From positions 1 to 64,000 of the forward strand of contig NZ_VORT01000003.1 in the NCBI RefSeq assembly GCF_007997155.1: a DNA stretch of 64,000 nucleotides, in the 5' to 3' direction. Each line of letters opens with the position of its first letter. Position 1 is the first letter of the stretch. The DNA comes from Aequorivita antarctica (GTDB lineage: Bacteria > Bacteroidota > Bacteroidia > Flavobacteriales > Flavobacteriaceae). This document shows, one piece after another, positions 1-64,000 of the stretch. Both the position numbers and the translations under genes were made by a program. Under the pieces are notes generated by a model, which searched no databases, was not told where the DNA came from, and saw nothing but the letters and a program-made list of their open reading frames with translations.

Positions 1-1
1 T

Positions 2-91
2 TCATTAAATAAAATGAAACCAACAGAATTTGAAACTTATGTTGATAGCTTAACCAATAAGCATAAACCAAAATATAAGATAAACTATTAA
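2..91 (+). CDS. C-terminal fragment of an unidentified protein (cut by window edge)
   Basis: An open frame enters from the left edge and ends at TAA 89-91, giving about 29 residues that end in KYKINY. No start is visible; an internal ATG at 14 could in principle begin a 25-residue peptide, but continuation from upstream is more likely. The next gene is purE, and purK often precedes purE, but these residues are too few to show that this is PurK. The function is unknown. Confidence 0.4.
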   Translation, partial: SLNKMKPTEFETYVDSLTNKHKPKYKINY

Positions 92-123
92 CCAGAAAAA
101 AGGCAACCTTAATCAGGCAAGCT

Positions 124-150
124 CAAACCAGAAACCTGAAACCTGAAACC
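124..150 (+). repeat. GAAACCT stutter repeat just before purE
   Basis: Three tandem copies of GAAACCT or a close variant, preceded by AAACCA, end 8 bases before the purE ATG. A closely similar tract lies on the coding strand just before the probable tonB start at about 43334. The role is unknown; it may be part of the leader or promoter. Confidence 0.7.
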
Positions 151-158
151 TAAAAACA

Positions 159-650
159 ATGAGCAAAGTAGCAATAATAATGGGAAGCACCAGCGACCTG
201 CCAGTAATGCAGGACGCAGTAGATATTCTAAAAGAATTCAATATTGAAGTGGAAGTGGATATCGTTTCCGCCCACCGCACTCCCGACAAACTTTTTGATT
301 ACGGTAAGAACGCACATACCCGTGGCATTTCGGTAATAATAGCAGGAGCAGGCGGCGCGGCACACCTTCCCGGGATGATTGCTTCGTTGTCGCCATTGCC
401 AGTTATTGGCGTTCCGGTAAAATCCAGTAACTCCATTGACGGCTGGGATAGCATTCTTTCCATCCTCCAAATGCCTGGCGGCGTTCCCGTTGCCACGGTT
501 GCATTAAATGGTGCGAAAAACGCTGGTATTTTGGCTGCACAAATTATAGGCTCTTCCGACAAAAGTGTTTTAGATAGGATTATTGCTTATAAGGAAAGTC
601 TTAAAACAAAAGTTGAAGAAGGTGCCAAAAAGATGAAAGGAAACAATTAG
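159..650 (+). CDS. purE: N5-carboxyaminoimidazole ribonucleotide mutase (PurE)
   Basis: Class I PurE, which interconverts N5-CAIR and CAIR in de novo purine synthesis in the cytoplasm. The 163 residues fit the usual length. The N-terminal phosphate-binding segment IMGSTSD, the SAHRTP segment near residue 38 with the catalytic histidine, and the AGAGGAAHLPGM segment are all present. ATG follows a GAAACCT repeat tract. The stop overlaps by one base with the GTG of the next small gene, so the two are probably co-transcribed. The identification is firm. Confidence 0.97.
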   Translation: MSKVAIIMGSTSDLPVMQDAVDILKEFNIEVEVDIVSAHRTPDKLFDYGKNAHTRGISVIIAGAGGAAHLPGMIASLSPLPVIGVPVKSSNSIDGWDSILSILQMPGGVPVATVALNGAKNAGILAAQIIGSSDKSVLDRIIAYKESLKTKVEEGAKKMKGNN

Positions 651-952
651 TGAAACACAGTATCTATTCCATAATTGTGTCTTTTATTGGCATATCCTTT
701 ATTCTTTATATGAACTATTACTTCGCCCAAGAAGTAAGCTTGCTTCAAACCAATCAACAGTTTAACGAGCCACAATTGATAATAACACCGAAGGTCCACA
801 AAATGGCTGCCCTTATTATCGGTTTAATTGGAGTATTCTTCGGAATAAAAGGATTCAAATCTTTCAAAAAACTCAGCCTAATTGGCATAGTCCTGTCATT
901 ACTTCTTATCGCTATCAGCTTTTTTCCCCTTTGGCATTATTTTCGACCGTAA
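650..952 (+). CDS. small two- to three-helix membrane protein, unknown function
   Basis: A 100-residue protein with hydrophobic segments at about residues 5-25, 52-68 and 75-95 and a short soluble stretch between the first two. The start is GTG, sharing one base with the purE stop (TAGTG), which indicates translational coupling. It lies between purE and an M3 peptidase on the same strand with short gaps. I recognise no family. It may be an inner-membrane protein; no enzymatic motif is visible. Confidence 0.7.
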   Translation: MKHSIYSIIVSFIGISFILYMNYYFAQEVSLLQTNQQFNEPQLIITPKVHKMAALIIGLIGVFFGIKGFKSFKKLSLIGIVLSLLLIAISFFPLWHYFRP

Positions 953-978
953 GCACATTACAAACAGAAACTACATTT

Positions 979-3000
979 ATGAACAATCCTCTTTTACAAG
1001 ATTATAACACCGCTCCCTTTTCCAAAATAGAAAATGCACATTTCCTACCCGCAATCAGCAAACTGATTGAGGAAACAAAAGCGGAAATAGATGCAATTAC
1101 TTCCAACACTGAAGCAGCTACTTTTAAAAATACAGTAGAAGCTATTGAAAATACTGGCGAAAAGCTTGATAGAGCAACCAGCATCTTCTTCAACCTCAAT
1201 AGTGCCGAAACCAATGACGAAATCCAAAAAATAGCACAGGAAATATCGCCAATGCTCACTGAATTCAGTAACGACATGTTGCTGAACGAAGGCTTGTTTG
1301 AAAGGGTGAAAACAGTTTACAGCCAAAAAGACTCTTTAAAAAATCTTACAGAAGAACAGCAAATGCTGCTCGAAAAAAAATATAAAGCCTTTTCAAGAAA
1401 TGGCGCCAATCTTTCTGAAGAAAAGAAAACAGAACTGCGAAAGATAGATACAGAGCTTTCAAAGCTTAGCCTCACTTTTGGAGAAAATATTTTGGCGGAA
1501 ACTAACAAGTTCGAACTGCATATTACCGACGAAAAAGATCTTTCCGGCTTACCTGAAGGCGTAATTGAAGCTGCTGCACAAACTGCAGTGGAAAAAGATA
1601 AAACTGGTTGGATTTTCACTTTGGATTATCCAAGCTACGTACCGTTTTTAACCTATGCCGACAATCGCGAACTCCGCAAAAAAATGGCAATTGCCTTTGG
1701 CGCAAAAGGTTTTCATAATGACGCATTGGACAACCAGCAAAACGTTATTCAAATTGCAGGCCTTCGCTATAAACGAGCAAATTTGTTGGGTTATAAAAGC
1801 CACGCACACTTTGTGTTGGAAGAACGTATGGCGGAAACGCCAGAAAAGGTAAAATCATTTTTAAATGAATTGCTAGAAAAAGCAAAACCTGCCGCCCAAA
1901 AAGAGTTTAATGAATTAACCGCTTTTGCGAAAGAACTGGATGGAGTTGATCACTTAGAGAAATGGGACGGCGCTTATTATTCTGAAAAACTAAAACAAAA
2001 GCTTTTCAATCTGGATGACGAAAAGCTGAAGCCATATTTCGAATTAAAAAACGTTATAAATGGCGTTTTCAAAGTTGCGGAAAAACTATACGGACTTCAT
2101 TTTGAAGAAGTGCAGGACATCGATAAATATCACACCGATGTAAAAACATACGAAGTAAAAGATGACGAAGGCGAGTTGGTCGCAATTTTTTATGCAGACT
2201 TCCACCCTCGCGCAGGAAAACGCAATGGTGCCTGGATGACATCCTATAAACCACAACAAATGAAAGACGGTAAAAATGATCGTCCACATATTTCCATTGT
2301 TTGTAATTTTACGAAGCCAACTGCTAGTAAGCCTTCACTTTTAACTTTTAATGAAGTAACTACTTTGTTCCACGAGTTTGGCCATGCCTTGCATGGCATG
2401 TTGGCAAACACCCACTACCCTAGTCTTTCCGGAACCAGCGTTTATTGGGATTTCGTGGAATTACCAAGTCAGATTTTAGAGAATTGGTGTTATGAAAAAG
2501 AAACATTGGAGCTCTTCGCGACACATTACAAAACGGGTGAAGTAATTCCGATGGAATACGTTGAAAAGATAAAAGATTCTGCTACCTTCCATGAAGGGAT
2601 GGCAACACTGCGTCAATTAAGCTTTGGAATGTTGGACATGGCTTGGCACGGCCAAGATCCTTCAGGAATCAAGGATGTAAAAGCTTTTGAGGTTGCAGCT
2701 TTTGAGGATACGCAGCTTTATCCAGATGTGAAAGAGAATTGCATGAGCACTTCGTTTTCACATATTTTTCAAGGTGGTTATTCGGCAGGATATTACAGCT
2801 ATAAATGGGCTGAGGTTTTGGATGCGGATGCTTTCGCCTTGTTTAAACAAGAAGGCATCTTCAATAAAAAAGTGGCTGATAGGTTTAAAGGCTTTGTGCT
2901 TTCACAAGGTGGGACTATGGACCCAATGGAACTTTACATAAAATTCCGCGGACAAGAGCCAGACCCAGAGGCACTTTTGAAAAGAGCTGGACTACTTTAA
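979..3000 (+). CDS. M3 family oligopeptidase (Dcp/OpdA type)
   Basis: Zinc metallopeptidase that degrades short peptides, probably in the cytoplasm. The zinc motif HEFGH spans residues 465-469 (counted from ATG 979), and E494 in the VELPSQ segment lies at the spacing expected for the third ligand in the M3A family. Length is 673 residues, close to E. coli Dcp. The open frame extends upstream to 931, but that would overlap the preceding gene. The residues before the MNNPLL start are not typical, so I choose 979. It is probably in the purE transcription unit. Dcp and OpdA cannot be separated here. Confidence 0.92.
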   Translation: MNNPLLQDYNTAPFSKIENAHFLPAISKLIEETKAEIDAITSNTEAATFKNTVEAIENTGEKLDRATSIFFNLNSAETNDEIQKIAQEISPMLTEFSNDMLLNEGLFERVKTVYSQKDSLKNLTEEQQMLLEKKYKAFSRNGANLSEEKKTELRKIDTELSKLSLTFGENILAETNKFELHITDEKDLSGLPEGVIEAAAQTAVEKDKTGWIFTLDYPSYVPFLTYADNRELRKKMAIAFGAKGFHNDALDNQQNVIQIAGLRYKRANLLGYKSHAHFVLEERMAETPEKVKSFLNELLEKAKPAAQKEFNELTAFAKELDGVDHLEKWDGAYYSEKLKQKLFNLDDEKLKPYFELKNVINGVFKVAEKLYGLHFEEVQDIDKYHTDVKTYEVKDDEGELVAIFYADFHPRAGKRNGAWMTSYKPQQMKDGKNDRPHISIVCNFTKPTASKPSLLTFNEVTTLFHEFGHALHGMLANTHYPSLSGTSVYWDFVELPSQILENWCYEKETLELFATHYKTGEVIPMEYVEKIKDSATFHEGMATLRQLSFGMLDMAWHGQDPSGIKDVKAFEVAAFEDTQLYPDVKENCMSTSFSHIFQGGYSAGYYSYKWAEVLDADAFALFKQEGIFNKKVADRFKGFVLSQGGTMDPMELYIKFRGQEPDPEALLKRAGLL

Positions 3001-3120
3001 TAGCAAATAGAAATAGCCAGAAGAGTATAAGTTTTAGTTGCGACTGTTTAACTATTTTTGATTATAAAATATTCCAAACTAAATGGTTGGCATTTTCGTA
3101 TATGTTTATAGAAACTTCCC

Positions 3121-3128
3121 TATTTTTG
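3121..3128 (+). promoter_or_regulatory. TAnnTTTG -7 element before the sigma factor gene
   Basis: TATTTTTG matches the Bacteroidota -7 consensus and ends 22 bases before the TTG start of the sigma factor. No TTG sits at the ideal 17-22 bases upstream; the nearest is about 31 bases away. The prediction is therefore weak. Confidence 0.35.
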
Positions 3129-3150
3129 AAATTGGCTAAAAATTATTCAT

Positions 3151-3699
3151 TTGGAACTACTTAATCCCGACAAATGGGTTGACAATTATGCAGATTACCT
3201 CTACAATTACACTATTGTGAGGGTAAACGACCATATAGTTGCACAAGATCTAATTTCGGAAACTTTCTTAGCAGGACTTAAATCGAAAAAAAACTTTAAG
3301 GGAGAAGCTTCAGAACGCACTTGGCTTATTTCAATCCTGAAGCGAAAAATTATTGATCACTACAGAAAGATAAATTCCAATAAAGGAAAGGCCGAGGTAC
3401 ATATTACGTATCGGGACGAGGATTCCGAAGGCGATTGGTTAGAAGAAAACGCCGCCGACCCTTTTGACAAAACCGCCGAGGACAAAATGGAAAACGAGGA
3501 ATTGGGACTCGCAATTTTGCAATGTTTGGATAAACTTCCTGAAAAACAAGCGACCATTTTTAAAATGAAAACCATTGAAAATTATGATACCGAAGCAATT
3601 TGTAAAGAATTTAATATTACGCCGTCTAACCTTTGGGTAATAATCCATAGGGCTCGAAAAACCTTGGCAGAGTGCCTTGAGGAGAATTGGTTTAATTAA
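3151..3699 (+). CDS. ECF-type RNA polymerase sigma factor
   Basis: A sigma-70 family protein of 182 residues. Region 2 is recognisable at residues 10-75 (VAQDLISETFLAGLKS and the SERTWLISILKRKIIDHYRK segment), and region 4 is the C-terminal helix-turn-helix (KLPEKQATIFKMK followed by TEAICKEFNITPSNLWVIIHRARKTL). No ATG or GTG fits, and the in-frame stop upstream leaves TTG 3151 as the best start. The next gene encodes a short zinc-finger protein, as expected for a sigma/anti-sigma pair. The target regulon cannot be inferred. Confidence 0.9.
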   Translation: MELLNPDKWVDNYADYLYNYTIVRVNDHIVAQDLISETFLAGLKSKKNFKGEASERTWLISILKRKIIDHYRKINSNKGKAEVHITYRDEDSEGDWLEENAADPFDKTAEDKMENEELGLAILQCLDKLPEKQATIFKMKTIENYDTEAICKEFNITPSNLWVIIHRARKTLAECLEENWFN

Positions 3700-3704
3700 A
3701 GAAT

Positions 3705-3959
3705 ATGAAGTTTTTTTTGAAGTGTAATGAAGCCGCTCACGTATGTGACAAAAGCCAATATAATGAGGCCAGCTTTTTCGAAAAATTTAAATTGAAAATG
3801 CACATCCTTATGTGTGTATTGTGCCGTAGGCATGTAAAGCGAAACATCAAGCTTACCAAAACCATAAAATCTGCGAATATCAAAACCCTCCATCCTGATG
3901 AGAAACAGTTGTTGAAAACACGTCTTCAGCATGAAGCAAACAACGCGCAAGAATCTTAA
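3705..3959 (+). CDS. short zinc-finger (ZAS/zf-HC2-like) putative anti-sigma factor
   Basis: An 84-residue protein 5 bases downstream of the ECF sigma gene. It has C7 followed 26 residues later by H33-x3-C37-x2-C40, the C-(x)25-H-x3-C-x2-C signature of zinc anti-sigma (ZAS) domains. There is no membrane segment, so it would act in the cytoplasm, perhaps as a redox or metal sensor. The last bases overlap the convergent UbiA-like gene by 4. Family and role are inferred from motif and position. Confidence 0.75.
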   Translation: MKFFLKCNEAAHVCDKSQYNEASFFEKFKLKMHILMCVLCRRHVKRNIKLTKTIKSANIKTLHPDEKQLLKTRLQHEANNAQES

Positions 3960-4774
3960 AGTTGTTCAAAAAGCAAAAAAAGCAAAAACCAGATTATAGG
4001 TAGTCCTTCCACCCAAAAAGAAGAAAAAAAACGCGTTTGATGGGTTTTGGAGATAACCAGCATCCAACCCAAAATCACACAAAAAACCAATAGACTTATT
4101 ATATAGGCCACCTGAGATTGGTGCTTAAAAAATTCAAAAACCAAGCAGAGACATAAAACAGCTAAGCCCAATAATTTTGTGTTCCGAACGCCAAACTGTT
4201 GTGGCAAAGTTTTAAGGTTGAGCGAATCATAAGGCACATCGCGAATTTCAAAAGGAAGAATAAGCGCCACAACTATCATAATCCGTTGAAAAAAACTTAG
4301 CAGCACATCTGCAGAAATAGAGCTTTCAGTTGCGACCATAGGCAAAATAACAGTAACGCCAGCCCACACAAAAGCCACTACAAATATCTTTAAGCTCGAA
4401 AAATTTCGCAAGTTTTTATGCCTTACAAAAGGTACTGCATAAAAAAAAGTCGCTAGAGCAAATCCTGCAGTTACCAAAAGTGTACTGATGGAAAGTTTGA
4501 ACGCTATAAAAGCAAGAAAAACAAAACATATTCCTGAAAAAACCTGAATGGTTTTTAGTGAATATGTCAAACTTCGGTGGTGTAGGCCAGCTACTTTGGC
4601 GTATTTCACAAAATTATAGCCCGTTAAAGCCCCAAGAAAAACAAAGGCCCAAAGCTCCTTTGAGAGCACTAAATTATATTCTAAAACTGAAATCGCCAAA
4701 AGCGCTACAACAGCCAAAGCAACGTGAATGCTACTGTTGATATAAAACGCAAAAACACGTTTAAAAATCTTCAT
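3956..4774 (-). CDS. UbiA-superfamily-like integral membrane protein
   Basis: A 272-residue protein with eight or nine membrane helices and the general pattern of UbiA prenyltransferases. The second aspartate motif is present (RDVPYDS, a DxxxD). At the first motif the expected N-xxx-D-xxx-D reads as N-xxx-Y-xxx-A (segment GYNFVKYAKVA), so catalysis on prenyl diphosphates is doubtful. The open frame extends six codons upstream to 4792, but MKIFKR at 4774 is the more natural start. It is transcribed convergently to the anti-sigma gene. The substrate is unknown. Confidence 0.75.
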   Translation of the reverse strand: MKIFKRVFAFYINSSIHVALAVVALLAISVLEYNLVLSKELWAFVFLGALTGYNFVKYAKVAGLHHRSLTYSLKTIQVFSGICFVFLAFIAFKLSISTLLVTAGFALATFFYAVPFVRHKNLRNFSSLKIFVVAFVWAGVTVILPMVATESSISADVLLSFFQRIMIVVALILPFEIRDVPYDSLNLKTLPQQFGVRNTKLLGLAVLCLCLVFEFFKHQSQVAYIISLLVFCVILGWMLVISKTHQTRFFSSFWVEGLPIIWFLLFLLFEQL

Positions 4775-4872
4775 AATATCAAAAATAGCCAAAGTGTTAG
4801 TAACCCATAAATTTAGTTGAAAAATTTAATTATTCAGCCACTTAAAAGCAGACTATTTTAGGTTAAATATTG

Positions 4873-4880
4873 TAATTTTG
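4873..4880 (+). promoter_or_regulatory. -7 element of the gcvP promoter
   Basis: TAATTTTG fits TAnnTTTG and lies 26 bases before the gcvP ATG. No good -33 TTG is seen at the usual distance. Confidence 0.45.
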
Positions 4881-4906
4881 CCACCTAAATTTCAAACGCA
4901 AATTTA

Positions 4907-7756
4907 ATGAATACAGATTCTTTTGCTTTAAGGCATATCGGTCCTCGGGAAAACGACCTTCCCGAAATGCTTAAAACCATTGGTGTAAGCTCTCTTGACC
5001 AACTTATTTACGAAACCGTTCCAGACGATATTCTGCTGAAAAAAGCACTAGATCTTGATATAGCGATGAGCGAACAGGAATACCTGGAGCACATTACGGA
5101 ACTTTCTTCCAAAAACAAACTTTTTAAAACATATATAGGCTTGGGCTATAACCAGTCTAACACCCCTCCCGTAATTCAAAGAAATATTTTGGAAAACCCG
5201 GGATGGTATACGGCTTATACTCCATATCAAGCAGAGATTGCCCAAGGAAGGCTTGAAGCTTTGCTGAACTTTCAAACTATGATTGCCGATTTAACTGGAA
5301 TGGAACTTGCAAACGCTTCCCTTTTGGATGAATCTACCGCTGCGGCAGAAGCAATGGCACTGCTTTATAACGTTCGTGAAAAAGATAAAAAGAAAAGCAA
5401 TGCTTCCAAGTTTTTTGTTTCGGAAGAAGTGCTACCACAAACACTTTCAGTTCTTGAAACACGTTCCATTCCCTTGGGAATAGAATTGGTGGTGGGCAAA
5501 CACGAAGATTTCGACTTTTCTGAAGGATTTTTTGGAGCAATTGTTCAATATCCAAGTAGAACAGGAAAGGTTCACAACTATAAAAACTTCATCCAAAAAG
5601 CGAACGAAAACCAAATAAAGGTTGCCGTTGCTGCTGATATTTTGAGCCTTGTGATGCTAGAAGCTCCCGGAAAATTTGGGGTTGATGTGGTTGTGGGAAC
5701 AACGCAGCGTTTCGGAATTCCATTGGGTTACGGTGGACCGCACGCAGCTTTCTTTGCAACAAAAGACGAATACAAACGAAGCATTCCAGGAAGAATTATT
5801 GGCGTTACAAAAGACACCGATGGCAACCGTGCCTTGCGAATGGCACTTCAAACAAGAGAGCAACACATTAAGCGAGATAAAGCAACCTCAAATATATGTA
5901 CTGCCCAGGTTTTACTGGCTGTTATGGCGGGAATGTATGCCGTTTATCACGGCCCAGAAGGCTTGAAATATATTGCTAAAAAAGTTCATAACGGAGCGGC
6001 AACACTTGCAAATGCTTTAGAAAAATTGGGTTTTGAGCAAATAAACGATACTTATTTTGACACTATTGCCATCAAGACCGATGCTACCAAAATCAAGTTT
6101 TTGGCTGAAGCGAAAGAAGTGAATTTCTACTATCCTAACGACGAAACGGTTTCAATATCCATCAATGAAACTACCACGGTAAAGGATTTGAACAAAATAG
6201 TTGCAATCTTTTCCGAAGCCAATAAAAAGGACTTTCAAAAAATTACCGAACTTGAAACTGGCACTAAAATTCCACAAGAAATTGCACGTAAAACCGAGTT
6301 TTTGCAACAGGAGGTTTTCAACAAATATCACAGCGAAACCGATTTGATGCGTTACATCAAAAAACTGGAGCGCAAAGACCTTTCGTTGAACCACTCTATG
6401 ATTTCTTTGGGCTCGTGCACAATGAAACTTAATGCAGCGGCTGAAATGCTTCCGTTGAGCGACCCAATGTGGGGAAATATGCACCCATTTGTTCCTGTAG
6501 ATCAAGCTGAGGGCTACCAAACCATTTTGAGAAAACTTGAAAAGCAGCTCACCGAAATTACAGGCTTTGCTGGAACTTCCCTTCAACCAAATAGTGGCGC
6601 ACAGGGCGAATATGCAGGTTTGATGGTTATTCGTGCTTATCACGAATCGGAAGGTGAAGGTCATAGAAACATCTGCTTAATTCCTGCTTCAGCCCACGGA
6701 ACAAACCCTGCAAGTGCTGTAATGGCTGGAATGCAAGTGGTGGTAACCAAGTCTACTGACGAAGGAAATATTGACGTGGAAGATCTTCGCGCACAAGCCA
6801 TAAAACACAAAGACAATCTTTCCTGCTTGATGGTTACTTATCCATCAACACACGGTGTTTACGAATCTGCCATTCGCGAAATAACTAGTATTATTCACGA
6901 AAACGGCGGACAGGTTTATATGGATGGCGCAAATATGAACGCGCAGGTTGGCTTAACCAACCCAGGTGCCATTGGCGCAGACGTTTGCCATTTGAACCTT
7001 CACAAAACTTTCGCCATTCCGCACGGAGGTGGTGGGCCAGGCGTTGGACCTATTTGTGTTGCCAAGCAATTGGTTCCGTTTTTACCTTCAAATCCTATTA
7101 TTGCCACTGGTGGTGAAAATGGTATTTCGGCAATTTCCGGAGCACCTTATGGCAGTTCTTTGGTTTGCTTAATTAGCTATGCCTACATCTGTATGCTTGG
7201 GGTAAATGGTTTGAAAAAAGCTACCCAATATGCCATTTTGAACGCCAACTATATTAAAGAACGACTTAACGGCCATTACGAAGTGCTTTATGCAGGCGAA
7301 CGCGGCCGCGCAGCCCACGAAATGATTGTGGATTGCCGCCCGTTTAAAGCAAAGGGAATTGAAGTAACAGATATCGCAAAACGATTGATGGATTACGGTT
7401 TCCACGCACCAACAGTTTCCTTTCCAATTGCAGGAACTTTGATGATTGAGCCTACAGAAAGCGAAAGCAAGATAGCTTTGGATCAATTCTGCGATGCAAT
7501 GATTTCTATCAGAAAAGAAATTGAAGCAGCGGATAAAGACAATCCAAACAACGTATTGAAAAATTCGCCACATACCTTGGGAATGCTTACCGCCGATAAT
7601 TGGGATTTCCCATATAGCAGGCAGGAAGCGGCTTTCCCAATGGAATACATTTCAGACAATAAATTCTGGCCTACAATTAGAAGAGTAGATGACGCTTTCG
7701 GGGACAGAAACTTGATTTGTACGTGTAATCCAATTGAAGCTTATATGGAAGCCTAA
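4907..7756 (+). CDS. gcvP: glycine dehydrogenase (decarboxylating), P protein
   Basis: P protein of the glycine cleavage system: PLP-dependent decarboxylation of glycine and transfer of the aminomethyl group to lipoyl-H protein. At 949 residues it is the fused single-chain form (homologous N- and C-terminal halves) rather than the split gcvPA/gcvPB form. The PLP lysine is K700 in the LNLHKTF segment, followed by a glycine-rich IPHGGGGPGVGP stretch. The N-terminal FALRHIGPRENDLPEM is typical. It stands alone here, with no gcvT or gcvH adjacent. The identification is firm. Confidence 0.97.
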   Translation: MNTDSFALRHIGPRENDLPEMLKTIGVSSLDQLIYETVPDDILLKKALDLDIAMSEQEYLEHITELSSKNKLFKTYIGLGYNQSNTPPVIQRNILENPGWYTAYTPYQAEIAQGRLEALLNFQTMIADLTGMELANASLLDESTAAAEAMALLYNVREKDKKKSNASKFFVSEEVLPQTLSVLETRSIPLGIELVVGKHEDFDFSEGFFGAIVQYPSRTGKVHNYKNFIQKANENQIKVAVAADILSLVMLEAPGKFGVDVVVGTTQRFGIPLGYGGPHAAFFATKDEYKRSIPGRIIGVTKDTDGNRALRMALQTREQHIKRDKATSNICTAQVLLAVMAGMYAVYHGPEGLKYIAKKVHNGAATLANALEKLGFEQINDTYFDTIAIKTDATKIKFLAEAKEVNFYYPNDETVSISINETTTVKDLNKIVAIFSEANKKDFQKITELETGTKIPQEIARKTEFLQQEVFNKYHSETDLMRYIKKLERKDLSLNHSMISLGSCTMKLNAAAEMLPLSDPMWGNMHPFVPVDQAEGYQTILRKLEKQLTEITGFAGTSLQPNSGAQGEYAGLMVIRAYHESEGEGHRNICLIPASAHGTNPASAVMAGMQVVVTKSTDEGNIDVEDLRAQAIKHKDNLSCLMVTYPSTHGVYESAIREITSIIHENGGQVYMDGANMNAQVGLTNPGAIGADVCHLNLHKTFAIPHGGGGPGVGPICVAKQLVPFLPSNPIIATGGENGISAISGAPYGSSLVCLISYAYICMLGVNGLKKATQYAILNANYIKERLNGHYEVLYAGERGRAAHEMIVDCRPFKAKGIEVTDIAKRLMDYGFHAPTVSFPIAGTLMIEPTESESKIALDQFCDAMISIRKEIEAADKDNPNNVLKNSPHTLGMLTADNWDFPYSRQEAAFPMEYISDNKFWPTIRRVDDAFGDRNLICTCNPIEAYMEA

Positions 7757-7772
7757 ATAAGTATGCAATATT

Positions 7773-7831
7773 CAGTGTTTAGTAATCAGTGGAAACGAAT
7801 AAGATTACTACATACTGATAACTGAACACTG
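7773..7831. repeat. imperfect inverted repeat between gcvP and the ketoacyl synthase gene
   Basis: The 18-base arms 7773-7790 and 7814-7831 (CAGTGTTTAGTAATCAGT and its near reverse complement) match at 16 of 18 positions around a 23-base loop. A T-run follows at 7839-7847, so the hairpin may end gcvP transcription. It also belongs to a CAGT-rich stutter-repeat class found elsewhere in the window. Confidence 0.6.
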
Positions 7832-7872
7832 ATTACTGTTTTTTTTGTATTTTTAACAAAACATTTCAATAT

Positions 7873-8931
7873 ATGAATGTCAAGATAACCGGCATAGGTA
7901 GTTACATTCCAAGCGAGATTGCGAAGAATGAACATTTCGGTGACCATCATTTCTACAATGAGGACGGCACCCGTTTTGGCCAAGAAAATGAAACCATCAT
8001 TGAAAAGTTCAAAGCTATTACCGGTATTCACGAAAGACGTTATATCCCGAAAACACTATCAACTTCAGACATTGCGTCTTTTGCGGGTGAAAACGCTATC
8101 AAAAATGCGGGAATAGATAAAGAAACGCTCGATTATATTATTGTCGCCCATAATTACGGCGATGTAAAACACGGCTCCGTGCAGAGCGATACCGTGCCCA
8201 GTATTGCAACCCGAGTGAAGCACAATCTTAAAATTCAAAATCCAACTTGTGTTGGGTATGATGTACTTTTCGGCTGTCCAGGTTGGATAGAGGGAATGAT
8301 TCAGGCGTATGCGTTCATAAAAGCGGGTATTGCCAAAAAATGTTTGGTAATAGGCGCCGAAGCCCTTTCTCGCGTGGTTGATCCACACGACCGTGATTCT
8401 ATGATCTACAGTGACGGTGCGGGTGCTGCAGTCGTTGAAGTTACAGACCAAGCTGGAGGAATACTGACACATTTCAGTGCAACCTATGCTTTTGAAGAAG
8501 CGCATTTCATCTTTTTTGGTGAAAGCAACAATCTAGAGAAAAAAGACAATCGCCGTTACATAAAAATGTATGGCAGAAAGATTTATGAATTTGCACTAAA
8601 CCATGTTCCAGATGCAATGAAAACCTGCTTGGACAAAAGCGGCATTGGTATTGACGAAGTGAAAAAAATCTTTATCCACCAAGCCAATGAAAAAATGGAC
8701 GAGGCTATTGTAAACCGTTTTTACAAACTTTACGGCAAGTCAGCTCCTGAAAATATTATGCCAATGAGCATTGACAAACTGGGAAATAGCAGTGTGGCTA
8801 CAGTACCAACCCTTTATGATCTAGTATTGAACGGCGAGTTAAAAGGCCATTCCATCCAAAAAGGTGATGTGGTTATTTTTGCCAGTGTTGGCGCAGGGAT
8901 GAACATTAATGCTATTGTTTATAAAGTGTAA
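7873..8931 (+). CDS. 3-oxoacyl-ACP synthase III-like (FabH/KASIII family)
   Basis: Thiolase-fold condensing enzyme of 352 residues. The Cys-His-Asn triad is visible: C135 in LFGCPGW, H269 in IHQANEK and N305 in LGNSSVATVP. FabH starts fatty-acid synthesis by joining acyl-CoA and malonyl-ACP, but several FabH-like paralogues in flavobacteria have unknown substrates. This one stands outside any fab cluster, and the insert near residues 20-45 differs from canonical FabH. The next gene is a methyltransferase 40 bases away. The family is firm; the substrate is open. Confidence 0.9.
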   Translation: MNVKITGIGSYIPSEIAKNEHFGDHHFYNEDGTRFGQENETIIEKFKAITGIHERRYIPKTLSTSDIASFAGENAIKNAGIDKETLDYIIVAHNYGDVKHGSVQSDTVPSIATRVKHNLKIQNPTCVGYDVLFGCPGWIEGMIQAYAFIKAGIAKKCLVIGAEALSRVVDPHDRDSMIYSDGAGAAVVEVTDQAGGILTHFSATYAFEEAHFIFFGESNNLEKKDNRRYIKMYGRKIYEFALNHVPDAMKTCLDKSGIGIDEVKKIFIHQANEKMDEAIVNRFYKLYGKSAPENIMPMSIDKLGNSSVATVPTLYDLVLNGELKGHSIQKGDVVIFASVGAGMNINAIVYKV

Positions 8932-8937
8932 ATAATT

Positions 8938-8965
8938 CAGATTTATAAATTCTGAATTCTGAATT
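8938..8965 (+). repeat. ATTCTGA stutter/inverted repeat
   Basis: The tract between the ketoacyl synthase and methyltransferase genes has tandem ATTCTGA units on one side and their complement TCAGAT on the other, just before the methyltransferase ATG. It resembles the other stutter repeats in the window in its position. Confidence 0.5.
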
Positions 8966-8971
8966 AATAAA

Positions 8972-9493
8972 ATGTACGAAGGCAAATTTCCGAAGAAAAG
9001 ATACAAACACACCCTCCGTTTTCTTAACGAAGTTATTTCCAAGGAAGAAAAAATACTTGATTTGGGCGTTCCCAATCCATTTTCCGAAATTCTCACGACC
9101 GAAGGCTTCAATGTTACAAATACCAAAGGCGAAGATCTTGACCTCCACACAGATATCGTGAAAACACAAGAATTCGGTGTGGTTACCGCTTTTGAAATCT
9201 TTGAACATTTAGTTTCGCCCTTCAATGTTTTAAATGACATCCAAGCTAAAAAATTAGTAGCTTCCATCCCCTTAAAACTTTGGTTTGCATCGGCTTATAG
9301 AAGTAAAACTGATAAATGGGACCGCCACTATCACGAGTTTGAGGATTGGCAATTTGACTGGCTTTTGGAAAAGGCTGGCTGGCGCATTGTGAAAAGTGAA
9401 AAATTCACTAATCCAGTGAATAAAATAGGGATACGACCTATTCTTCGAAGAATTACTCACAGATATTATTTGGTTTATGCGGAAAAATTATAA
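8972..9493 (+). CDS. SAM-dependent methyltransferase-like protein
   Basis: A 173-residue class I methyltransferase fold. Motif I is recognisable in KILDLGVPNPFSEIL (near residue 27), an acidic residue pair follows motif II (EDLDLH), and a motif-IV-like VVTAFEIFEHL occurs near residue 70. It is shorter than most small-molecule methyltransferases, and the substrate cannot be inferred. The stop abuts the stop of the convergent T9SS cargo gene, with no spacer. Confidence 0.75.
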   Translation: MYEGKFPKKRYKHTLRFLNEVISKEEKILDLGVPNPFSEILTTEGFNVTNTKGEDLDLHTDIVKTQEFGVVTAFEIFEHLVSPFNVLNDIQAKKLVASIPLKLWFASAYRSKTDKWDRHYHEFEDWQFDWLLEKAGWRIVKSEKFTNPVNKIGIRPILRRITHRYYLVYAEKL

Positions 9494-11050
9494 CTATTGT
9501 TTTATTAGTTTAAAAGCTCTTAAATTTCCATTTTCCAAAGAAATTTTTACCACATACCCCCCAACTGGTAAATAAGAAACATTGAAAATATTTAGATCCA
9601 AATTATCATAGTTGACAACCAATCGTCCATTTATATCAAAAATTTGAATTTTAGAAATACCTTCTGTAATATTAAGACTAAAGGAGTTTTTAGAAGGGTT
9701 GGGATAAAGAAAAAAACTATTTGACCCATTATCAATTTCTTCTATAGATAGAATAGTGCCAAGTTGCAAAACCCACACACTTCCTTTTTCAAACCCTCCT
9801 TCATTATCAGAAAACGCACCAATGGCAATACAATTATTTTCTGTTAATCTTCCAATATTACTCACACTAAAACCAAATGAATCTCCTTCATCTATATCTC
9901 CTTCAAAATACTGAAGTCCTTCCGTGTATTTAATATAACTATTTACTGTACCGTCCACATTCAAATTAAGAATATAAAATGCACCAAAATTCAAAGCCCC
10001 ATCCTCTTGATATCCTCTAGCGCCAACTGCTATTTCAATCAGTTCATCACCATTTAAATCTCCCATCAAGTCAATTGACTTTCCGAAAAACATTTCGTCA
10101 TTGAATTCAGCATCAAAATTTCCAGTAATATCGCTAATTTTTTGCAGGTTGTTGACAGTGCCGTCTGTATTCATAAATAGGATATAGACTGCTCCTCTAT
10201 TCAAACCTCCGTCATCATCACGATAAGCTCCAACAGCCAGATCAATTATGCCATCACCATTAATGTCTCCAATATTCGCAACCGAACCTCCAAAATAATC
10301 ACCCGCTTCCAACACACCATTTAAACCTCCTTGTGTATCACTTATTTTTTGGTAATTTTTTACTGTAAAATCGACATTAAGAAATAGGATATAAACTGCA
10401 CCTCTATCCGACCCTCCATCTGGATCTCTTCTGGCCGAAACCGCGATATCTTGAAATCCGTCGCCATCTAAATCCCCAATAGATTCAATATCTGTTCCGA
10501 ATACATCTTCATCATCCAGCGGAGCATTAAACCCACCTTCTGTATCGCTTATTTTAACATAAGAATTAACCGTTCCATCGGGATTTAAAGATAAAATCCA
10601 AGCTGCTCCATGCCAATAGCCACCATCTCCGTCATATTCTGCCCCTACTCCAAGTTCAATTAAGCCATCATTATTCATGTCACCTAAGTAAGATAGTGAT
10701 GTACCAAAAATATCCCATTCATCCAATTGACCTTCAAAACCACCTTCTGTATCACTAATTTTTTGATAACTAGCTACATAACCTTCTAAATTCAAAAAAA
10801 GAATATAAACGGCTCCGTGATTAAATCCTCCATCATCATCTTTAATTGCAGATACTGCTATATCATTAATTCCATCACCATTTAAATCACCGATTCCTTC
10901 GACAGAAAACCCGAACCAATCCTCATTTTCCAAACCATCTCCAAAACCCCCAACCTCATATCCAATTTTTTCATAAAGAGTAACATCATAATTCTGTCCG
11001 TTAATACTGTTTAAGAAAATCAATGCCATCAGTACTAATGTTTTTTTCAT
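9494..11050 (-). CDS. FG-GAP repeat protein with T9SS C-terminal sorting domain
   Basis: Secreted or surface protein of 518 residues. It has a Sec signal peptide at residues 1-18, then six repeats of about 65 residues starting with an FG pair (for example DWFGFS, DIFGTS, DVFGTD, DYFGGS). Calcium-binding DLNGDGxxD loops occur in the first five; the sixth has lost the loop (RLTENNC). The last roughly 75 residues form a type A sorting domain (FFLYPNPSKNSF to FKLIKQ), which directs export by the type IX system. The integrin-alpha-like propeller suggests a binding role; the ligand is unknown. Confidence 0.9.
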   Translation of the reverse strand: MKKTLVLMALIFLNSINGQNYDVTLYEKIGYEVGGFGDGLENEDWFGFSVEGIGDLNGDGINDIAVSAIKDDDGGFNHGAVYILFLNLEGYVASYQKISDTEGGFEGQLDEWDIFGTSLSYLGDMNNDGLIELGVGAEYDGDGGYWHGAAWILSLNPDGTVNSYVKISDTEGGFNAPLDDEDVFGTDIESIGDLDGDGFQDIAVSARRDPDGGSDRGAVYILFLNVDFTVKNYQKISDTQGGLNGVLEAGDYFGGSVANIGDINGDGIIDLAVGAYRDDDGGLNRGAVYILFMNTDGTVNNLQKISDITGNFDAEFNDEMFFGKSIDLMGDLNGDELIEIAVGARGYQEDGALNFGAFYILNLNVDGTVNSYIKYTEGLQYFEGDIDEGDSFGFSVSNIGRLTENNCIAIGAFSDNEGGFEKGSVWVLQLGTILSIEEIDNGSNSFFLYPNPSKNSFSLNITEGISKIQIFDINGRLVVNYDNLDLNIFNVSYLPVGGYVVKISLENGNLRAFKLIKQ

Positions 11051-11105
11051 AATGTAGATTTTTAAAATTCCTAAATATTCCTAAATATATTAATATTTTT
11101 ACACA

Positions 11106-11960
11106 ATGAAGATAATAATTATTATACCTGCCCATAACGAAGAATCTCTTATCGGCAATATGCTTCAATCCATAGTCGACCAAACTGTACTTCCCACAAA
11201 AGTGCTTGTAGTAAATGATGCCTCCACCGATAGCACTCCAAAAATTATCCAACAATTCTCAGAAAAATATCTTTTTATTGAAAGCATTTTTCACGATTCC
11301 GAAGCACTTCATGCACCCGGAAGTAAAGTTGTCAACGCTTTTTACAAAGGTTTTGAAACCCTTGAAAACAATTTTGACCTCATCGGAAAATTTGATGCGG
11401 ACCTTATTTTACCTTCAGATTATTTCGAAAAAGTTATTGCTCTATTCACTTCCGATGAAAAAATTGGAATCGCTGGTGGCAACCTTTATATTGAAAGAGA
11501 AAACGGTTGGGATTTTGAAGCCATTTCGGAAAAAACAAAAGTCCGCGGCCCTATAAAATTATACCGCATGGCTTGTTTTGAAGAAATAGGAGGCCTCAAA
11601 AAATCCATCGGTTGGGACACAGTGGACGAGCTCCTTGCCCAATACCATGGCTGGAAGATTAAGACCGACACTTCATTGCATGTAAAACACTTAAAACCCA
11701 CTGGGACGGTTTATTCCACTAATTCAAAACACAAACAGGGCGAAGCATTTTACAAAATGCGATATGGGTTTTGGCTCACGCTAATAGCCTCTGCAAAACT
11801 GGCTTCCAAAAAAAATAACTTTCAGTTTTTTATGGATTCAATGAAAGGTTATTCCAAAGGGAAAAGGGCAAAACTGGAATTTATAGTTTCGGAAAAAGAA
11901 GGGGGATTTATAAGGAATCTGCGTTGGAAAAATATACTTAAGAAAATTGGGATTCGTTGA
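11106..11960 (+). CDS. glycosyltransferase family 2 protein
   Basis: A 284-residue GT-A fold enzyme. The N-terminal IIIIIPAHNEE and VVNDASTDST segments form the nucleotide-sugar site, and GKFDADLILP near residue 97 supplies the DxD-like metal motif. There is no long membrane domain, so it is probably cytoplasmic or peripheral. Its neighbours give no glycan pathway, and donor and acceptor are unknown. A weak -7-like TATTTTTA (11092-11099) precedes the ATG by 6 bases. Confidence 0.88.
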   Translation: MKIIIIIPAHNEESLIGNMLQSIVDQTVLPTKVLVVNDASTDSTPKIIQQFSEKYLFIESIFHDSEALHAPGSKVVNAFYKGFETLENNFDLIGKFDADLILPSDYFEKVIALFTSDEKIGIAGGNLYIERENGWDFEAISEKTKVRGPIKLYRMACFEEIGGLKKSIGWDTVDELLAQYHGWKIKTDTSLHVKHLKPTGTVYSTNSKHKQGEAFYKMRYGFWLTLIASAKLASKKNNFQFFMDSMKGYSKGKRAKLEFIVSEKEGGFIRNLRWKNILKKIGIR

Positions 11961-11977
11961 TTTGGGATTTGAGATTT

Positions 11978-12019
11978 GGAAATTGGAAATTGGAAATTGG
12001 AAATTGGAAATTGGAAATT
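11978..12019 (+). repeat. six tandem GGAAATT heptamers
   Basis: Exactly six head-to-tail copies of GGAAATT, preceded by looser TTTGGGATTTGAGATTTGG. The tract lies between the glycosyltransferase stop and the alkaline phosphatase promoter. A perfect heptamer array is prone to slippage. Confidence 0.9.
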
Positions 12020-12066
12020 TAAGATATAACAACATCTCCTTAACACTTCAAAACCTTTATATTCTC

Positions 12067-12074
12067 TATTTTTG
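12067..12074 (+). promoter_or_regulatory. -7 element of the alkaline phosphatase promoter
   Basis: TATTTTTG fits TAnnTTTG. It overlaps the upstream-most possible ATG (12072), which supports translation starting at 12096 instead. The heptamer repeat array lies 47 bases upstream. Confidence 0.5.
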
Positions 12075-12095
12075 CTGACAAAATTTTTACATAAA

Positions 12096-13196
12096 ATGAA
12101 AATTCGATTTCTCATCCTACTACTTTCATTTACAATAATAGCAACTTCGTGTGTTTCAGTTCAAGTTAGCGATAATACCGTTACGCCTATTTCCGCGGAT
12201 GTAAAAAAACCTAAAAATATCATCCTACTTATAGGCGATGGAATGGGTTTGAGTCAAGTTTCTACCGCTATTTACTACAAAGATGGCAAACCAAATTTTG
12301 AACGTTTCCACACCATCGGTCTGAGTAAAACCTCTTCCGCAAGTGATTTGATTACCGATTCTGCTGCTGGGGCAACAGTTTTTTCTGCTGGCGTTAAAAC
12401 ATACAATGGGGCAATTGGAGTTGACAAAGACACAATAGCAGTACCAACCATTGTTGAACAACTTTCCAAAGAAGGCTACGCTACGGGTATTGTTGCAACT
12501 TCTTCCATTCAGCACGCTACGCCAGCCAGTTTTTATGCGCACGTAAAAAGCCGAAGAATGTATGAGGAGATTAGCGAATTTGCACCAAATTCTGGTGTAA
12601 ACTTTTTTGCAGGTGGCGGACTTAAATTCTTCAACCAAAGAAAAGATGGAAAGGATTTATTAGCCGAAATGAAAGCCAAAGGTTATGAAGTGTTCACAGA
12701 CCAGCTTCCACAAACACCCAGCGAAAAAAACGAACTCATCTTGCTTGCAGCAGACGGAATGCCCAAAATGAGTGAAGGTCGCGGCGATTTCCTGCCAAAT
12801 GCAACCAAACTTGCACTGGAAAAACTATCAAAAAATGAAAAAGGATTTTTCTTAATGGTTGAAGGCAGCCAAATAGACTGGGGTGGCCACGACAACGATG
12901 CAGATTATTTAATTAAAGAACTTTTGGATTTTGACAAAACATTGGGGGTAGCATTAGATTTTGCCAAACAAAATGGCGAAACACTTGTTATTGTTACTGC
13001 AGACCACGAAACTGGCGGCTATACGCTGGCTTCAGATGGAAAAGATTACAATAAAATAAAACCCAGTTTTTCCACAACTGGTCACTCAGGCACAATGGTA
13101 CCCGTTTTTGCGGAAGGTCCTGGCGCTTCCCTTTTTAATGGGATTTATGAGAGTACCGAAATTTACTATAAAATGATGGCTCTTTTTAATAAATAA
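12096..13196 (+). CDS. alkaline phosphatase, lipoprotein
   Basis: Alkaline phosphatase superfamily (PhoA-like), 366 residues. A lipoprotein signal with the lipobox IATSC places C19 as the lipidated residue, so it is membrane-anchored outside the cytoplasm. Metal and catalytic motifs are IGDGMG (D48), TDSAAGAT with the nucleophile S89, TADHETGGY and the C-terminal TGHSGTMVPVFA. It would release phosphate from esters. The frame extends to 12072, but a -7 box overlaps that ATG, so I start at 12096. No Pho-box-like operator is recognised. Confidence 0.93.
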   Translation: MKIRFLILLLSFTIIATSCVSVQVSDNTVTPISADVKKPKNIILLIGDGMGLSQVSTAIYYKDGKPNFERFHTIGLSKTSSASDLITDSAAGATVFSAGVKTYNGAIGVDKDTIAVPTIVEQLSKEGYATGIVATSSIQHATPASFYAHVKSRRMYEEISEFAPNSGVNFFAGGGLKFFNQRKDGKDLLAEMKAKGYEVFTDQLPQTPSEKNELILLAADGMPKMSEGRGDFLPNATKLALEKLSKNEKGFFLMVEGSQIDWGGHDNDADYLIKELLDFDKTLGVALDFAKQNGETLVIVTADHETGGYTLASDGKDYNKIKPSFSTTGHSGTMVPVFAEGPGASLFNGIYESTEIYYKMMALFNK

Positions 13197-13264
13197 AAGC
13201 TAAAAAAGACTTTTTGAATTAACAGTGACCTAATTTTAGTACTTTAGCCCTAGCTATCTATTTT

Positions 13265-14002
13265 ATGAAGTATTTACAAGATATTGGTTCCTATTTTTTG
13301 ATGCTTAAAAAGGTGTTTGGCAGCTTTACCAAGAGGTCTGTTTTAAAGCATCTTATCTTTAAGGAAATTGACGACCTTATTATTGGTTCCTTGGGCATTG
13401 TAGCCTTTATATCCTTCTTTGTGGGAGGTGTTGTGGCTATCCAAACCGCGCTGAATATGGACAACCCCATCATTCCCGAAAGTCTGATAGGTTTTGCTAC
13501 CCGCCAGTCCGTTATTTTGGAATTTGCCCCAACATTCATATCTATCATTATGGCGGGGAAAGTAGGTTCATTCATTACATCCAGCATAGGTTCTATGCGG
13601 GTTACGGAACAGATTGACGCTCTGGAGGTAATGGGCATTAACTCGCTCAACTACTTGGTTTTTCCAAAAATTGTGGCTTTAATGTTCTATCCGTTCGTTA
13701 TCATTCTTTCAATGTTCTTAGGGATTTTAGGTGGTTGGGTTGCCGCAGTGTACGGAGGTTTTAGCAGTTCGGCAGCTTTTATAGAAGGCGTACAGCAGGA
13801 TTTTATTCCCTACCAACTATTTTACGCCTTTTTTAAGACTTGTGTTTTCGCATTTATTCTTGCTACGGTACCTTCTTGGCAGGGATTCTATATGAAAGGA
13901 GGCGCATTGGAGGTGGGCAAGGCCAGTACCAATTCCTTCGTATGGACGAGTGTTCTTATTATTGCCTCTAATTATATTATAACCCAACTATTGCTGAGCT
14001 AA
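13265..14002 (+). CDS. mlaE: MlaE-type ABC transporter permease
   Basis: Permease of an MCE-type lipid transporter, 245 residues with about five membrane helices. Family hallmarks are VGGVVAIQTA, a LEFAPTFISIIMAGKVG segment and the coupling region MRVTEQIDALEVMGI. It would move phospholipid between the inner and outer membranes. Its stop overlaps by one base with the ATP-binding gene (TAATG). No MlaD-like gene follows in this locus. Confidence 0.92.
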   Translation: MKYLQDIGSYFLMLKKVFGSFTKRSVLKHLIFKEIDDLIIGSLGIVAFISFFVGGVVAIQTALNMDNPIIPESLIGFATRQSVILEFAPTFISIIMAGKVGSFITSSIGSMRVTEQIDALEVMGINSLNYLVFPKIVALMFYPFVIILSMFLGILGGWVAAVYGGFSSSAAFIEGVQQDFIPYQLFYAFFKTCVFAFILATVPSWQGFYMKGGALEVGKASTNSFVWTSVLIIASNYIITQLLLS

Positions 14003-14766
14003 TGATAAAAGTAGAAGACGTACATAAAAGCTTTGGGGACGAAGAAATTTTGAAAGGGATAACCACAAAATTTGATAAGGGAAAAACCAACCTTATTATC
14101 GGGCAGAGCGGTAGCGGAAAAACTGTTTTGCTGAAATGTCTTATCGGCCTTTTTAAACCTGAACAAGGACGGATATATTACGAAGAAAACGCCATTCAGG
14201 ATATGGATGACGAACAACAACGAAAGTTGCGAGAAGAAATAGGAATGCTTTTTCAAGGGGGAGCATTATTCGATTCTATGAATATTGAAGAAAATGTTAT
14301 GTTCCCGCTGCGTATGTTCACCAAACAGAAAAAAAGCGATATGGTGGCACGGGTAAATGAAGTATTGAAGCGCGTAAACCTTGAAAACGTCAACAAAAAA
14401 TTTCCTGCCGAAATATCTGGGGGAATGCAAAAAAGGGTTTCTATTGCAAGGGCTATTGTAAATAAACCAAAGTTTTTATTTTGTGACGAACCAAACTCAG
14501 GGCTTGATCCAAAAACGGCCACCTTGATTGATACGCTTATCCAAGAAATCACCCATGAATACGATATTACTACCGTTGTAGTAACGCACGATATGAACTC
14601 GGTGATGGAAATTGGCGAGAAAGTGGTTTTGCTCAAACACGGAAAACTTGTTTGGCAAGGCACCAATCAGGAAATCTTCAAGACCGACAATGAAGATGTT
14701 ACAAGTTTTGTGTATTCTTCTGACCTTTTCAAAAAAATCCGTGAAGTTCAGTTGAAAGAAGGCTAA
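14002..14766 (+). CDS. mlaF: MlaF-type ABC transporter ATP-binding protein
   Basis: ATPase partner of the MlaE permease, 254 residues. The Walker A motif is GQSGSGKT (near residue 34), the signature is SGGMQKRV and Walker B is FLFCDEPNSGLDP, followed by the H-loop VVTHDM. It overlaps the permease stop by one base, so the pair is translationally coupled. It probably drives lipid transport for outer-membrane asymmetry. The DUF389 gene is convergent, with stops 2 bases apart. Confidence 0.93.
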   Translation: MIKVEDVHKSFGDEEILKGITTKFDKGKTNLIIGQSGSGKTVLLKCLIGLFKPEQGRIYYEENAIQDMDDEQQRKLREEIGMLFQGGALFDSMNIEENVMFPLRMFTKQKKSDMVARVNEVLKRVNLENVNKKFPAEISGGMQKRVSIARAIVNKPKFLFCDEPNSGLDPKTATLIDTLIQEITHEYDITTVVVTHDMNSVMEIGEKVVLLKHGKLVWQGTNQEIFKTDNEDVTSFVYSSDLFKKIREVQLKEG

Positions 14767-14768
14767 TC

Positions 14769-16205
14769 TTAAGGATATTCTGATACCTGAAGTGTGTCCA
14801 ACTTCAATTTAAATTTAAGCCATTCCTCAATTTTTTTCAAATCGGTTCTTCTTTCTTTTAATGAAACATCCTTTTTCCAGCGAATATTAATTACTGGAAG
14901 CGTATCAGTTTTTTTATAGTTTGTAGTAATTTTATTGGAGTAGCTGAAAGTTTCAACCCCTTCATAATTAATTTTCAGTTCCTCACTCAACTCCTTAAAA
15001 GGGACATTTTGGACTTTCATCAGTGCGATTTCATTTTCCAAAAAGCTTATCTTTTCGTCTTTGTTCTGAATTAATTGTTCATTCTTAACATAGAGATCTT
15101 CAAGTATGCCAGCCTTAATTTCACCCGAAAGCTTGGCCGATATTTCACCTGTTTGGTCTGCACCTTGGTATATTCGCAAATGCGTTTGTTCCAGTTTCTC
15201 AGTTTTTTCAAGTTCTGAAAGCCATTCGTTTATCTTATTCTGCGGCACGGGACGGCCAATTAAGTAAACATTTATATTTTTTGATTTATAATCTTGGGTA
15301 AATTTAACTACTTCGGCTCCTTCGTATCTGATTATGTTTTTCACAAACTCTTTTGTTTTATTCTCAAAAACTTGCTGGTCTAAAAGCTTGATGAATAACC
15401 AAACACTTGGCACCATAACTGCAATCGCAATTAAGGAAGCAATCTGAGCGGTTCTTTTTCGTCTTTTACTATTGGCATACCGCACCAACGGAAAGCGCAA
15501 AATTTTTGAAACGATAAAAGTGGAAAGCGCAATGAAAACTGCATTTATACTAAATAAATACAACGCACCCCCAGCATAAGAAGCATTGCCTATAGCCAAA
15601 CCATAACCCACTGTACATAAAGGAGGCATTAACGCAGTGGCAATAGCAACCCCAAAAATTACACTCGCAATAGTACCACTTTTGGTTTTTGCCACAATCA
15701 ATCCCAAACCACCAAAAATAGCTATCAATACATCCAAAATTGTAGGGTATGTTCTTGCTATAAGCTCTGGAGTTTCTTCTGTAAGCGGTGAAAGTTTAAA
15801 ATATAGAAAAGCCGTGAGTACACTCAAAAACACCATCACGCCTAAGTTTATAAGCGAACGCCTCAAGGTTTCAACATCGTTGATTGCAACCGACAAACCG
15901 ATACCCACAATTGGACCCATCAATGGCGAAATAAGCATCGCACCTATCACGACAGCGGCACTACTAACGTTAAGCCCAATAGATGCTACAAAAATGGAGA
16001 AAATAAGAATCCAGGCCGTATGCCCTTTAAATGAAATATCCTTTTTTACGGCGTCAATGGTTGCGTCACGATCCGTATCTGAACGAATATCAAAAAGTTC
16101 GCTCAGAAATTTCTTGATGCTTTCCCAAGTATTGAGTTTTACTTTTTCAAACTCCGCCTCATTCGGAGTTGCCTTTATATCGCTATTGTTGTCTGTATTT
16201 TCCAT
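14769..16205 (-). CDS. DUF389 family membrane protein
   Basis: A 478-residue protein with a hydrophilic N-terminus, a central block of about six helices (residues 60-275) containing the conserved GAMLISPLMGPIVGIGL and IATALMPPLCTVGYGLAIG segments, and a C-terminal soluble domain. These match the DUF389 (TIGR00341-like) family, whose function is not established. The start follows the stop of the mannose-1-phosphate guanylyltransferase directly (TAAATG), so the two form an operon. Confidence 0.88.
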   Translation of the reverse strand: MENTDNNSDIKATPNEAEFEKVKLNTWESIKKFLSELFDIRSDTDRDATIDAVKKDISFKGHTAWILIFSIFVASIGLNVSSAAVVIGAMLISPLMGPIVGIGLSVAINDVETLRRSLINLGVMVFLSVLTAFLYFKLSPLTEETPELIARTYPTILDVLIAIFGGLGLIVAKTKSGTIASVIFGVAIATALMPPLCTVGYGLAIGNASYAGGALYLFSINAVFIALSTFIVSKILRFPLVRYANSKRRKRTAQIASLIAIAVMVPSVWLFIKLLDQQVFENKTKEFVKNIIRYEGAEVVKFTQDYKSKNINVYLIGRPVPQNKINEWLSELEKTEKLEQTHLRIYQGADQTGEISAKLSGEIKAGILEDLYVKNEQLIQNKDEKISFLENEIALMKVQNVPFKELSEELKINYEGVETFSYSNKITTNYKKTDTLPVINIRWKKDVSLKERRTDLKKIEEWLKFKLKLDTLQVSEYP

Positions 16206-17285
16206 TTACAAATATTTTTTGCCAAATTTATTGGAAACTTCTTTCAATAATTCTTTTATTTCCTGCTCTTTTTTCTTCGGAAACAAAAGCAAAACGTCTT
16301 CTTTATCGACCACTATATAATCTTCAATTCCGTCCAGTACAACCAACTTTTTAGTGTTTGTAAAAACTACGTTGTTTTTGGAATCTTTAATATATGTTTC
16401 AGCATTAACGACTGAATTATTGTTTTTATCTTTTTCCAGTTTATCGTGAAGTGCCCCCCAAGTGCCCAAATCGTTCCAATCAAACGTAGCCCTTTTTAAA
16501 TAAACATTGTCCGCTTTTTCGAGGATTCCATAATCTATTGAAATGTTTTCGGCTTCAGCATACGTATTTTCAATGAACTCTTTTTCTTCGGAAGTGTTCA
16601 AAACAGCTATTCCCTTTGAAAAAAGTGAATTCATTTCTTCTAAGTGATTTTCAAAAGAAGCAACTATACTTTTTGCACTCCAAATAAAGATGCCGGCATT
16701 CCAAAGAAAATTTCCAGCGGCGAGAAATTGTTTTGCCGTTTCATAATCGGGTTTTTCACAAAACCGCTTCACTTTTTTTATTTCTGAAGCATCATTTTTA
16801 TCGCTTTCAATATACCCGAAACCTGTATTTGGAAAGGTGGGTTCTATGCCCAAAGTGAGTAAAATGTCCTCACGTTGTGCTGCATCAAAACAGGCTTGAA
16901 CGTCTTTTGCAAAAGCGTTTTCGTCTTCAATCCAATGATCGCTGGGAGCAACGAGCATCAGTGCATTGGGATTGCTTTTTTTTATTTTTAAAGCGGAAAG
17001 AAGAATACACGGGGCGGTATTTCGCATAGCTGGCTCCAACACCACTTGCTTTTCTGAAATTTCTGGCAATTGCTTCAATGTAATTTCCAGATATATTTCA
17101 TTTGTAAGTATGTATATATTTTCTGAAGGGATAATCTTGTTCAGCCTGGAAAAAGTTTTTTGCAGCAGCGTTTGTCCAGTTCCCAACATATCATGAAATT
17201 GCTTGGGAAACGCTTGGGTACTCACTGGCCAAAATCGCGACCCGATGCCGCCGGCCATAATTACTGCGTAATAATCTTTATTCAT
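16206..17285 (-). CDS. manC: mannose-1-phosphate guanylyltransferase
   Basis: Makes GDP-mannose from mannose-1-phosphate and GTP for polysaccharide and glycoconjugate synthesis. The 359 residues correspond to the short form without a fused isomerase domain. Motifs seen are AVIMAGGIGSRFWPVS (nucleotide site), the VLEPAMRNTAPC segment, MLVAPSDHWI, FVEKP-like RFCEKPD, and GNFLWNAGIF. It is the first gene of a two-gene unit with the DUF389 protein. Confidence 0.94.
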   Translation of the reverse strand: MNKDYYAVIMAGGIGSRFWPVSTQAFPKQFHDMLGTGQTLLQKTFSRLNKIIPSENIYILTNEIYLEITLKQLPEISEKQVVLEPAMRNTAPCILLSALKIKKSNPNALMLVAPSDHWIEDENAFAKDVQACFDAAQREDILLTLGIEPTFPNTGFGYIESDKNDASEIKKVKRFCEKPDYETAKQFLAAGNFLWNAGIFIWSAKSIVASFENHLEEMNSLFSKGIAVLNTSEEKEFIENTYAEAENISIDYGILEKADNVYLKRATFDWNDLGTWGALHDKLEKDKNNNSVVNAETYIKDSKNNVVFTNTKKLVVLDGIEDYIVVDKEDVLLLFPKKKEQEIKELLKEVSNKFGKKYL

Positions 17286-17301
17286 ATTTTATAATTTGAG
17301 C

Positions 17302-17427
17302 CACGACTTAAAGGAACCAAGAAGCACGACAAATTCGGCTTATAATAAAACTTGTATCTTAAAGTTATCCTGTCTTGATTCATTCAACTTATCTTTTCGT
17401 CCCGTTGCCTTGATCCCTTAAGTCGTG
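17302..17427. repeat. imperfect inverted repeat between SprT and manC genes
   Basis: CACGACTTAAAGG (302-314 of this kilobase) and CCTTAAGTCGTG (416-427) are inverted copies with one bulge and are separated by about 100 bases. The rest of the gap has CACGAC and CGTG echoes. The sprT-like gene ends on the right side and manC starts on the left, so this may be a terminator relic or a small repeat element. Confidence 0.5.
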
Positions 17428-17441
17428 TTTCGTGATTCATT

Positions 17442-18038
17442 TCACTTCAAAAATTCCACTTCGGCATTTGGATTGAAAAGATACGTTCTTCCAGTGGCAA
17501 CCTCCAAACATTCAAACCGCTTAACTCGCTGCTTACCACGCTTAAAAATTTTTCCGTTGTACAATCTAAAATGCCCTCCGAAAGGGATTTCAAAGATATA
17601 GTTTTTATCGTTCTCTGGGTCAAACTGCTTTAGTGCCAATGCAAGCGTTGCATCCGTATCGCTGGAAGCCTTAGGGTTTTTAAAATGCCTCGCTAACAGC
17701 GGCAACAATTGATTCGGAAAAATCTCGGGGCGCAAATAAGGAAGCATCAACAATTGAAATGTACGCTTCCACTCCAGTCCGTGTGGCTTTATGAGTCTTC
17801 CATGTTTTGTAAAGGCTTCCAAATGCGCTATTTCGTGAACGAGTGTAATTAAAAAACGATATTTATTCAGGGAAGCATTTACGGTAATTTGATGTTGTCC
17901 ATTGGACATTTTTCTATAGTCACCGTGGCGTGTAACCCTTTCATTTACAATCTTAAGGTGAACATTGTGCGTTTTTATCAACTCAAAAGTTGATACCACC
18001 GAAGCTTGCGGAATGTATTTTTCAAGAATCGCTGTCAT
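17442..18038 (-). CDS. SprT-like zinc metallopeptidase-domain protein
   Basis: SprT/SPRTN-like protein of 198 residues. The zinc motif HEIAH covers H68, E69 and H72, with a likely third ligand at H86 in PHGLEWK. In eukaryotes relatives repair DNA-protein crosslinks; the bacterial role is unclear. The frame opens at 18098 inside the SDR gene, but MTAILEKY at 18038 starts 5 bases after the SDR stop, so I choose it. A C-terminal basic region follows (NGKIFKRGKQRVKRF). Confidence 0.88.
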   Translation of the reverse strand: MTAILEKYIPQASVVSTFELIKTHNVHLKIVNERVTRHGDYRKMSNGQHQITVNASLNKYRFLITLVHEIAHLEAFTKHGRLIKPHGLEWKRTFQLLMLPYLRPEIFPNQLLPLLARHFKNPKASSDTDATLALALKQFDPENDKNYIFEIPFGGHFRLYNGKIFKRGKQRVKRFECLEVATGRTYLFNPNAEVEFLK

Positions 18039-18042
18039 AAAT

Positions 18043-18723
18043 TCAAGGAGTTGTACTTGAAACCTGAAGTATTTTCCCATTGTAGAATTTATTCCCACTA
18101 AGAGAAAAGTCCACTATATATTGTGCCATTTCGGTTGCTGAAAGCGGTGCCTTAAAACCTGGGAAAGCTTCTTCAAGCATTTCGGTTTGCACAGAGCCTA
18201 AAGCCAAAACGTTAAATGATGGACCGGTTTCTTTGTATTCTTCAGCAAGCAATTCGGTTAAGGTGATGATTGCGCCTTTACTGCTGCTGTATGCACTTAA
18301 ACCAGGGAATTTCACACTGCCTTGGATTCCGCCCATACTGCTGATATTAATCACATGCCCATCTTTTTTCATAAAGGGAAGTACAGTTTTTGTCAATGAA
18401 GCAACGCCAAAAACGTTCACATCATAACTTCTTTTAAACTCTTCGGAAGTGATTTCTGAAAAAGGTTTATTCACTAAAAAACCTGCATTGTTAATTACTA
18501 CATCCACAGTTTTCATTCCTTTTTGTATATAGGCTGAAAGTTTTACAATTTCAGATTCATCTGCAATGTCAAATTCGAGAGCCGTTACATTTTTCAGTTT
18601 TAAATCTGAAATAGGCTTTGAATTCCGCGAAAGTGCCAATACATTTTGGCCTGCTTCGGAAAAAATTTTTACCATTTCAAAACCAATGCCTCTTGAAGTA
18701 CCTGTAATAATTATGTTTTTCAT
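18043..18723 (-). CDS. SDR family NAD(P)-dependent oxidoreductase
   Basis: Classical short-chain dehydrogenase of 226 residues. The cofactor loop is TGTSRGIG (residues 8-15), NNAG is near residue 81, and the catalytic Ser-Tyr-Lys includes NISSMGG and the YSSSK motif. Substrate specificity cannot be read from sequence. The sprT-like gene starts 5 bases downstream, which suggests co-transcription. Confidence 0.9.
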   Translation of the reverse strand: MKNIIITGTSRGIGFEMVKIFSEAGQNVLALSRNSKPISDLKLKNVTALEFDIADESEIVKLSAYIQKGMKTVDVVINNAGFLVNKPFSEITSEEFKRSYDVNVFGVASLTKTVLPFMKKDGHVINISSMGGIQGSVKFPGLSAYSSSKGAIITLTELLAEEYKETGPSFNVLALGSVQTEMLEEAFPGFKAPLSATEMAQYIVDFSLSGNKFYNGKILQVSSTTP

Positions 18724-18822
18724 CTATAAAAAATATTTGATAAAGCGGAAGATGGATGCCCAAATTATTTATCTCTAGTTACAACAAACTATAAATGGGC
18801 ATTTCATCTTTTAAATATACAT

Positions 18823-18863
18823 AAATCCCGATAGTTTCAATAAAAATGAAGCTATCGGGATTT
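18823..18863 (-). terminator. rho-independent terminator after pdhC
   Basis: Perfect 12-base inverted repeat AAATCCCGATAG (18823-18834) and CTATCGGGATTT (18852-18863) with a 17-base loop, 20 bases past the E2 stop. The T-tract on the minus strand is short, so efficiency is uncertain. Confidence 0.75.
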
Positions 18864-18883
18864 TTGTTAATAATTGATTTTTG

Positions 18884-20545
18884 TTAAACAAACATCGTCA
18901 CAGGATTCTCAATATACTGTCGCAATGTTTGCAGGAATTTTGCTCCGGTTGCCCCATCAACTGTTCTGTGGTCGCAGGCCAAAGTTACCGTCATTGTATT
19001 TCCAACTGCAATTTGTCCATTTTTAACCACTGGTTTTTGAACAATTGCCCCAACGGATAAAATTGCCGAGTTTGGCTGGTTTATGATAGAAGTAAATTCC
19101 TTGATCCCAAACATTCCAAGATTGGAAACCGTAAATGTACTGCCTTCCATTTCCTGCGGAGTTATCTTTTTGTTTCTGGCTTTGCCCGCAAGTTCTTTTA
19201 CCTGCCCGCCTATTTGTGAAAAGGTCATTTGGTCTGCAAATTTCAATACAGGAACCAATAAGCCTTCGTCAACGGCAACTGCAACCCCAATATGAATATG
19301 TTTAGCTATTCTTGTAGCTTCTGCCGTCCATTGGCTGTTTACTTGTGGATGTTTTCTTAAAGCCATCGCACAAGCTTTTATAACCATATCATTGAAGGAT
19401 ATTTTCACATCCGGATCTGCATTTATCGCTTCACGAGCGGCGATTGCGTGATCCATATCCAATTCGATAGTCAAATAATATTCCGGTGCAGAAAATTTGG
19501 ATTCGCCCAAACGTTTTGCAATGGTTTTGCGCATTTGCGAGTTTTTCACTTCCTCAAAACTTTCGGTTCCTACGGGAGTGTATGCTTGTCCGCCACCTGC
19601 AGCAGGTTGATAGTTCTCAATATCGCTTTTCACGATACGCCCGTTTTCGCCACTTCCACGAACTTGGCGCAAATTGATTCCCTTTTCCTCAGCTAATTTT
19701 TTAGCCAAAGGCGAAGCAAAAATACGGCCTTCGTTTGAAGTCGGTTGGCTTTCTGATTTCCCTTTGTCTTCCGAATCTTTAGCAGAAGTGGTTTTTTTGT
19801 CTTCTGTAGCTTTAACAGACGAGGATTCCTTTCCTTCCGAAGCTTCCTCGGAAGAAGTGCCTTTTTTAAAGTTTTTGCCAATCCCAGAAACATCTGTTCC
19901 TTTGGGACCGATGATGGCGAGCATTGCATCAACTGCAGCTGATTCGCCTTCGCCTATACCTATTTTCAATAGCGTTCCAGAATAGAACGACTCAAATTCC
20001 ATCGTGGCCTTATCGGTTTCAATTTCTGCAAGAATATCGCCCTCTTCTACTTTGTCGCCTTCTTTTTTCAACCAAGATGCGACTGTTCCTTCGGTCATTG
20101 TATCGCTTAGGCGTGGCATGGTAATAACCTCAACGCCTTCAGGTATTTCAGTTTTTCCTGTGTTCTCCAAAGCTTTAGCGGAGGATGAACCTTTATCATC
20201 TGAAGCTTTAGCGGAGGAGGGTTCGTCAGAAGATTTACTCTCTTCTGAAGAATCACTAGATTTCTTATCTGATTTATTTCCACTTAACAGACTAGAAATA
20301 TCCTCGCCTTTTTTTCCAATAATTGCCAAAAGCGAATCCACGGGTGCAGTTTCGCCTTCATTAATTCCTATGTGAAGTAATGTTCCTTCATAGAAAGATT
20401 CGAACTCCATTGTGGCCTTGTCGGTTTCAATTTCAGCAAGAATATCGCCTTCCTTTATGGTATCACCCACTTTTTTAAGCCAGGTTGCTACCGTTCCTTC
20501 TTCCATCGTGTCGCTCAATCGCGGCATGTTTATTACTTCTGCCAT
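18884..20545 (-). CDS. pdhC: pyruvate dehydrogenase E2, dihydrolipoamide acetyltransferase
   Basis: Core acetyltransferase of the pyruvate dehydrogenase complex, 553 residues. There are two N-terminal lipoyl domains (lipoyl lysines K43 and K179, both in ETDKATMEFES), a peripheral subunit-binding domain at about residues 275-310 (FASPLAKKLAEEKGI), and the catalytic domain from about 330, with H526 and D530 in DHRTVDGATGAK. The two linkers are Ser/Lys/Glu-rich and hold four copies of an SSAKASEDKG-like unit. It follows pdhA by 3 bases; E1-beta is not in the window. Confidence 0.95.
   Translation of the reverse strand: MAEVINMPRLSDTMEEGTVATWLKKVGDTIKEGDILAEIETDKATMEFESFYEGTLLHIGINEGETAPVDSLLAIIGKKGEDISSLLSGNKSDKKSSDSSEESKSSDEPSSAKASDDKGSSSAKALENTGKTEIPEGVEVITMPRLSDTMTEGTVASWLKKEGDKVEEGDILAEIETDKATMEFESFYSGTLLKIGIGEGESAAVDAMLAIIGPKGTDVSGIGKNFKKGTSSEEASEGKESSSVKATEDKKTTSAKDSEDKGKSESQPTSNEGRIFASPLAKKLAEEKGINLRQVRGSGENGRIVKSDIENYQPAAGGGQAYTPVGTESFEEVKNSQMRKTIAKRLGESKFSAPEYYLTIELDMDHAIAAREAINADPDVKISFNDMVIKACAMALRKHPQVNSQWTAEATRIAKHIHIGVAVAVDEGLLVPVLKFADQMTFSQIGGQVKELAGKARNKKITPQEMEGSTFTVSNLGMFGIKEFTSIINQPNSAILSVGAIVQKPVVKNGQIAVGNTMTVTLACDHRTVDGATGAKFLQTLRQYIENPVTMFV
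19757..20221 (-). repeat. coding repeats in the E2 linkers
   Basis: Two pairs of an approximately 11-residue unit (SSAKASDDKG, SSAKALENTG, SSVKATEDKK, TSAKDSEDKG) occur in the linkers at about residues 110-130 and 242-263 of E2. The first pair shares the exact DNA TCCTCCGCTAAAGCTT on the coding strand. Confidence 0.6.
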
Positions 20546-20548
20546 TTC

Positions 20549-21547
20549 TTATAATTTATCTGATAAAAAAGGGTAATCCTCTTGTTCGTAAACCACATCG
20601 AACATTACATTCTTCTCTGGATAAGGTGAGTCTTCAGCAAATTTTTCACATTCCTCTACCAAATCTTTCACCCTTTGGTCAATCTTTTTTATCTCGGCTT
20701 CAGTTGCCCATTTATTCTCATAAATCTGATGAAGCACATACGCAATTGGGTCTTCTTCTTGTTTTTTGGCAACTTCTTCTTTGGTACGGTAATGCTGGGC
20801 ATCACTCATAGAGTGGCCACGGTAACGGTAAGTGCGCAATTCTAAAAATGTTGGGCCATCCCCGCGACGGGCACGTTGGATTGCTTCGTCCATTTCCTTT
20901 GCAACAACTTCTGGTTTCATTGCATCTACAGGTTTGCAGGGCATTTCGTAACCCAGGCCAAGTTTATAAATATCTGTGTGGTTTGCAGTTCGAGCTACGG
21001 AAGTTCCCATAGCATAGCCGTTGTTTTCAACGCAGAAAACCACTGGAAGTTTCCAAAGCATTGCAAGGTTAAAAGTCTCGTGAAGTGAGCCTTGACGCGT
21101 TGCGCCATCGCCCATATAGGTGAGTGTTACAGCATCTCTATCGAAATATTTATCGGCAAAAGCTAAACCAGCTCCTAATGGGATTTGCCCGCCCACTATA
21201 CCGTGGCCACCATAAAAACGGTGCTCCTTGGAAAAAATATGCATCGAGCCTCCCAAACCATGTGAGGTTCCAGTTGCCTTCCCATAAAGCTCTGCCATTA
21301 CTCTTTTGGGGTCAACGCCCATCCCAATAGGCTGTACGTGATTTCGGTAAGCGGTTATCATACGGTCTTTAGTAAGATCCATTGCGTGCAAAGCCCCTGC
21401 CAATACAGCCTCTTGACCGTTGTAGAGGTGCAAGAAACCCCTCACTTTTTGATTGATATATACTTGAGCAAGTTTATCTTCAAACTTGCGCCAAAAGAGC
21501 ATGTTCTCGTACCAATCCAGGTACGTTTTTTTGGTGATTTTCTTCAT
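20549..21547 (-). CDS. pdhA: pyruvate dehydrogenase E1 component, alpha subunit
   Basis: ThDP-dependent E1-alpha, 332 residues, decarboxylating pyruvate with E1-beta. The ThDP motif runs from GDGATRQGS (near residue 146) to CVENNGYAMG, and the YRYRGHSMSD phosphorylation-loop-like segment lies near residue 242. It is the first gene of the pdhA-pdhC operon; pdhB must be encoded elsewhere, an arrangement seen in other flavobacteria. A good promoter lies upstream on this strand. Confidence 0.95.
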   Translation of the reverse strand: MKKITKKTYLDWYENMLFWRKFEDKLAQVYINQKVRGFLHLYNGQEAVLAGALHAMDLTKDRMITAYRNHVQPIGMGVDPKRVMAELYGKATGTSHGLGGSMHIFSKEHRFYGGHGIVGGQIPLGAGLAFADKYFDRDAVTLTYMGDGATRQGSLHETFNLAMLWKLPVVFCVENNGYAMGTSVARTANHTDIYKLGLGYEMPCKPVDAMKPEVVAKEMDEAIQRARRGDGPTFLELRTYRYRGHSMSDAQHYRTKEEVAKKQEEDPIAYVLHQIYENKWATEAEIKKIDQRVKDLVEECEKFAEDSPYPEKNVMFDVVYEQEDYPFLSDKL

Positions 21548-21595
21548 CTATCTGCTATAAGTTTTTCCCGAGGGGAAAATTTATTAAACGGATAA

Positions 21596-21628
21596 CAAAA
21601 GTAGTACTTTATAAGTAGAAAATACAAA
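21596..21628 (-). promoter_or_regulatory. pdhA promoter (TTTG-N21-TACTTTTG)
   Basis: On the minus strand the -33 TTTG (21625-21628) and the -7 TACTTTTG (21596-21603) are 21 bases apart and fit the Bacteroidota consensus. The -33 element is the first unit of a TTTGG stutter array that continues upstream. Confidence 0.7.
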
Positions 21629-21987
21629 TTCCAAATCCCAAAAACCAAATCTCTAATAAATTCCAAAATTTGAATTTTGAATCATTGTTGTCCGATAAAA
21701 GGAATGACTAACTCTGGTAAACACGATATTATATGTAGTCCCTACGGGACTAGGCATTGAGGGGGTTTTATTTTTTACCCATATTTAATGCCTAACGACA
21801 TACTACTCCATCTGTGCAAAATATTGGTAATCAAGAAATCGCGCCTAAACTAATTCCCGTAGGGAATAAATATGATTTTTAATCGGACATTACTGATTTT
21901 GAATTTTGGTAATTGAGTTTTACCTGCCCCTTCGACAGGCAGGTTTGGGTTTTGGGTTTTGGAATTTGTGATTTGGTGCTTCCACTT
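21618..21987. repeat. inverted TTTGG-rich stutter arms around a MITE-like element
   Basis: The roughly 440-base gap between pdhA and cdd has no gene. The left arm (about 21622-21668) has CAAATTCCAAATCCC-type units. The right arm (about 21942-21976) has the complementary GGGTTTTGGAATTTG-type units. Between them lies the element 21689-21889, plus a small hairpin ACCTGCC/GGCAGGT at 21922-21944 that could end cdd transcription. Confidence 0.6.
21689..21889. mobile_element. candidate 201-base MITE-like element with TGTCCGAT termini
   Basis: The outer 8 bases TGTCCGAT (21689-21696) and ATCGGACA (21882-21889) are perfect inverted repeats. Inside are the hairpin AGTCCCTACGGGACT (21737-21751), TAGGCATT/AATGCCTA (21751-21758 and 21787-21794), and ATTCCCGTAGGGAAT (21853-21867). 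The CCCTACGGG cores of the first and last are also inverted to each other. There is no ORF. It interrupts a TTTGAATTTTG repeat tract. No clear target-site duplication was found. Confidence 0.5.
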
Positions 21988-22470
21988 TTAGAGGTATTTC
22001 GCATCAAAGCCCAATGGTAGCAATTCCATTACTGAAGCAACTTTTACAATTTTTCCGGTTTCACCCATAAAGTAAATGGCAATTGGTGATTTTTGCTTTT
22101 GCTCATATTCTGCCATAGATTGACGGCAAGCGCCACAGGGACCAATTGGTTCGGAAAGAACTTGGTTGGAAGAACTTGCAGAAATGGCCATGGCCTTAAT
22201 TTCTTCATTTGGAAAAAGAGCTCCTGTATGAAATATTGCCACGCGTTCTGCACAAAGACCTGAAGGATAGGCTGCATTCTCTTGATTGCTGCCAATGGTA
22301 ATTTCACCTGAAGAAAGCCGAATGGCTGCACCCACTCTAAAATGCGAATAAGGCGCATAAGCATTTTTACGTGCTTGCTGCGCCTTATTCATTAATTCTT
22401 GAATGTCTTTTGGTAGTTCTGAAATGGTTTCAAAAACTTCCAGCTGAATTTCAATTTTTTGTTTTATCAC
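21988..22470 (-). CDS. cdd: cytidine deaminase
   Basis: Zinc hydrolase of pyrimidine salvage converting cytidine to uridine. Counting from GTG 22470, the zinc and catalytic residues are C73 and E75 (SGLCAERVA) with C112 and C115 (GPCGACRQ). The frame extends to 22533, but the extra residues lie inside the PorV coding region in another frame and are not cdd-like. GTG 22470 begins 4 bases after the PorV stop and gives 160 residues. It appears to be the last gene of a porU-porV-cdd unit. Confidence 0.92.
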   Translation of the reverse strand: MIKQKIEIQLEVFETISELPKDIQELMNKAQQARKNAYAPYSHFRVGAAIRLSSGEITIGSNQENAAYPSGLCAERVAIFHTGALFPNEEIKAMAISASSSNQVLSEPIGPCGACRQSMAEYEQKQKSPIAIYFMGETGKIVKVASVMELLPLGFDAKYL

Positions 22471-22474
22471 ACTA

Positions 22475-23653
22475 CTAGTATTCGTCGTAGGTATCCCCAA
22501 AGTTAAAGGTAAGACCAAAACGAAGGGTTCCATCCAAGGGGCTGTTTGCTAGTTTAGACGTAGAGAACAAATACGAAATATCAATATTGATCGCAGTATA
22601 TCGGAAACCTGCTCCAATAGTAGCAAATTTTCTTCCACCCTTCATATCGCTTTCATTAAAGTAACCCCCTCTAAATGCAAAAACATCTTGGTACCAATAT
22701 TCTGCACCTAAAGCCCAAGTGAATTCTTTCATCTCTTCCCCGAAACCACCAGGGGCATCACCAAAAGATTTAAACATCCCTGAAATGAACGTTATATCGT
22801 TGTATTCTAGGTTGGTTTGAGATCTTTCTTCAGCAGTTATTTCACCATCGCCATTTAAATCTGGATCTTGACGCGTTGGCACCAATAATTTATTTACTTC
22901 TGCAGAAACACCTATTTTGTTGTATTCATCAAGTATGAAATCAAAGCCACCTCCAAGAGCAAGGTTTGATGGCAAGAAGCTTTCAGAACCTACTTCGTCA
23001 TATTTTAGTTTGGGACCTATGTTTGAAATATTGAAACCCAATCTCCAACGACCGTCAAAATCATCATACGGAATTTCTTCACTTTGATAATATCCTGCAA
23101 TGTCAACCGCAAAAGTATTGGCGGCAGTTGCATCAGCAACAGATGATTGCAATTTTAAATCTGAGCGAATATAACGTCCAGCAACAGCCATAGAAAAACG
23201 CTCGCTTAACCTAAGTGAATAGGAAAGATCAAACAGAAGTTCGTTTGGTTTTACAAGAAGTGGTTCTTGTTCTGCAGTTTCGCGAAGTTCTATTTCCCCA
23301 TTGCTAAAATAACGAAAACTCGCAGCAACTGCGCTACGTTCATTCAGCCTGTTATAATAGGTAACATTTCCTAAAAATATATCGTTCACCAATTTGCTTA
23401 AGTAAGGAGTATATGTAACACCCACACCTTGTTTTGACAATGAAAAAGCATATTTTGCTGGGTTCCATTGTTGCGAAAAGGCATCCGCAGAAGTTACAAC
23501 CCCTATATCTGCCATACCACCCGAACGTGGATCGGCTCCTATCAACATAAATGGAACTCCTGTGGTAATGGGGTTAAAATCTTCAATATTGTCCTGTGCA
23601 ATAGATTTAAAAGCCACAAGGCCTATCAAAATTGGAATAAGTAATTTCTTCAT
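22475..23653 (-). CDS. porV: type IX secretion outer-membrane protein PorV
   Basis: Outer-membrane beta-barrel of the FadL-like family, 392 residues with a signal peptide ending near FKSIAQ. PorV carries T9SS substrates from the translocon to the PorU sortase. The N-terminal PITTGVPFMLIGADPRSGGMADIGVVTSAD is typical (residues about 28-57), and strand-rich repeats follow to the C-terminal RFGLTFNFG. It lies 34 bases after porU, the usual order in gliding flavobacteria. Confidence 0.93.
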   Translation of the reverse strand: MKKLLIPILIGLVAFKSIAQDNIEDFNPITTGVPFMLIGADPRSGGMADIGVVTSADAFSQQWNPAKYAFSLSKQGVGVTYTPYLSKLVNDIFLGNVTYYNRLNERSAVAASFRYFSNGEIELRETAEQEPLLVKPNELLFDLSYSLRLSERFSMAVAGRYIRSDLKLQSSVADATAANTFAVDIAGYYQSEEIPYDDFDGRWRLGFNISNIGPKLKYDEVGSESFLPSNLALGGGFDFILDEYNKIGVSAEVNKLLVPTRQDPDLNGDGEITAEERSQTNLEYNDITFISGMFKSFGDAPGGFGEEMKEFTWALGAEYWYQDVFAFRGGYFNESDMKGGRKFATIGAGFRYTAINIDISYLFSTSKLANSPLDGTLRFGLTFNFGDTYDEY

Positions 23654-23687
23654 AAAAGTTAATTTTGAGCAAATATAAATTTAATTT

Positions 23688-26600
23688 TTAAAGGATAACG
23701 AGTTTCTCAAATTTTTCAACCCGCTGATTGGTTAACGTAGATCTTACAGTTATCTTATATACATAGACACCTTTTCCAATACGATCGCCAAAATCGTCGC
23801 GACCGTCCCAGGTAATATCACGGCATAAATAACTGCCAGATGGCGGTAAAGTGGCATTTTTAGTCCAGACAACTTTTCCAGTAACAGTAAATACCTGCAC
23901 CTGCACCTCCAAGGTTTCATCTGGCCTATTGTGGTTAAACCAGAATTGGGTATAATTCACAAAAGGGTTTGGGTAATTTAGCACTCGGGTAATTTCCAAC
24001 TTTCCGCTACCCGCAACTATAAACTGTATATCTGCAGTGGAAGAATTATTATAAACATCCCAAGCTTTCAAAGTGAGCGTATGGAGACCATCTTCCAAAT
24101 CGCGGAATTTATAATGGGTTTTCCCTTTTGTATAATCATCCACTTCTGCCTGATAAAATTCATTTAAAAGAAAAGGATTGGATTCATCACCGTCCAAAAT
24201 TGCTACAATATCGTGGCCAATTCCGCTGGCAGTGTTTATCCCGTTTGGGTCTTCTAGTTTTGCAAGTAGAATTGGGGAATCATCCGTAATTCCTCCAGAA
24301 ACGAAACTTTCATCGTTCATATAAAGCCTAATCAATGGTCCTTCGTTGTCCTCTGGAGCATTTTCATTAAGCCCCCCTACATTCAATTCAAGGTTTACAC
24401 CTGTTTGGTCTTCCAAGATATTGTCTCTTTTCGCATAAAAACTCACTCTGCCCTTGCCGACAGGGATTTGAATATCACGCGGTACGACGAATTCAAATTC
24501 AAAAATACCATTAGAAATGGTTGCTTGTCCATTAAAAAGCCCTTCACCCAAAGTTGTGAAATCCATAAAAATATTGTGATTATCATTGTCCAAAGTTCGC
24601 CGCATCACATTTTTATCAAAAATCTTGGCCTCAAGAACACCATTGTAATCAGACATTAATGTGCCAGCAGTATTGACTACCTCTCCTTCTATTTTAATTT
24701 TACTCAAAGCCTTCAAAGTATCTGTGGCTTGTGCAATGGGAACACCGTTCAGTTTAGTAAGGCGGATGTTTCTTTTAGGAAAAGCGAGTGGCATTGCCGG
24801 GTCACCAATATAGAAAACCACGCGTCTTGTGGTACTGGGTATTTGCGTTTTAGAAATGCGGAGTCCTTCCGCAGGAGTATTGGGCGTTTCTGTATCAAAA
24901 CCAAAAAGTTGGTTTGCCAAGCGTTCGTTGAAATCGACTCCAACATTGATGAATACCGCCCGTGTGGTGGTTACCAATGAAATAGCACCGCCATCTTTAT
25001 TTTGAAACGTAAGTTCCCCAGCCGTAATCCGCAAAGGATTGTCAAATTTTGTGAACTCGCAAGTAACAGTTATTATACACGGAAGCTTGTCTTTGTTCTT
25101 TAGCTCCTGCGCTGCTTCTTTAGTGTAAATAGCTTCGTGGGCCAACCCATCTTCCCCACCGTGGCCAAAATAATCAATGATTATAGCTCCGGCCTCAATG
25201 GCGGTTTTAATGGCGTCATTAACCTCCGGATAGCGGTTACCCCCTGCAGATGCTTGTTGTTGGTAGGCATCAGAATGAATTTTTTTAACGTTTACAAAGG
25301 GTTTTTTTATTGAAATAGTATCGCCAAGCGCATCTAATTTTCTTTCTAAAATATCTTCATTAGGTTTATCAACATCATCAGAAATAAGCACAAAGTTGTT
25401 CCTCCAATTGCCATAGGAAGATTTTTCGTTGTACTTTATAATTTTATCCACCATAGTATTTGCCAAAGACACATTATCTGCAATAATTCTACCCATAGCA
25501 ATATCCAGTCTATCTATATCGTTGCTAGAGCCAATGGAACCTTCATTCTCGTCCATATTCCCAAAGAAATCGTCAGACATAAAAGAATTACTAATGCTTG
25601 TTCCCAAAAGAGTTTGGAAGGTAGGGACGTCATTATTATTGTTGGGAATTCTGTTTTTATAGTCTATGGAAGTATCGCCCATTATCCCAACATACTTTAT
25701 ACGTTTTGATTCTGTGGAAGCATTGTAATAGATATACCTAATAAAATTTCGGATAGCACTGATTTCCTGTCTTCCGGAGCTGAATTCTTCATAAATCTTA
25801 TCGGTTGTAACCACTTTCACGTTAAGCCCCTGAAGTTCTTTGTTGTGCTGGGCCAAACGCAATGCAGGCTGAATAAGAAAAGGAGGCGCAATAATAATGT
25901 AATCCACATCTTTAAAATTGCCAGATTCGTCCTTGAATATGGTCCCCTTTAAGTTTTGATTTTGAACCGCTGATTGAGCGATTTTTAAAGGAACATAATA
26001 ATTATTTGGATTCACAGCCACATACTTGCGAACTTCGCCAAGGGTTTGTTTAAAACTAAAAGACGAAGCATTGGCTTCATTTTGCTTTGAAGTGATAAGC
26101 TGAAAATCGGTTACATCCCAAACCTGTGAAAATTCGGCGGCATTGCTTATTTGGTATTCCCCTACCCCTGCTGAATTAGCCGCGTCGTTATACTGAAAAG
26201 CCAACTGCCCTCCCGCCCCTTTCAATTGTCGCATTGCCCAAATACTAATATAGTCCAGATAACCAATACTAGATGGATTGCCAGCGTTATTGTATGCCAA
26301 ATCTACTTTAACCGTAGCACTACTTGCAGGAACTTCAACATCTAGAAAGTCCATGCTAAGCAGTCCGCCGTCTCCCAATAGTGAAAAATTAAGAGGGTTC
26401 AAGCTGGTACTGTTTATGGAAACCGCCATAGAAGTATTACTTTCAGAAGCCGCAGCAGCCTTCACTATCAACCTCATCGGCTTGCCAGGAACAATATTTA
26501 AAAACTCAAAACTATAACTCTGTTCGCTTTCAATATCAAAACGGTTTCCGAACCACTTTCTTCCCAACTTAGTGGGGCTTATTTCGTCCTTTTCGTAAAA

Positions 26601-27518
26601 TTGGTAATCATCAAACTCATTGATATTAAATTCCACAATACCTGTAGGTTCCACCATTGGAATTACACGCTTTCCCGGAGCGCCACCTGCAGTAACATAA
26701 TAATAAGAGTCGTCACTATATGGATTTAGGTTAGAATCGTTCTCTTGCACATAACCTTCGGTACTAGTGCCATAAAACAGTATATAATCGCCTCCATCAA
26801 AACTGCCGTCCTGTTCGCCTGCTACTTGTATCGCATTTTCGGGAAGATCAAAAAAACGTGTTTGGTCATTTCTCAAAGGCAAAGATTGCCCGCCATTACC
26901 ATAAACTTTAAGACTTCTGGGATCAATACCATCTGTGTTCATCCCCAAACTGTTCAGGAAATTTTTGTCCAATTTGTAAACGCCAGTCTTTTCTACTTTA
27001 AACTTAAACCATTGTCCCGTGGCTAAAACTGAATTGGTTATTGCCGGCGGATTATTGCGGTTTTGAGGCCCATACTTATAATTAACATCAAAAGAAAGCA
27101 CTTTTTGATAGCTTCCATTGTTCTTAATTATTGGCGAAATACTAAAAATAGTATAAAGTACATCCCTAGCCATGGTACTTGCAATATGGTATTCAAGTTT
27201 GTTAGGCAATGCTTCGGGAGTGATTTTTTTTAGCTCTTCGGAAGAAACGGGACCAAAACGAACATTGGTAACAATTAAGGAGTTTTGGTCTGCAAATGCG
27301 CCGTCTTCCCACTGAGTAGTATATTGGACGGTGCTCTTGTCCATTTGAAGCTTCAGTCTTTCCAAAGCCATATCATTGGAAGAAATAGCAGACTTTTTAC
27401 CACCAAAGGTCTCGGTAGCAGTATTAGTACCGCCCCAATATATATTTATACTTTTTGATTGTGCCTTTCCCAGAAAAGGCATTGCAAACAAAACAAAAAG
27501 AAGTATTACTTTTCTCAT
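23688..27518 (-). CDS. porU: type IX secretion sortase PorU
   Basis: Gingipain-like C25 cysteine peptidase that removes C-terminal sorting domains and helps attach T9SS cargo to the surface. From ATG 27518 the protein has 1276 residues: a signal peptide (to GKAQ), a long beta-rich N-terminal region, the C25 domain with H786 (IIDYFGHGGED) and C820 (VTCEFTKFDNP), an Ig-like region and a C-terminal YPNPF-type domain. The frame opens at 27581, but a TAAATTTG -7 box lies inside that extension, so the shorter start is preferred. Confidence 0.93.
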   Translation of the reverse strand: MRKVILLFVLFAMPFLGKAQSKSINIYWGGTNTATETFGGKKSAISSNDMALERLKLQMDKSTVQYTTQWEDGAFADQNSLIVTNVRFGPVSSEELKKITPEALPNKLEYHIASTMARDVLYTIFSISPIIKNNGSYQKVLSFDVNYKYGPQNRNNPPAITNSVLATGQWFKFKVEKTGVYKLDKNFLNSLGMNTDGIDPRSLKVYGNGGQSLPLRNDQTRFFDLPENAIQVAGEQDGSFDGGDYILFYGTSTEGYVQENDSNLNPYSDDSYYYVTAGGAPGKRVIPMVEPTGIVEFNINEFDDYQFYEKDEISPTKLGRKWFGNRFDIESEQSYSFEFLNIVPGKPMRLIVKAAAASESNTSMAVSINSTSLNPLNFSLLGDGGLLSMDFLDVEVPASSATVKVDLAYNNAGNPSSIGYLDYISIWAMRQLKGAGGQLAFQYNDAANSAGVGEYQISNAAEFSQVWDVTDFQLITSKQNEANASSFSFKQTLGEVRKYVAVNPNNYYVPLKIAQSAVQNQNLKGTIFKDESGNFKDVDYIIIAPPFLIQPALRLAQHNKELQGLNVKVVTTDKIYEEFSSGRQEISAIRNFIRYIYYNASTESKRIKYVGIMGDTSIDYKNRIPNNNNDVPTFQTLLGTSISNSFMSDDFFGNMDENEGSIGSSNDIDRLDIAMGRIIADNVSLANTMVDKIIKYNEKSSYGNWRNNFVLISDDVDKPNEDILERKLDALGDTISIKKPFVNVKKIHSDAYQQQASAGGNRYPEVNDAIKTAIEAGAIIIDYFGHGGEDGLAHEAIYTKEAAQELKNKDKLPCIITVTCEFTKFDNPLRITAGELTFQNKDGGAISLVTTTRAVFINVGVDFNERLANQLFGFDTETPNTPAEGLRISKTQIPSTTRRVVFYIGDPAMPLAFPKRNIRLTKLNGVPIAQATDTLKALSKIKIEGEVVNTAGTLMSDYNGVLEAKIFDKNVMRRTLDNDNHNIFMDFTTLGEGLFNGQATISNGIFEFEFVVPRDIQIPVGKGRVSFYAKRDNILEDQTGVNLELNVGGLNENAPEDNEGPLIRLYMNDESFVSGGITDDSPILLAKLEDPNGINTASGIGHDIVAILDGDESNPFLLNEFYQAEVDDYTKGKTHYKFRDLEDGLHTLTLKAWDVYNNSSTADIQFIVAGSGKLEITRVLNYPNPFVNYTQFWFNHNRPDETLEVQVQVFTVTGKVVWTKNATLPPSGSYLCRDITWDGRDDFGDRIGKGVYVYKITVRSTLTNQRVEKFEKLVIL

Positions 27519-27535
27519 TAGTACCATTAACGCTT

Positions 27536-27543
27536 CAAATTTA
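27536..27543 (-). promoter_or_regulatory. -7 element of the porU promoter
   Basis: TAAATTTG on the minus strand, 17 bases before the chosen PorU ATG. No clear -33 TTG is seen. Its position argues against the longer PorU start. Confidence 0.45.
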
Positions 27544-27737
27544 CACTTAGTATAGGGTAACATTTTAAACTTTTTCCGCAAAATGATATTAGGATAATAA
27601 TTTTAAAACTAATACGTTTGCATTCGGGATTGGTCATAAAACCTTTTAAAACCCCACAGCGCAATAATAACAAAATATTATTGTGTTTTTGTCGTTAATT
27701 ACTATATTGCGAACCCAATTTTATCATATTTGAATCT

Positions 27738-29408
27738 ATGATGTTAAGAAAAAACCTTGCATTAAAGCTATTTATTACTATAATAGCGGCCTCGCTTCTT
27801 GTAGGTTGCAACAAAACGAGAGACTATAAAGACAGTTCACGTGCCACAGGCTGGAAGATGAACGCCAAAGAAGGTGGTTTTCAGTATGACCCACAAACTA
27901 AAGAACAAGAAACAGGGCCAGGTCTTGTTTTTGTTGAAGGTGGAACTTTTACCAAGGGACGGGTTCAGGACGATCCAATGCACGATTGGAACAACAGCCC
28001 AACACAACAACACGTTCAATCCTTTTATATGGATGAAACCGAAGTAACTAACCTAATGTATCTTGAATACTTAGACTGGTTAAAGAAAGTTTTTCCACCA
28101 TCTGACGAAAACTACAGAAGAATTTATGAAGGAGCTGTTCCAGATACACTTGTTTGGAGAAATCGTTTAGGTTTTAACGAAGTAATGACAAACAATTATC
28201 TTCGCCACCCAGCCTATGCGGAATATCCCGTAGTAGGTGTAAGCTGGATACAGGCTGTAGAATTTAGCAACTGGAGAACTGACCGCGTTAACGAAATGGT
28301 TTTGGAAACCAATGGAATCACAGCACGTAACGCACGTTACGATGTTGAGCCCGGCGAAACATTCAGTACAGAAACTTATTTAAACGCTCCAACATTAACC
28401 TACGGAGGAAACGATTCTATTACCCGTGGCGGAAAAAAATCTGAATCCATTGCCAAGAGAAGCAAGGACAGTACAAATTTATACATCGGACGCGAAGATG
28501 GGTTACTTTTGCCAGGATACCGCCTTCCTACCGAAACAGAATGGGAATATGCAGCACTTGGTCTAGTTGGGCTTCGTAATTACAATGTTTACAGAGGAAA
28601 GAAAAAATATCCATGGGAAGGGCAATACACTCGCTCTGGAAAAAGAAGATCACGTGGCGACCAATTAGCCAACTTCAAACAAGGTGATGGTGATTACGGT
28701 GGTATAGCAGGCTGGAGTGATGATGGTGCCGATATTACTGCTCAAGTAAAATCTTATGAGCCAAACGATTATGGTCTTTATGATATGGCCGGAAACGTGG
28801 CTGAATGGGTTGCCGACGTATACCGTCCTATCGTTGATGATGAATTTAATGACTTCAACTATTACCGTGGAAATGTTTATACCAAAAACGCCATTGGCGA
28901 AGATGGAAAAGTTAAAGTAGTCACTATGGACTCTATAGTTTATGACACTTTGAGCAACGGAAAAATTATAGCTCGCAACTTGCCAGGAGAAATTCTTCAA
29001 GTGCCAGTTGATGAAAACGAAACTTACTTACGTACAAACTTCTCTAAGAGCGACAACCGTGACTATAGAGATGGAGACAAAGGTTCTTCTCGCTACTATC
29101 AATCTTTTGCCGATGACGAAAGTAGTGATGGCACCAAACGTATGTACAACTCACCTATCCAAAACGTATATGCAGATAGCTTAGGAGATCTGGACCGACA
29201 ATATGATAAAACTTCAGGGAGAACAACTTTGGTCGACAATGAAGTTCGCGTGTACAAAGGTGGTTCTTGGAGAGATAGAGATTATTGGTTAGATCCTGCA
29301 CAAAGACGTTATTTCCCTCAGGATATGGCAACAGACTATATTGGTTTTAGATGCGCTATGAGCCGCGTGGGGTCAAAATCTAAAAAAGGAAAACGCCCAA
29401 GAAATTAA
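27738..29408 (+). CDS. gldJ: gliding motility lipoprotein GldJ
   Basis: A 556-residue lipoprotein (lipobox LLVGC, C24) of the formylglycine-generating-enzyme/SUMF1 fold. GldJ is needed for T9SS function and gliding in Flavobacterium johnsoniae. Family features seen are PGLVFVEGGTFTKG near residue 55, MDETEVTN, the GYRLPTETEWEYAA segment, YDMAGNVAEWVADVY and the C-terminal GGSWRDRDYWLDPA. It is divergent from porU, the classical arrangement, and murF follows it. A second in-frame ATG follows immediately (27741). Confidence 0.95.
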   Translation: MMLRKNLALKLFITIIAASLLVGCNKTRDYKDSSRATGWKMNAKEGGFQYDPQTKEQETGPGLVFVEGGTFTKGRVQDDPMHDWNNSPTQQHVQSFYMDETEVTNLMYLEYLDWLKKVFPPSDENYRRIYEGAVPDTLVWRNRLGFNEVMTNNYLRHPAYAEYPVVGVSWIQAVEFSNWRTDRVNEMVLETNGITARNARYDVEPGETFSTETYLNAPTLTYGGNDSITRGGKKSESIAKRSKDSTNLYIGREDGLLLPGYRLPTETEWEYAALGLVGLRNYNVYRGKKKYPWEGQYTRSGKRRSRGDQLANFKQGDGDYGGIAGWSDDGADITAQVKSYEPNDYGLYDMAGNVAEWVADVYRPIVDDEFNDFNYYRGNVYTKNAIGEDGKVKVVTMDSIVYDTLSNGKIIARNLPGEILQVPVDENETYLRTNFSKSDNRDYRDGDKGSSRYYQSFADDESSDGTKRMYNSPIQNVYADSLGDLDRQYDKTSGRTTLVDNEVRVYKGGSWRDRDYWLDPAQRRYFPQDMATDYIGFRCAMSRVGSKSKKGKRPRN

Positions 29409-29429
29409 AAATTCAAAATTTATAAAAAC

Positions 29430-29465
29430 AACCCTCCTTGGCATACGCTTCGGAGGGTTTTTTAG
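29430..29465 (+). terminator. terminator after gldJ
   Basis: Stem AACCCTCC/GGAGGGTT with a 14-base loop, followed by TTTTTT. It lies between gldJ and murF, so murF probably has its own promoter; a TATATTTA box sits 5 bases before the murF ATG. Confidence 0.85.
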
Positions 29466-29477
29466 TATATTTATTTT

Positions 29478-30758
29478 ATGAATATAGAATTGATCCACAA
29501 ACATTTTTTGGATAGCAGTGGTGCTTCTACAGACACTCGTAAAATTTCAAAAAACTGTATTTTTTTTGCACTTAAAGGCGAAAATTTTAACGGAAACCTA
29601 TTTGCGCAGGAAGCTTTGGATAAAGGTGCCGGAAAGGTTATTGTTGATGATGAAGCTTTTCATAAAAATACCGGTGAAACCATTTTGGTGGAAAACGTTT
29701 TGTTGACCCTTCAGCAATTGGCGCGATTTCACAGAGAATTTCTCAATCTTCCCATTATTTCTTTAACGGGAAGCAACGGAAAAACAACTTCCAAAGAACT
29801 TATAAATGCGGTGCTTTCCCAAAAATTTAAAACCGTCGCCACAAAAGGAAATTTGAACAACCACATTGGTGTTCCCCTAAGCTTACTGGCAATGGACAAA
29901 GAAACCAAGTTTGGAATCGTAGAAATGGGTGCCAACCATTTGGGCGAAATAAAAATGTTAAGTGAAATAGCGGAACCCGATTATGGCTACATCACAAATT
30001 TCGGAAAAGCACATTTGGAAGGTTTTGGAAGTATTGAAGGAGTGATCCAGGGTAAAACAGAGCTCTATCAATTTCTGAAAAAACACAACAAAAAACTTTT
30101 TGTAAATGCAAACGATCCAAAACAATTAGCGAATTCTGAAGGAATTGACCGCATAACTTTTGGTACACCTCAAAGTGATTTCGATATAAAATTACTGAAC
30201 AGTACACATCATCTTTTACTGGAATTCAAAGGAATACAGATACAGAGTAACTTAGTGGGCGCTTATAATTTCGCAAATCTTTCCGCCGCAATTGCTATTG
30301 GGGCCTATTTTAAGGTTTCCCCCGAAAAAATTAAAGCTGGAATTGAAGCTTATGTTCCCTCCAACAATCGTTCACAATTGATGGTCAATGGCACAAACAC
30401 CATTTTGATGGATGCATACAACGCAAATCCTACGAGCATGATGGCAGCTCTGGAAAACTTTAAACAGGCGAAAGGCGACAACAAAATAATGTTTCTGGGC
30501 GATATGTTTGAACTGGGTAAAGAAGCAGAAACCGAGCACCAAAACATCGTTGATTTTTTAGTGGAAAACTCTTTTGGAAACGTATTCTTGGTGGGAAGCA
30601 ATTTCTTTAAAACAACCAGCCATGCCTCTCATATAAAGCAATTTGAAACTTTTGATGAATTAAAAGAAGCAGTTAAAAGCAATTCGCCAAAAAACGCAAC
30701 AATCCTGATTAAAGCTTCCCGCGGAATGGCTTTGGAAAGAATTTTAGAATTTATTTAA
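29478..30758 (+). CDS. murF: UDP-N-acetylmuramoyl-tripeptide--D-alanyl-D-alanine ligase
   Basis: Adds D-Ala-D-Ala to the UDP-MurNAc-tripeptide in peptidoglycan synthesis (cytoplasm). 426 residues with the Mur ligase domains: an N-terminal substrate domain (SSGASTDTRKI), the ATP loop TGSNGKTTSKE near residue 97, NLNNHIGVPL, EMGANHLGEI and the C-terminal domain starting near YVPSNNRSQ. It follows gldJ, as in other flavobacteria. The gene ends 2 bases before the convergent tube-protein gene. Confidence 0.95.
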   Translation: MNIELIHKHFLDSSGASTDTRKISKNCIFFALKGENFNGNLFAQEALDKGAGKVIVDDEAFHKNTGETILVENVLLTLQQLARFHREFLNLPIISLTGSNGKTTSKELINAVLSQKFKTVATKGNLNNHIGVPLSLLAMDKETKFGIVEMGANHLGEIKMLSEIAEPDYGYITNFGKAHLEGFGSIEGVIQGKTELYQFLKKHNKKLFVNANDPKQLANSEGIDRITFGTPQSDFDIKLLNSTHHLLLEFKGIQIQSNLVGAYNFANLSAAIAIGAYFKVSPEKIKAGIEAYVPSNNRSQLMVNGTNTILMDAYNANPTSMMAALENFKQAKGDNKIMFLGDMFELGKEAETEHQNIVDFLVENSFGNVFLVGSNFFKTTSHASHIKQFETFDELKEAVKSNSPKNATILIKASRGMALERILEFI

Positions 30759-30760
30759 AG

Positions 30761-31198
30761 TTATTGAAAAGAACTATAAGCAAATTCCAAGGTTTCAATA
30801 GTTATATTATTTTCGGGATTTACATCCGAAACAGTCCACTTTACGGGATAGGCATTCATAAAAACCCATGATTTGAGTGGGATTCCATCGGTATCCAACA
30901 AATTTACAATTATATCCTTGGGCTTTATGGAATCTTTCGGATTAGCATTAAAAGTATTAATACACCAAATAACAATTTCAGAATTTTTTGACACTAACCC
31001 TTTTTTTAGTATTAGGTTTGAGTATTTTATAGAATTAGGCGCACGATATTTGTAGTTATTGTTTCCGATTTTTGTCATTTCTTCTGTCCCCATTTCCATT
31101 GTAATTCCAGAAATTTCTTTAAAAAACACTTCATCTTTTCCAGATGTATTTCTAAGACTTAGTTGAAAATAAAATGCAACGGGAGGGTGATTGTTCAT
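30761..31198 (-). CDS. gp19-like tail-tube protein (third copy, outside the repeats)
   Basis: A 145-residue T4 gp19-like (phage tail tube) protein, closely related to the tube protein at 35650-36096. Shared landmarks are PVAFYFQLSL, FKEISGI/FKEVSGI, EMG-EE, NLILKKGLV/NLVLKRGLV, the SEI-WC segment and the C-terminal ETLEFAYS. In contractile injection systems such subunits form the inner tube. It lies downstream of the left direct repeat with its pseudo-tRNA, apart from the rest of the cluster, so it may be transcribed separately from a duplicated leader. Confidence 0.85.
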   Translation of the reverse strand: MNNHPPVAFYFQLSLRNTSGKDEVFFKEISGITMEMGTEEMTKIGNNNYKYRAPNSIKYSNLILKKGLVSKNSEIVIWCINTFNANPKDSIKPKDIIVNLLDTDGIPLKSWVFMNAYPVKWTVSDVNPENNITIETLEFAYSSFQ

Positions 31199-31294
31199 TA
31201 GGAACGATTTTTATAATTTAAAAAAAAAGTGTCCCTAATAGAATAATTTACTGATTATAAGTATTTTAAAAATTATTAGGAGAACTTCATACCC

Positions 31295-31493
31295 ATAATA
31301 TTAACTATAAAAAGACTTAGTTCCTATAAGTAGTACTACGTAAATTTAATTCACAAAAAACCCGAAGAGAAACACTCATCGGGCGTGAAAATCATGAAAT
31401 TTGTGAAATTATTTATAGTGGGTAATACTGGATTCGAACCAGTGACTTCCACGTTGTCGACGTGACACTCTAAACCAACTGAGTAATTGAACC
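31295..31493 (-). repeat. left direct repeat: leader block, terminator and pseudo-tRNA-Val
   Basis: About 199 bases alignable end-to-end with 37234-37409: an ATAATATTA start, TTCCTATAAGT...TACTACGTA, a CCCGA...TCGGG terminator (31355-31383), then a tRNA-Val-like sequence. It flanks the injection-system genes on their downstream side and precedes the isolated tube gene. The gap 31199-31539 holds this repeat and otherwise AT-rich DNA with no gene. Confidence 0.85.
31420..31493 (-). pseudogene. tRNA-Val pseudogene
   Basis: Identical to the intact tRNA-Val at 37336-37409 at 70 of 74 positions. All four changes fall in the acceptor stem or its junction: the 5' arm reads GGTTCAA against 3' ATTACCC, giving three mismatches out of seven pairs. 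The anticodon, D and T arms are unchanged. It is therefore unlikely to be a working tRNA. Confidence 0.8.
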
Positions 31494-31539
31494 AAAATCT
31501 TAAAACATCAAAGTTCAAAAAATGGTATATTTAATGGAG

Positions 31540-31929
31540 TTAACCAACCTCACACTTCACCTGTCCCGCATGTTCAAAAGTTATAACCCCACCCCACATA
31601 CAATTTAAAGAACAGGTATTGTTTAAAGTGGGCATATTGGCAAGCATTACTGTCGGGCTTCCAGGAGCCCAAGGCGCTACTGTTGCTGGTATGCAAGGCA
31701 TAGGCGTTAAAACCCCCAAAGCGGCAGTTGTAGCGGCAGCAACCGTAGGGTTGGCTATAGAAGAACACATTCCAAAAGGAAGAATATTTACTAAAGGTTT
31801 ATTGTCTAAAATAGTGGCGGCAGGCATACTGCTGGTCATTACCCTATTTGCAGGCAACACAATTAATGTGGAAGGGGCAATACCAAAAGAACACCTTATT
31901 GTGGCTCCCATACATACTTGCTTTGGCAT
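31540..31929 (-). CDS. PAAR-like DUF4280 tip protein
   Basis: 129 residues rich in small residues with repeated Cys and Pro (MGATIRCSFG, GMCSSIANP, TPMPCIPATVAPWAPGSPTV, NNTCSLNCMWGGVI). This matches the DUF4280/PAAR-like family, whose members cap the spike of type VI and extracellular injection systems. It starts 2 bases after the AAA ATPase stop and is the last gene inside the repeats. A plus-strand frame over the same bases is a shadow. Confidence 0.88.
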   Translation of the reverse strand: MPKQVCMGATIRCSFGIAPSTLIVLPANRVMTSSMPAATILDNKPLVNILPFGMCSSIANPTVAAATTAALGVLTPMPCIPATVAPWAPGSPTVMLANMPTLNNTCSLNCMWGGVITFEHAGQVKCEVG

Positions 31930-31931
31930 AA

Positions 31932-33272
31932 TTATATGGTTTTATTTTGTTTTCTATATACGCTACGTATTCCTGTAATAATATCGTTTAGCAATACTTT
32001 TTTTTCGTTTCTTCTTGCGGCTTGCAAAGCGCAATAGCGTAGCACCTCTGTAATTTCGCCCCCTGTAAGTTCGTATCTCTCTGCAAGATCATCTAAATCT
32101 ATGAAAGATTCTAGTTCAAAATTTTCTTTGAAAAGATGTTCCCACAATAATTTTCGTTGCTGCGAGTCTGGTGCTGAAAAATGCACCATATTCTGAAAAC
32201 GTCTAGTAAAAGCTGCATCTATATTGTTTTTTAAATTGGTTGAAAGAATTACCAAACCTGAAAAATCCTCAATACGCTGCAACAAATATGCAACTTCTTG
32301 ATTCGCGTAACGGTCATGGGCATCTCTTAAATTAGTTCTTTTTCCGAAAAGTGCATCGGCCTCATCAAAAAAGAGTATCCAGTCTTTCTGTTGGGCTTCA
32401 TCAAAAAAACGACTTAGGTTTTTTTCGGTTTCACCTATATATTTTGAAACCACCAGAGATAGATCTACCCTATAAACAGGACGATTGGTTTCCTTACCCA
32501 GCAAACTGGCGGTTAGTGTTTTGCCTGTGCCAGAAGGGCCGTAAAATAATGCGCGATACCCCTTTTTAAAATTATTTTCGAAATTCCATTCCTTTAAAAT
32601 CTTTGGGCTATGTTTAAGCCAATCCTTTATTTCTAAAATCGCTTCGGTTATAGCTGCTGCTACAACAAGGTCTTCCCATTTTAAAGCAGTGGTAATTTGA
32701 TTTGCAGGAAATATAGTGCTGTATTGCGGCAAATGTTTTTTACCCATTGTAAAAAGACCATAATATTCTGAAGAAATTTGAAGTTTTTGATGAACTCCAA
32801 ACTGTTGTTGAGCATCTATTTCTAAAATCCCTTTTTTGAACAATATATTTTCTGTGTTGGTTGTTGCCAAAAGTTTTAATCGAGTAGTAAGGTTGTAGCC
32901 ACCCAGAATAAAATACGCTGTTTCTAAAGTGGGGGTAAAACCTGGTTTATTTGCGTTATTAATTCCTCCAAATTCTGAAAAGCCAGAATTCAAGTTTTGG
33001 TTTTTAATTAAAAACACATCTAAAACGTCAGGTTTTAAATAGGGAATCATCGCTAAAATTAGCATTAGCCTTTCTTCAAAACCCAGCTGTAACTCTTTCA
33101 CTATTTCAGCATAAGGCGAGCTGTCTTTATCTAAATCTGGAGGCGCTATAGCGTAAACAGATTTTTGGTTGCTTTCATTTTTAAAATACAACGCCAGGCT
33201 AGTATCTACAACACTTTTAAACCAGTTAATTTCTTTTTGAAGTGTTTTTGCTAATTTTTCTATTACCTCCAT
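31932..33272 (-). CDS. AAA+ ATPase of a contractile injection system (Afp15-like)
   Basis: A 446-residue protein with a C-terminal AAA+ domain: Walker A GPSGTGKT (245-252), Walker B ILFFDEAD, sensor-like STNLKNNID and the arginine segment FTRRFQN. The N-terminal domain resembles those of eCIS ATPases, which help assembly. The frame opens at 33326, but ATG 33272 fits better because the longer version would run far into the preceding gene. It overlaps that gene by 10 bases, so the pair is coupled. Confidence 0.88.
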   Translation of the reverse strand: MEVIEKLAKTLQKEINWFKSVVDTSLALYFKNESNQKSVYAIAPPDLDKDSSPYAEIVKELQLGFEERLMLILAMIPYLKPDVLDVFLIKNQNLNSGFSEFGGINNANKPGFTPTLETAYFILGGYNLTTRLKLLATTNTENILFKKGILEIDAQQQFGVHQKLQISSEYYGLFTMGKKHLPQYSTIFPANQITTALKWEDLVVAAAITEAILEIKDWLKHSPKILKEWNFENNFKKGYRALFYGPSGTGKTLTASLLGKETNRPVYRVDLSLVVSKYIGETEKNLSRFFDEAQQKDWILFFDEADALFGKRTNLRDAHDRYANQEVAYLLQRIEDFSGLVILSTNLKNNIDAAFTRRFQNMVHFSAPDSQQRKLLWEHLFKENFELESFIDLDDLAERYELTGGEITEVLRYCALQAARRNEKKVLLNDIITGIRSVYRKQNKTI

Positions 33273-33793
33273 GTTACATTTAGTGTTTTCTGCATCCAAC
33301 CTAATTTTATTGTAGTGATATTCCACGGAATTTGATCCAATAGCATGTCAAAAGCCTTCTGTTCTACTCTCAAGAAATAGGCGTCGGCATCTTCTTCAAG
33401 TCTTCCTTTCCGTTGAAGAAAAGTTTCTTGTAAACCTGCGATTGAGGTTTGGCCAAGTACAGTCCATTGCTGGATAACCGCAAGCAACAAGCTTTCAACC
33501 AGTTCTTTATCCGTATCACTCAATGTAATTGATAAATCTATGGGAGTTTTTATACTAATGCCGCAGAGCACTTTATGGATTACCAAATCCTGCTCATTCA
33601 CTATTGTGCTTCCGGCAGCAGCATATTCAAGTAAATGAATGGCTTTATATAAACTTTCAGCATCTCTAAATCTACTGTCTTGCATTAGCCCAGATTTTTC
33701 AAATAACATTGGCAGAAAAGGAGCAATAATTATTAATCCTGCACTGTTTATTAATAATGAGTCCAAAAATTCACGATCTACTTGTTCACTCAT
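33263..33793 (-). CDS. short tape-measure-like protein (CIS_TMP C-terminal domain only)
   Basis: A 176-residue protein that matches the conserved C-terminal part of eCIS tape-measure proteins (Afp14/Pvc14-like): NSAGLIIIAPFLPMLFE, a HLLEYAAAG segment, VIHKVLCGI, LLLAVIQQWTVLGQTSI, LQETFLQRKGRL and the C-terminal WMQKTLNVTW. Normal members are several hundred residues or more, so the long N-terminal region is absent. It starts 30 bases after the VgrG stop, leaving no room for a longer version. The assignment rests on recalled family patterns. Confidence 0.75.
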   Translation of the reverse strand: MSEQVDREFLDSLLINSAGLIIIAPFLPMLFEKSGLMQDSRFRDAESLYKAIHLLEYAAAGSTIVNEQDLVIHKVLCGISIKTPIDLSITLSDTDKELVESLLLAVIQQWTVLGQTSIAGLQETFLQRKGRLEEDADAYFLRVEQKAFDMLLDQIPWNITTIKLGWMQKTLNVTWR

Positions 33794-33823
33794 TTTTTTA
33801 TGTTATTTAAATCTTTTTCTAAA

Positions 33824-35608
33824 TTAATTAATATTAACCATGGCTCCTTTGGCTGATAAGTTTCCATCGCTGGAGATGGTACATTCGGCTCCACCTTTAA
33901 CACTTGTTGACATATCGCCGGTTATTGCAACATTTGCTGCTGTGACTTTTAAAGACGCTTGACCCTTTATACTCACATTGCTACCTTCAATCTTAACATC
34001 TTCCGCAGCTTTAATATGTATGCTTTTAGAACTTTCTAATGAAATTCCTTCGCTGCTCATTTCTATCTTATTGCTATTTTGATCTAAGATTGTAATTTTT
34101 TTAGCGTCATCACTTAATATCATCGTATTTCCACTAGGCGTAAGAATTGTTATTATTTTATTTTCATCATCAAACTTTAACTGCAGTTTGTTTTGCGTAA
34201 TCAATGCTTTAATTGAATTATTTTCATCTGGAATTTCGGGTGCTGGGTTGGCGCTGCTGTAAACACTTCCCAAAATAATGGGAAACCGTGGGTCTTCGTT
34301 CATAAAGCCCAGTAAAACCTCATCTCCTACTTCTGGCATAAAATAGGCGCCAATACTTTTACCTGCATAAAAGGTTGCCAATCTAGCCCAAACCGCTTCA
34401 CCTTCTGCCCCGAGAAGTGGAATTTCAACCTGCACGCGAAATTGGTTTTCGGGATCTTCATACATTTTTTTTACGATTCCTGTTTGCAATCCCTTTACGC
34501 CCGGCAGCAATCCGGATGCTTCAGGTGCTGAAATACGATATTCTTCTGAAAACCATTCCGCAGCCATTCCTATTTTTACTTCCGTATGCCATTGGCCATC
34601 TTCAACAGTATGGATAACCCCAGAAACAAAAGCATTGCCGTTAAAACGACTGCTCAATCCTTCTAATTTTATTGTTGAATTTACTTTCGCTTTTGAAGAA
34701 CCTTGAAAAACCAACGTTCCTCTAAATTGAGACAATCGTGATTTCAGTAAGGCCGCATCAGACCAAACGTGGATATCTTCGCTGGTAATTCCAGTAGATG
34801 AATTTAAGTTGTTGGTTTTGCCACCAAGCACTTCAGAAAGTTTTTTTCCCGTTAAATTGCCTTGTTTGTTTACGCTAGGTTCTGTGGATACAGCATTGAT
34901 TGTATTTTGGGCACTCATATCCCAAGCATTTGCCGTGGTCCCGTTATATTGATTTGTAGCGTCCATTTCTACATCAAATTCAATAATATCATTCCCAAAT
35001 TGCAACTGTAATTCTGGACCTGCAGAAACATTTGGCTTTGCTAAAGTTAGTTTTCCGCTATCGGTAATTACAATCATACCGTTTGCTTCTGCGCGGCTAA
35101 TTATGAAGTCCCAATCTGTAGCGTAAAATTGAACAATTTCTTTGTGTTCTACTGTAGTTGCAGAGATAGCTGTAGATAAACCGTTGTTGCCCACAATTTT
35201 TTCAATTGCCGCACTGTCTTTCATGTCTGTAAAAATGGCACTGTTTCTATTAATCGCCATTTTTAGTGCTTTGTCTTTGCAAGTAATTGTTAAAGTGCTT
35301 CCAGATACAGAATCGGCATTAATTTTTTGTTTTACTACAATCCCTTTAAAAATACTTTCGTTTTTACTGTGATAGCCTAGTTTTATTTCTATCTCGGCCC
35401 CAGGCACAAAGCTATTCGACTCTGCAATTTCAAAGGTTTGCGAAGCAGGATTTCCGTCAAACAATACAATTTTTGCTTCTGCTATTTGGTTTAGGTGTTG
35501 TTCCAATTTTATGGAAACTACCTCGTAAGTACTAGGTATTTCTTTTCCTCCGGAAAGGATTGAAAACGAGAGTAAATTTGTTTCTTCAGTTAAAGGTGAG
35601 GTTGGCAT
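33824..35608 (-). CDS. VgrG/gp5-gp27-like spike protein
   Basis: 594 residues with the three-part spike layout. First comes a gp27-like hub domain (residues 1-330, late-control D type, with VPGAEIEIKLGY and FYATDWDFI). Next is an OB-fold domain at about 365-455 (RVQVEIPLLGAEGEAVWARLATFYAG, EVGDEVLLGF, LGSVYSS). Last is a beta-helical needle of short repeats (about 480-594). It would pierce the target membrane and carry the DUF4280 tip. It lies between the tube and tape-measure genes, as in eCIS loci, but without gp25 or wedge genes. Confidence 0.9.
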   Translation of the reverse strand: MPTSPLTEETNLLSFSILSGGKEIPSTYEVVSIKLEQHLNQIAEAKIVLFDGNPASQTFEIAESNSFVPGAEIEIKLGYHSKNESIFKGIVVKQKINADSVSGSTLTITCKDKALKMAINRNSAIFTDMKDSAAIEKIVGNNGLSTAISATTVEHKEIVQFYATDWDFIISRAEANGMIVITDSGKLTLAKPNVSAGPELQLQFGNDIIEFDVEMDATNQYNGTTANAWDMSAQNTINAVSTEPSVNKQGNLTGKKLSEVLGGKTNNLNSSTGITSEDIHVWSDAALLKSRLSQFRGTLVFQGSSKAKVNSTIKLEGLSSRFNGNAFVSGVIHTVEDGQWHTEVKIGMAAEWFSEEYRISAPEASGLLPGVKGLQTGIVKKMYEDPENQFRVQVEIPLLGAEGEAVWARLATFYAGKSIGAYFMPEVGDEVLLGFMNEDPRFPIILGSVYSSANPAPEIPDENNSIKALITQNKLQLKFDDENKIITILTPSGNTMILSDDAKKITILDQNSNKIEMSSEGISLESSKSIHIKAAEDVKIEGSNVSIKGQASLKVTAANVAITGDMSTSVKGGAECTISSDGNLSAKGAMVNIN

Positions 35609-35649
35609 AGGTTTGTATTTTAATGGGTTTCTTGGCTGTCTGTTTGGGG

Positions 35650-36096
35650 TTAAAATACTTTAAAATAGCTGTAAGCAAACTCCAGACTTTCAATAATCAA
35701 TTCATTACTTCCTGAATTTAAATCTGAAACCGCCCATTTTACGGTCCAAGCATTAACAAAACTCCAAGATTTAATAGGATTTCCGTTTTCATCTAACAAC
35801 TTTACAATTATGGTTTTGGTTTCTACCAAATCGTCAAGATTGCCGCCCAAAGTTTTATTGCACCAGGTTATTATTTCAGAATCCTTGGGTACCAAACCGC
35901 GCTTCAAAACTAGGTTCGAGAATTTTACAGAAGTAGGAACACGATGTTTGAACATGTTGTTGCCGCCTTCAGCAATTTCCTCCACGCCCATTTCCATTGA
36001 AATTCCAGAAACTTCTTTAAAAGCAGCATCCTCGTTTGCAGATACATCACTTAAACTGAGTTGAAAATAAAAAGCAACGGGAGCAAATTCATTCAT
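35650..36096 (-). CDS. gp19-like tail-tube protein, second copy
   Basis: A 148-residue gp19-like tube protein, paralogue of the one at 30761-31198 and more distantly of 36099-36554. It contains PVAFYFQLSLSDVS, FKEVSGISMEMGVEE, RVPTSVKFSNLVLKRGLV and ESLEFAYSYF. eCIS loci often carry two or three tube variants, some specific to the baseplate end. It starts 2 bases after the stop of the upstream tube gene. Confidence 0.88.
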   Translation of the reverse strand: MNEFAPVAFYFQLSLSDVSANEDAAFKEVSGISMEMGVEEIAEGGNNMFKHRVPTSVKFSNLVLKRGLVPKDSEIITWCNKTLGGNLDDLVETKTIIVKLLDENGNPIKSWSFVNAWTVKWAVSDLNSGSNELIIESLEFAYSYFKVF

Positions 36097-36098
36097 TA

Positions 36099-36554
36099 TT
36101 ATCCGTTTTTAATAGTTAAACCTTCATGGCTGAGTTCTAAAGTTTCTACAGCAACTTCGTTTGCATCCGCTTTCATATCGGTACCTGTTATCTTGGTTGG
36201 CCAAGCATTGGTCAATGTCCACGTCATTGTAGGGCTACCTGTTTCGTCCAAAAGCTGGATGGTTACAGTTTCCTTTGTTATGGTGTTCATTTTTACAGCA
36301 TCAAACCATCTCCAGAAATTGTTGTCGTTTACAAAGATTCCCCTCTTCAAGGTTACATTTCCAGTTTTTGTAATACCCGGCATTTTTATGGTAGAAAATA
36401 ATTTATTATCCCCATGCCTATATTCTATGGGCTGTGTTTCTGTTTCCAAACCTGAAACTTCTTGAAAGGAAACTGTATTATCTTGTGAACCCAAACGTAC
36501 ACTAAAGTAAAACTTGGGTAAAGGCCAATTACCGTCTTGTGCTTCTCCTGCCAT
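36099..36554 (-). CDS. gp19-like tail-tube protein, first copy (Afp1/Pvc1-like)
   Basis: 151 residues with PLPKFYFSVRLG, VSFQEVSGLETETQPIEYRHG, TGNVTLKRGIFV and a C-terminal VETLELSHEGLTI. This is closer to the main tube subunit type (Afp1/Pvc1) than the other two copies. In a complete locus a sheath gene normally precedes it; here the DUF4255 gene lies only 40 bases upstream. It would form stacked hexamers around the lumen. Confidence 0.88.
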   Translation of the reverse strand: MAGEAQDGNWPLPKFYFSVRLGSQDNTVSFQEVSGLETETQPIEYRHGDNKLFSTIKMPGITKTGNVTLKRGIFVNDNNFWRWFDAVKMNTITKETVTIQLLDETGSPTMTWTLTNAWPTKITGTDMKADANEVAVETLELSHEGLTIKNG

Positions 36555-36594
36555 TTTTTTATATTTTAAATTTTTATTTTACTATTAATGAACT

Positions 36595-37152
36595 CTAAGG
36601 GTTTGTAACCGGAGGTATTTCTTTTTTTATTCGGTCTTCCTGCAGTGTTATAATTCGTGCCCTGTAAACTATTGAAGGTATATAATTAGCCCCAATGCTG
36701 CTCCAAATATGGCTCAATTCTGTGATTGGCACATTGTATATTTCCAGTGTCAATTTCTCCAATGGTGCCGCCATATTGGGATGTTCATTTTTGGCGAAAT
36801 AAGGATTTGCTTGAAATGAAGTAATTACGGTCGAAAGCATTTTAAGGGATTCCAAATAATTTGAGGAACTGTAATTTGCCGAGATTAACAAGTATAGATT
36901 AAGATTTATTGGTGGTGCAACTTTACCATACAAATTGCCAGCTGTTGGTTTATAATTGCTCAATGATTTTGAAAAGGTTTCCTGTTCAATATTTATAACC
37001 GAAACCACAATCTTGTTTTCAATATTTTTAGAAACTGAACCATCTGGATTCACTAAACTGCTAGCTATTACAACATCTGAACTTAGACCGTAGACCATTT
37101 TTAGTTCCTGATTTAGGAAATCTGTAATGATGTTTAAAGCTTTATCAATCAT
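36595..37152 (-). CDS. DUF4255 (Pvc16/Afp16-like) cap or terminator protein
   Basis: A 185-residue protein of the DUF4255 type: IDKALNIITDFLNQEL at the start, NKIVVSVINIEQE, INLNLYLLISANYS and a C-terminal YRARIITLQEDRI. In Afp/PVC particles this family ends the tube and sheath at the distal end. It is the first gene of the injection-system operon, about 85 bases after the end of the right direct repeat. Confidence 0.85.
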   Translation of the reverse strand: MIDKALNIITDFLNQELKMVYGLSSDVVIASSLVNPDGSVSKNIENKIVVSVINIEQETFSKSLSNYKPTAGNLYGKVAPPINLNLYLLISANYSSSNYLESLKMLSTVITSFQANPYFAKNEHPNMAAPLEKLTLEIYNVPITELSHIWSSIGANYIPSIVYRARIITLQEDRIKKEIPPVTNP

Positions 37153-37257
37153 CGTTATATCTTTTAAGAGTTCAATTTCTTATAAAAAGCGATTATTCAG
37201 CACTTGTCTATAAATCGTAATCTATTTGTTATTATAATATTAGCAATAAAAGGCTTT

Positions 37258-37282
37258 GATTCCTATAAGTGCTACTACGTAT
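37258..37282 (-). promoter_or_regulatory. conserved leader block of the injection-system operon
   Basis: The sequence TTCCTATAAGT, two variable bases, then TACTACGTA (plus strand) is kept in the copy at 31319-31342. There a perfect palindrome GTAGTACTAC (31330-31339) is formed. Both copies lie 105-125 bases before a start codon of a tube or cap gene. It may be an operator or promoter region, but it does not match TAnnTTTG. Confidence 0.35.
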
Positions 37283-37293
37283 ATAATGCCAAC

Positions 37294-37324
37294 AAAAAAT
37301 CCCGATGAAAATTCATCGGGATTT
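37294..37324 (-). terminator. terminator of tRNA-Val(GAC)
   Basis: Stem AAATCCCGATGAA/TTCATCGGGATTT with a 2-3 base loop, followed by T-rich DNA on the minus strand, 12 bases past the tRNA 3' end. Confidence 0.85.
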
Positions 37325-37335
37325 TAAAATTTTGT

Positions 37336-37409
37336 GGGTCATACTGGATTCGAACCAGTGACTTCCACGTTGTCGACGTGACACTCTAAACCAACTGAGT
37401 TAATGACCC
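37336..37409 (-). tRNA. tRNA-Val (anticodon GAC)
   Basis: Full cloverleaf: acceptor GGGTCAT/ATGACCC, D stem ACTC/GAGT, anticodon stem TCACG/CGTGG with loop TCGACAA, T arm ACTGG-TTCGAAT-CCAGT. The anticodon GAC reads valine. CCA is not encoded. Position 33, normally U, is C here; the pseudo-copy has the same base. Confidence 0.9.
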
Positions 37410-37469
37410 TTTCTTTTAAAACACCAAAATACAAATTCCAAAAACCAAAACAAACATCAAAACTGAAAG

Positions 37470-38450
37470 TTATTTGTCGAATTTTTTAATAGGTTTCTTT
37501 TTTATCATTCCGCCTTTCGCATCCTTTACAGACGTCATAATAATAAAGGCCTGCTTGTCTATTTTATCAATTTCGGTCTTGAGCTTGCTCATCTCCAATC
37601 GAGTTATTACCGTATAAACCACATCAACGGGTCTTCTGGTTTCGCCGTTTTTTGAAAACCCGTTTTCTGCCTTAAAGATAGTACAGCCGCGCCCCATCTT
37701 TTCGATGATGGCCAAACGGATTTCATCACTTCGTTCCGAAATAATCGTGATTCCCATAAACTCCTCAATACCGTCAATTACAAAATCTACTGTTTTTGAT
37801 GCGGAGAAATAGGTTAAAATCGCGTAAAGTGCTATTTCTGTAGAAAGAAAGTAGGCCGCAGTCATAAAGATAATAACGTTGAAAATCAAAATCACATTCC
37901 CTACTGTAAGGCTGGTTTTTCGACTTACGAATATTGCCAATACCTCTGTCCCGTCAATGATAGCGCCACCACGGATTGCCAGCCCAATACCAAGGCCCAA
38001 AAACAGACCCCCAAAGGCCGCAATCAATATTTTATCATCCGTAATTTGTGGGTAAGGGATTAAAGCCACTGCAATGGCCAAAAGTACGATCCCCATAACA
38101 CTTTTTATTGCGAACCTCTTTCCGATGGAAAAATAGGCAAGTATCAAAAAAGGAAGGTTAAAACATACCAGCAAAAGTGAAAGCCCTACACCCGTCAGTT
38201 CATTTATCATCAGCGAAATGCCAGTTACACCCCCATCAATAAAGGCACTGGGCATCAAAAAACCCCTAAGACCGAAAGAGGCAGATAATACTCCGAGAAA
38301 AAGATAGAATAAATCTGTAAGCTCGTGTGTTACCTCTACTTCCAAATTTGTAACGCTTTTGTCAAAAGCCTCCAAAGGTTTAGAACCCGTTTTGTTCTTT
38401 TGGCGTTTCTTTACAACGTTTATTATTATGTTTCTGAAGATTGGATTCAA
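37470..38450 (-). CDS. YitT family membrane protein
   Basis: 326 residues: a basic N-terminal tail, about five to six membrane helices (residues 45-225) with GFLMPSAFIDGGVTGISLMI and the GGAIIDGTEVLAI segment, then a C-terminal DUF2179 domain (GITIISERSDEIRLAIIE to the KKP tail). The YitT family has no settled function. It stands alone, upstream of and opposite to the tRNA-Val(TAC) gene. Confidence 0.88.
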   Translation of the reverse strand: MNPIFRNIIINVVKKRQKNKTGSKPLEAFDKSVTNLEVEVTHELTDLFYLFLGVLSASFGLRGFLMPSAFIDGGVTGISLMINELTGVGLSLLLVCFNLPFLILAYFSIGKRFAIKSVMGIVLLAIAVALIPYPQITDDKILIAAFGGLFLGLGIGLAIRGGAIIDGTEVLAIFVSRKTSLTVGNVILIFNVIIFMTAAYFLSTEIALYAILTYFSASKTVDFVIDGIEEFMGITIISERSDEIRLAIIEKMGRGCTIFKAENGFSKNGETRRPVDVVYTVITRLEMSKLKTEIDKIDKQAFIIMTSVKDAKGGMIKKKPIKKFDK

Positions 38451-38550
38451 GGGTTTTGGGTTTTAAAAGATGAATGAAGTCAAAGTTAAACTTATTTAAT
38501 TCTACAATCCGCATTAAAATACTTCCTTGCACAATTATTTCAAATAAATG

Positions 38551-38581
38551 TTTGCTGAAATTAAAAAGTAACTTATATTTG
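38551..38581 (+). promoter_or_regulatory. promoter of tRNA-Val(TAC)
   Basis: TTTG (38551-38554), a 19-base spacer and TATATTTG (38574-38581): a near-perfect Bacteroidota promoter 16 bases before the mature tRNA 5' end. Confidence 0.85.
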
Positions 38582-38597
38582 CAACCGCTAACAAGAA

Positions 38598-38675
38598 GGG
38601 CGATTAGCTCAGCTGGTTCAGAGCACCTCGTTTACACCGAGGGGGTCGGGGGTTCGAACCCCTCATCGCCCACCA
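38598..38675 (+). tRNA. tRNA-Val (anticodon TAC)
   Basis: Cloverleaf with acceptor GGGCGAT/ATCGCCC, D stem GCTC/GAGC, anticodon stem CCTCG/CGAGG with loop TTTACAC, and T arm GGGGG-TTCGAAC-CCCTC. CCA is encoded. Unlike the nearby GAC tRNA it has the standard U33. Confidence 0.97.
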
Positions 38676-38681
38676 GTTTTC

Positions 38682-38713
38682 AAAAATCCTGACGAATTCG
38701 TCGGGATTTTTTT
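38682..38713 (+). terminator. terminator after tRNA-Val(TAC)
   Basis: Inverted repeat AAATCCTGACGAA/TTCGTCGGGATTT followed by a run of T, 7 bases past the tRNA. It may also serve the convergent folC gene. Confidence 0.85.
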
Positions 38714-38728
38714 ATGCCTATATTTTGC

Positions 38729-39946
38729 TTAAATAACTTCAGCCACCACAAAAGTGCTCCCACCAACAAATATTAAATCTTCTGACGTAGCAACTTCAAA
38801 AGCAGCTGAATATGCGTCTTTTACCGAAATATAGTCTTCTCCAACCAATCCAAACCCTCTTGCCTGAGATAATAATAAGGAAGCATCCAACCCGCGTGGA
38901 ATCTTTGGCTTACAGAAGTAATAAGTAGCATCTTTCGGAAACAGCGGCAATACTGATCCCAAATCCTTATCGTTAACAACTCCTAAAACGATATGCAGCT
39001 TTTTATAGTTTTCCGTCGCCAGTTGTTCCATCACCAACTGCAAACCATCTTGGTTGTGGGCGGTATCACAAATTGCTTTAGGGCTTTCGCTTAAAACCTG
39101 CCAACGCCCCATCAAACCTGTGCTTCTGATTGTATTCAGCAATCCATTTTTAATGTTTTCGTCGGAAATGTTCCAGCCTTTTTTTTGAAGGATTTTTATG
39201 GTTGCTAAAACAGTTTTTACATTCTTTTTCTGATAAATTCCTTTTAAATCTGAAGTGTAGCCAGAAGAATCAATTATTTCCGCAAAAGTGATTGGCGCAT
39301 TGCTATCCGAAGCAATTTTTTCAAAAACACCTTTTGTCTCTGGAAGTGTTTCGCCTATAACAACTGGAATTCCTTCTTTTACAATTCCTCCTTTTTCGGC
39401 CGCCACTTTTTCCAAAGTGTTCCCCAAAAACTGGGTGTGATCCAAACCAATATTTGTGATTACAGAAACTTCGGGTGTTATAATATTTGTGCTGTCCAGC
39501 CTACCGCCCATTCCTACTTCAACAATAGCGATATCTACTTTTTCTTCTCTGAAAAAATCAAAAGCCAGCCCGACTGTCATTTCAAAAAAAGACAATTGGT
39601 TGGTTTCAAAAAAAGCTTTGTGCTTTTCAACGAATTCCGAAACATTTTTCTTCGGAATCATTTCGCCATTAATTTTTATCCGCTCCCTAAAATCCTTTAG
39701 ATGTGGCGAAGTGTAAAGTCCCGTCTTATAGCCCGCTTCCTGAAAGACCGAAGCCAGCATATGGCTCGTGCTTCCTTTACCATTGGTCCCTGCAACATGA
39801 ACACTCTTGAAACTTTTTTCAGGATTATTTAAATAGTTCGCGAGCTGAATTGTAGCAGATAAATCTGCTTTGTATGCGGACTGCCCTACCCTTTGATACA
39901 TTGGCAGTTGTGCAAAAAGCCACGCTATGGTTTCTGAGTAATTGAT
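38729..39946 (-). CDS. folC: folylpolyglutamate synthase/dihydrofolate synthase
   Basis: Mur-ligase-related enzyme that adds glutamate to folates. The ATP loop is AGTNGKGSTS, followed by YTSPHLKDFRERI, VEVGMGGRLDSTN, GLDHTQFLG and DTAHNQDGL. The first ATG (39901) gives 390 residues but lies downstream of the typical N-terminal helix: the bases before it encode NYSETIAWLFAQLPM, as in other FolC. The only candidate at the expected place is ATC (39946), since a TAA in the same frame ends the upstream gene at 39959. The start is therefore uncertain. Confidence 0.9.
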   Translation of the reverse strand: MNYSETIAWLFAQLPMYQRVGQSAYKADLSATIQLANYLNNPEKSFKSVHVAGTNGKGSTSHMLASVFQEAGYKTGLYTSPHLKDFRERIKINGEMIPKKNVSEFVEKHKAFFETNQLSFFEMTVGLAFDFFREEKVDIAIVEVGMGGRLDSTNIITPEVSVITNIGLDHTQFLGNTLEKVAAEKGGIVKEGIPVVIGETLPETKGVFEKIASDSNAPITFAEIIDSSGYTSDLKGIYQKKNVKTVLATIKILQKKGWNISDENIKNGLLNTIRSTGLMGRWQVLSESPKAICDTAHNQDGLQLVMEQLATENYKKLHIVLGVVNDKDLGSVLPLFPKDATYYFCKPKIPRGLDASLLLSQARGFGLVGEDYISVKDAYSAAFEVATSEDLIFVGGSTFVVAEVI

Positions 39947-39958
39947 GACTAGAAGATT

Positions 39959-42454
39959 TTATTTTACAATCAGTTTTTTGGTCGTCTGTTTTCCCGCTTG
40001 GGAAATTTTTAAATAATACACACCCGACTGTAAATTTTCAACAGAAAGGTTGAGTTGCCCGTTTTCAAAACGCTGTTGTTTTACAAGCCTTCCCATAATG
40101 TCATAAACCATCAACAAAGTTTTTTCTGAAGCATTTTTCATAAAAATGGTCACTATTTCCGAAGCTGGATTTGGAAAAACTTTCACCTCCGAAGTGAACA
40201 AATTTTCATCAGAATTCAAAATATTTCCTGAAATATCAATTTTATAAATTGAACGTCCAAAAGTTGCAGCATACAAAAACTGCGAGCCTTCGTGGATAAA
40301 CAAATCCGACACCACTGCAGACGGCATATTTTCTCCCACAACGTTCCAGTTGACTCCTTCATCCTTGGAAGCCAAAACCCCAATATCGGTTCCTATAAAA
40401 AGATTTCCAAAAATGTCCTGTTCAATATCATTCACCGGAATATCCGGCAAACTGCTTGAAATATCAACCCAACTATTCCCAAAATCAATACTTTTATAAA
40501 CATGCCCCACATCTTCCCCAAAACGATAACCCGAAAGCGTCAAATAGACCGTATTCGGATTTTCCTTTGAAGCCAGAATCTTAGTAACCCAACGGTTGGG
40601 AATTCCCGTTGAAATGTCTGTCCAATTAGACCCCCCATCTTGGGTTACCCAAGCTTTTCCATCATCGGTTCCCACAAAAATAACCTGACTATTAAATTGG
40701 GAAACACTGATAGTTGTTATGGTTCCAAAAGTGAGATTGCCCGTATGTGGCCCATTGGTTAAATCGGGGCTGATGGCACTCCAATTACCTGCAGCATTCG
40801 TGGTTTTGTAAAGCCTATTTGCACCGAAATAAAGAATTTGAGAGTTATTGGGATCGAATGCTATCGGGCTGTCCCAATTTTTTCGGTCGCCGCTGGATAT
40901 TCCGTTTGTAGCATTGGAAAATGAACCCCCATTATTGGTTGATTTTCCAAGCGAACCATATTGATAGAGCGCATAAATAACATTTGTATTTGTGGGATCA
41001 ACCAATGTCTGAAAACCATCGCCCCCATAAATTATATTCCAATCGCTCAAGCCACCCGTCTGGGTTCGGCTCGTGCTATTGTCCTGCGCCCCTCCGTATA
41101 TTTTGTTTTCATTCTGTGCATCAACATACATTCTGTTGAATTGGGTAATAGGCAGTTTTAAATCCTTTACTGCGGAAGATCCTCCGTTGTTGCTGTAATA
41201 GAGACCGCCATCATTTCCCAATAAAACTTCGCCAGGAACAGATGCATTAAAAGCCATTGCATGCTGGTCCACGTGTGCATTCGTAAAAACGCTACTCCAG
41301 CTAGTGCCACCATTGGTGGATTTCTGTACTTCAAAATCTACATTGTACAGCACGTTTTCATCTGTGGGATCAATAAAAATTCCACCGAACCACCAGTGAA
41401 AACCTACATCAGTCAATTGACTGGAATTTACAGCGGTCCAAGAATCCCCACCATTAGTGGTCTTGTACACTCCCTGAATATTGCCAGAGGCATCGGCATA
41501 ACGCGTATAAAGCACACTGGGATTTGATTGCGAAATATCTATACTGATTCTACCTTTTTGGGAAGCTATACTTGGCAAACCATTGGTAAGCTCAGTCCAA
41601 TTGGAACCGCCGTCTGTGGTTCTATATATTCCAGAAGTTATTCCTCCGTATTGTCTCTTGTTGGGTCTTCTGATACGCTCCCAACTTGCAGCATAAACAA
41701 TGTTTCCATTTGTAGGGTGAATTGCCATATCTACAACCCCCGTGGAATCACTTACAAACAAAACCTGTTGCCAACTATCGCCACCGTTTGTGGTTTTGTA
41801 AACTCCACGATTAGCGCTATTTCTGAACAATGGCCCCATTGCGCCCACAAATGCGGTGTTATCGTTATTTGGGTCCAAGACAATTTTTCCAACACTGCCT
41901 ATATCTGGCAATCCTTTGGACTGCCATGTAGTTCCACCGTCTATGCTTTTATGGATTCCATCGCCATCATAAACCAAGGAACCGCCGCCAGCGTTTACTT
42001 CGCCCGTTCCCACATAAATTAAATTGTTGTTGTTTTTGGAAATTTCAATATCGCCAATGGAGAGCATTTGCTGTTCGTCAAAAATAGGCGTCCAATCATC
42101 TCCGCCATTTACGGTTTTAAAAATTCCTCCTGAAGCCGCACCTACATAGTAAACATCGGGCTGGTTGGAAGGAATTTCAATATCGGTAATCCGTCCGCCA
42201 ATATTTAAGGGGCCACTGAATTGCCATACTTCACTAGCTGGATTTCTATTTGCCGCTTGTATTTTCCATTGAATTGCTTCAGAATAGGCAGAGGTATTTA
42301 TTTCGCCACTGGGATAGGCACGCTGCATAAACATTAAATCAAAAGGATATTTACCATCCTTTTTTTCGAAGGAAGAAATTTCATCTCCTTCCGAAGAGTT
42401 TTTACAACTGATAAGGCAGGAAACAAGAAAAATAAAAGTAGAAATACGAATCAT
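39959..42454 (-). CDS. BNR/sortilin-type propeller lipoprotein with T9SS sorting domain
   Basis: 831 residues. A lipobox-like LISC (C17) suggests lipidation. Many BNR-type repeats follow (TTNGGDSW, SIDGGTTW, TTDGGSNW, STNGGTSW, TNNGGSFS, DFGNSW), each an Asp-box of a multi-bladed propeller. The last roughly 75 residues form a type A sorting domain (VFPNPASEI to KKLIVK). Such proteins resemble VPS10/glycosidase-like binding proteins. It lies between tonB and folC on the same strand, and folC may be read from the same transcript. Confidence 0.88.
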   Translation of the reverse strand: MIRISTFIFLVSCLISCKNSSEGDEISSFEKKDGKYPFDLMFMQRAYPSGEINTSAYSEAIQWKIQAANRNPASEVWQFSGPLNIGGRITDIEIPSNQPDVYYVGAASGGIFKTVNGGDDWTPIFDEQQMLSIGDIEISKNNNNLIYVGTGEVNAGGGSLVYDGDGIHKSIDGGTTWQSKGLPDIGSVGKIVLDPNNDNTAFVGAMGPLFRNSANRGVYKTTNGGDSWQQVLFVSDSTGVVDMAIHPTNGNIVYAASWERIRRPNKRQYGGITSGIYRTTDGGSNWTELTNGLPSIASQKGRISIDISQSNPSVLYTRYADASGNIQGVYKTTNGGDSWTAVNSSQLTDVGFHWWFGGIFIDPTDENVLYNVDFEVQKSTNGGTSWSSVFTNAHVDQHAMAFNASVPGEVLLGNDGGLYYSNNGGSSAVKDLKLPITQFNRMYVDAQNENKIYGGAQDNSTSRTQTGGLSDWNIIYGGDGFQTLVDPTNTNVIYALYQYGSLGKSTNNGGSFSNATNGISSGDRKNWDSPIAFDPNNSQILYFGANRLYKTTNAAGNWSAISPDLTNGPHTGNLTFGTITTISVSQFNSQVIFVGTDDGKAWVTQDGGSNWTDISTGIPNRWVTKILASKENPNTVYLTLSGYRFGEDVGHVYKSIDFGNSWVDISSSLPDIPVNDIEQDIFGNLFIGTDIGVLASKDEGVNWNVVGENMPSAVVSDLFIHEGSQFLYAATFGRSIYKIDISGNILNSDENLFTSEVKVFPNPASEIVTIFMKNASEKTLLMVYDIMGRLVKQQRFENGQLNLSVENLQSGVYYLKISQAGKQTTKKLIVK

Positions 42455-42483
42455 AGTATCTTTTTTTGATGCTTAAAGATACT
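42455..42483 (-). promoter_or_regulatory. 9-base inverted repeat at the start of the BNR-protein gene
   Basis: AGTATCTTT (42455-42463) and AAAGATACT (42475-42483) form a perfect stem with an 11-base loop directly before the ATG. The distal arm contains the -7-like TATCTTTA (42474-42481, minus strand). It could be an operator or an mRNA hairpin. Confidence 0.35.
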
Positions 42484-42515
42484 GAAAAAATTATGTGTAT
42501 TACTATTGGGAATTG

Positions 42516-43334
42516 CTATTGAGAAAGACTGAATCTATAGATAATCTTTCCAATTTGTTTTGCAGGCGCTTTATCGTCTGCATTAAATTTTGTGGCCAAA
42601 GCCGCACGTTTTGCAGGTTCTGTGAGGCATTTAGAATTGTTTGTGGTTCCACGAACGCCAGGCGTTGCGCTGATGACTTTTCCGCTTCGGTCTACTTCAA
42701 TGCTAACCACCACAGTTCCGGCCTCATTGCATTCCTGTACAAATTTCTCTTTGTTTAATGCTTTTCTACCACCCAGTAAATAATTGCCGTCGCCGTCCAA
42801 TCCTTTTCCAGTACCGTAATAACTACTTGCGTTGGGATCGCCATCGGGGCTCCCCTTATCACCAGGACTCTTGTCGTCGCCTTCCCCACCCTTTGCGGTT
42901 CCATCACTTTTTGGACCGTTTAAAATACTTGAAAGTGCATCAGTAGTAGATTTATCAGGTTTTGGATCTGGCTTTTTTACTTCTTTTTTGGGTTGTTCCT
43001 TTACGGGTGTTTCCACTTGTTCCTTTTTAGGCTTCTCTTTTTTTATTACGGGAGCATCTTCGTTGTCCTGTGTTACAACTTCTTCCTTTATTTCTGCTTT
43101 TGGTTGCGAAACAGGTTCGGGTGTGGTTTTTTGAGGCGCAGATTGAATTTTTTCAGTAGGCTGAATGTTTCCACTACCAGTATCTGTAGTCCCAAAATTG
43201 ATAGCGATACCCTGCTCCAGTGGTGGATCGAGATACTTCATTCCCACGTAAAACAAAAGAATAAGAATGATCACATGCACGATTACCGTGATGATCATAC
43301 TTTTTCGCTTATGCTCTGTATCTAAAAAGTTCAA
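42516..43334 (-). CDS. tonB: energy transducer TonB
   Basis: Couples the inner-membrane proton gradient to outer-membrane transporters together with ExbB/ExbD. The protein has a short cytoplasmic N-terminus, one membrane helix (IITVIVHVIILILLFYVGM), a Pro/Lys/Glu-rich periplasmic spacer with KKPDPKPDKS, and a C-terminal TonB domain (GTVVVSIEVDRSGKVISATPG to the end). The frame opens at 43394, but that part is a GAAACCT-type repeat. TTG 43334 (LNFLDTEHKRKS) matches TonB N-termini, giving 272 residues. Confidence 0.9.
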   Translation of the reverse strand: MNFLDTEHKRKSMIITVIVHVIILILLFYVGMKYLDPPLEQGIAINFGTTDTGSGNIQPTEKIQSAPQKTTPEPVSQPKAEIKEEVVTQDNEDAPVIKKEKPKKEQVETPVKEQPKKEVKKPDPKPDKSTTDALSSILNGPKSDGTAKGGEGDDKSPGDKGSPDGDPNASSYYGTGKGLDGDGNYLLGGRKALNKEKFVQECNEAGTVVVSIEVDRSGKVISATPGVRGTTNNSKCLTEPAKRAALATKFNADDKAPAKQIGKIIYRFSLSQ

Positions 43335-43335
43335 A

Positions 43336-43360
43336 GTTTCAAGTTTCAGGTTTCTGGTTA
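43336..43360 (-). repeat. GAAACCT-type stutter repeat before tonB
   Basis: On the minus strand AACCAGAAACCTGAAAC is followed by a TTGAAAC unit just before the TTG start. The first 17 bases are the same as in the tract before purE. The shared position at two unrelated genes is notable. Confidence 0.65.
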
Positions 43361-43433
43361 AAAGTTGTGAAGTTTCCTTAATCAATATATTCAAAAGGCC
43401 ACTGACTACTTTGTGCTGCCTAATGAATACTGA

Positions 43434-43826
43434 TTAATTTGGTCTAACGGCGAGAACGACTTTGAAGTTATTTCTATTGGCAATATCCATTACAAAAACG
43501 GCATCTTCAATAGGAACGCCCTCTTCGGCACGTAGAATTATAGTAGGTTCTTTCTGTCCGGTAAGCGTCTTTTTTAATTCGTTTTCAATGCTGTATTCAC
43601 TTACGCGTTCTTTGTCCACATAATAAGCTCCGTCTTTTGTGATGCTAACAGAAGCTTTCTGCACATTTGACGTTTTTCCTTTTGCCTTCGGAAGTATCAA
43701 ATCCAAGGCATCTGGTGTTATTGTAGGCGAAGTTAGCAGGAAAAACACCAACAACAGAAATACAATATCTGTCATGGAGCTCATGCTGAACTCGGCGCTT
43801 ACTTTATTTCTTCCTCTTAAATTCAT
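43434..43826 (-). CDS. exbD: biopolymer transport protein ExbD/TolR
   Basis: 130 residues: a short cytoplasmic end, one membrane helix with the functional aspartate (MSSMTDIVFLLLVFFLL), then a periplasmic domain. Part of the TonB-ExbB-ExbD energy-coupling complex. Its ATG overlaps the exbB stop by one base (TAATG on the minus strand). tonB follows after about 100 bases that include another CAGT-rich stutter tract. Confidence 0.93.
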   Translation of the reverse strand: MNLRGRNKVSAEFSMSSMTDIVFLLLVFFLLTSPTITPDALDLILPKAKGKTSNVQKASVSITKDGAYYVDKERVSEYSIENELKKTLTGQKEPTIILRAEEGVPIEDAVFVMDIANRNNFKVVLAVRPN

Positions 43827-44524
43827 TAAGCAGGTTCGTTTAACATGTCAAGGAAATCTACTGCGGTGGCTTCCATTTGGTGCACCACTTTATCGGTACG
43901 CACCACCAAATGGTTGTAGCCCATATAGGCAATAATACCAACTATCAGTCCTGCAACGGTTGTGGTCATTGCAGTATAAATACCTTCGGCAAGGCTTCCC
44001 ATCTCGGCTTGACCACTACTGGTTGCAAGCTCGTGAAATGCCAAAACCATCCCGATTACGGTTCCCAAGAAACCAATCATAGGCGCAGCTCCGGCAATGG
44101 TTGCAAGAACACTAACGTTTTTTTCAAGTTTATAAACTTCAAGACGGCCAGCGTTTTCAATAGCAGTATTGATGTCTTCCAAAGGGCTCCCTATTCTGGA
44201 AATTCCCTTTTCTGTTAAATGGGAAACAGGAGTGTTGTTTTGGGCGCAAAGTACTTTTGCTGCTTGAATATTACCTTTAGCCACGTGATCGCGAATTTGG
44301 TTCATAAAATTGCTATCCATTTTGGTAGCTGCCTTAATAGCAAAAAGCCTTTCAAAGTAAATATAGACCGCCACAAAGAGCAGCACAAAGAGGATTGCAA
44401 TAATTATTTGTCCAGCAACACCCCCTGTCAATAAAAGATCCATAATGGAAAGGGTTTTCTCTTGGGCAACAGGTTCAAGATCTTGCGCAACTTCGGCGCC
44501 TTCCTGAATAAAGAAGTTTAACAT
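43826..44524 (-). CDS. exbB: MotA/TolQ/ExbB proton channel family protein
   Basis: 232 residues with three membrane helices in the ExbB/TolQ layout. The segment IAGAAPMIGFLGTVIGMVLAF and the later YTAMTTTVAGLIVGIIAYMG are the conserved channel helices. It is the first gene of exbB-exbD-tonB. Whether it energises TonB receptors or a Tol-like process cannot be told, though the adjacent TonB favours the first. Confidence 0.92.
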   Translation of the reverse strand: MLNFFIQEGAEVAQDLEPVAQEKTLSIMDLLLTGGVAGQIIIAILFVLLFVAVYIYFERLFAIKAATKMDSNFMNQIRDHVAKGNIQAAKVLCAQNNTPVSHLTEKGISRIGSPLEDINTAIENAGRLEVYKLEKNVSVLATIAGAAPMIGFLGTVIGMVLAFHELATSSGQAEMGSLAEGIYTAMTTTVAGLIVGIIAYMGYNHLVVRTDKVVHQMEATAVDFLDMLNEPA

Positions 44525-44572
44525 AAAAAAGGTTTTGTTTTAGTGAATAACGAATTTAGATTTCAGAAATTG

Positions 44573-45952
44573 TTATGCATGGTGAAATAAGACCCTCTCA
44601 AACAAAAGAAATACTCCAGCCCCCGAAATGAAGCCTATAAATGCCAGCCAAGATATTTTCTTAAGATACCAGATAAAATCAATACGCTCCATCCCCATTG
44701 CAGCAACACCAGCAGCAGAACCTATAATGAGCATGCTTCCTCCAGTTCCAGCGGAATAGGCTATAAAGTGCCAAAGCACAGAATCTATTGGCATGTCGTA
44801 CATTCCTATGGACGCGGCCACCAATGGCACGTTGTCAATAATGGCAGATAAAACGCCCAACAACAGTATAACTATATCTTGATTGGGAATCGCATTTTGC
44901 AATACTTCTGCCACGTATCGAAGTGTTCCCACTTCTTCCCCATTAACCACACCATAAACAAGGCTTTCAAGCCCTGCCACGGCCATTAATATTCCAAGGA
45001 AGAAAAGGATACTGGAAATTTCTATACGTGAAAGTGCTTTATGTGCAGAATATAGATGCCTTCTTTCTTTACTGAAATCCTCTTCTGGGTGAATGTATTC
45101 TGAAACAAGCCAAACCACTCCCAATGCCAGCATCATTCCCATATAGGGTGGCAAATGAGTTAGTGTTTTAAAAACAGGTACGGAAATAATCATCCCTAAA
45201 CCTAGAAATAACATAGTTTTACTGCTCAAAAGAGCTTCTTCTGCTTTATCTTCATTAACATCTACATCAATATTACCTCGGAAAGCGGGTAAATAACTGG
45301 CGATTAAAAATGGAATAGCAAAACAAACGATGGAAGGCAACACTACAAACTCAATCAACCCTCCTGCGGTCAACTTCTTGGCGATCCACAGCATCGTTGT
45401 CGTAACGTCCCCAATAGGAGACCAGGCACCACCTGCATTTGCGGCTATAACCACTAACGAAGCATACCAAATTCTGTCTTCTCTCTTGTGAATTAACTTT
45501 CTTAAAAGTGTAATCAACACTATGGTTGCAGTAAGGTTGTCAATAATCGCTGAAAGTAAAAAAGCAAGAATCCCGATAATCCAAAGCAGCTTTCTTTTGC
45601 TCTTGGTATGCACAGCACTTTTAAGCACCTCAAAGCCACGGTGAAGGTCAATAATCTCAACAATAGTCATAGCTCCAATAAGGAAAATAAGGATTTCAGC
45701 TGTTTTTCCTAAATGGTGAAGCAGCGTGCCTTCAAAACCTTCCATGGCGTGTTCACCACCACTTAGAAAATTGAATGCCTGCTCCTCAGTATTGATTACA
45801 TCAAACCAACCACTTGTGAAGCCTATTGCCAATACCGCCCAAATTAATGACGCCATAATAAGCGCGGGGACAGTTTTGTCCAATTTTAAAGGGTGTTCCA
45901 ATGTGATGGAAAGATACCCTATTACGAAAATTAAAATGATTATTGACGTCAT
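44573..45952 (-). CDS. nhaD: Na+/H+ antiporter NhaD
   Basis: 459 residues with about 11-12 membrane helices. Segments typical of the NhaD/ion-transporter family are LLWIIGILAFLLSAIIDNLTATIV, NAGGAWSPIGDVTTTMLWI, and a second LGVLSAIIDNVPLVAA. It exports sodium in exchange for protons at alkaline pH, which fits a marine organism. It lies 21 bases after the amino-acid dehydrogenase gene and is probably in its operon. Confidence 0.93.
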   Translation of the reverse strand: MTSIIILIFVIGYLSITLEHPLKLDKTVPALIMASLIWAVLAIGFTSGWFDVINTEEQAFNFLSGGEHAMEGFEGTLLHHLGKTAEILIFLIGAMTIVEIIDLHRGFEVLKSAVHTKSKRKLLWIIGILAFLLSAIIDNLTATIVLITLLRKLIHKREDRIWYASLVVIAANAGGAWSPIGDVTTTMLWIAKKLTAGGLIEFVVLPSIVCFAIPFLIASYLPAFRGNIDVDVNEDKAEEALLSSKTMLFLGLGMIISVPVFKTLTHLPPYMGMMLALGVVWLVSEYIHPEEDFSKERRHLYSAHKALSRIEISSILFFLGILMAVAGLESLVYGVVNGEEVGTLRYVAEVLQNAIPNQDIVILLLGVLSAIIDNVPLVAASIGMYDMPIDSVLWHFIAYSAGTGGSMLIIGSAAGVAAMGMERIDFIWYLKKISWLAFIGFISGAGVFLLFERVLFHHA

Positions 45953-45973
45953 ACTATAGTGGGTTACAGTTAA

Positions 45974-47200
45974 TTATATTAATTGCTTCAAAGCAATTTC
46001 AAAAGCGGTTTTGCTAATGTTTGTTTTGGTACTATTGTTATCAAATGTATTCTGAATAGCGTTCTTGATCGTAATGGAAGTATCGTTAAAAATAGCTTCA
46101 TCGGTCATTTGTACTTTGCGCTCCATAAAATAAGCGAAGACCCTTGCCATTCCACAGTTGCTGATGAAATCTGGTATCAAACTTACACGTTCATCTGTAA
46201 ATTCCATAATGGGACCGAAGAAAATTTCCTTATCAGCAAATGGCACATTCGCGCCACAACTAATTACCTCAAGCCCAGTTTCTATCATTTGCGAAATCTG
46301 TTTCTCTGTAATCAATCGCGATGCTGCACAGGGTGCGAAAATCTCCGTTTCGAGTTTCCAGATTTTTTCGTTTATTTCTTCAAAAGGGATCATATTTTCA
46401 GCAACCAAGGTATTGCCGTTCTTTTTTAGGAACAGTTGCTTTATTTCTTCAAAAGAAAAACCATCTTTGTTGATGACTCCTCCTTCGCGATCAATTATAC
46501 CCACAATTTTGGCCCCCATTTGCGAGAGGTAATAAGCTGCAGCTGCGCCTACATTTCCAAAGCCTTGGATAACGGCGCGCTTTCCTTTTACACTTCCGCC
46601 ATAAATATCGTAATAATGATGTATAGCCTCGGCAACGCCATACCCAGTAATCATATCTGCCACGGTATATTTTCGGGAAACATCGGGAGAATAATTTACG
46701 TTTTCCAAAACCTTTATCACGCCTTGACGCAACTGGCCAATTCTATTAATTTTATCTGCTTCCGTTGGTGAAAAGTGCCCATTAAAAACCCCTTCTTGCG
46801 GATGCCAAACGCCGCTCTGTTCGGTGATTGGAATCACTTCGTGAATTTCATCAACGTTTAAATCCCCACCTGTTCCGTAATAAGCTTTCAGCAAAGGTGA
46901 AACGGCTTTAAACCAACGTTCCAAAACGCCTTTTTTACGCGGGTCTGAAGGATCAAAATTGATCCCGCTTTTGGCTCCGCCAATTGCGGGCCCGGCAACA
47001 GTAAATTTCACTTCCATTGTTTTTGCAAGTGAGAGCACCTCGTTAGAATCAAGGCCTTTTCGCATACGGGTACCACCGCCGGCAGCACCGCCACGCAAGG
47101 AGTTGATGACCGTCCAGCCTTCGGCCTCGGTTTCGGGATCATTCCAGTGAAAAACTATTTCGGGTTCTTTTTCTTCGTACTTTTTAAGTAATTCCTTCAT
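45974..47200 (-). CDS. Glu/Leu/Phe/Val dehydrogenase family protein
   Basis: Oxidative deamination of an amino acid with NAD(P). Starting at ATG 47200 it has 408 residues. The substrate-domain segment GPAIGGAKSGINFDP carries the catalytic lysine, GTGGDLNVDEI follows, and the Rossmann domain shows VIQGFGNVGAAAA. The frame extends 10 codons upstream (47230), but MKELLKKYEE is the natural N-terminus. Exact substrate (glutamate, leucine, valine) is unresolved. Confidence 0.88.
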   Translation of the reverse strand: MKELLKKYEEKEPEIVFHWNDPETEAEGWTVINSLRGGAAGGGTRMRKGLDSNEVLSLAKTMEVKFTVAGPAIGGAKSGINFDPSDPRKKGVLERWFKAVSPLLKAYYGTGGDLNVDEIHEVIPITEQSGVWHPQEGVFNGHFSPTEADKINRIGQLRQGVIKVLENVNYSPDVSRKYTVADMITGYGVAEAIHHYYDIYGGSVKGKRAVIQGFGNVGAAAAYYLSQMGAKIVGIIDREGGVINKDGFSFEEIKQLFLKKNGNTLVAENMIPFEEINEKIWKLETEIFAPCAASRLITEKQISQMIETGLEVISCGANVPFADKEIFFGPIMEFTDERVSLIPDFISNCGMARVFAYFMERKVQMTDEAIFNDTSITIKNAIQNTFDNNSTKTNISKTAFEIALKQLI

Positions 47201-47330
47201 TAAATGTAGTAAGTTAGAATACCCTTTCACTAAAGCTTCGGGGCGTGATGGCTATCCTACTTCAAAGCTTCGGATAGCAAAGGCAAATATAAAAAACTTG
47301 TGAGGGGTTTATATTTATTTTAGGTAAAAT

Positions 47331-48392
47331 TTATGGGAAGAAAATTTTGCCTGAGGAATGGTCTCGTTCCGCCCCAGTAACACTCGCCAAACAATTCACC
47401 TCATCCCGAAGCTTCAACACCCCCAAAAGCCCAAAAATCAATGCTTCCTTATATTCCACAATTACTGGAGGAGGAATAATAACTTCAACCGAAGCAAGGT
47501 TTTTCAATCTTTCAATTAAAAAAGAATTATATACACCGCCACCAGTCATTAGCACCGATGCATTTAGAGAAAATTGATTGGCTAATTGTATTGCAATGTG
47601 CTCCGTAAAGGTTCTTAAAATGTCTTCGCAAGAAATTTTAGCGGCCTCCAAAAGTGGAAAAATAGCTGACTGAACCCATTCCAACCCCAAAGATTTTGGA
47701 GGTTTTTCTGCATAGAAAGAAAGTGAATTTAATTTCTGAAGCAATTGTTCATTCACTTTACCCGAAGCTGCTAATTTTCCATCTTCATCAAAATCTTTCC
47801 CCAGTTTTTCGGCATATTTATTTAAAACAATATTTGCTGGGCATATATCAAAAGCAATCCGTTCCCCATTTTTTTCAAAAGAACAATTTGCGAAACCGCC
47901 CAAATTCAAACAATAATCATATTCCGGAAAAAGCAGCTTATCGCCAATGGGCACCAAGGGCGCACCTTGTCCGCCAAGCTCCACGTCCTGTACCCGAAAA
48001 TCGCAAATCACTGTTTGTCTGAGCATTTTTGAAATGCGCGGCAGATTACCTATTTGATACGTAAACCCCTTGCTAGGCTGATGCAAAATGGTGTGTCCAT
48101 GACTGCAGATGGCATCAATTTCTTGAATGTTGTGTTTTTTTATAAATTTTGAAGTTTCTTCGGAAAGCTTTTCTGTGTATTTAAAATCCAACCGTTCCAA
48201 TTTTTCTTCAGAATAATTTATGGCTTCGCGCAGTTCGTCTTTCCAAAAAGAAGAATACGCAATGGTTTCTGCGGCAAGGATTTCAAAACTCCACTTTTCT
48301 TCAAAATAATTAAAAACGATTTCCGCTAAATCAATTCCATCCAGCGAAGTACCGCTCATTACGCCTATAATATGATAATTGTTCTTTTTCAA
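47331..48392 (-). CDS. anmK: anhydro-N-acetylmuramic acid kinase
   Basis: Sugar kinase of cell-wall recycling that converts anhydro-MurNAc to MurNAc-6-phosphate. 353 residues with the N-terminal GVMSGTSLDGIDLA nucleotide loop, CSHGHTILHQP, DFRVQDVELGGQGAPLVPIGD and the C-terminal LMTGGGVYN segment. It is divergent from the acyl-CoA dehydrogenase. A TATCTTTA box with a TTTG 22 bases upstream may be its promoter. Confidence 0.94.
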   Translation of the reverse strand: MKKNNYHIIGVMSGTSLDGIDLAEIVFNYFEEKWSFEILAAETIAYSSFWKDELREAINYSEEKLERLDFKYTEKLSEETSKFIKKHNIQEIDAICSHGHTILHQPSKGFTYQIGNLPRISKMLRQTVICDFRVQDVELGGQGAPLVPIGDKLLFPEYDYCLNLGGFANCSFEKNGERIAFDICPANIVLNKYAEKLGKDFDEDGKLAASGKVNEQLLQKLNSLSFYAEKPPKSLGLEWVQSAIFPLLEAAKISCEDILRTFTEHIAIQLANQFSLNASVLMTGGGVYNSFLIERLKNLASVEVIIPPPVIVEYKEALIFGLLGVLKLRDEVNCLASVTGAERDHSSGKIFFP

Positions 48393-48438
48393 GTCTTAAA
48401 AAATGTATGAAGTTTAAAGATAGCACAGAAGATTTGAA

Positions 48439-48567
48439 AAAATCCAAATTACAAATACGAAATTCCAAATAAATCTCAAAAAAACAAATCCAATTTTCAA
48501 ATAGCCGCAAACCTTTTGGAATTTGGAATTTGGATTTTGGGATTTGAGATTTTGGATTTGGTATTTG
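48439..48567. repeat. inverted TTTGG-type stutter arms between anmK and acyl-CoA dehydrogenase
   Basis: The left part (about 48439-48500) has CAAATTCC-type units and the right part (about 48518-48567) has GGAATTTGG-type units. The G-rich strand is thus on the coding strand of each divergent gene, ending near its -33 element. Confidence 0.75.
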
Positions 48568-48589
48568 CTTTATTTTTAAAGTACATTTG
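48557..48589 (+). promoter_or_regulatory. acyl-CoA dehydrogenase promoter (TTTG-N21-TACATTTG)
   Basis: TTTG 48557-48560 and TACATTTG 48582-48589, 21 bases apart. The -33 element is the end of the TTTGG stutter array, the same arrangement as at pdhA. Confidence 0.65.
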
Positions 48590-48627
48590 CAATTCTTTAA
48601 AACAAACTTTTTTCAAAAATAAGCCCT

Positions 48628-49770
48628 ATGGATTTCAGTCTATCCGAAGAACAATTAATGATTCGCGACGCCGCTCGCGATTTTGCACGTACCGAATTAC
48701 TTCCAGGGGTTATAGAGCGTGATAACCTTCAAAAATTTCCAGCTGAACAAGTTAAGAAAATGGGAGAGCTCGGCTTTTTGGGAATGATGGTGGATCCTAA
48801 ATACGGCGGCGGCGGAATGAATACATTGAGCTACGTTTTAGTGATGGAAGAACTCAGTAAAATTGACGCTTCCTGCTCTGTAATTGTTTCTGTAAACAAT
48901 TCTTTAGTTTGCTACGGACTTGAAAAATATGGTTCAGAAGATCAAAAACAAAAATACCTTACAAAATTGGCCACAGGCGAAAAGCTTGGCGCATTTTGTT
49001 TAAGCGAGCCCGAAGCTGGTAGTGATGCCACTTCACAACGAACTACGGCGATTGAAGACGGTGATCATTACATTTTAAATGGCACCAAAAACTGGATTAC
49101 CAACGGTGGCAGTGCAGATTACTATTTGGTAATTGCGCAAACTCATAAAGAGAAAAAACACAAGGGCATCAACGCTTTTATAGTTGAAAAAGGCTGGGAA
49201 GGTTTTGAAATTGGCCCCAAAGAAGACAAACTGGGAATCCGTGGAAGCGACACACATTCCTTAATATTTAACGATGTAAAGGTTCCAAAGGAAAATAGAA
49301 TTGGCGAAGACGGTTTTGGCTTTAAGTTCGCCATGAAAACTTTGGCTGGAGGCCGTATTGGTATTGCCGCCCAAGCTTTAGGAATTGCAGCAGGCGCTTA
49401 TGATCTTGCCCGTGAATATTCTAAAGTGCGAAAAGCTTTCGGAACCGAAATCTGCAACCACCAAGCAATCGCCTTCAAACTTGCCGATATGCACACCAGT
49501 ATTGAAGCTGCACGTCATCTGGTGATGAAAGCAGCTTGGGATAAAGACCAAGGCAACGACTACGATATGAGCGGGGCTATGGCAAAATTATTCGCCTCAC
49601 AAACTGCAATGGATGTATCTATAGAAGCGGTCCAAGTTCACGGTGGAAATGGCTACGTAAAGGAATATCACGTTGAACGCTTGATGCGCGACGCGAAAAT
49701 CACACAGATTTACGAAGGAACTTCAGAGATTCAAAAGATTGTGATTTCTAGGGGGCTTTTGAGAGATTAA
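48628..49770 (+). CDS. acyl-CoA dehydrogenase
   Basis: FAD flavoprotein of 380 residues oxidising an acyl-CoA in beta-oxidation or branched-chain breakdown. FAD and substrate motifs are FCLSEPEAGSDA, NWITNGG and the C-terminal QIYEGTSEIQ, in which E363 is the catalytic base in the short-chain/butyryl type position. QVHGGNGYVKEYHVERLMRD is also typical. Chain-length preference is not determinable. The gene stands alone. Confidence 0.93.
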   Translation: MDFSLSEEQLMIRDAARDFARTELLPGVIERDNLQKFPAEQVKKMGELGFLGMMVDPKYGGGGMNTLSYVLVMEELSKIDASCSVIVSVNNSLVCYGLEKYGSEDQKQKYLTKLATGEKLGAFCLSEPEAGSDATSQRTTAIEDGDHYILNGTKNWITNGGSADYYLVIAQTHKEKKHKGINAFIVEKGWEGFEIGPKEDKLGIRGSDTHSLIFNDVKVPKENRIGEDGFGFKFAMKTLAGGRIGIAAQALGIAAGAYDLAREYSKVRKAFGTEICNHQAIAFKLADMHTSIEAARHLVMKAAWDKDQGNDYDMSGAMAKLFASQTAMDVSIEAVQVHGGNGYVKEYHVERLMRDAKITQIYEGTSEIQKIVISRGLLRD

Positions 49771-49832
49771 TATTTTAAATGTCTCCCCGAGCACAGTCGA
49801 AGGGTCATCATTAAATATAAAATTAGAATTAT

Positions 49833-49858
49833 AAACCCGTCCAAAGTGGCGGGTTTTT
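49833..49858 (+). terminator. terminator after acyl-CoA dehydrogenase
   Basis: AAACCCG (49833-49839) pairs with CGGGTTT (49850-49856), followed by TTT. Before it, at about 49782-49805, lies TCTCCCCGAGCACAGTCGAA, a motif of a type often scattered in Bacteroidota intergenic DNA. A further hairpin TCCCGA/TCGGGA (49905-49923) precedes the convergent porin stop. Confidence 0.7.
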
Positions 49859-49940
49859 TATAATAAAATTTTATTTAAATTATCAAGCATATGTGGCTGA
49901 GTAATCCCGATTTTATTTCGGGACCGTATCGAAGCCCTAT

Positions 49941-51824
49941 TTACAGGAAGAAATTCCAAACCAAACCAAACCGCAAAACATTATCACGATACGGATAGCC
50001 GGGAGCTGCAAAGTGTTCGTTCTTTCCACCAAAGATGGAAGTGAAATTTTCATAAACGAAGAAAATACGCGTCTGCCGTATTTTCGCATTAAAGAAAATA
50101 TCTACCAACGGAAAACCGCCCAATTCCTGATCGTTTTGCACATAAAATTCCGCCAGCACTGGATCGTAGGCGTTCATATTATATTGGGTGAAGTATTTAA
50201 GCGTAACCCCTGTTTGCATAAAAAGCGCACGCTTAAACCAATGGTCTTGATAGTAGAGTGAATTACGTGTAATAATTTGTGGCACATTAAAAACACTTTC
50301 GCCGCTCAAAACTTGTTGGTACATCAGTGTATTTTCTAAAGCAAAAACCCCAAACGTAAATTCTTTTTCAGCTTTAATTTTTAGATAATCCACTCGCTCT
50401 GAAGCCTGCAATGGCGAAGGCGTACTGTCATTAGCCTTTATTCCAAAGTATGCATAATCATCAATCCCTGTGTAACTTACAGAAGCATTTCCGAATTTTT
50501 TGGTGTTAATTTCGAACTTTAGCTCTTGTGTTTTTACATTGTTCAGCTCGGTTTTCCAATTGTAGTTTTGATAATCGCTCTGATACAACAGAAAGTTGAA
50601 ATTAGGCGCCACTGAATGAACTGTAATGGATGCTTTCGCATTGTATTCTTCATTCAAATCATAAGAAGCTGCCCCTTGAATATAGTTTCCATCAAAATCG
50701 CCAGCAATGTTAATTGCACCTTTTCCAGAAAGTTTAAAACCACGGTATTCCTTTTCATACCCCGCTCCAGCTTCAATTATATTTCCTTTAATTCTATTTG
50801 GAATCCGTTCTTCATCTAGTATTAAAACCGAATTGTAGCCATAGTTTAAATCGGTATAACCTGCCCAAGCCGTAATTTTTCCGATGAGGGAATTGTTGAA
50901 ATCTGCATACGCTTTCGCGTTGAAATCTTCCAGCTTTGTTTTTGTTTCTAGGTTTGATGTTTCGTATGACGGACCAAAAGACGTGTATGGTTTGCTTTGG
51001 TTATACTTGAAAAATTTATCTTCATAACTCAAAACATTTCCAATAGTCAACACCGAATATCCCGTGCTGTCGCGCTGGCTGAGCAGTTCATAATAATGGT
51101 CGCCATAAAAACGCAGTCCTTCCAACTTGTTCTCGGCATCTTCAAATTTTACGTCCAACCTGCCGCGGTCGCTAAATTCGGGGTCGTCATTTATAAAAAG
51201 TTGAAGAGAATTATCGGTCAAGCCACCATTCTCTTGGTTATAAATATCTTGAGCTGCCACATGGACACGGGCAACATAGCGTTTGTTTTTGGTGTGGTAA
51301 TTTGATGTGAAAAGAAAATTTCCCGTACTCGTTAAAATATGCTGGTATTTTCCGAGCGAGCGAACGCCCTTATAACCAATGGAAAAATTGAACTGCGGCG
51401 AAGTATTCACCGTAAAAAAAGCATCCATTTGCTGTCCTTGTGCGTAAGCTGTTTTAAAATAAAGCTCCGTCAAAGGCGTAGGCACGTTGAAATAATTCAC
51501 ATCCGCTATTTCTTTGTAATTGAAATGGTGCGACTGTGCCACAAACAGTGGTTTCAGGTTCAACCTATCAAAAGAATAAGCAAGCGAATTGTAGGTCTGT
51601 CCAACGTTTGAAAACTGAAGCAGCTCAAAATTGTCCTTTCTTAAATAATTAAACTTGTAATTTTTCTTGATAGAAAGCGTCGTGTCAACAAAAGTAGTGT
51701 CGCGGTCCGCAGAAATAATTTTATAATAATCTATCGGAGGTTTTTCTTTCTTTTTTGAAGGGTTCTGTGAAAACACCGTTGCCGAAGCGATCAAAATAAA
51801 AAGTAGCAAAAGTGTTTTTTTCAT
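49941..51824 (-). CDS. putative porin (outer-membrane beta-barrel)
   Basis: 627 residues with a signal peptide (to TVFSQ) and then a beta-rich sequence of alternating aromatic residues typical of the flavobacterial putative porin family. Recognisable parts are YKFNYLRKDNFELLQFSN and the DAFFTVNTSPQFNFSIGYKG region. It ends in LRFGLVWNFFL, a barrel-closing C-terminus. Solute specificity is unknown. A TACCTTTG -7 box (51844-51851) lies upstream on its strand. Confidence 0.85.
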   Translation of the reverse strand: MKKTLLLLFILIASATVFSQNPSKKKEKPPIDYYKIISADRDTTFVDTTLSIKKNYKFNYLRKDNFELLQFSNVGQTYNSLAYSFDRLNLKPLFVAQSHHFNYKEIADVNYFNVPTPLTELYFKTAYAQGQQMDAFFTVNTSPQFNFSIGYKGVRSLGKYQHILTSTGNFLFTSNYHTKNKRYVARVHVAAQDIYNQENGGLTDNSLQLFINDDPEFSDRGRLDVKFEDAENKLEGLRFYGDHYYELLSQRDSTGYSVLTIGNVLSYEDKFFKYNQSKPYTSFGPSYETSNLETKTKLEDFNAKAYADFNNSLIGKITAWAGYTDLNYGYNSVLILDEERIPNRIKGNIIEAGAGYEKEYRGFKLSGKGAINIAGDFDGNYIQGAASYDLNEEYNAKASITVHSVAPNFNFLLYQSDYQNYNWKTELNNVKTQELKFEINTKKFGNASVSYTGIDDYAYFGIKANDSTPSPLQASERVDYLKIKAEKEFTFGVFALENTLMYQQVLSGESVFNVPQIITRNSLYYQDHWFKRALFMQTGVTLKYFTQYNMNAYDPVLAEFYVQNDQELGGFPLVDIFFNAKIRQTRIFFVYENFTSIFGGKNEHFAAPGYPYRDNVLRFGLVWNFFL

Positions 51825-51943
51825 CCTTGGAAAAACTTTTGGACAAAGGTATATTTTTTTTGGTTTAAAGAGTGATTGAGTTATTAGGTTATTGAGTTGC
51901 TAAATACATTTATCTATCCTTTCTCATTAACTGAATAACTTAG

Positions 51944-51951
51944 TAACTTTG
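51944..51951 (+). promoter_or_regulatory. -7 element directly before rnhB
   Basis: TAACTTTG ends 4 bases before the rnhB ATG. With the usual distance from -7 to the start site, the mRNA would begin at or near the A of ATG. A GAGTTATTAGG-type stutter tract (51868-51900) lies upstream. Confidence 0.5.
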
Positions 51952-51955
51952 CTAC

Positions 51956-52555
51956 ATGCTGAAACTAAAATTAAACCCCAATCTCCTAGAATGTGGCACA
52001 GACGAAGCAGGCCGAGGCTGCTTAGCCGGACCTGTTACCGCTGCCGCAGTGATTCTTCCCGATGATTTTCAGCATCCTTTTTTAACGGACAGTAAACAAC
52101 TTTCAGAAAAAAAAAGACTGGAACTAAAAGATATTATCGAGCGTGAAGCCATTTGTTTTAAAGTTATACACGTTATGATGGACGAAATTGACAAAATAAA
52201 CATTCTAAATGCTTCTATTTTGGGAATGCATCGTGCCATTGAAAGTCTTTCCTGTGCTCCCGAATTCATTGCCATTGATGGCAACCGTTTTAAGCCCTTC
52301 GGAAAAACGCCTTTTGAATGTGTTGTGAAAGGCGATGGAAAATTTCTGCATATTGCCGCAGCTTCAATTTTGGCAAAAACCTATCGCGATGAATATATGA
52401 CCACTCTTCACGAAGATTTTCCACAATACAACTGGAAACAGAACAAAGGCTATCCTACCAAAGAGCACCGTGAAGCCATTCGTACCCACGGAGCAACAAT
52501 TTTTCATAGGAAAAGCTTCAAATTGCTTCCGGAACAAATAAAATTGGATGTTTAG
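51956..52555 (+). CDS. rnhB: ribonuclease HII
   Basis: Cleaves RNA in RNA-DNA hybrids, including single ribonucleotides. 199 residues with the catalytic acidic motif [15 protein letters not shown] near residue 14, the AIDGNRFK segment, and [24 protein letters not shown]. The ATG sits 4 bases after a -7 box. The stop overlaps the edge of a 100-base inverted-repeat element. Confidence 0.96.
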
Positions 52556-52655
52556 ATAGTTGGAATATCTATAATAGTTCCTCTCCCTTTTTCAGGGGGA
52601 GGTGCCGAAGGCGGAGGGGACTGTTGAAAACCCGTCAATAAACTATTCCAACTAT
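52556..52655. mobile_element. 100-base inverted-repeat element between rnhB and the next lipoprotein gene
   Basis: Termini ATAGTTGGAATA (52556-52567) and TATTCCAACTAT (52644-52655) are perfect 12-base inverted repeats. The interior holds a hairpin CCTCTCCC/GGGGGAGG and a GTGCCGAAGGCGGAGGGGA segment of a type common in Bacteroidota intergenic repeats. It has no ORF. Confidence 0.5.
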
Positions 52656-52679
52656 ACATAAAACATAACTTTTCCTTGC

Positions 52680-52687
52680 TATTTTTG
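52680..52687 (+). promoter_or_regulatory. -7 element directly before the propeller lipoprotein gene
   Basis: TATTTTTG ends 4 bases before the ATG at 52692, the same spacing as at rnhB and at the ACC-deaminase-like gene. Confidence 0.5.
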
Positions 52688-52691
52688 TGTT

Positions 52692-55148
52692 ATGGGAAAA
52701 TTTCAAGGAAAACTATTTACACTTTTACTTTTCATTCCAATTATTTTGGGAATTTTTGGAAGTTGTGACAAAACTCCCCCAAAAACGGGAACTCTGATGG
52801 ATTTTGTTCCCGAAAACGCTTCTGTGGTTTTTAAGATTTCAAATTTTGAAAACTTGCAGGCAGATATTGAAAACAATTCGCTGCTTTCCAAATTTGGAAA
52901 AACGTCGCCTTATTCTTTTTTTTCTGAAAAAGCGGTCTTGTTAAAAAACTTACACCCCACAACTCAAAGTCTTTTTTGCATAAACGAAGTGAATGATTCC
53001 GTGTCGGCATATACCTTTATTTCAAAACAGACAAAGAATCTTTTCCAGACAGATTCCCTTAAAAACAGAATCATTGAGACTTTAACGTTGGACGGCCAAT
53101 CGCTGCAGCGCATTACCATTGACAAAGAAATTGCCTATACTGCCATCATAGACAGTGTGTTTGTAGTTTCTTCTTCACAACAGCTACTGCAGGATATTTT
53201 AAAAAGAAAAACCGAACGGGACGAAACCTTCAAAAAAGTTTTTAATCTGCCGTCTTCAAACGGATTTACAGCCTTAGTCCGTGGAAGTAAAGTTACATTA
53301 AACGATTCTACTAAAGTGAATTTCACTTCGTGGAGTGCGCTGGATATTGCAATTGCTCCAGAATCTTTCATAGCTACCGGAATCACTTTGGCCACGGACA
53401 GTATTCCACAGCTTTTGAATGTTTTTGAAGATCAAGTTCCTCAGCAGAACGATGTTTCGGCTTTGGTGCCAACAGATGCCCTAGGCGCAGTGAGTTTTAC
53501 GTTTAATGATGCCGAAAGATTTCAAAAAAACCTTCGAAATTTCCGTGGAGAAAAAGAGACTTTACAAACCACAGGAATATTCGGTTCCGTTAGTGAAGTT
53601 GGCTCTATTAAGCTTAAAACCGAAACCGCAATTTTTATAAAAAGCATTGATGCTTCTTTAACGAGCGATGTTTTGGCACGCTATGTTTCTGCGAAGAGTG
53701 AATTTCGTGAGATTAAAATTAGCAGTTTCAGCGAACCACAATTATTCCGACAAACGTTTTCGCCTTTTATAAATTCCGAAAAGGCAAACTATGTTTTCCA
53801 AGTGGATAATTTCTTTGTTTTTACGGAAAGTGAAATCACCGCGCAACAAATTATAAGTGATTTTCAAAATAACAATACCTTGAAAAACACTTCCTATTTT
53901 GAAAATACTGCGCCAGATTTGAGCACGGCTTCTTCGCTATTGATCTTCAAGATGAAAGGAGATTTTTCAGAAGTTATTTCAGGATTCTTCAATTCAAAAA
54001 GCAAGTCGGAGATTAAAAATATTGCGTTTGATGAATTTCCATTGGCTGCGCTTCAGTTTAGTTATGACAGGAATTTTGCGCACCTAACCTTAAGTTGCAA
54101 AGAAGGGGGCGGAACAGCGAAAAGTATTTCGGGCACGGTTACTGAAAAGTTTAGTTTAAAGCTTGAAAGTGCTGTACTAGGAACCCCTCAGCTAATTGAA
54201 GGACATAAAGAAAGTGGCAATGTTGTAGCACAGGACATGGGCAACAAACTCTATTTTATTTCGGATAGCGGAAAAATTCTTTGGACCAAAAAACTCGGGG
54301 CAGCCATTTTGGGCAAAATTGAAGAAGTTGAAATTTCGGGCAGTAAACACATCGCCTTTGCCACAAAAGATGCATTCCATATTTTAGACCGAAACGGAAA
54401 AGATGCTAAAGGGTTTCCTATAAAATTTAAAGACAATGTAACTCAGCCACTTTCGGTTTTTGATTACGATAACAACCGCAATTATCGGTTTGTAATTGTA
54501 CAAGGAAAAGAAATGTTGCTATATGACAAAAACGGCAAGACGGTAAAAGGTTTCAGTTTTAACAAAGCGAAAAGCAATATCGCGCAATCGTCCGTTCATA
54601 TTAGGATGGGCAATAAAGACTACATCGTGGTTGCCGAAGAAAGTGGAATGCTAAACATTTTAAGCCGCGTGGGGAAATCGCGAATTTCGATCTCAAATAA
54701 CTTCAATTTTTCTGAAATACCCATTGCAGAGGAAGACAACACTTTTGTAGTAATTACGAAAGAAAATACCAAGGAGCGAATTACACAAGATGGAAAAGTT
54801 TCATCACAAAAACTGGATGTGGGCAGCAACTATTGGTTTACTATTTTAGGGAATACAAAAGTGACCTTGGACGACAACAAGCTTCGAATAAATGGAAAAC
54901 TTGTTGAACTTCCGCTGGGGTTATACACCAGACCACAACTCTTCAACGTGAGTCGAAATAGCTACATTACCATTACTGAAACCCAAGAAAAAAAGGTCTA
55001 TGTTTTTGATAAAGACGGCTCTATTTTGAACGGTTTTCCGGTTTATGGAACTTCTGCTGCGACAATGGGCGAGAGCAATGGAAAAAACGCCAAAAGCATT
55101 GTAGTAAAAGGCGATGCTGATATTATAATTCTTTATTCAAGCAGTTAA
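52692..55148 (+). CDS. large lipoprotein with C-terminal propeller-like domain, unknown function
   Basis: 818 residues. A signal with lipobox-like FGSC (C24) places it outside the inner membrane. Residues about 35-490 resemble no family I can name; they carry repeated structures such as FVPENASVVFKIS and LVPTDALGAVSFTF that suggest duplicated domains. From about 500 on the sequence has PQQ/WD-like blades (NKLYFISDSGKILWTKKLG, AFHILDRNGKDAKGFPIKF, EMLLYDKNGKTVKGFSF, KKVYVFDKDGSILNGFPVYG). It follows rnhB. Confidence 0.75.
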   Translation: MGKFQGKLFTLLLFIPIILGIFGSCDKTPPKTGTLMDFVPENASVVFKISNFENLQADIENNSLLSKFGKTSPYSFFSEKAVLLKNLHPTTQSLFCINEVNDSVSAYTFISKQTKNLFQTDSLKNRIIETLTLDGQSLQRITIDKEIAYTAIIDSVFVVSSSQQLLQDILKRKTERDETFKKVFNLPSSNGFTALVRGSKVTLNDSTKVNFTSWSALDIAIAPESFIATGITLATDSIPQLLNVFEDQVPQQNDVSALVPTDALGAVSFTFNDAERFQKNLRNFRGEKETLQTTGIFGSVSEVGSIKLKTETAIFIKSIDASLTSDVLARYVSAKSEFREIKISSFSEPQLFRQTFSPFINSEKANYVFQVDNFFVFTESEITAQQIISDFQNNNTLKNTSYFENTAPDLSTASSLLIFKMKGDFSEVISGFFNSKSKSEIKNIAFDEFPLAALQFSYDRNFAHLTLSCKEGGGTAKSISGTVTEKFSLKLESAVLGTPQLIEGHKESGNVVAQDMGNKLYFISDSGKILWTKKLGAAILGKIEEVEISGSKHIAFATKDAFHILDRNGKDAKGFPIKFKDNVTQPLSVFDYDNNRNYRFVIVQGKEMLLYDKNGKTVKGFSFNKAKSNIAQSSVHIRMGNKDYIVVAEESGMLNILSRVGKSRISISNNFNFSEIPIAEEDNTFVVITKENTKERITQDGKVSSQKLDVGSNYWFTILGNTKVTLDDNKLRINGKLVELPLGLYTRPQLFNVSRNSYITITETQEKKVYVFDKDGSILNGFPVYGTSAATMGESNGKNAKSIVVKGDADIIILYSSS

Positions 55149-55232
55149 TTTATAAATACATAGAGTTTGAAAATGGGTTGTTGAAGTATTTTTAGTTAAT
55201 TTTAATACGCAAACCAAACTTTTTAAATCTCT

Positions 55233-58169
55233 ATGAGAGCATTCCTCTCTATATTTCTAATGCTAATAGCAACGATAGCTTTTAGCCAAAATGCTTCGCA
55301 GGACAAAAAACCTACGCTCACAGATTCCATTGTCCTTTACAATTACAGAACTAAAGTTTCAAAAACCATAAACGCGAATCCAGATAGTGCTTTATTTTAT
55401 ATAAAAAAACTCAGAAGATTCAGTACCGAAAAAAAATATTTAAGCAGCCTGATCGATGCTGATTATCTAAACGCCCACTATTTCCGAAGAATTCAGAAGC
55501 CAGATTCTGCTATATTTTACTTCAAAAAACAAATTACTGCATCAAAAGAAATAGGTTATTTCAGAGGCATTGCACAAGGTTATAATGGGCTTTGCCGAAC
55601 GTATTATTTAATTGGTGAAGTAGAAAATTCAATAGAGGCGGGAAATAAAGCCGTTGAATACTCACGAAAATTTGACGATTTAGGAAGTATAATTTTAGCC
55701 GACACCCAAAACGCTTTGGCTATTGCCTATTCGCGTCAAAACAAAATGGAAGACGCCATTACGCATTTACTTTTTGTAGATTCCATACATAAAAAAGAGC
55801 CCATACGCGAAGATATCATTGCGGCAGCATATCAAAGCCTGGGAAACATTTATCTTGAACTTAAAGACTACGATGCTGCTGAAAAATACTATATAAAGGC
55901 CAACAAGGAATTTGAAAAAATTCCAGGCGCGGGCACATTCTATTTCAACACCACCAATGTTTTGTTAGGGCAAGTTTATTACCACAAAGGCAAACTTGAA
56001 AAAGCAGATGGATTGCTTTCAAAAACACTTCTTTTTTATGAAAAAATAAAGGAAGGAAGAACCGTTGCAGAAATAAACAACTATTTAGGTTTAATAAATC
56101 TTGAAAAAGGAAATCTTGAAAAAGCGGAAGCATATTTTCAAAGCGCACTGAATTTTCATAGGAAAAACGATTATAACCTAGAAGCTGCAAAATCTGCATT
56201 GCAACTTGGGAAGCTAAATATTCAAAAAGGAAAAGCCGCAGATGCTATTAATTTCCTCGAAAATACAATAGCATATAATCGCGAAATAAAAAATGGAACC
56301 ATAAACCAAAAAGCACATTCATTGCTTGCCGAGGCATATGCCGTTCAAGGAAATTATAAAGCGGCTTATGACAATTCAAAAATTGCAAAAAATATAAACG
56401 ATTCCATACAGCAAGCCCAGAGTGCTGAAAAAATCAAGGAATTAGAAGGCATATACCAAACCGAGAGCAGGGATAAAGAAATAGCACTGCTTACAACCCA
56501 AAACCAGCTTGCCGAACAACAAAAAACCAACCAACGGAATATTTTAACGGCCATTGTTTTTTTGGTAAGCATTGGCGGTATTTTTCTATTCTTTCAATTG
56601 AGAAACCGAAAGAAGACAACCAAAAAATTACAGGAACTCGATCTTGCAAAAAGCACATTTTTTGCAAACATATCTCACGAGTTCCGCACCCCGCTTACAT
56701 TAATAAATGGTCCCATTGAAGACCAACTTGCCTCAAAAAATATTTCCGTAGTAGAAACAAAAAATTTAAAATCGGCACTTAGGAACACCCAACGCCTAAA
56801 AGATTTGGTCGATCAACTTTTGGCATTGGCAAAATTGGAAAGTGGAAATTTAAAATTAAATATCCAAGCTGCCAATATGCCTAATTTTTTAATAGCACAT
56901 GCCGAGGCATTCCTATTTAGCTGTAGTGAAAAAAACATACAATTTTCTGTTGATGTTCATAATGATGATGATGAAGATTGGTTCGATCAGGAAATTTTGG
57001 AAAAAACACTTTATAATTTAATGGGTAATGCCATAAAATATACTCCAGAAAACGGTAATATAACATTAAACGGAAAAAGGCTTGGCAATAAATTTGAAAT
57101 TTCAGTTGCCAATACCGGCAATTACATTCCGCCGGAGCAACAACAGAAAATATTTCAACGCTTTTATCAAACCAGTGCCAAAAATCCTGGAGCTGGAATT
57201 GGTTTGGCACTAACAAAAGATTTAGTTGAAATCCACAAAGGGACAATTTCATTGAAAAGTGAAGAAAGCGGCATCACTGAATTCAAAGTAATCTTGCCTG
57301 TCAACAGAGATGAATTTGAAGAAACACAAATTTTTTCCGAAAACACCAAAATTGAATATTCAGAAACAATTTCTATCCCCGATAAATTAGTTGAAAAAGA
57401 ATTTGTCTTGCCTGAGGATGCCCCCGTTATTTTAGTAATTGACGATAACAAAGATATTCGTGATTATGTAAGCTCAATTTTTGAAACAACTTTTGTAGTC
57501 CACACCGCAAGCAATGGTAAAGAAGCCTTTGCAATTGCTATTGAAGTTATTCCAGACATTGTTATTAGTGATGTGATGATGCCAGAAGAAGATGGTTTTA
57601 CACTTACAAAACACCTAAAAGAGCACCAGCTTACCTCCCATATTCCTATTATTCTGCTCACTGCCAAAACCCAGGTTACTTCAAAACTTGAGGCTATGGG
57701 CATTGGTGCCGATGCATATGTTACAAAACCTTTTAACAGCCAATTGCTAAAAGCAACAGTGGATAACCTCATTGAAACCCGAAGAAAGCTACAACAACGC
57801 TTTGCACAGGAAGTAATTTTGATGCCAAAAGATATTTCGGTTTCTTCCGCTGATGAACAATTTTTGGAACGACTTCAAAAAGTATTGGACAAAAACATTA
57901 CTAATCCTGGCTTTACTATAGAAAACTTTAGCAGCGAAATGAGCGTGAGCAGAATGCAACTCCACAGAAAATTGAAAGCGTTAACAGGACAATATACTTC
58001 TGAATTTTTGCGAACGCAAAGGCTTAGGTTAGCAGTGAAATTATTACGGGAGAATAAAATTTCCATTTCAGAAGTGGGATATACCGTAGGCTTCAACGAT
58101 GCTTCCTATTTCACCAAATGCTTCAAACAGGAGTTTGGCAGCTCTCCTTCGGAATATCTTTCGAAATAA
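55233..58169 (+). CDS. hybrid two-component regulator: TPR sensor, histidine kinase, receiver, AraC output
   Basis: 978 residues. Order: signal peptide, tetratricopeptide repeats (about 60-400), a coiled stretch, one membrane helix (437-456), kinase with H482 (NISHEFRTPLTL), N-box NLMGNAIKYTPENG and GAGIGLAL, receiver domain (DDNKDI, phosphorylated D780 in ISDVMMPEEDGF, K in VTKPF), and a C-terminal AraC-type DNA-binding domain (about 885-978). It resembles HTCS proteins but with a TPR sensor in place of the propeller. No polysaccharide locus is beside it, so the signal is unknown. Confidence 0.92.
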   Translation: MRAFLSIFLMLIATIAFSQNASQDKKPTLTDSIVLYNYRTKVSKTINANPDSALFYIKKLRRFSTEKKYLSSLIDADYLNAHYFRRIQKPDSAIFYFKKQITASKEIGYFRGIAQGYNGLCRTYYLIGEVENSIEAGNKAVEYSRKFDDLGSIILADTQNALAIAYSRQNKMEDAITHLLFVDSIHKKEPIREDIIAAAYQSLGNIYLELKDYDAAEKYYIKANKEFEKIPGAGTFYFNTTNVLLGQVYYHKGKLEKADGLLSKTLLFYEKIKEGRTVAEINNYLGLINLEKGNLEKAEAYFQSALNFHRKNDYNLEAAKSALQLGKLNIQKGKAADAINFLENTIAYNREIKNGTINQKAHSLLAEAYAVQGNYKAAYDNSKIAKNINDSIQQAQSAEKIKELEGIYQTESRDKEIALLTTQNQLAEQQKTNQRNILTAIVFLVSIGGIFLFFQLRNRKKTTKKLQELDLAKSTFFANISHEFRTPLTLINGPIEDQLASKNISVVETKNLKSALRNTQRLKDLVDQLLALAKLESGNLKLNIQAANMPNFLIAHAEAFLFSCSEKNIQFSVDVHNDDDEDWFDQEILEKTLYNLMGNAIKYTPENGNITLNGKRLGNKFEISVANTGNYIPPEQQQKIFQRFYQTSAKNPGAGIGLALTKDLVEIHKGTISLKSEESGITEFKVILPVNRDEFEETQIFSENTKIEYSETISIPDKLVEKEFVLPEDAPVILVIDDNKDIRDYVSSIFETTFVVHTASNGKEAFAIAIEVIPDIVISDVMMPEEDGFTLTKHLKEHQLTSHIPIILLTAKTQVTSKLEAMGIGADAYVTKPFNSQLLKATVDNLIETRRKLQQRFAQEVILMPKDISVSSADEQFLERLQKVLDKNITNPGFTIENFSSEMSVSRMQLHRKLKALTGQYTSEFLRTQRLRLAVKLLRENKISISEVGYTVGFNDASYFTKCFKQEFGSSPSEYLSK

Positions 58170-58292
58170 GAATCCATACCCACTTAAAAGGACTTTAAAT
58201 ACAGCCTTGTTACATCTGTTATAGTTTTGGTTACAATATTCACAGCCATATTTCCATCTTCATTCTATTTTTACCTCATCTTTTCCCCAATT

Positions 58293-58442
58293 ATGAAAAA
58301 AACAAAACAATATTCAGGTAACCTGGGGATTGTACCGGGAAAACAGATTTATTTGAACATCAATAATCTAGCAAATGGGATATATACATTAAAAATAATG
58401 CTCAACAATAAAGTGATAAAAGAAATAACCTTTAAAAAATAA
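58293..58442 (+). pseudogene. orphan T9SS sorting-domain tail (about 49 residues)
   Basis: MKKTKQYSGNLGIVPG continues as KQIYLNINNLANGIYTL and ends in ITFKK. This is the end of a type A C-terminal sorting domain with no cargo or signal peptide in front. The same frame extends to ATG 58227 but reads as low-complexity hydrophobic sequence. It is most likely a remnant of a deleted cargo gene. Confidence 0.5.
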
Positions 58443-58461
58443 ACCTTAATAATAAAACAGT

Positions 58462-58782
58462 ATGAAAACAATTTTAACAATCCTATGTATTGGTATCACC
58501 AGTTTTTGCAATGCGCAATTTTTGGACAAATTAGGCGATAGAGCCGCAGATGCCGTTGAGCGTACCGTGGAAAGACGCGTTGAAAAAGAAACCACAAAAA
58601 GCACCGACCGCGTTCTGGATACTATTGTAGACGCACCCAAAAAGGAAAAAAAGGAAAAGAAAAAAAGTAAAAAGAAATCTTCTGGTAAAAATATAATTGG
58701 CGGCGATCCGGTGGATGATAATTCAAATGCTTCAAGCACACAAAATAGTGATGCGACCAAAAGATCCGAAGACGAAGGCTAA
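58462..58782 (+). CDS. small secreted lysine-rich protein, unknown function
   Basis: 106 residues: a Sec signal peptide ending at CNAQ, an amphipathic charged helix region (DKLGDRAADAVERTVERRVE), a poly-lysine/glutamate segment (residues about 58-75) and a Ser/Asp-rich tail. Short proteins with this start are common in flavobacteria, sometimes fused to OmpA-like domains; that domain is missing here. A DUF3108-like gene follows by about 60 bases on the same strand. Confidence 0.65.
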   Translation: MKTILTILCIGITSFCNAQFLDKLGDRAADAVERTVERRVEKETTKSTDRVLDTIVDAPKKEKKEKKKSKKKSSGKNIIGGDPVDDNSNASSTQNSDATKRSEDEG

Positions 58783-58841
58783 AAAATTTATACGTTTTAG
58801 CCTAATTTTTAAAATAATTATTTATAAAAAACCAATTACCC

Positions 58842-59528
58842 ATGAAAACATTGCTCAATACCTTCGCTTTACTTTTTATTAGCTACATCGGAATTTCACA
58901 GAATGATTGCAACAAATTCTATCCGCTTAACGAAGGAACTAAATTTCAAATTACGGTTTATGACAATAAAGAAAAACCATCCGCAATCATAGATTATGAC
59001 GTTGTGAACGTAAGAAAATCTGGGGGCGATAAAATTGGGACAATCAATTCTAAGATGACCGATGGAAAAGGAAAAGAAATTACCAACACTTCTTTTGACG
59101 TCAGTTGTAATGGCGAAGTGGTTTCCATAGATTTTAAATCACTGATCAATCCACAGATTTTTGAACAATTTGGCAATATGGATTATGAAATAACGGGAAC
59201 AAACATGGAGTGGCCTAATAATCTTTCCGTCGGACAAAAATTGCCAGATGCAACGATGGATATGAAGATAAGCATGAGTGGCATCAATATGAATATGACG
59301 GTAGAAATTACAGACCGAAAGGTAATTGGCAAAGAAACCATTACATCGCCAGCAGGAAGTTTCAATTGTTTTGTTATAACCTATAGCACAAATATGAAAA
59401 TGGGCATTAGCCAGCGCACAACCTCAAAACAATGGGTTACCGAAAAAGTAGGCGCTGTAAAATCTGAAAATTATGACAAAAACGGTAAAGTTACCGGGAG
59501 TAGCTTGCTCACTAAATTTGAAGAATAG
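58842..59528 (+). CDS. exported protein of DUF3108/TapB-like type
   Basis: 228 residues with a signal peptide (to GISQ), then a beta-rich domain. Features such as FYPLNEGTKFQITVYDN, GTNMEWPNNLSVGQKLPDATM, ITSPAGSFNCFVITYSTNMK and KQWVTEKVGAVKSENYD fit the DUF3108-like fold of unknown function found in Bacteroidota. The family call is tentative. Confidence 0.7.
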   Translation: MKTLLNTFALLFISYIGISQNDCNKFYPLNEGTKFQITVYDNKEKPSAIIDYDVVNVRKSGGDKIGTINSKMTDGKGKEITNTSFDVSCNGEVVSIDFKSLINPQIFEQFGNMDYEITGTNMEWPNNLSVGQKLPDATMDMKISMSGINMNMTVEITDRKVIGKETITSPAGSFNCFVITYSTNMKMGISQRTTSKQWVTEKVGAVKSENYDKNGKVTGSSLLTKFEE

Positions 59529-59550
59529 TTCTATTTGAAAAAAAGCATAA

Positions 59551-59582
59551 AAAAACCGCCAAATTTTTTTGGCGGTTTTTTA
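59551..59582. terminator. bidirectional terminator
   Basis: Perfect 12-base stem AAAAAACCGCCA/TGGCGGTTTTTT with an 8-base AT loop between two convergent genes; it has T-runs on both strands. Confidence 0.92.
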
Positions 59583-59611
59583 AGGTTAAGTGGATAATTG
59601 ATTGTGGGGAT

Positions 59612-62600
59612 TTATTGTTTGATAATCTGTTTTGTAACGGAGCCCATATCTGTACTTATTTTCACAAAATAAACAGCACTTTGCAATGTGCTAACATCTA
59701 CTTGATAATGAGTATTGCTTGAGAAATCTATGTTCTTAAGCCTTCTTCCGCTTATATCAAAAATTTCCAAAGTACTTATTTTGGCTTTTGGCGACACAAT
59801 GTTCAGTAAATTACTTGTTGGGTTTGGAAACACAGAAACTCTATCTAACGCACTTGCATCATCTCCCAAAACTTCATTACTTCTAAACTGTAATGTAAAA
59901 CGGCTATTATACGTTCCTTTTTCTGCTTTGAAAGTGTAGCTCTGTTGCGATAAATTGGTTGTTATATTGTGTTCATTATCTATTAAAAATACGGTAACAT
60001 CATCAAAAGTAGGACCTTGAAGTTCCTTAATGGAAATGGTGTATTCAAGGTTTTCGTCCAGCAAACTGGAGAAACCCATAAGAACTTTTGCACCATCCTC
60101 AAAAATTTCACGGCTCTGGATACCCAATTCTTTACTTCCATCTTCAAAATGTGTGTAAAGCGAAAGTACCGTTGCTAGTCTTCGACTGTCATAACCTTGA
60201 TCCATTCCTGCTGTAGTCAATGGAGAAAAGCCAATAAGTGTATTGTTCTGCATTTGGTACTGATCGTTTTTCAATTGCACCCAAATTCTATTGTTTCCAT
60301 CATCAAAAGGACGGGTAGCCGTGTTGTTGTGTCCAGTTACTCTCATAGCGTTTGAAAAAGTAGCAACACCAGCGGCAGTTGCCTTAATTCCAAATCCTTG
60401 TCCTGTGGAAATATATCCGCTTGGATCCGTTTGAGTTGGATCTGAAGGTGCAGGTGTACCACCCAGAAGATTGTACATGGAAATATCTTCCATACTGAAA
60501 TTCATAGTGTATGCGCCAGGCAATAATGGACTCGGCGGCGTGTTCGGATTCCAAAAATAAACCTCGTCAACCATAGAATTAGCGTTAATAAAGTCTACAG
60601 CGCTGATGGCTGATGGATATGGGTTCGCCAAAACATTGGGACTTGCGTTTCTGTTATCGTCGGACGTTGGCCCGGGCGTGTTGTATTTTACTGTGAAATC
60701 AATATCTCCAGTATTTAGAGTCCCTTGTTCAAAGATCATATCATACGTTTTGTTGCCATCATTTCCATTCATCTGCGGCCGTGCAATATATCCTTCGCCA
60801 GGGTTTACGGTTCCTGTGAAATTAACCCAGTTGTTATAGTTGTCATCGGCAAAGTTTTCAGCACCTGGAAACTGTGCGGCAACAACTGGATTTGGCAAAA
60901 AGTTTTCGGTAAGATGGTTTAGGAACATATAGGAATCACCAAATGCACCGTTACGGGTTTCTGTTGTCATTGGACTTCCCGTTACCACAAATACTCTTGG
61001 CACCATAAAAGGGGTGGTGTAGTTTACATTTATTGTTCCGTTGTTGGTTACTACCGCGTTATCTTCAGATTGAACTACGCTTCCCGTATGTTCCACGATA
61101 AGATCTCCATTTACTGTAATGTCTTTTGTTACATTAAGATAATCCTCAGCCGCAACTGTAAGTGTTTTGGCTGCATCAATTTCACAACTACAGGCATCAA
61201 TACTCCCTTTGGCAGCCGTATTATAATTGCTGCTTATTTTTGCATTTGAACCAAGTCCGGGAGCGCCGTTGCTCCAATTACTACCAGAATAAGTTGTTGT
61301 TGCAGCTGCAACGGTAACTGTAGCTGTACAAGACGCTTTGTTTGCGTAATCATCTTCAACAGTAAGAGTTACATTAAAAGTTTGTCCTACATCTTTACAT
61401 GTAAACGTTGTTTGCCCTGTTAGGGTTCTTTTGGTTATCCCAAAATTATCTGTAGAGCCATTGTCAATATCTGTAGCGAGTATGGTAATACTCCCTGTAT
61501 TTTTGTCTAAAGTAGCAGTGTAGTTTTGGCAGTTGGCAACTGGAGCCACATTATCAAAAAATGGATCTTTTACAATAATGAGTCCTTCATCTAAATCACT
61601 TACTATAATATTCCCACTTTTAAAGAAAGGATACACATTCCAAGCCCCATAAAAAGAAGCTATATCTGTACTCGGATGTGTGTCAAAATGGTTTATTTCA
61701 GTCATTGAAGGTACAGTGTTATACAGATTATCCACTTTCAAAACTCTCATGCCTGCATTGTAGTTTGCCAAATAAAAACGATTCCCTACAACGTAACCAT
61801 TATGGTCAATGGCTGCTGTGGGACCTTCGTATGTATAATGTAAAAAAGGATTATCCAGGTCAGTTAAATCAAAGACAAAAGTACGGGTGCCCCCTCCAAT
61901 GTTTTCTTCATCTACTTCGTCACCAGCAATAAAAAACTTTTTATCCTCAGTAAACCAACCCTGATGGGTATAGAACATATTTGCATAGGTTACAGAAGAA
62001 ATAAGTACTGGACTGTTTTTATTGGTAACGTCTATGATATTAACTTTTTTGTTTCCACCAAAAGCTCCCACCAATATTTCATGCCCTTGATAATCTGGAT
62101 CTGGACCGTCATACAGTACAACTTCGGCATCATGACAATAGCCCCAAGTTGACATGTTCCCTACCACTGTTGGGTTTGTAGGGTTACTATTTAAGTCTAA
62201 AATTCTAGGGCCTCCACTATTTCTGTTTGAGCCTAATAAATATAAGTAACCCGTGTCTTCATTAATAATTACATTATGGGTAGTAGAAACGCCAGTATAT
62301 AATCCATCGGTTGTAAATGTTCTCATACTTCCACCAATAGGACTTGTAGAGAGATTCCTAAGTCTTGTAAGATCAAAAATTTGAACTCCAAAACCCGAAC
62401 TTTCACTTACCATATAGGCATAATTATTATATACCTTTACGTCATGCCACCAACTCGTTCTACCAGCAGTAGAGTTTAATTTTCCCAAAAATCGTGGACT
62501 GGTCGGGGTTGAAATATCCACAAATGCGAGACCATCATTTAATGTTACTAATGCATACTCTTTATTATCTAACGGATCTGTCCAGCCCCATGAATCCTGA

Positions 62601-62776
62601 GCTTCCATTGGGTTGCTTCCAGTATATGCTTTCCCGCCTAAGTTGGCAATACTTATATGTCCTTGCAGTGTAAGTCCATCACAAGGAAAACCATTCGCCA
62701 TTCCACCAACACATGGGGTTTGCGAAAAAATAAATGGGGCACTAAGCATTAAAAAGAATTGTAATAATCGTTTCAT
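59612..62776 (-). CDS. choice-of-anchor B family protein with T9SS sorting domain
   Basis: 1054 residues. A signal peptide (to IFSQ) is followed by LVIVD-type propeller repeats (residues 25-400: GLAFVDISTPTSPRFLG, GVQIFDLTRLRNLS, KVNIIDVTNKNSPVLIS, MRVLKVDNLYN). A HYR-like Ig segment (about 415-495), a beta-rich central region (500-950) and a type A sorting domain (VFPNPTSNLLNI to the KQIIKQ end) follow. It is a large surface or secreted T9SS cargo; the target is unknown. The 370-base gap to the right has no convincing gene. Confidence 0.88.
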   Translation of the reverse strand: MKRLLQFFLMLSAPFIFSQTPCVGGMANGFPCDGLTLQGHISIANLGGKAYTGSNPMEAQDSWGWTDPLDNKEYALVTLNDGLAFVDISTPTSPRFLGKLNSTAGRTSWWHDVKVYNNYAYMVSESSGFGVQIFDLTRLRNLSTSPIGGSMRTFTTDGLYTGVSTTHNVIINEDTGYLYLLGSNRNSGGPRILDLNSNPTNPTVVGNMSTWGYCHDAEVVLYDGPDPDYQGHEILVGAFGGNKKVNIIDVTNKNSPVLISSVTYANMFYTHQGWFTEDKKFFIAGDEVDEENIGGGTRTFVFDLTDLDNPFLHYTYEGPTAAIDHNGYVVGNRFYLANYNAGMRVLKVDNLYNTVPSMTEINHFDTHPSTDIASFYGAWNVYPFFKSGNIIVSDLDEGLIIVKDPFFDNVAPVANCQNYTATLDKNTGSITILATDIDNGSTDNFGITKRTLTGQTTFTCKDVGQTFNVTLTVEDDYANKASCTATVTVAAATTTYSGSNWSNGAPGLGSNAKISSNYNTAAKGSIDACSCEIDAAKTLTVAAEDYLNVTKDITVNGDLIVEHTGSVVQSEDNAVVTNNGTINVNYTTPFMVPRVFVVTGSPMTTETRNGAFGDSYMFLNHLTENFLPNPVVAAQFPGAENFADDNYNNWVNFTGTVNPGEGYIARPQMNGNDGNKTYDMIFEQGTLNTGDIDFTVKYNTPGPTSDDNRNASPNVLANPYPSAISAVDFINANSMVDEVYFWNPNTPPSPLLPGAYTMNFSMEDISMYNLLGGTPAPSDPTQTDPSGYISTGQGFGIKATAAGVATFSNAMRVTGHNNTATRPFDDGNNRIWVQLKNDQYQMQNNTLIGFSPLTTAGMDQGYDSRRLATVLSLYTHFEDGSKELGIQSREIFEDGAKVLMGFSSLLDENLEYTISIKELQGPTFDDVTVFLIDNEHNITTNLSQQSYTFKAEKGTYNSRFTLQFRSNEVLGDDASALDRVSVFPNPTSNLLNIVSPKAKISTLEIFDISGRRLKNIDFSSNTHYQVDVSTLQSAVYFVKISTDMGSVTKQIIKQ

Positions 62777-63134
62777 AAATGTAGGTTTTGGGTATAACTA
62801 ACTAAGAAAAAGTTGGATGAGTTGAGATTATTCGGTCATATAAATAAATTCTACATAAGGTAGGAACACAATTGACCAAGAAGAGAGTGGCGGCAATAGC
62901 TGGCCACAACATAAGTAGGTTCATTTTCATAATCTGGGTTGTTGAAAATATGGTACAATAATAAAACATAATTCCGATAAAGTGCAAGTTTTTTGGATGA
63001 AAAGTTAAAATTTTTAAGAAACAACGCTCTAATTATCAGTCATTTCTTACAAAAGAAAGCTTTTACATTATAAATTTAAAGAAATACTGTATGGGAATAC
63101 CACAAAATTCTTAGAGACAACTGGTTTCATTAAT

Positions 63135-63142
63135 TATATTTG
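63135..63142 (+). promoter_or_regulatory. -7 element directly before the ACC-deaminase-like gene
   Basis: TATATTTG ends 4 bases before ATG 63147. No -33 TTG is seen at the usual distance. The spacing repeats that of rnhB and of the lipoprotein at 52692. Confidence 0.5.
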
Positions 63143-63146
63143 CCTC

Positions 63147-64000
63147 ATGCAACCTATCTTGACCCATTCCAATATCCCTTTAATGAAAATAGACCTTTCT
63201 AAACATGGAATTACGGGCTATTCTTTGGTTTTAAAACGAGAAGATTTATTACATCCTTTTGTTTCTGGCAATAAATTCAGAAAATTGAAGTATAATATTC
63301 TTGCGGCCAAAGAACAGAAACACAATACACTGCTCACATTCGGCGGGGCTTTTTCAAACCATATAGCTGCGGTAGCAGCTGCCGGTAAAGAATGGGGGTT
63401 TAAAACCATCGGCATCATACGCGGTGAGGAACTTGAACGTAAAATATCGGAAAATACAACACTTTCTTTTGCTGAAGAATGCGGAATGCAGTTGCATTTT
63501 ATTTCGCGTGAACATTATAGACATAAAGACGAAACTAAATTTCTCAATAATTTAAAAAATCAATATGAAGATTTTTATCTTTTACCCGAAGGCGGCACCA
63601 ACGCACTGGCAGTAAAAGGATGCGAAGAAATTTTGGGAGAAATAAACGACTCTTTTGATTATATCTGTGTTCCCATAGGCACAGGCGGCACCATGGCCGG
63701 CTTGGTAAAAGCATCAAATATAAACCAACAAGTTTTAGGGTTTTCAGCTTTAAAAGGAACCTTTCAAGCTTCTGAAATTGAAAAATATACTTCCAAAACC
63801 AATTTTGAAATCACAGATAAGTATTGTTTTGGTGGGTATGGCAAAATAGATATTGATTTGATACGTTTCATAAATGAGTTTAAAGAAAAGACCAACATTC
63901 CACTAGATCCGATCTATACCGGAAAAATGATGTATGGCATCATGGATCTACTAAAAAAGGGGTATTTCAAAGAAAATAGCCGTATTTTTGCAGTCCATAC
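63147..64000 (+). CDS. 1-aminocyclopropane-1-carboxylate deaminase/D-cysteine desulfhydrase-like, 3'-truncated
   Basis: PLP enzyme of fold type II; the window ends after about 284 codons of an expected 300 or so. The lysine segment is SGNKFRKLKYN, followed by FGGAFSNHIAAVAAAG (substrate serine and asparagine region), LLPEGGTNALAVKG and the phosphate-binding loop VPIGTGGTMAGL. It would deaminate ACC or release sulfide from D-cysteine; sequence alone does not decide. A second ATG at 63183 is possible, but 63147 fits the family N-terminus. Confidence 0.88.
   Translation, partial: MQPILTHSNIPLMKIDLSKHGITGYSLVLKREDLLHPFVSGNKFRKLKYNILAAKEQKHNTLLTFGGAFSNHIAAVAAAGKEWGFKTIGIIRGEELERKISENTTLSFAEECGMQLHFISREHYRHKDETKFLNNLKNQYEDFYLLPEGGTNALAVKGCEEILGEINDSFDYICVPIGTGGTMAGLVKASNINQQVLGFSALKGTFQASEIEKYTSKTNFEITDKYCFGGYGKIDIDLIRFINEFKEKTNIPLDPIYTGKMMYGIMDLLKKGYFKENSRIFAVH

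What the first reader, a model, noticed from the sequence alone, without database searches (positions are those of the whole stretch)
30761..37152. Reduced contractile-injection-system cluster without sheath or baseplate-wedge genes
Read on the minus strand, the order is DUF4255 cap, tube, tube, VgrG spike, short tape measure, AAA+ ATPase, DUF4280 tip, then a further tube gene. These families are hallmarks of eCIS (Afp/PVC/MAC). A working eCIS needs a contractile sheath, a gp25-like protein, wedge proteins and a LysM adaptor, and none is encoded here or elsewhere in the window. The remaining genes are intact, with 2-10 base spacings or overlaps, so the set looks maintained rather than decaying. 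It could be a sheathless tube-spike device, or half of a system split over two loci.
Basis: partly seen in the sequence, partly recalled or inferred. Interest (0 to 1): 0.85.

Follow-up and report, generated by a model that had tools for sequence, protein, structure and literature searches.

The report
Baseplate-less remnant of an injection machine
These eight genes are what is left of a complete phage-tail-like injection machine that lost its sheath and most of its base in pieces beside a tRNA gene; the leftover parts still look protected by natural selection, so they may be doing something other than contractile injection.

Summary
The eight genes are real, intact and correctly named. The cluster is collinear with a complete eCIS in another Flavobacteriales genome (G163) but lacks three blocks; the 'short tape measure' is the C-terminal domain of a ~1,380-aa protein. 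It lies between tRNA-Val and murF. The genome does have a sheath, an orphan gene of another lineage on another contig, but no convincing gp25, J2 or LysM adaptor; J1 is unsettled. So it is not a contractile injector by itself nor, by ancestry, half of a split one. Nor is it plain rubbish: VgrG dN/dS is 0.12-0.13 among three species sharing the reduced form, the orphan sheath 0.08-0.17 in eight, and a 22-bp upstream element marks all 12 occupied sites. Best reading: a deletion-derived tube-spike module under residual selection, slowly being lost; its present function is unshown.

The parts
37334..37409 (-). tRNA-Val (GAC), upstream border of the locus; ARAGORN finds it at this site in 21 of 26 Aequorivita genomes examined
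37260..37281 (-). conserved 22-bp element (TACGTAGTAGCACTTATAGGAA) upstream of cap; probable promoter or operator (function inferred)
   Evidence: present with up to 3 mismatches at all 12 occupied sites; 0.01 matches expected by chance in the window
36595..37152 (-). cap / tail-terminator protein (Pvc16_N, DUF4255 type)
   Evidence: 4.5e-34; groups with G001, G163 and G119 caps
36099..36554 (-). T1, main inner-tube protein
   Evidence: 4.8e-48; profile A2 hits AlgoCIS, Afp1 and Pvc1 tube chains
35650..36096 (-). T2, tube-initiator type tube protein
   Evidence: Pvc5 1.1e-16 against Pvc1 1.2e-7
33824..35608 (-). VgrG spike
   Evidence: 56% identical to the VgrG of a complete eCIS in G163
33263..33793 (-). 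TMPc: C-terminal domain only of the eCIS tape-measure protein
   Evidence: profile 298-463/463; the TMP frame is 1380 aa in G163; model mean pLDDT 86
31932..33326 (-). AAA+ ATPase (Afp15 type); overlaps TMPc by 64 bp as listed, the true start may lie further in
   Evidence: 58% identical to the AAA next to TMP in G163
31540..31929 (-). DUF4280 PAAR-like spike tip
   Evidence: 8.8e-36; 81% identical to the G163 protein in the same order
31418..31519 (-). second tRNA-Val copy (102 nt, 88% identical to 37334-37435); direct repeat enclosing cap to DUF4280
   Evidence: Rfam tRNA 40 bits; not called by ARAGORN
31321..31342 (-). second copy of the 22-bp element, upstream of T3
30761..31198 (-). T3, third tube protein (tube-initiator type)
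   Evidence: 1.1e-29; relatives at the same site in G013, G019, G005

Best explanation
The locus is an internal-deletion derivative of a complete extracellular contractile injection system (eCIS) that sat behind a tRNA-Val gene in the Aequorivita lineage. Three blocks are gone from the ancestral order: the gene after cap plus the sheath; a small plug-like gene plus the LysM adaptor; and gp25, J1, the next gene, J2 and the N-terminal two-thirds or more of the tape measure. What remains could make at most short non-contracting complexes: T1/T2 rings on a VgrG trimer tipped by DUF4280, with the TMP C-domain, ATPase and cap (inferred). It cannot fire like an eCIS. The remaining genes were kept intact and under purifying selection for some time after the loss, behind a conserved upstream element, while relatives keep losing pieces down to a tube pair or one tube gene. 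Shown: ancestry, missing blocks, recurrence, selection signal. Inferred: that the proteins are made, that they assemble, and that the retained role is secondary or transitional.
For: Collinearity with G163 and G119 complete clusters, including TMP-AAA-DUF4280 order. Trees: window T1, VgrG and cap group with G163/G119 and not with the genus's other eCIS; support of the group is 99/99 in T1, 91/91 (with G163) in VgrG, 89/96 in cap. G001 has cap-sheath-T1 at the same site. Differing subsets at the site in 12 of 26 genomes. Homologous VgrG-TMPc and T2-VgrG junctions in G000, G010, G018, and what reads as an AAA deletion scar in G010 and G018. A plug-like frame fills the T2-LysM gap of G163, G119 and G017 (named by position; not compared with Alg6 by sequence), and the 31-41 bp T2-VgrG gaps of G000, G010, G018 have no room for it. 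Deleting the plug abolished particles in AlgoCIS (PMC8894135, passages). dN/dS: VgrG 0.12-0.13, T1 0.13-0.19, T2 0.18-0.25 in the three reduced species. 22-bp element at all 12 occupied sites, with 0-1 mismatches in the 10 genomes with intact T1 and 2-3 in G022 and G005. C-domain-only TMP genes outside the genus are open in 7 of 8 genomes fetched.
Against: TMPc, next to the largest deletion, has low synonymous divergence (dS 0.24-0.26) and dN/dS 0.27-0.49, while VgrG has dS 0.54-0.73. The deletion may thus be younger than the VgrG divergence, or have spread by recombination, so part of the VgrG constraint may predate it. In the more reduced species the tubes look relaxed: T1 0.29-0.97, T2 0.27-0.51. 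T2 is broken in G016 and T1 in G022. G001, with the sheath, has no ARAGORN-called tRNA-Val(GAC) at the site. No expression or particle data. Absence of J1 was not tested with a suitable profile.
Confidence: 0.72

Rival explanations
1. Functional sheathless tube-spike device: T1/T2/VgrG/DUF4280 form a rigid spike-tube that carries cargo or punctures membranes without contraction, assembled with TMPc, AAA and cap.
For: Low dN/dS, homologous deletion junctions, and VgrG, TMPc and DUF4280 ORFs intact in 3 of 3 genomes; conserved upstream element; cluster synonymous divergence (pS) is mostly below that of the flanking genes, which could mean exchange between species.
Against: Only 3 of 28 genomes keep the spike at this site; 8 of the 12 occupied genomes keep tube genes alone. 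Plug and LysM adaptor are missing, and the plug is needed for assembly in AlgoCIS (PMC8894135). No cargo gene was identified (none was searched for systematically). The low pS is weak evidence: genes around the orphan sheath have pS as low (0.28-0.58).
Confidence: 0.14
2. One part of a dispersed contractile system: the orphan sheath on C66, and undetected baseplate genes, complete the machine.
For: All 3 genomes with the T1-T2-VgrG-TMPc-DUF4280 form also carry the orphan sheath; over 28 genomes sheath2 and site-T1 co-occur (6 both, 2 sheath only, 4 T1 only, 16 neither; Fisher p 0.011; p 0.003 without three genomes under 90% complete), uncorrected for kinship.
Against: The orphan sheath is a different lineage from the sheath found at this site in G001. 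Strong gp25, J2 and LysM hits occur in the same 11 of 28 genomes and not in G000, G010 or G018. G016, a single-contig genome rated 100% complete, has tubes and orphan sheath without them. G011 has the orphan sheath and no tube hit.
Confidence: 0.07
3. Plain decay: the genes are functionless leftovers and the selection signal is inherited from when the eCIS was complete.
For: Differing subsets between species, broken T1 or T2 in G022 and G016, relaxed dN/dS in the most reduced forms, 13 of 26 sites empty without relics.
Against: Under simulated neutral drift at the observed divergence VgrG and the orphan sheath would carry about 16-17 stops per lineage, with 0 of 400 runs intact, yet 3 of 3 and 8 of 8 copies are open. 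The 22-bp element is kept wherever T1 is intact.
Confidence: 0.2
4. Interference role: tube (and orphan sheath) proteins poison assembly of related eCIS particles or phage tails in the same cell.
For: The commonest retained set is a tube pair, which alone could co-polymerise with related tubes (inference); stand-alone sheath kept in 8 of 28 Aequorivita genomes and in one genome of another genus.
Against: No direct evidence; two of the tube-pair species (G004, G017) also carry a canonical eCIS.
Confidence: 0.05

Closest known systems
Complete AlgoCIS-type eCIS (Algoriphagus AlgoCIS, PMC8894135; here G163 and G119 loci)
   Same: Cap, T1, T2, VgrG, TMP C-domain, AAA, DUF4280 homologous and in the same order as in G163 and G119; T1, T2 and VgrG match AlgoCIS chains.
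   Different: No sheath, plug-like gene, LysM adaptor, gp25, J2 or TMP N-terminal part in the cluster.
Orphan hcp-vgrG-PAAR islands of type VI secretion (PMC13098142, passages)
   Same: Tube-spike-tip genes without the rest of the machine, scattered in genomes.
   Different: eCIS lineage with TMP domain, cap and AAA; derived by internal deletion in place; no complete partner system with J2, gp25 or LysM found in this genome.
Canonical Aequorivita eCIS (J2, gp25 and LysM hits in 11 of 28 genus genomes; two, G017 and G020, laid out gene by gene)
   Same: Same overall kind of machine.
   Different: Different eCIS lineage at another location; complete in G017 and G020; not found in this genome.

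Membership tests
eCIS (as a working contractile machine) | Inner tube, spike, PAAR-like tip, cap, AAA ATPase | tested here: met
eCIS (as a working contractile machine) | Contractile sheath in the cluster | tested here: not met
   only an orphan sheath of another lineage on another contig
eCIS (as a working contractile machine) | gp25, LysM adaptor and J2-type wedge in the genome | tested here: not met
   only sub-threshold hits (E 0.09 or worse, and an S30AE protein)
eCIS (as a working contractile machine) | J1 (Afp11-type) wedge protein in the genome | tested here: inconclusive
   PF04865 finds nothing, but it also misses the J1 of the closest complete locus
eCIS (as a working contractile machine) | Full-length tape measure | tested here: not met
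   columns 298-463 of 463 only
eCIS-derived gene cluster (by ancestry) | Tube, spike and cap nest in trees with complete eCIS, same gene order | tested here: met
Type VI secretion orphan island | Hcp/VgrG of T6SS lineage with a T6SS elsewhere | tested here: inconclusive
   Best solved relatives are eCIS chains; T6SS genes were not searched for directly; the only gp25-family hit is the S30AE protein
Contractile particle | Particles seen by microscopy | not testable with these tools
   -

The most novel reading that the evidence does not exclude
A domesticated, non-contractile tube module: in Aequorivita and neighbours, eCIS tubes (with or without spike and the tape-measure C-domain) and a stand-alone sheath gene have been kept as separate genes, at one site behind a conserved upstream element, some beside tRNA or tmRNA genes, performing a new function that needs no baseplate.
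Probability: 0.3. Interest if true: 0.8.

Novelty: new variant of a known kind. Interest (0 to 1): 0.5.

Why it matters
It is a natural series of deletions of an injection machine, caught at several stages at one chromosomal site, in which most of the parts needed for contraction are gone while tube, spike and a lone sheath elsewhere are kept under selection. It makes testable whether eCIS tubes do something useful without contraction. It also warns that counting tube, VgrG or cap genes overstates the number of working eCIS.

Tried and rejected
Tried without result: structure search of the TMPc model (pLDDT 86.2) gave no Foldseek hit at E <= 0.001 and VIA-align best Z 2.6; no PDB sequence hit for the TMP profile at E <= 1. 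A Bacteroidota-type promoter pattern (recalled, from no call) was no more frequent than chance (9 against 6.8 expected). The apparent gp25 at C22:208350 is an S30AE ribosome-hibernation-type protein, rejected.

Rejected: 'no sheath in the genome' (one search finds one). The orphan sheath as this cluster's native sheath, rejected by the tree. Sheathless order as an original design, rejected by G001 and G163. The idea that an assembly gap explains the missing parts: unlikely, since G016 (one contig, rated 100% complete) shows tubes and orphan sheath without J2, gp25 or LysM.

A slip found on checking: 'stops inside' counts stops in the whole matched stretch, also upstream of the gene (the window's own intact TMPc is flagged so). 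On reading the frames again, C-domain-only TMP genes outside the genus are open in G111, G391, G359, G262, G218, G293 and G278, and shortened in G363 alone.

Literature, by search listings only unless stated: no paper held both 'contractile injection system' and 'Aequorivita', none with 'sheathless', none with eCIS + incomplete + tail tube + sheath + loci; related searches. Passages read: PMC8213781, PMC8894135, PMC10598620, PMC13098142. That nothing on this was found in print rests on these searches of a partial library.

Rows dropped: G003 and G006 were not examined for site occupancy (no murF orthologue matched; murF on a cut contig). In G008 YitT was not found near murF, so it counts as 'no eCIS hit', not as a proven empty site. 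G009 was left out of the sheath bootstrap (7 of 8 rows used; one search used all 8). The gp25 profile also hit G002 (3.6e-4) and, weakly, seven further places besides the 11 strong ones at E up to 1 in other genomes and one in G000; G002 has an eCIS of yet another type.
Full report
What is there. The eight ORFs are as described and each matches its family. T1 (36099-36554) is the main-tube type, while T2 (35650-36096) and T3 (30761-31198) are the tube-initiator type: for T2 Pvc5 scores 1.1e-16 against Pvc1 1.2e-7, for T3 6.7e-13 against 2.5e-6. The tape-measure gene covers only columns 298-463 of 463 of PF19268. The spacing claim needs correction: T3 lies 341 bp from DUF4280, and that gap holds a second tRNA-Val copy, 88% identical over 102 nt to the one upstream of cap. 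So tRNA copies enclose cap to DUF4280.

The organism.

The rest of the genome. A sheath gene of 521 aa lies on C66; a second VgrG-PAAR-TMP set (TMP 270 aa) on C22; a lone tube gene on C43. gp25, J2 and the LysM adaptor gave no convincing hit: Pfam gp25 only an S30AE protein, the genus gp25 profile E 0.28, LysM E 0.09 and 0.12, J2 none at E 0.001. The controls rang: strong hits of the last three profiles fall in the same 11 of 28 genus genomes, of which I laid out two gene by gene (G017, G020). PF04865 found no J1, but it also misses the J1 of the closest complete locus, so that negative carries little weight.

Ancestry. In G163, same order and another family, a complete cluster reads cap-337-sheath-T1-T2-(plug-like)-LysM-VgrG-gp25-J1-251-J2-TMP-AAA-DUF4280, with identities to the window of 47, 78, 63, 56, 58 and 81% for cap, T1, T2, VgrG, AAA and DUF4280. 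Its TMP frame is 1,380 aa. G119 is similar. In trees, window T1, VgrG and cap fall with these systems and apart from the canonical Aequorivita eCIS (inner forks of the T1 and cap groups are unresolved, and several supports are below 95). The window is this order minus three blocks.

The site through the genus. The locus lies between YitT with tRNA-Val and murF. Of 26 genomes examined, 12 have eCIS genes there: G000 eight genes; G010 and G018 T1-T2-VgrG-TMPc-DUF4280; G009, G004 and G017 T1-T2; G016 T1 plus a broken T2; G013 and G019 T1-T3; G022 a broken T1 plus T2; G005 T3 alone; G001 cap-sheath-T1. In 13 the gap is 34-245 bp with no relic at E 0.01, and in G008 no eCIS gene was found. tRNA-Val(GAC) is called at the site in 21 of the 26, but not in G001. 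G001's sheath groups with those of G163 and G119 (100/100). So the ancestral cluster at this site most likely had a sheath. VgrG-TMPc and T2-VgrG spacers are homologous in G000, G010 and G018, which points to shared deletions, and G010 and G018 carry what reads as a scar of a later AAA deletion.

Is it maintained? In the three species with the spike, dN/dS is 0.12-0.13 for VgrG, 0.13-0.19 for T1, 0.18-0.25 for T2, 0.06-0.34 for DUF4280 and 0.27-0.49 for TMPc, against 0.06-0.16 for murF and 0.03-0.05 for YitT over the genus pairs that could be scored. Neutral simulation at the observed divergence gives about 16 stops per lineage for VgrG (0 of 400 intact). Against this, TMPc dS is only 0.24-0.26, so the deletion beside it may be younger than the VgrG divergence or may have spread by recombination. 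Cluster pS is mostly lower than that of flanking genes, but genes around the orphan sheath are as low. In the tube-pair species G004, G017 and G009 the values are relaxed (0.27-0.97). A 22-bp element, TACGTANTANNACTTATAGGAA, precedes the first gene at all 12 occupied sites, and in the window also T3. It has 0-1 mismatches where T1 is intact and 2-3 in G022 and G005. It was found nowhere else in the 260 sequences held, 2.27 Mb with overlaps; 0.01 matches are expected by chance in the window. That it is a promoter or operator is inference.

The orphan sheath. Eight of 28 genus genomes have it beside the same GNAT gene; dN/dS 0.08-0.17 in all 28 pairs. A 55% identical gene beside a shortened TMPc occurs in a genome of another genus of the family (G363). 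It is a clade apart from the site's sheath in G001 (100/99). It co-occurs with site-T1 more than expected (Fisher p 0.011 over 28; 0.003 over 25), without correction for kinship.

Beyond the genus. Of 395 genomes of the order, 43 have a TMP match. I fetched eight genomes outside Aequorivita with C-terminal-only or late-starting matches; the C-domain gene is open in seven (G111, G391, G359, G262, G218, G293, G278) and shortened in one (G363). G391 has a 346-aa gene, T1, T2 and TMPc with no sheath or spike in the stretch, within 4 kb of a tmRNA gene, as has G020's second locus. Of the 11 non-Aequorivita loci found with the VgrG profile, 10 carry a nearby sheath and one is a 3.5-kb contig too short to tell.

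How it most likely works. Without plug, LysM adaptor and wedges there is no platform on which a sheath could assemble; in AlgoCIS plug loss alone abolished particles (PMC8894135, passages). The most the products could form is short tube-spike complexes (inferred). I judge the locus a deletion derivative still under residual or secondary selection; a working sheathless device is possible but unsupported by direct evidence. The odds given to the readings overlap and do not sum to one: the device, decay and interference rivals all accept the same ancestry and differ on present function.

Noticed in passing
L002:17002-18567 (own genome C66): Stand-alone eCIS sheath gene conserved beside a GNAT gene in 8 of 28 Aequorivita genomes with dN/dS 0.08-0.17; also in genome G363 of another genus beside a shortened TMP C-domain.
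   Followed up: partly
L031:14535-17707 (own genome C22): Second VgrG-PAAR-TMP set; the TMP is 270 aa and lacks the middle of the profile.
   Followed up: partly
window 31418-31519 and 37334-37435: Duplicated tRNA-Val(GAC) region enclosing the cluster, like the borders of an integrated island; no integrase was looked for.
   Followed up: partly
L033:9751-11246 and L228:9453-10903: Two reduced T1-T2-TMPc sets in different genera both lie within 4 kb of a tmRNA gene.
   Followed up: partly
L227, L229, L233: Lone open TMP C-terminal domain genes (172-195 aa) with no other eCIS gene found in the 20-kb stretch in three more genomes of the same family.
   Followed up: no
L006:2565-3365 (own genome C22): 266-aa orphan protein weakly similar (E about 1e-5) to the protein encoded between cap and sheath in complete eCIS.
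   Followed up: no
L110:9698-10150 (own genome C43): Lone tube-initiator gene beside the same two small genes as a T1-T2 pair in G027 (L112).
   Followed up: no
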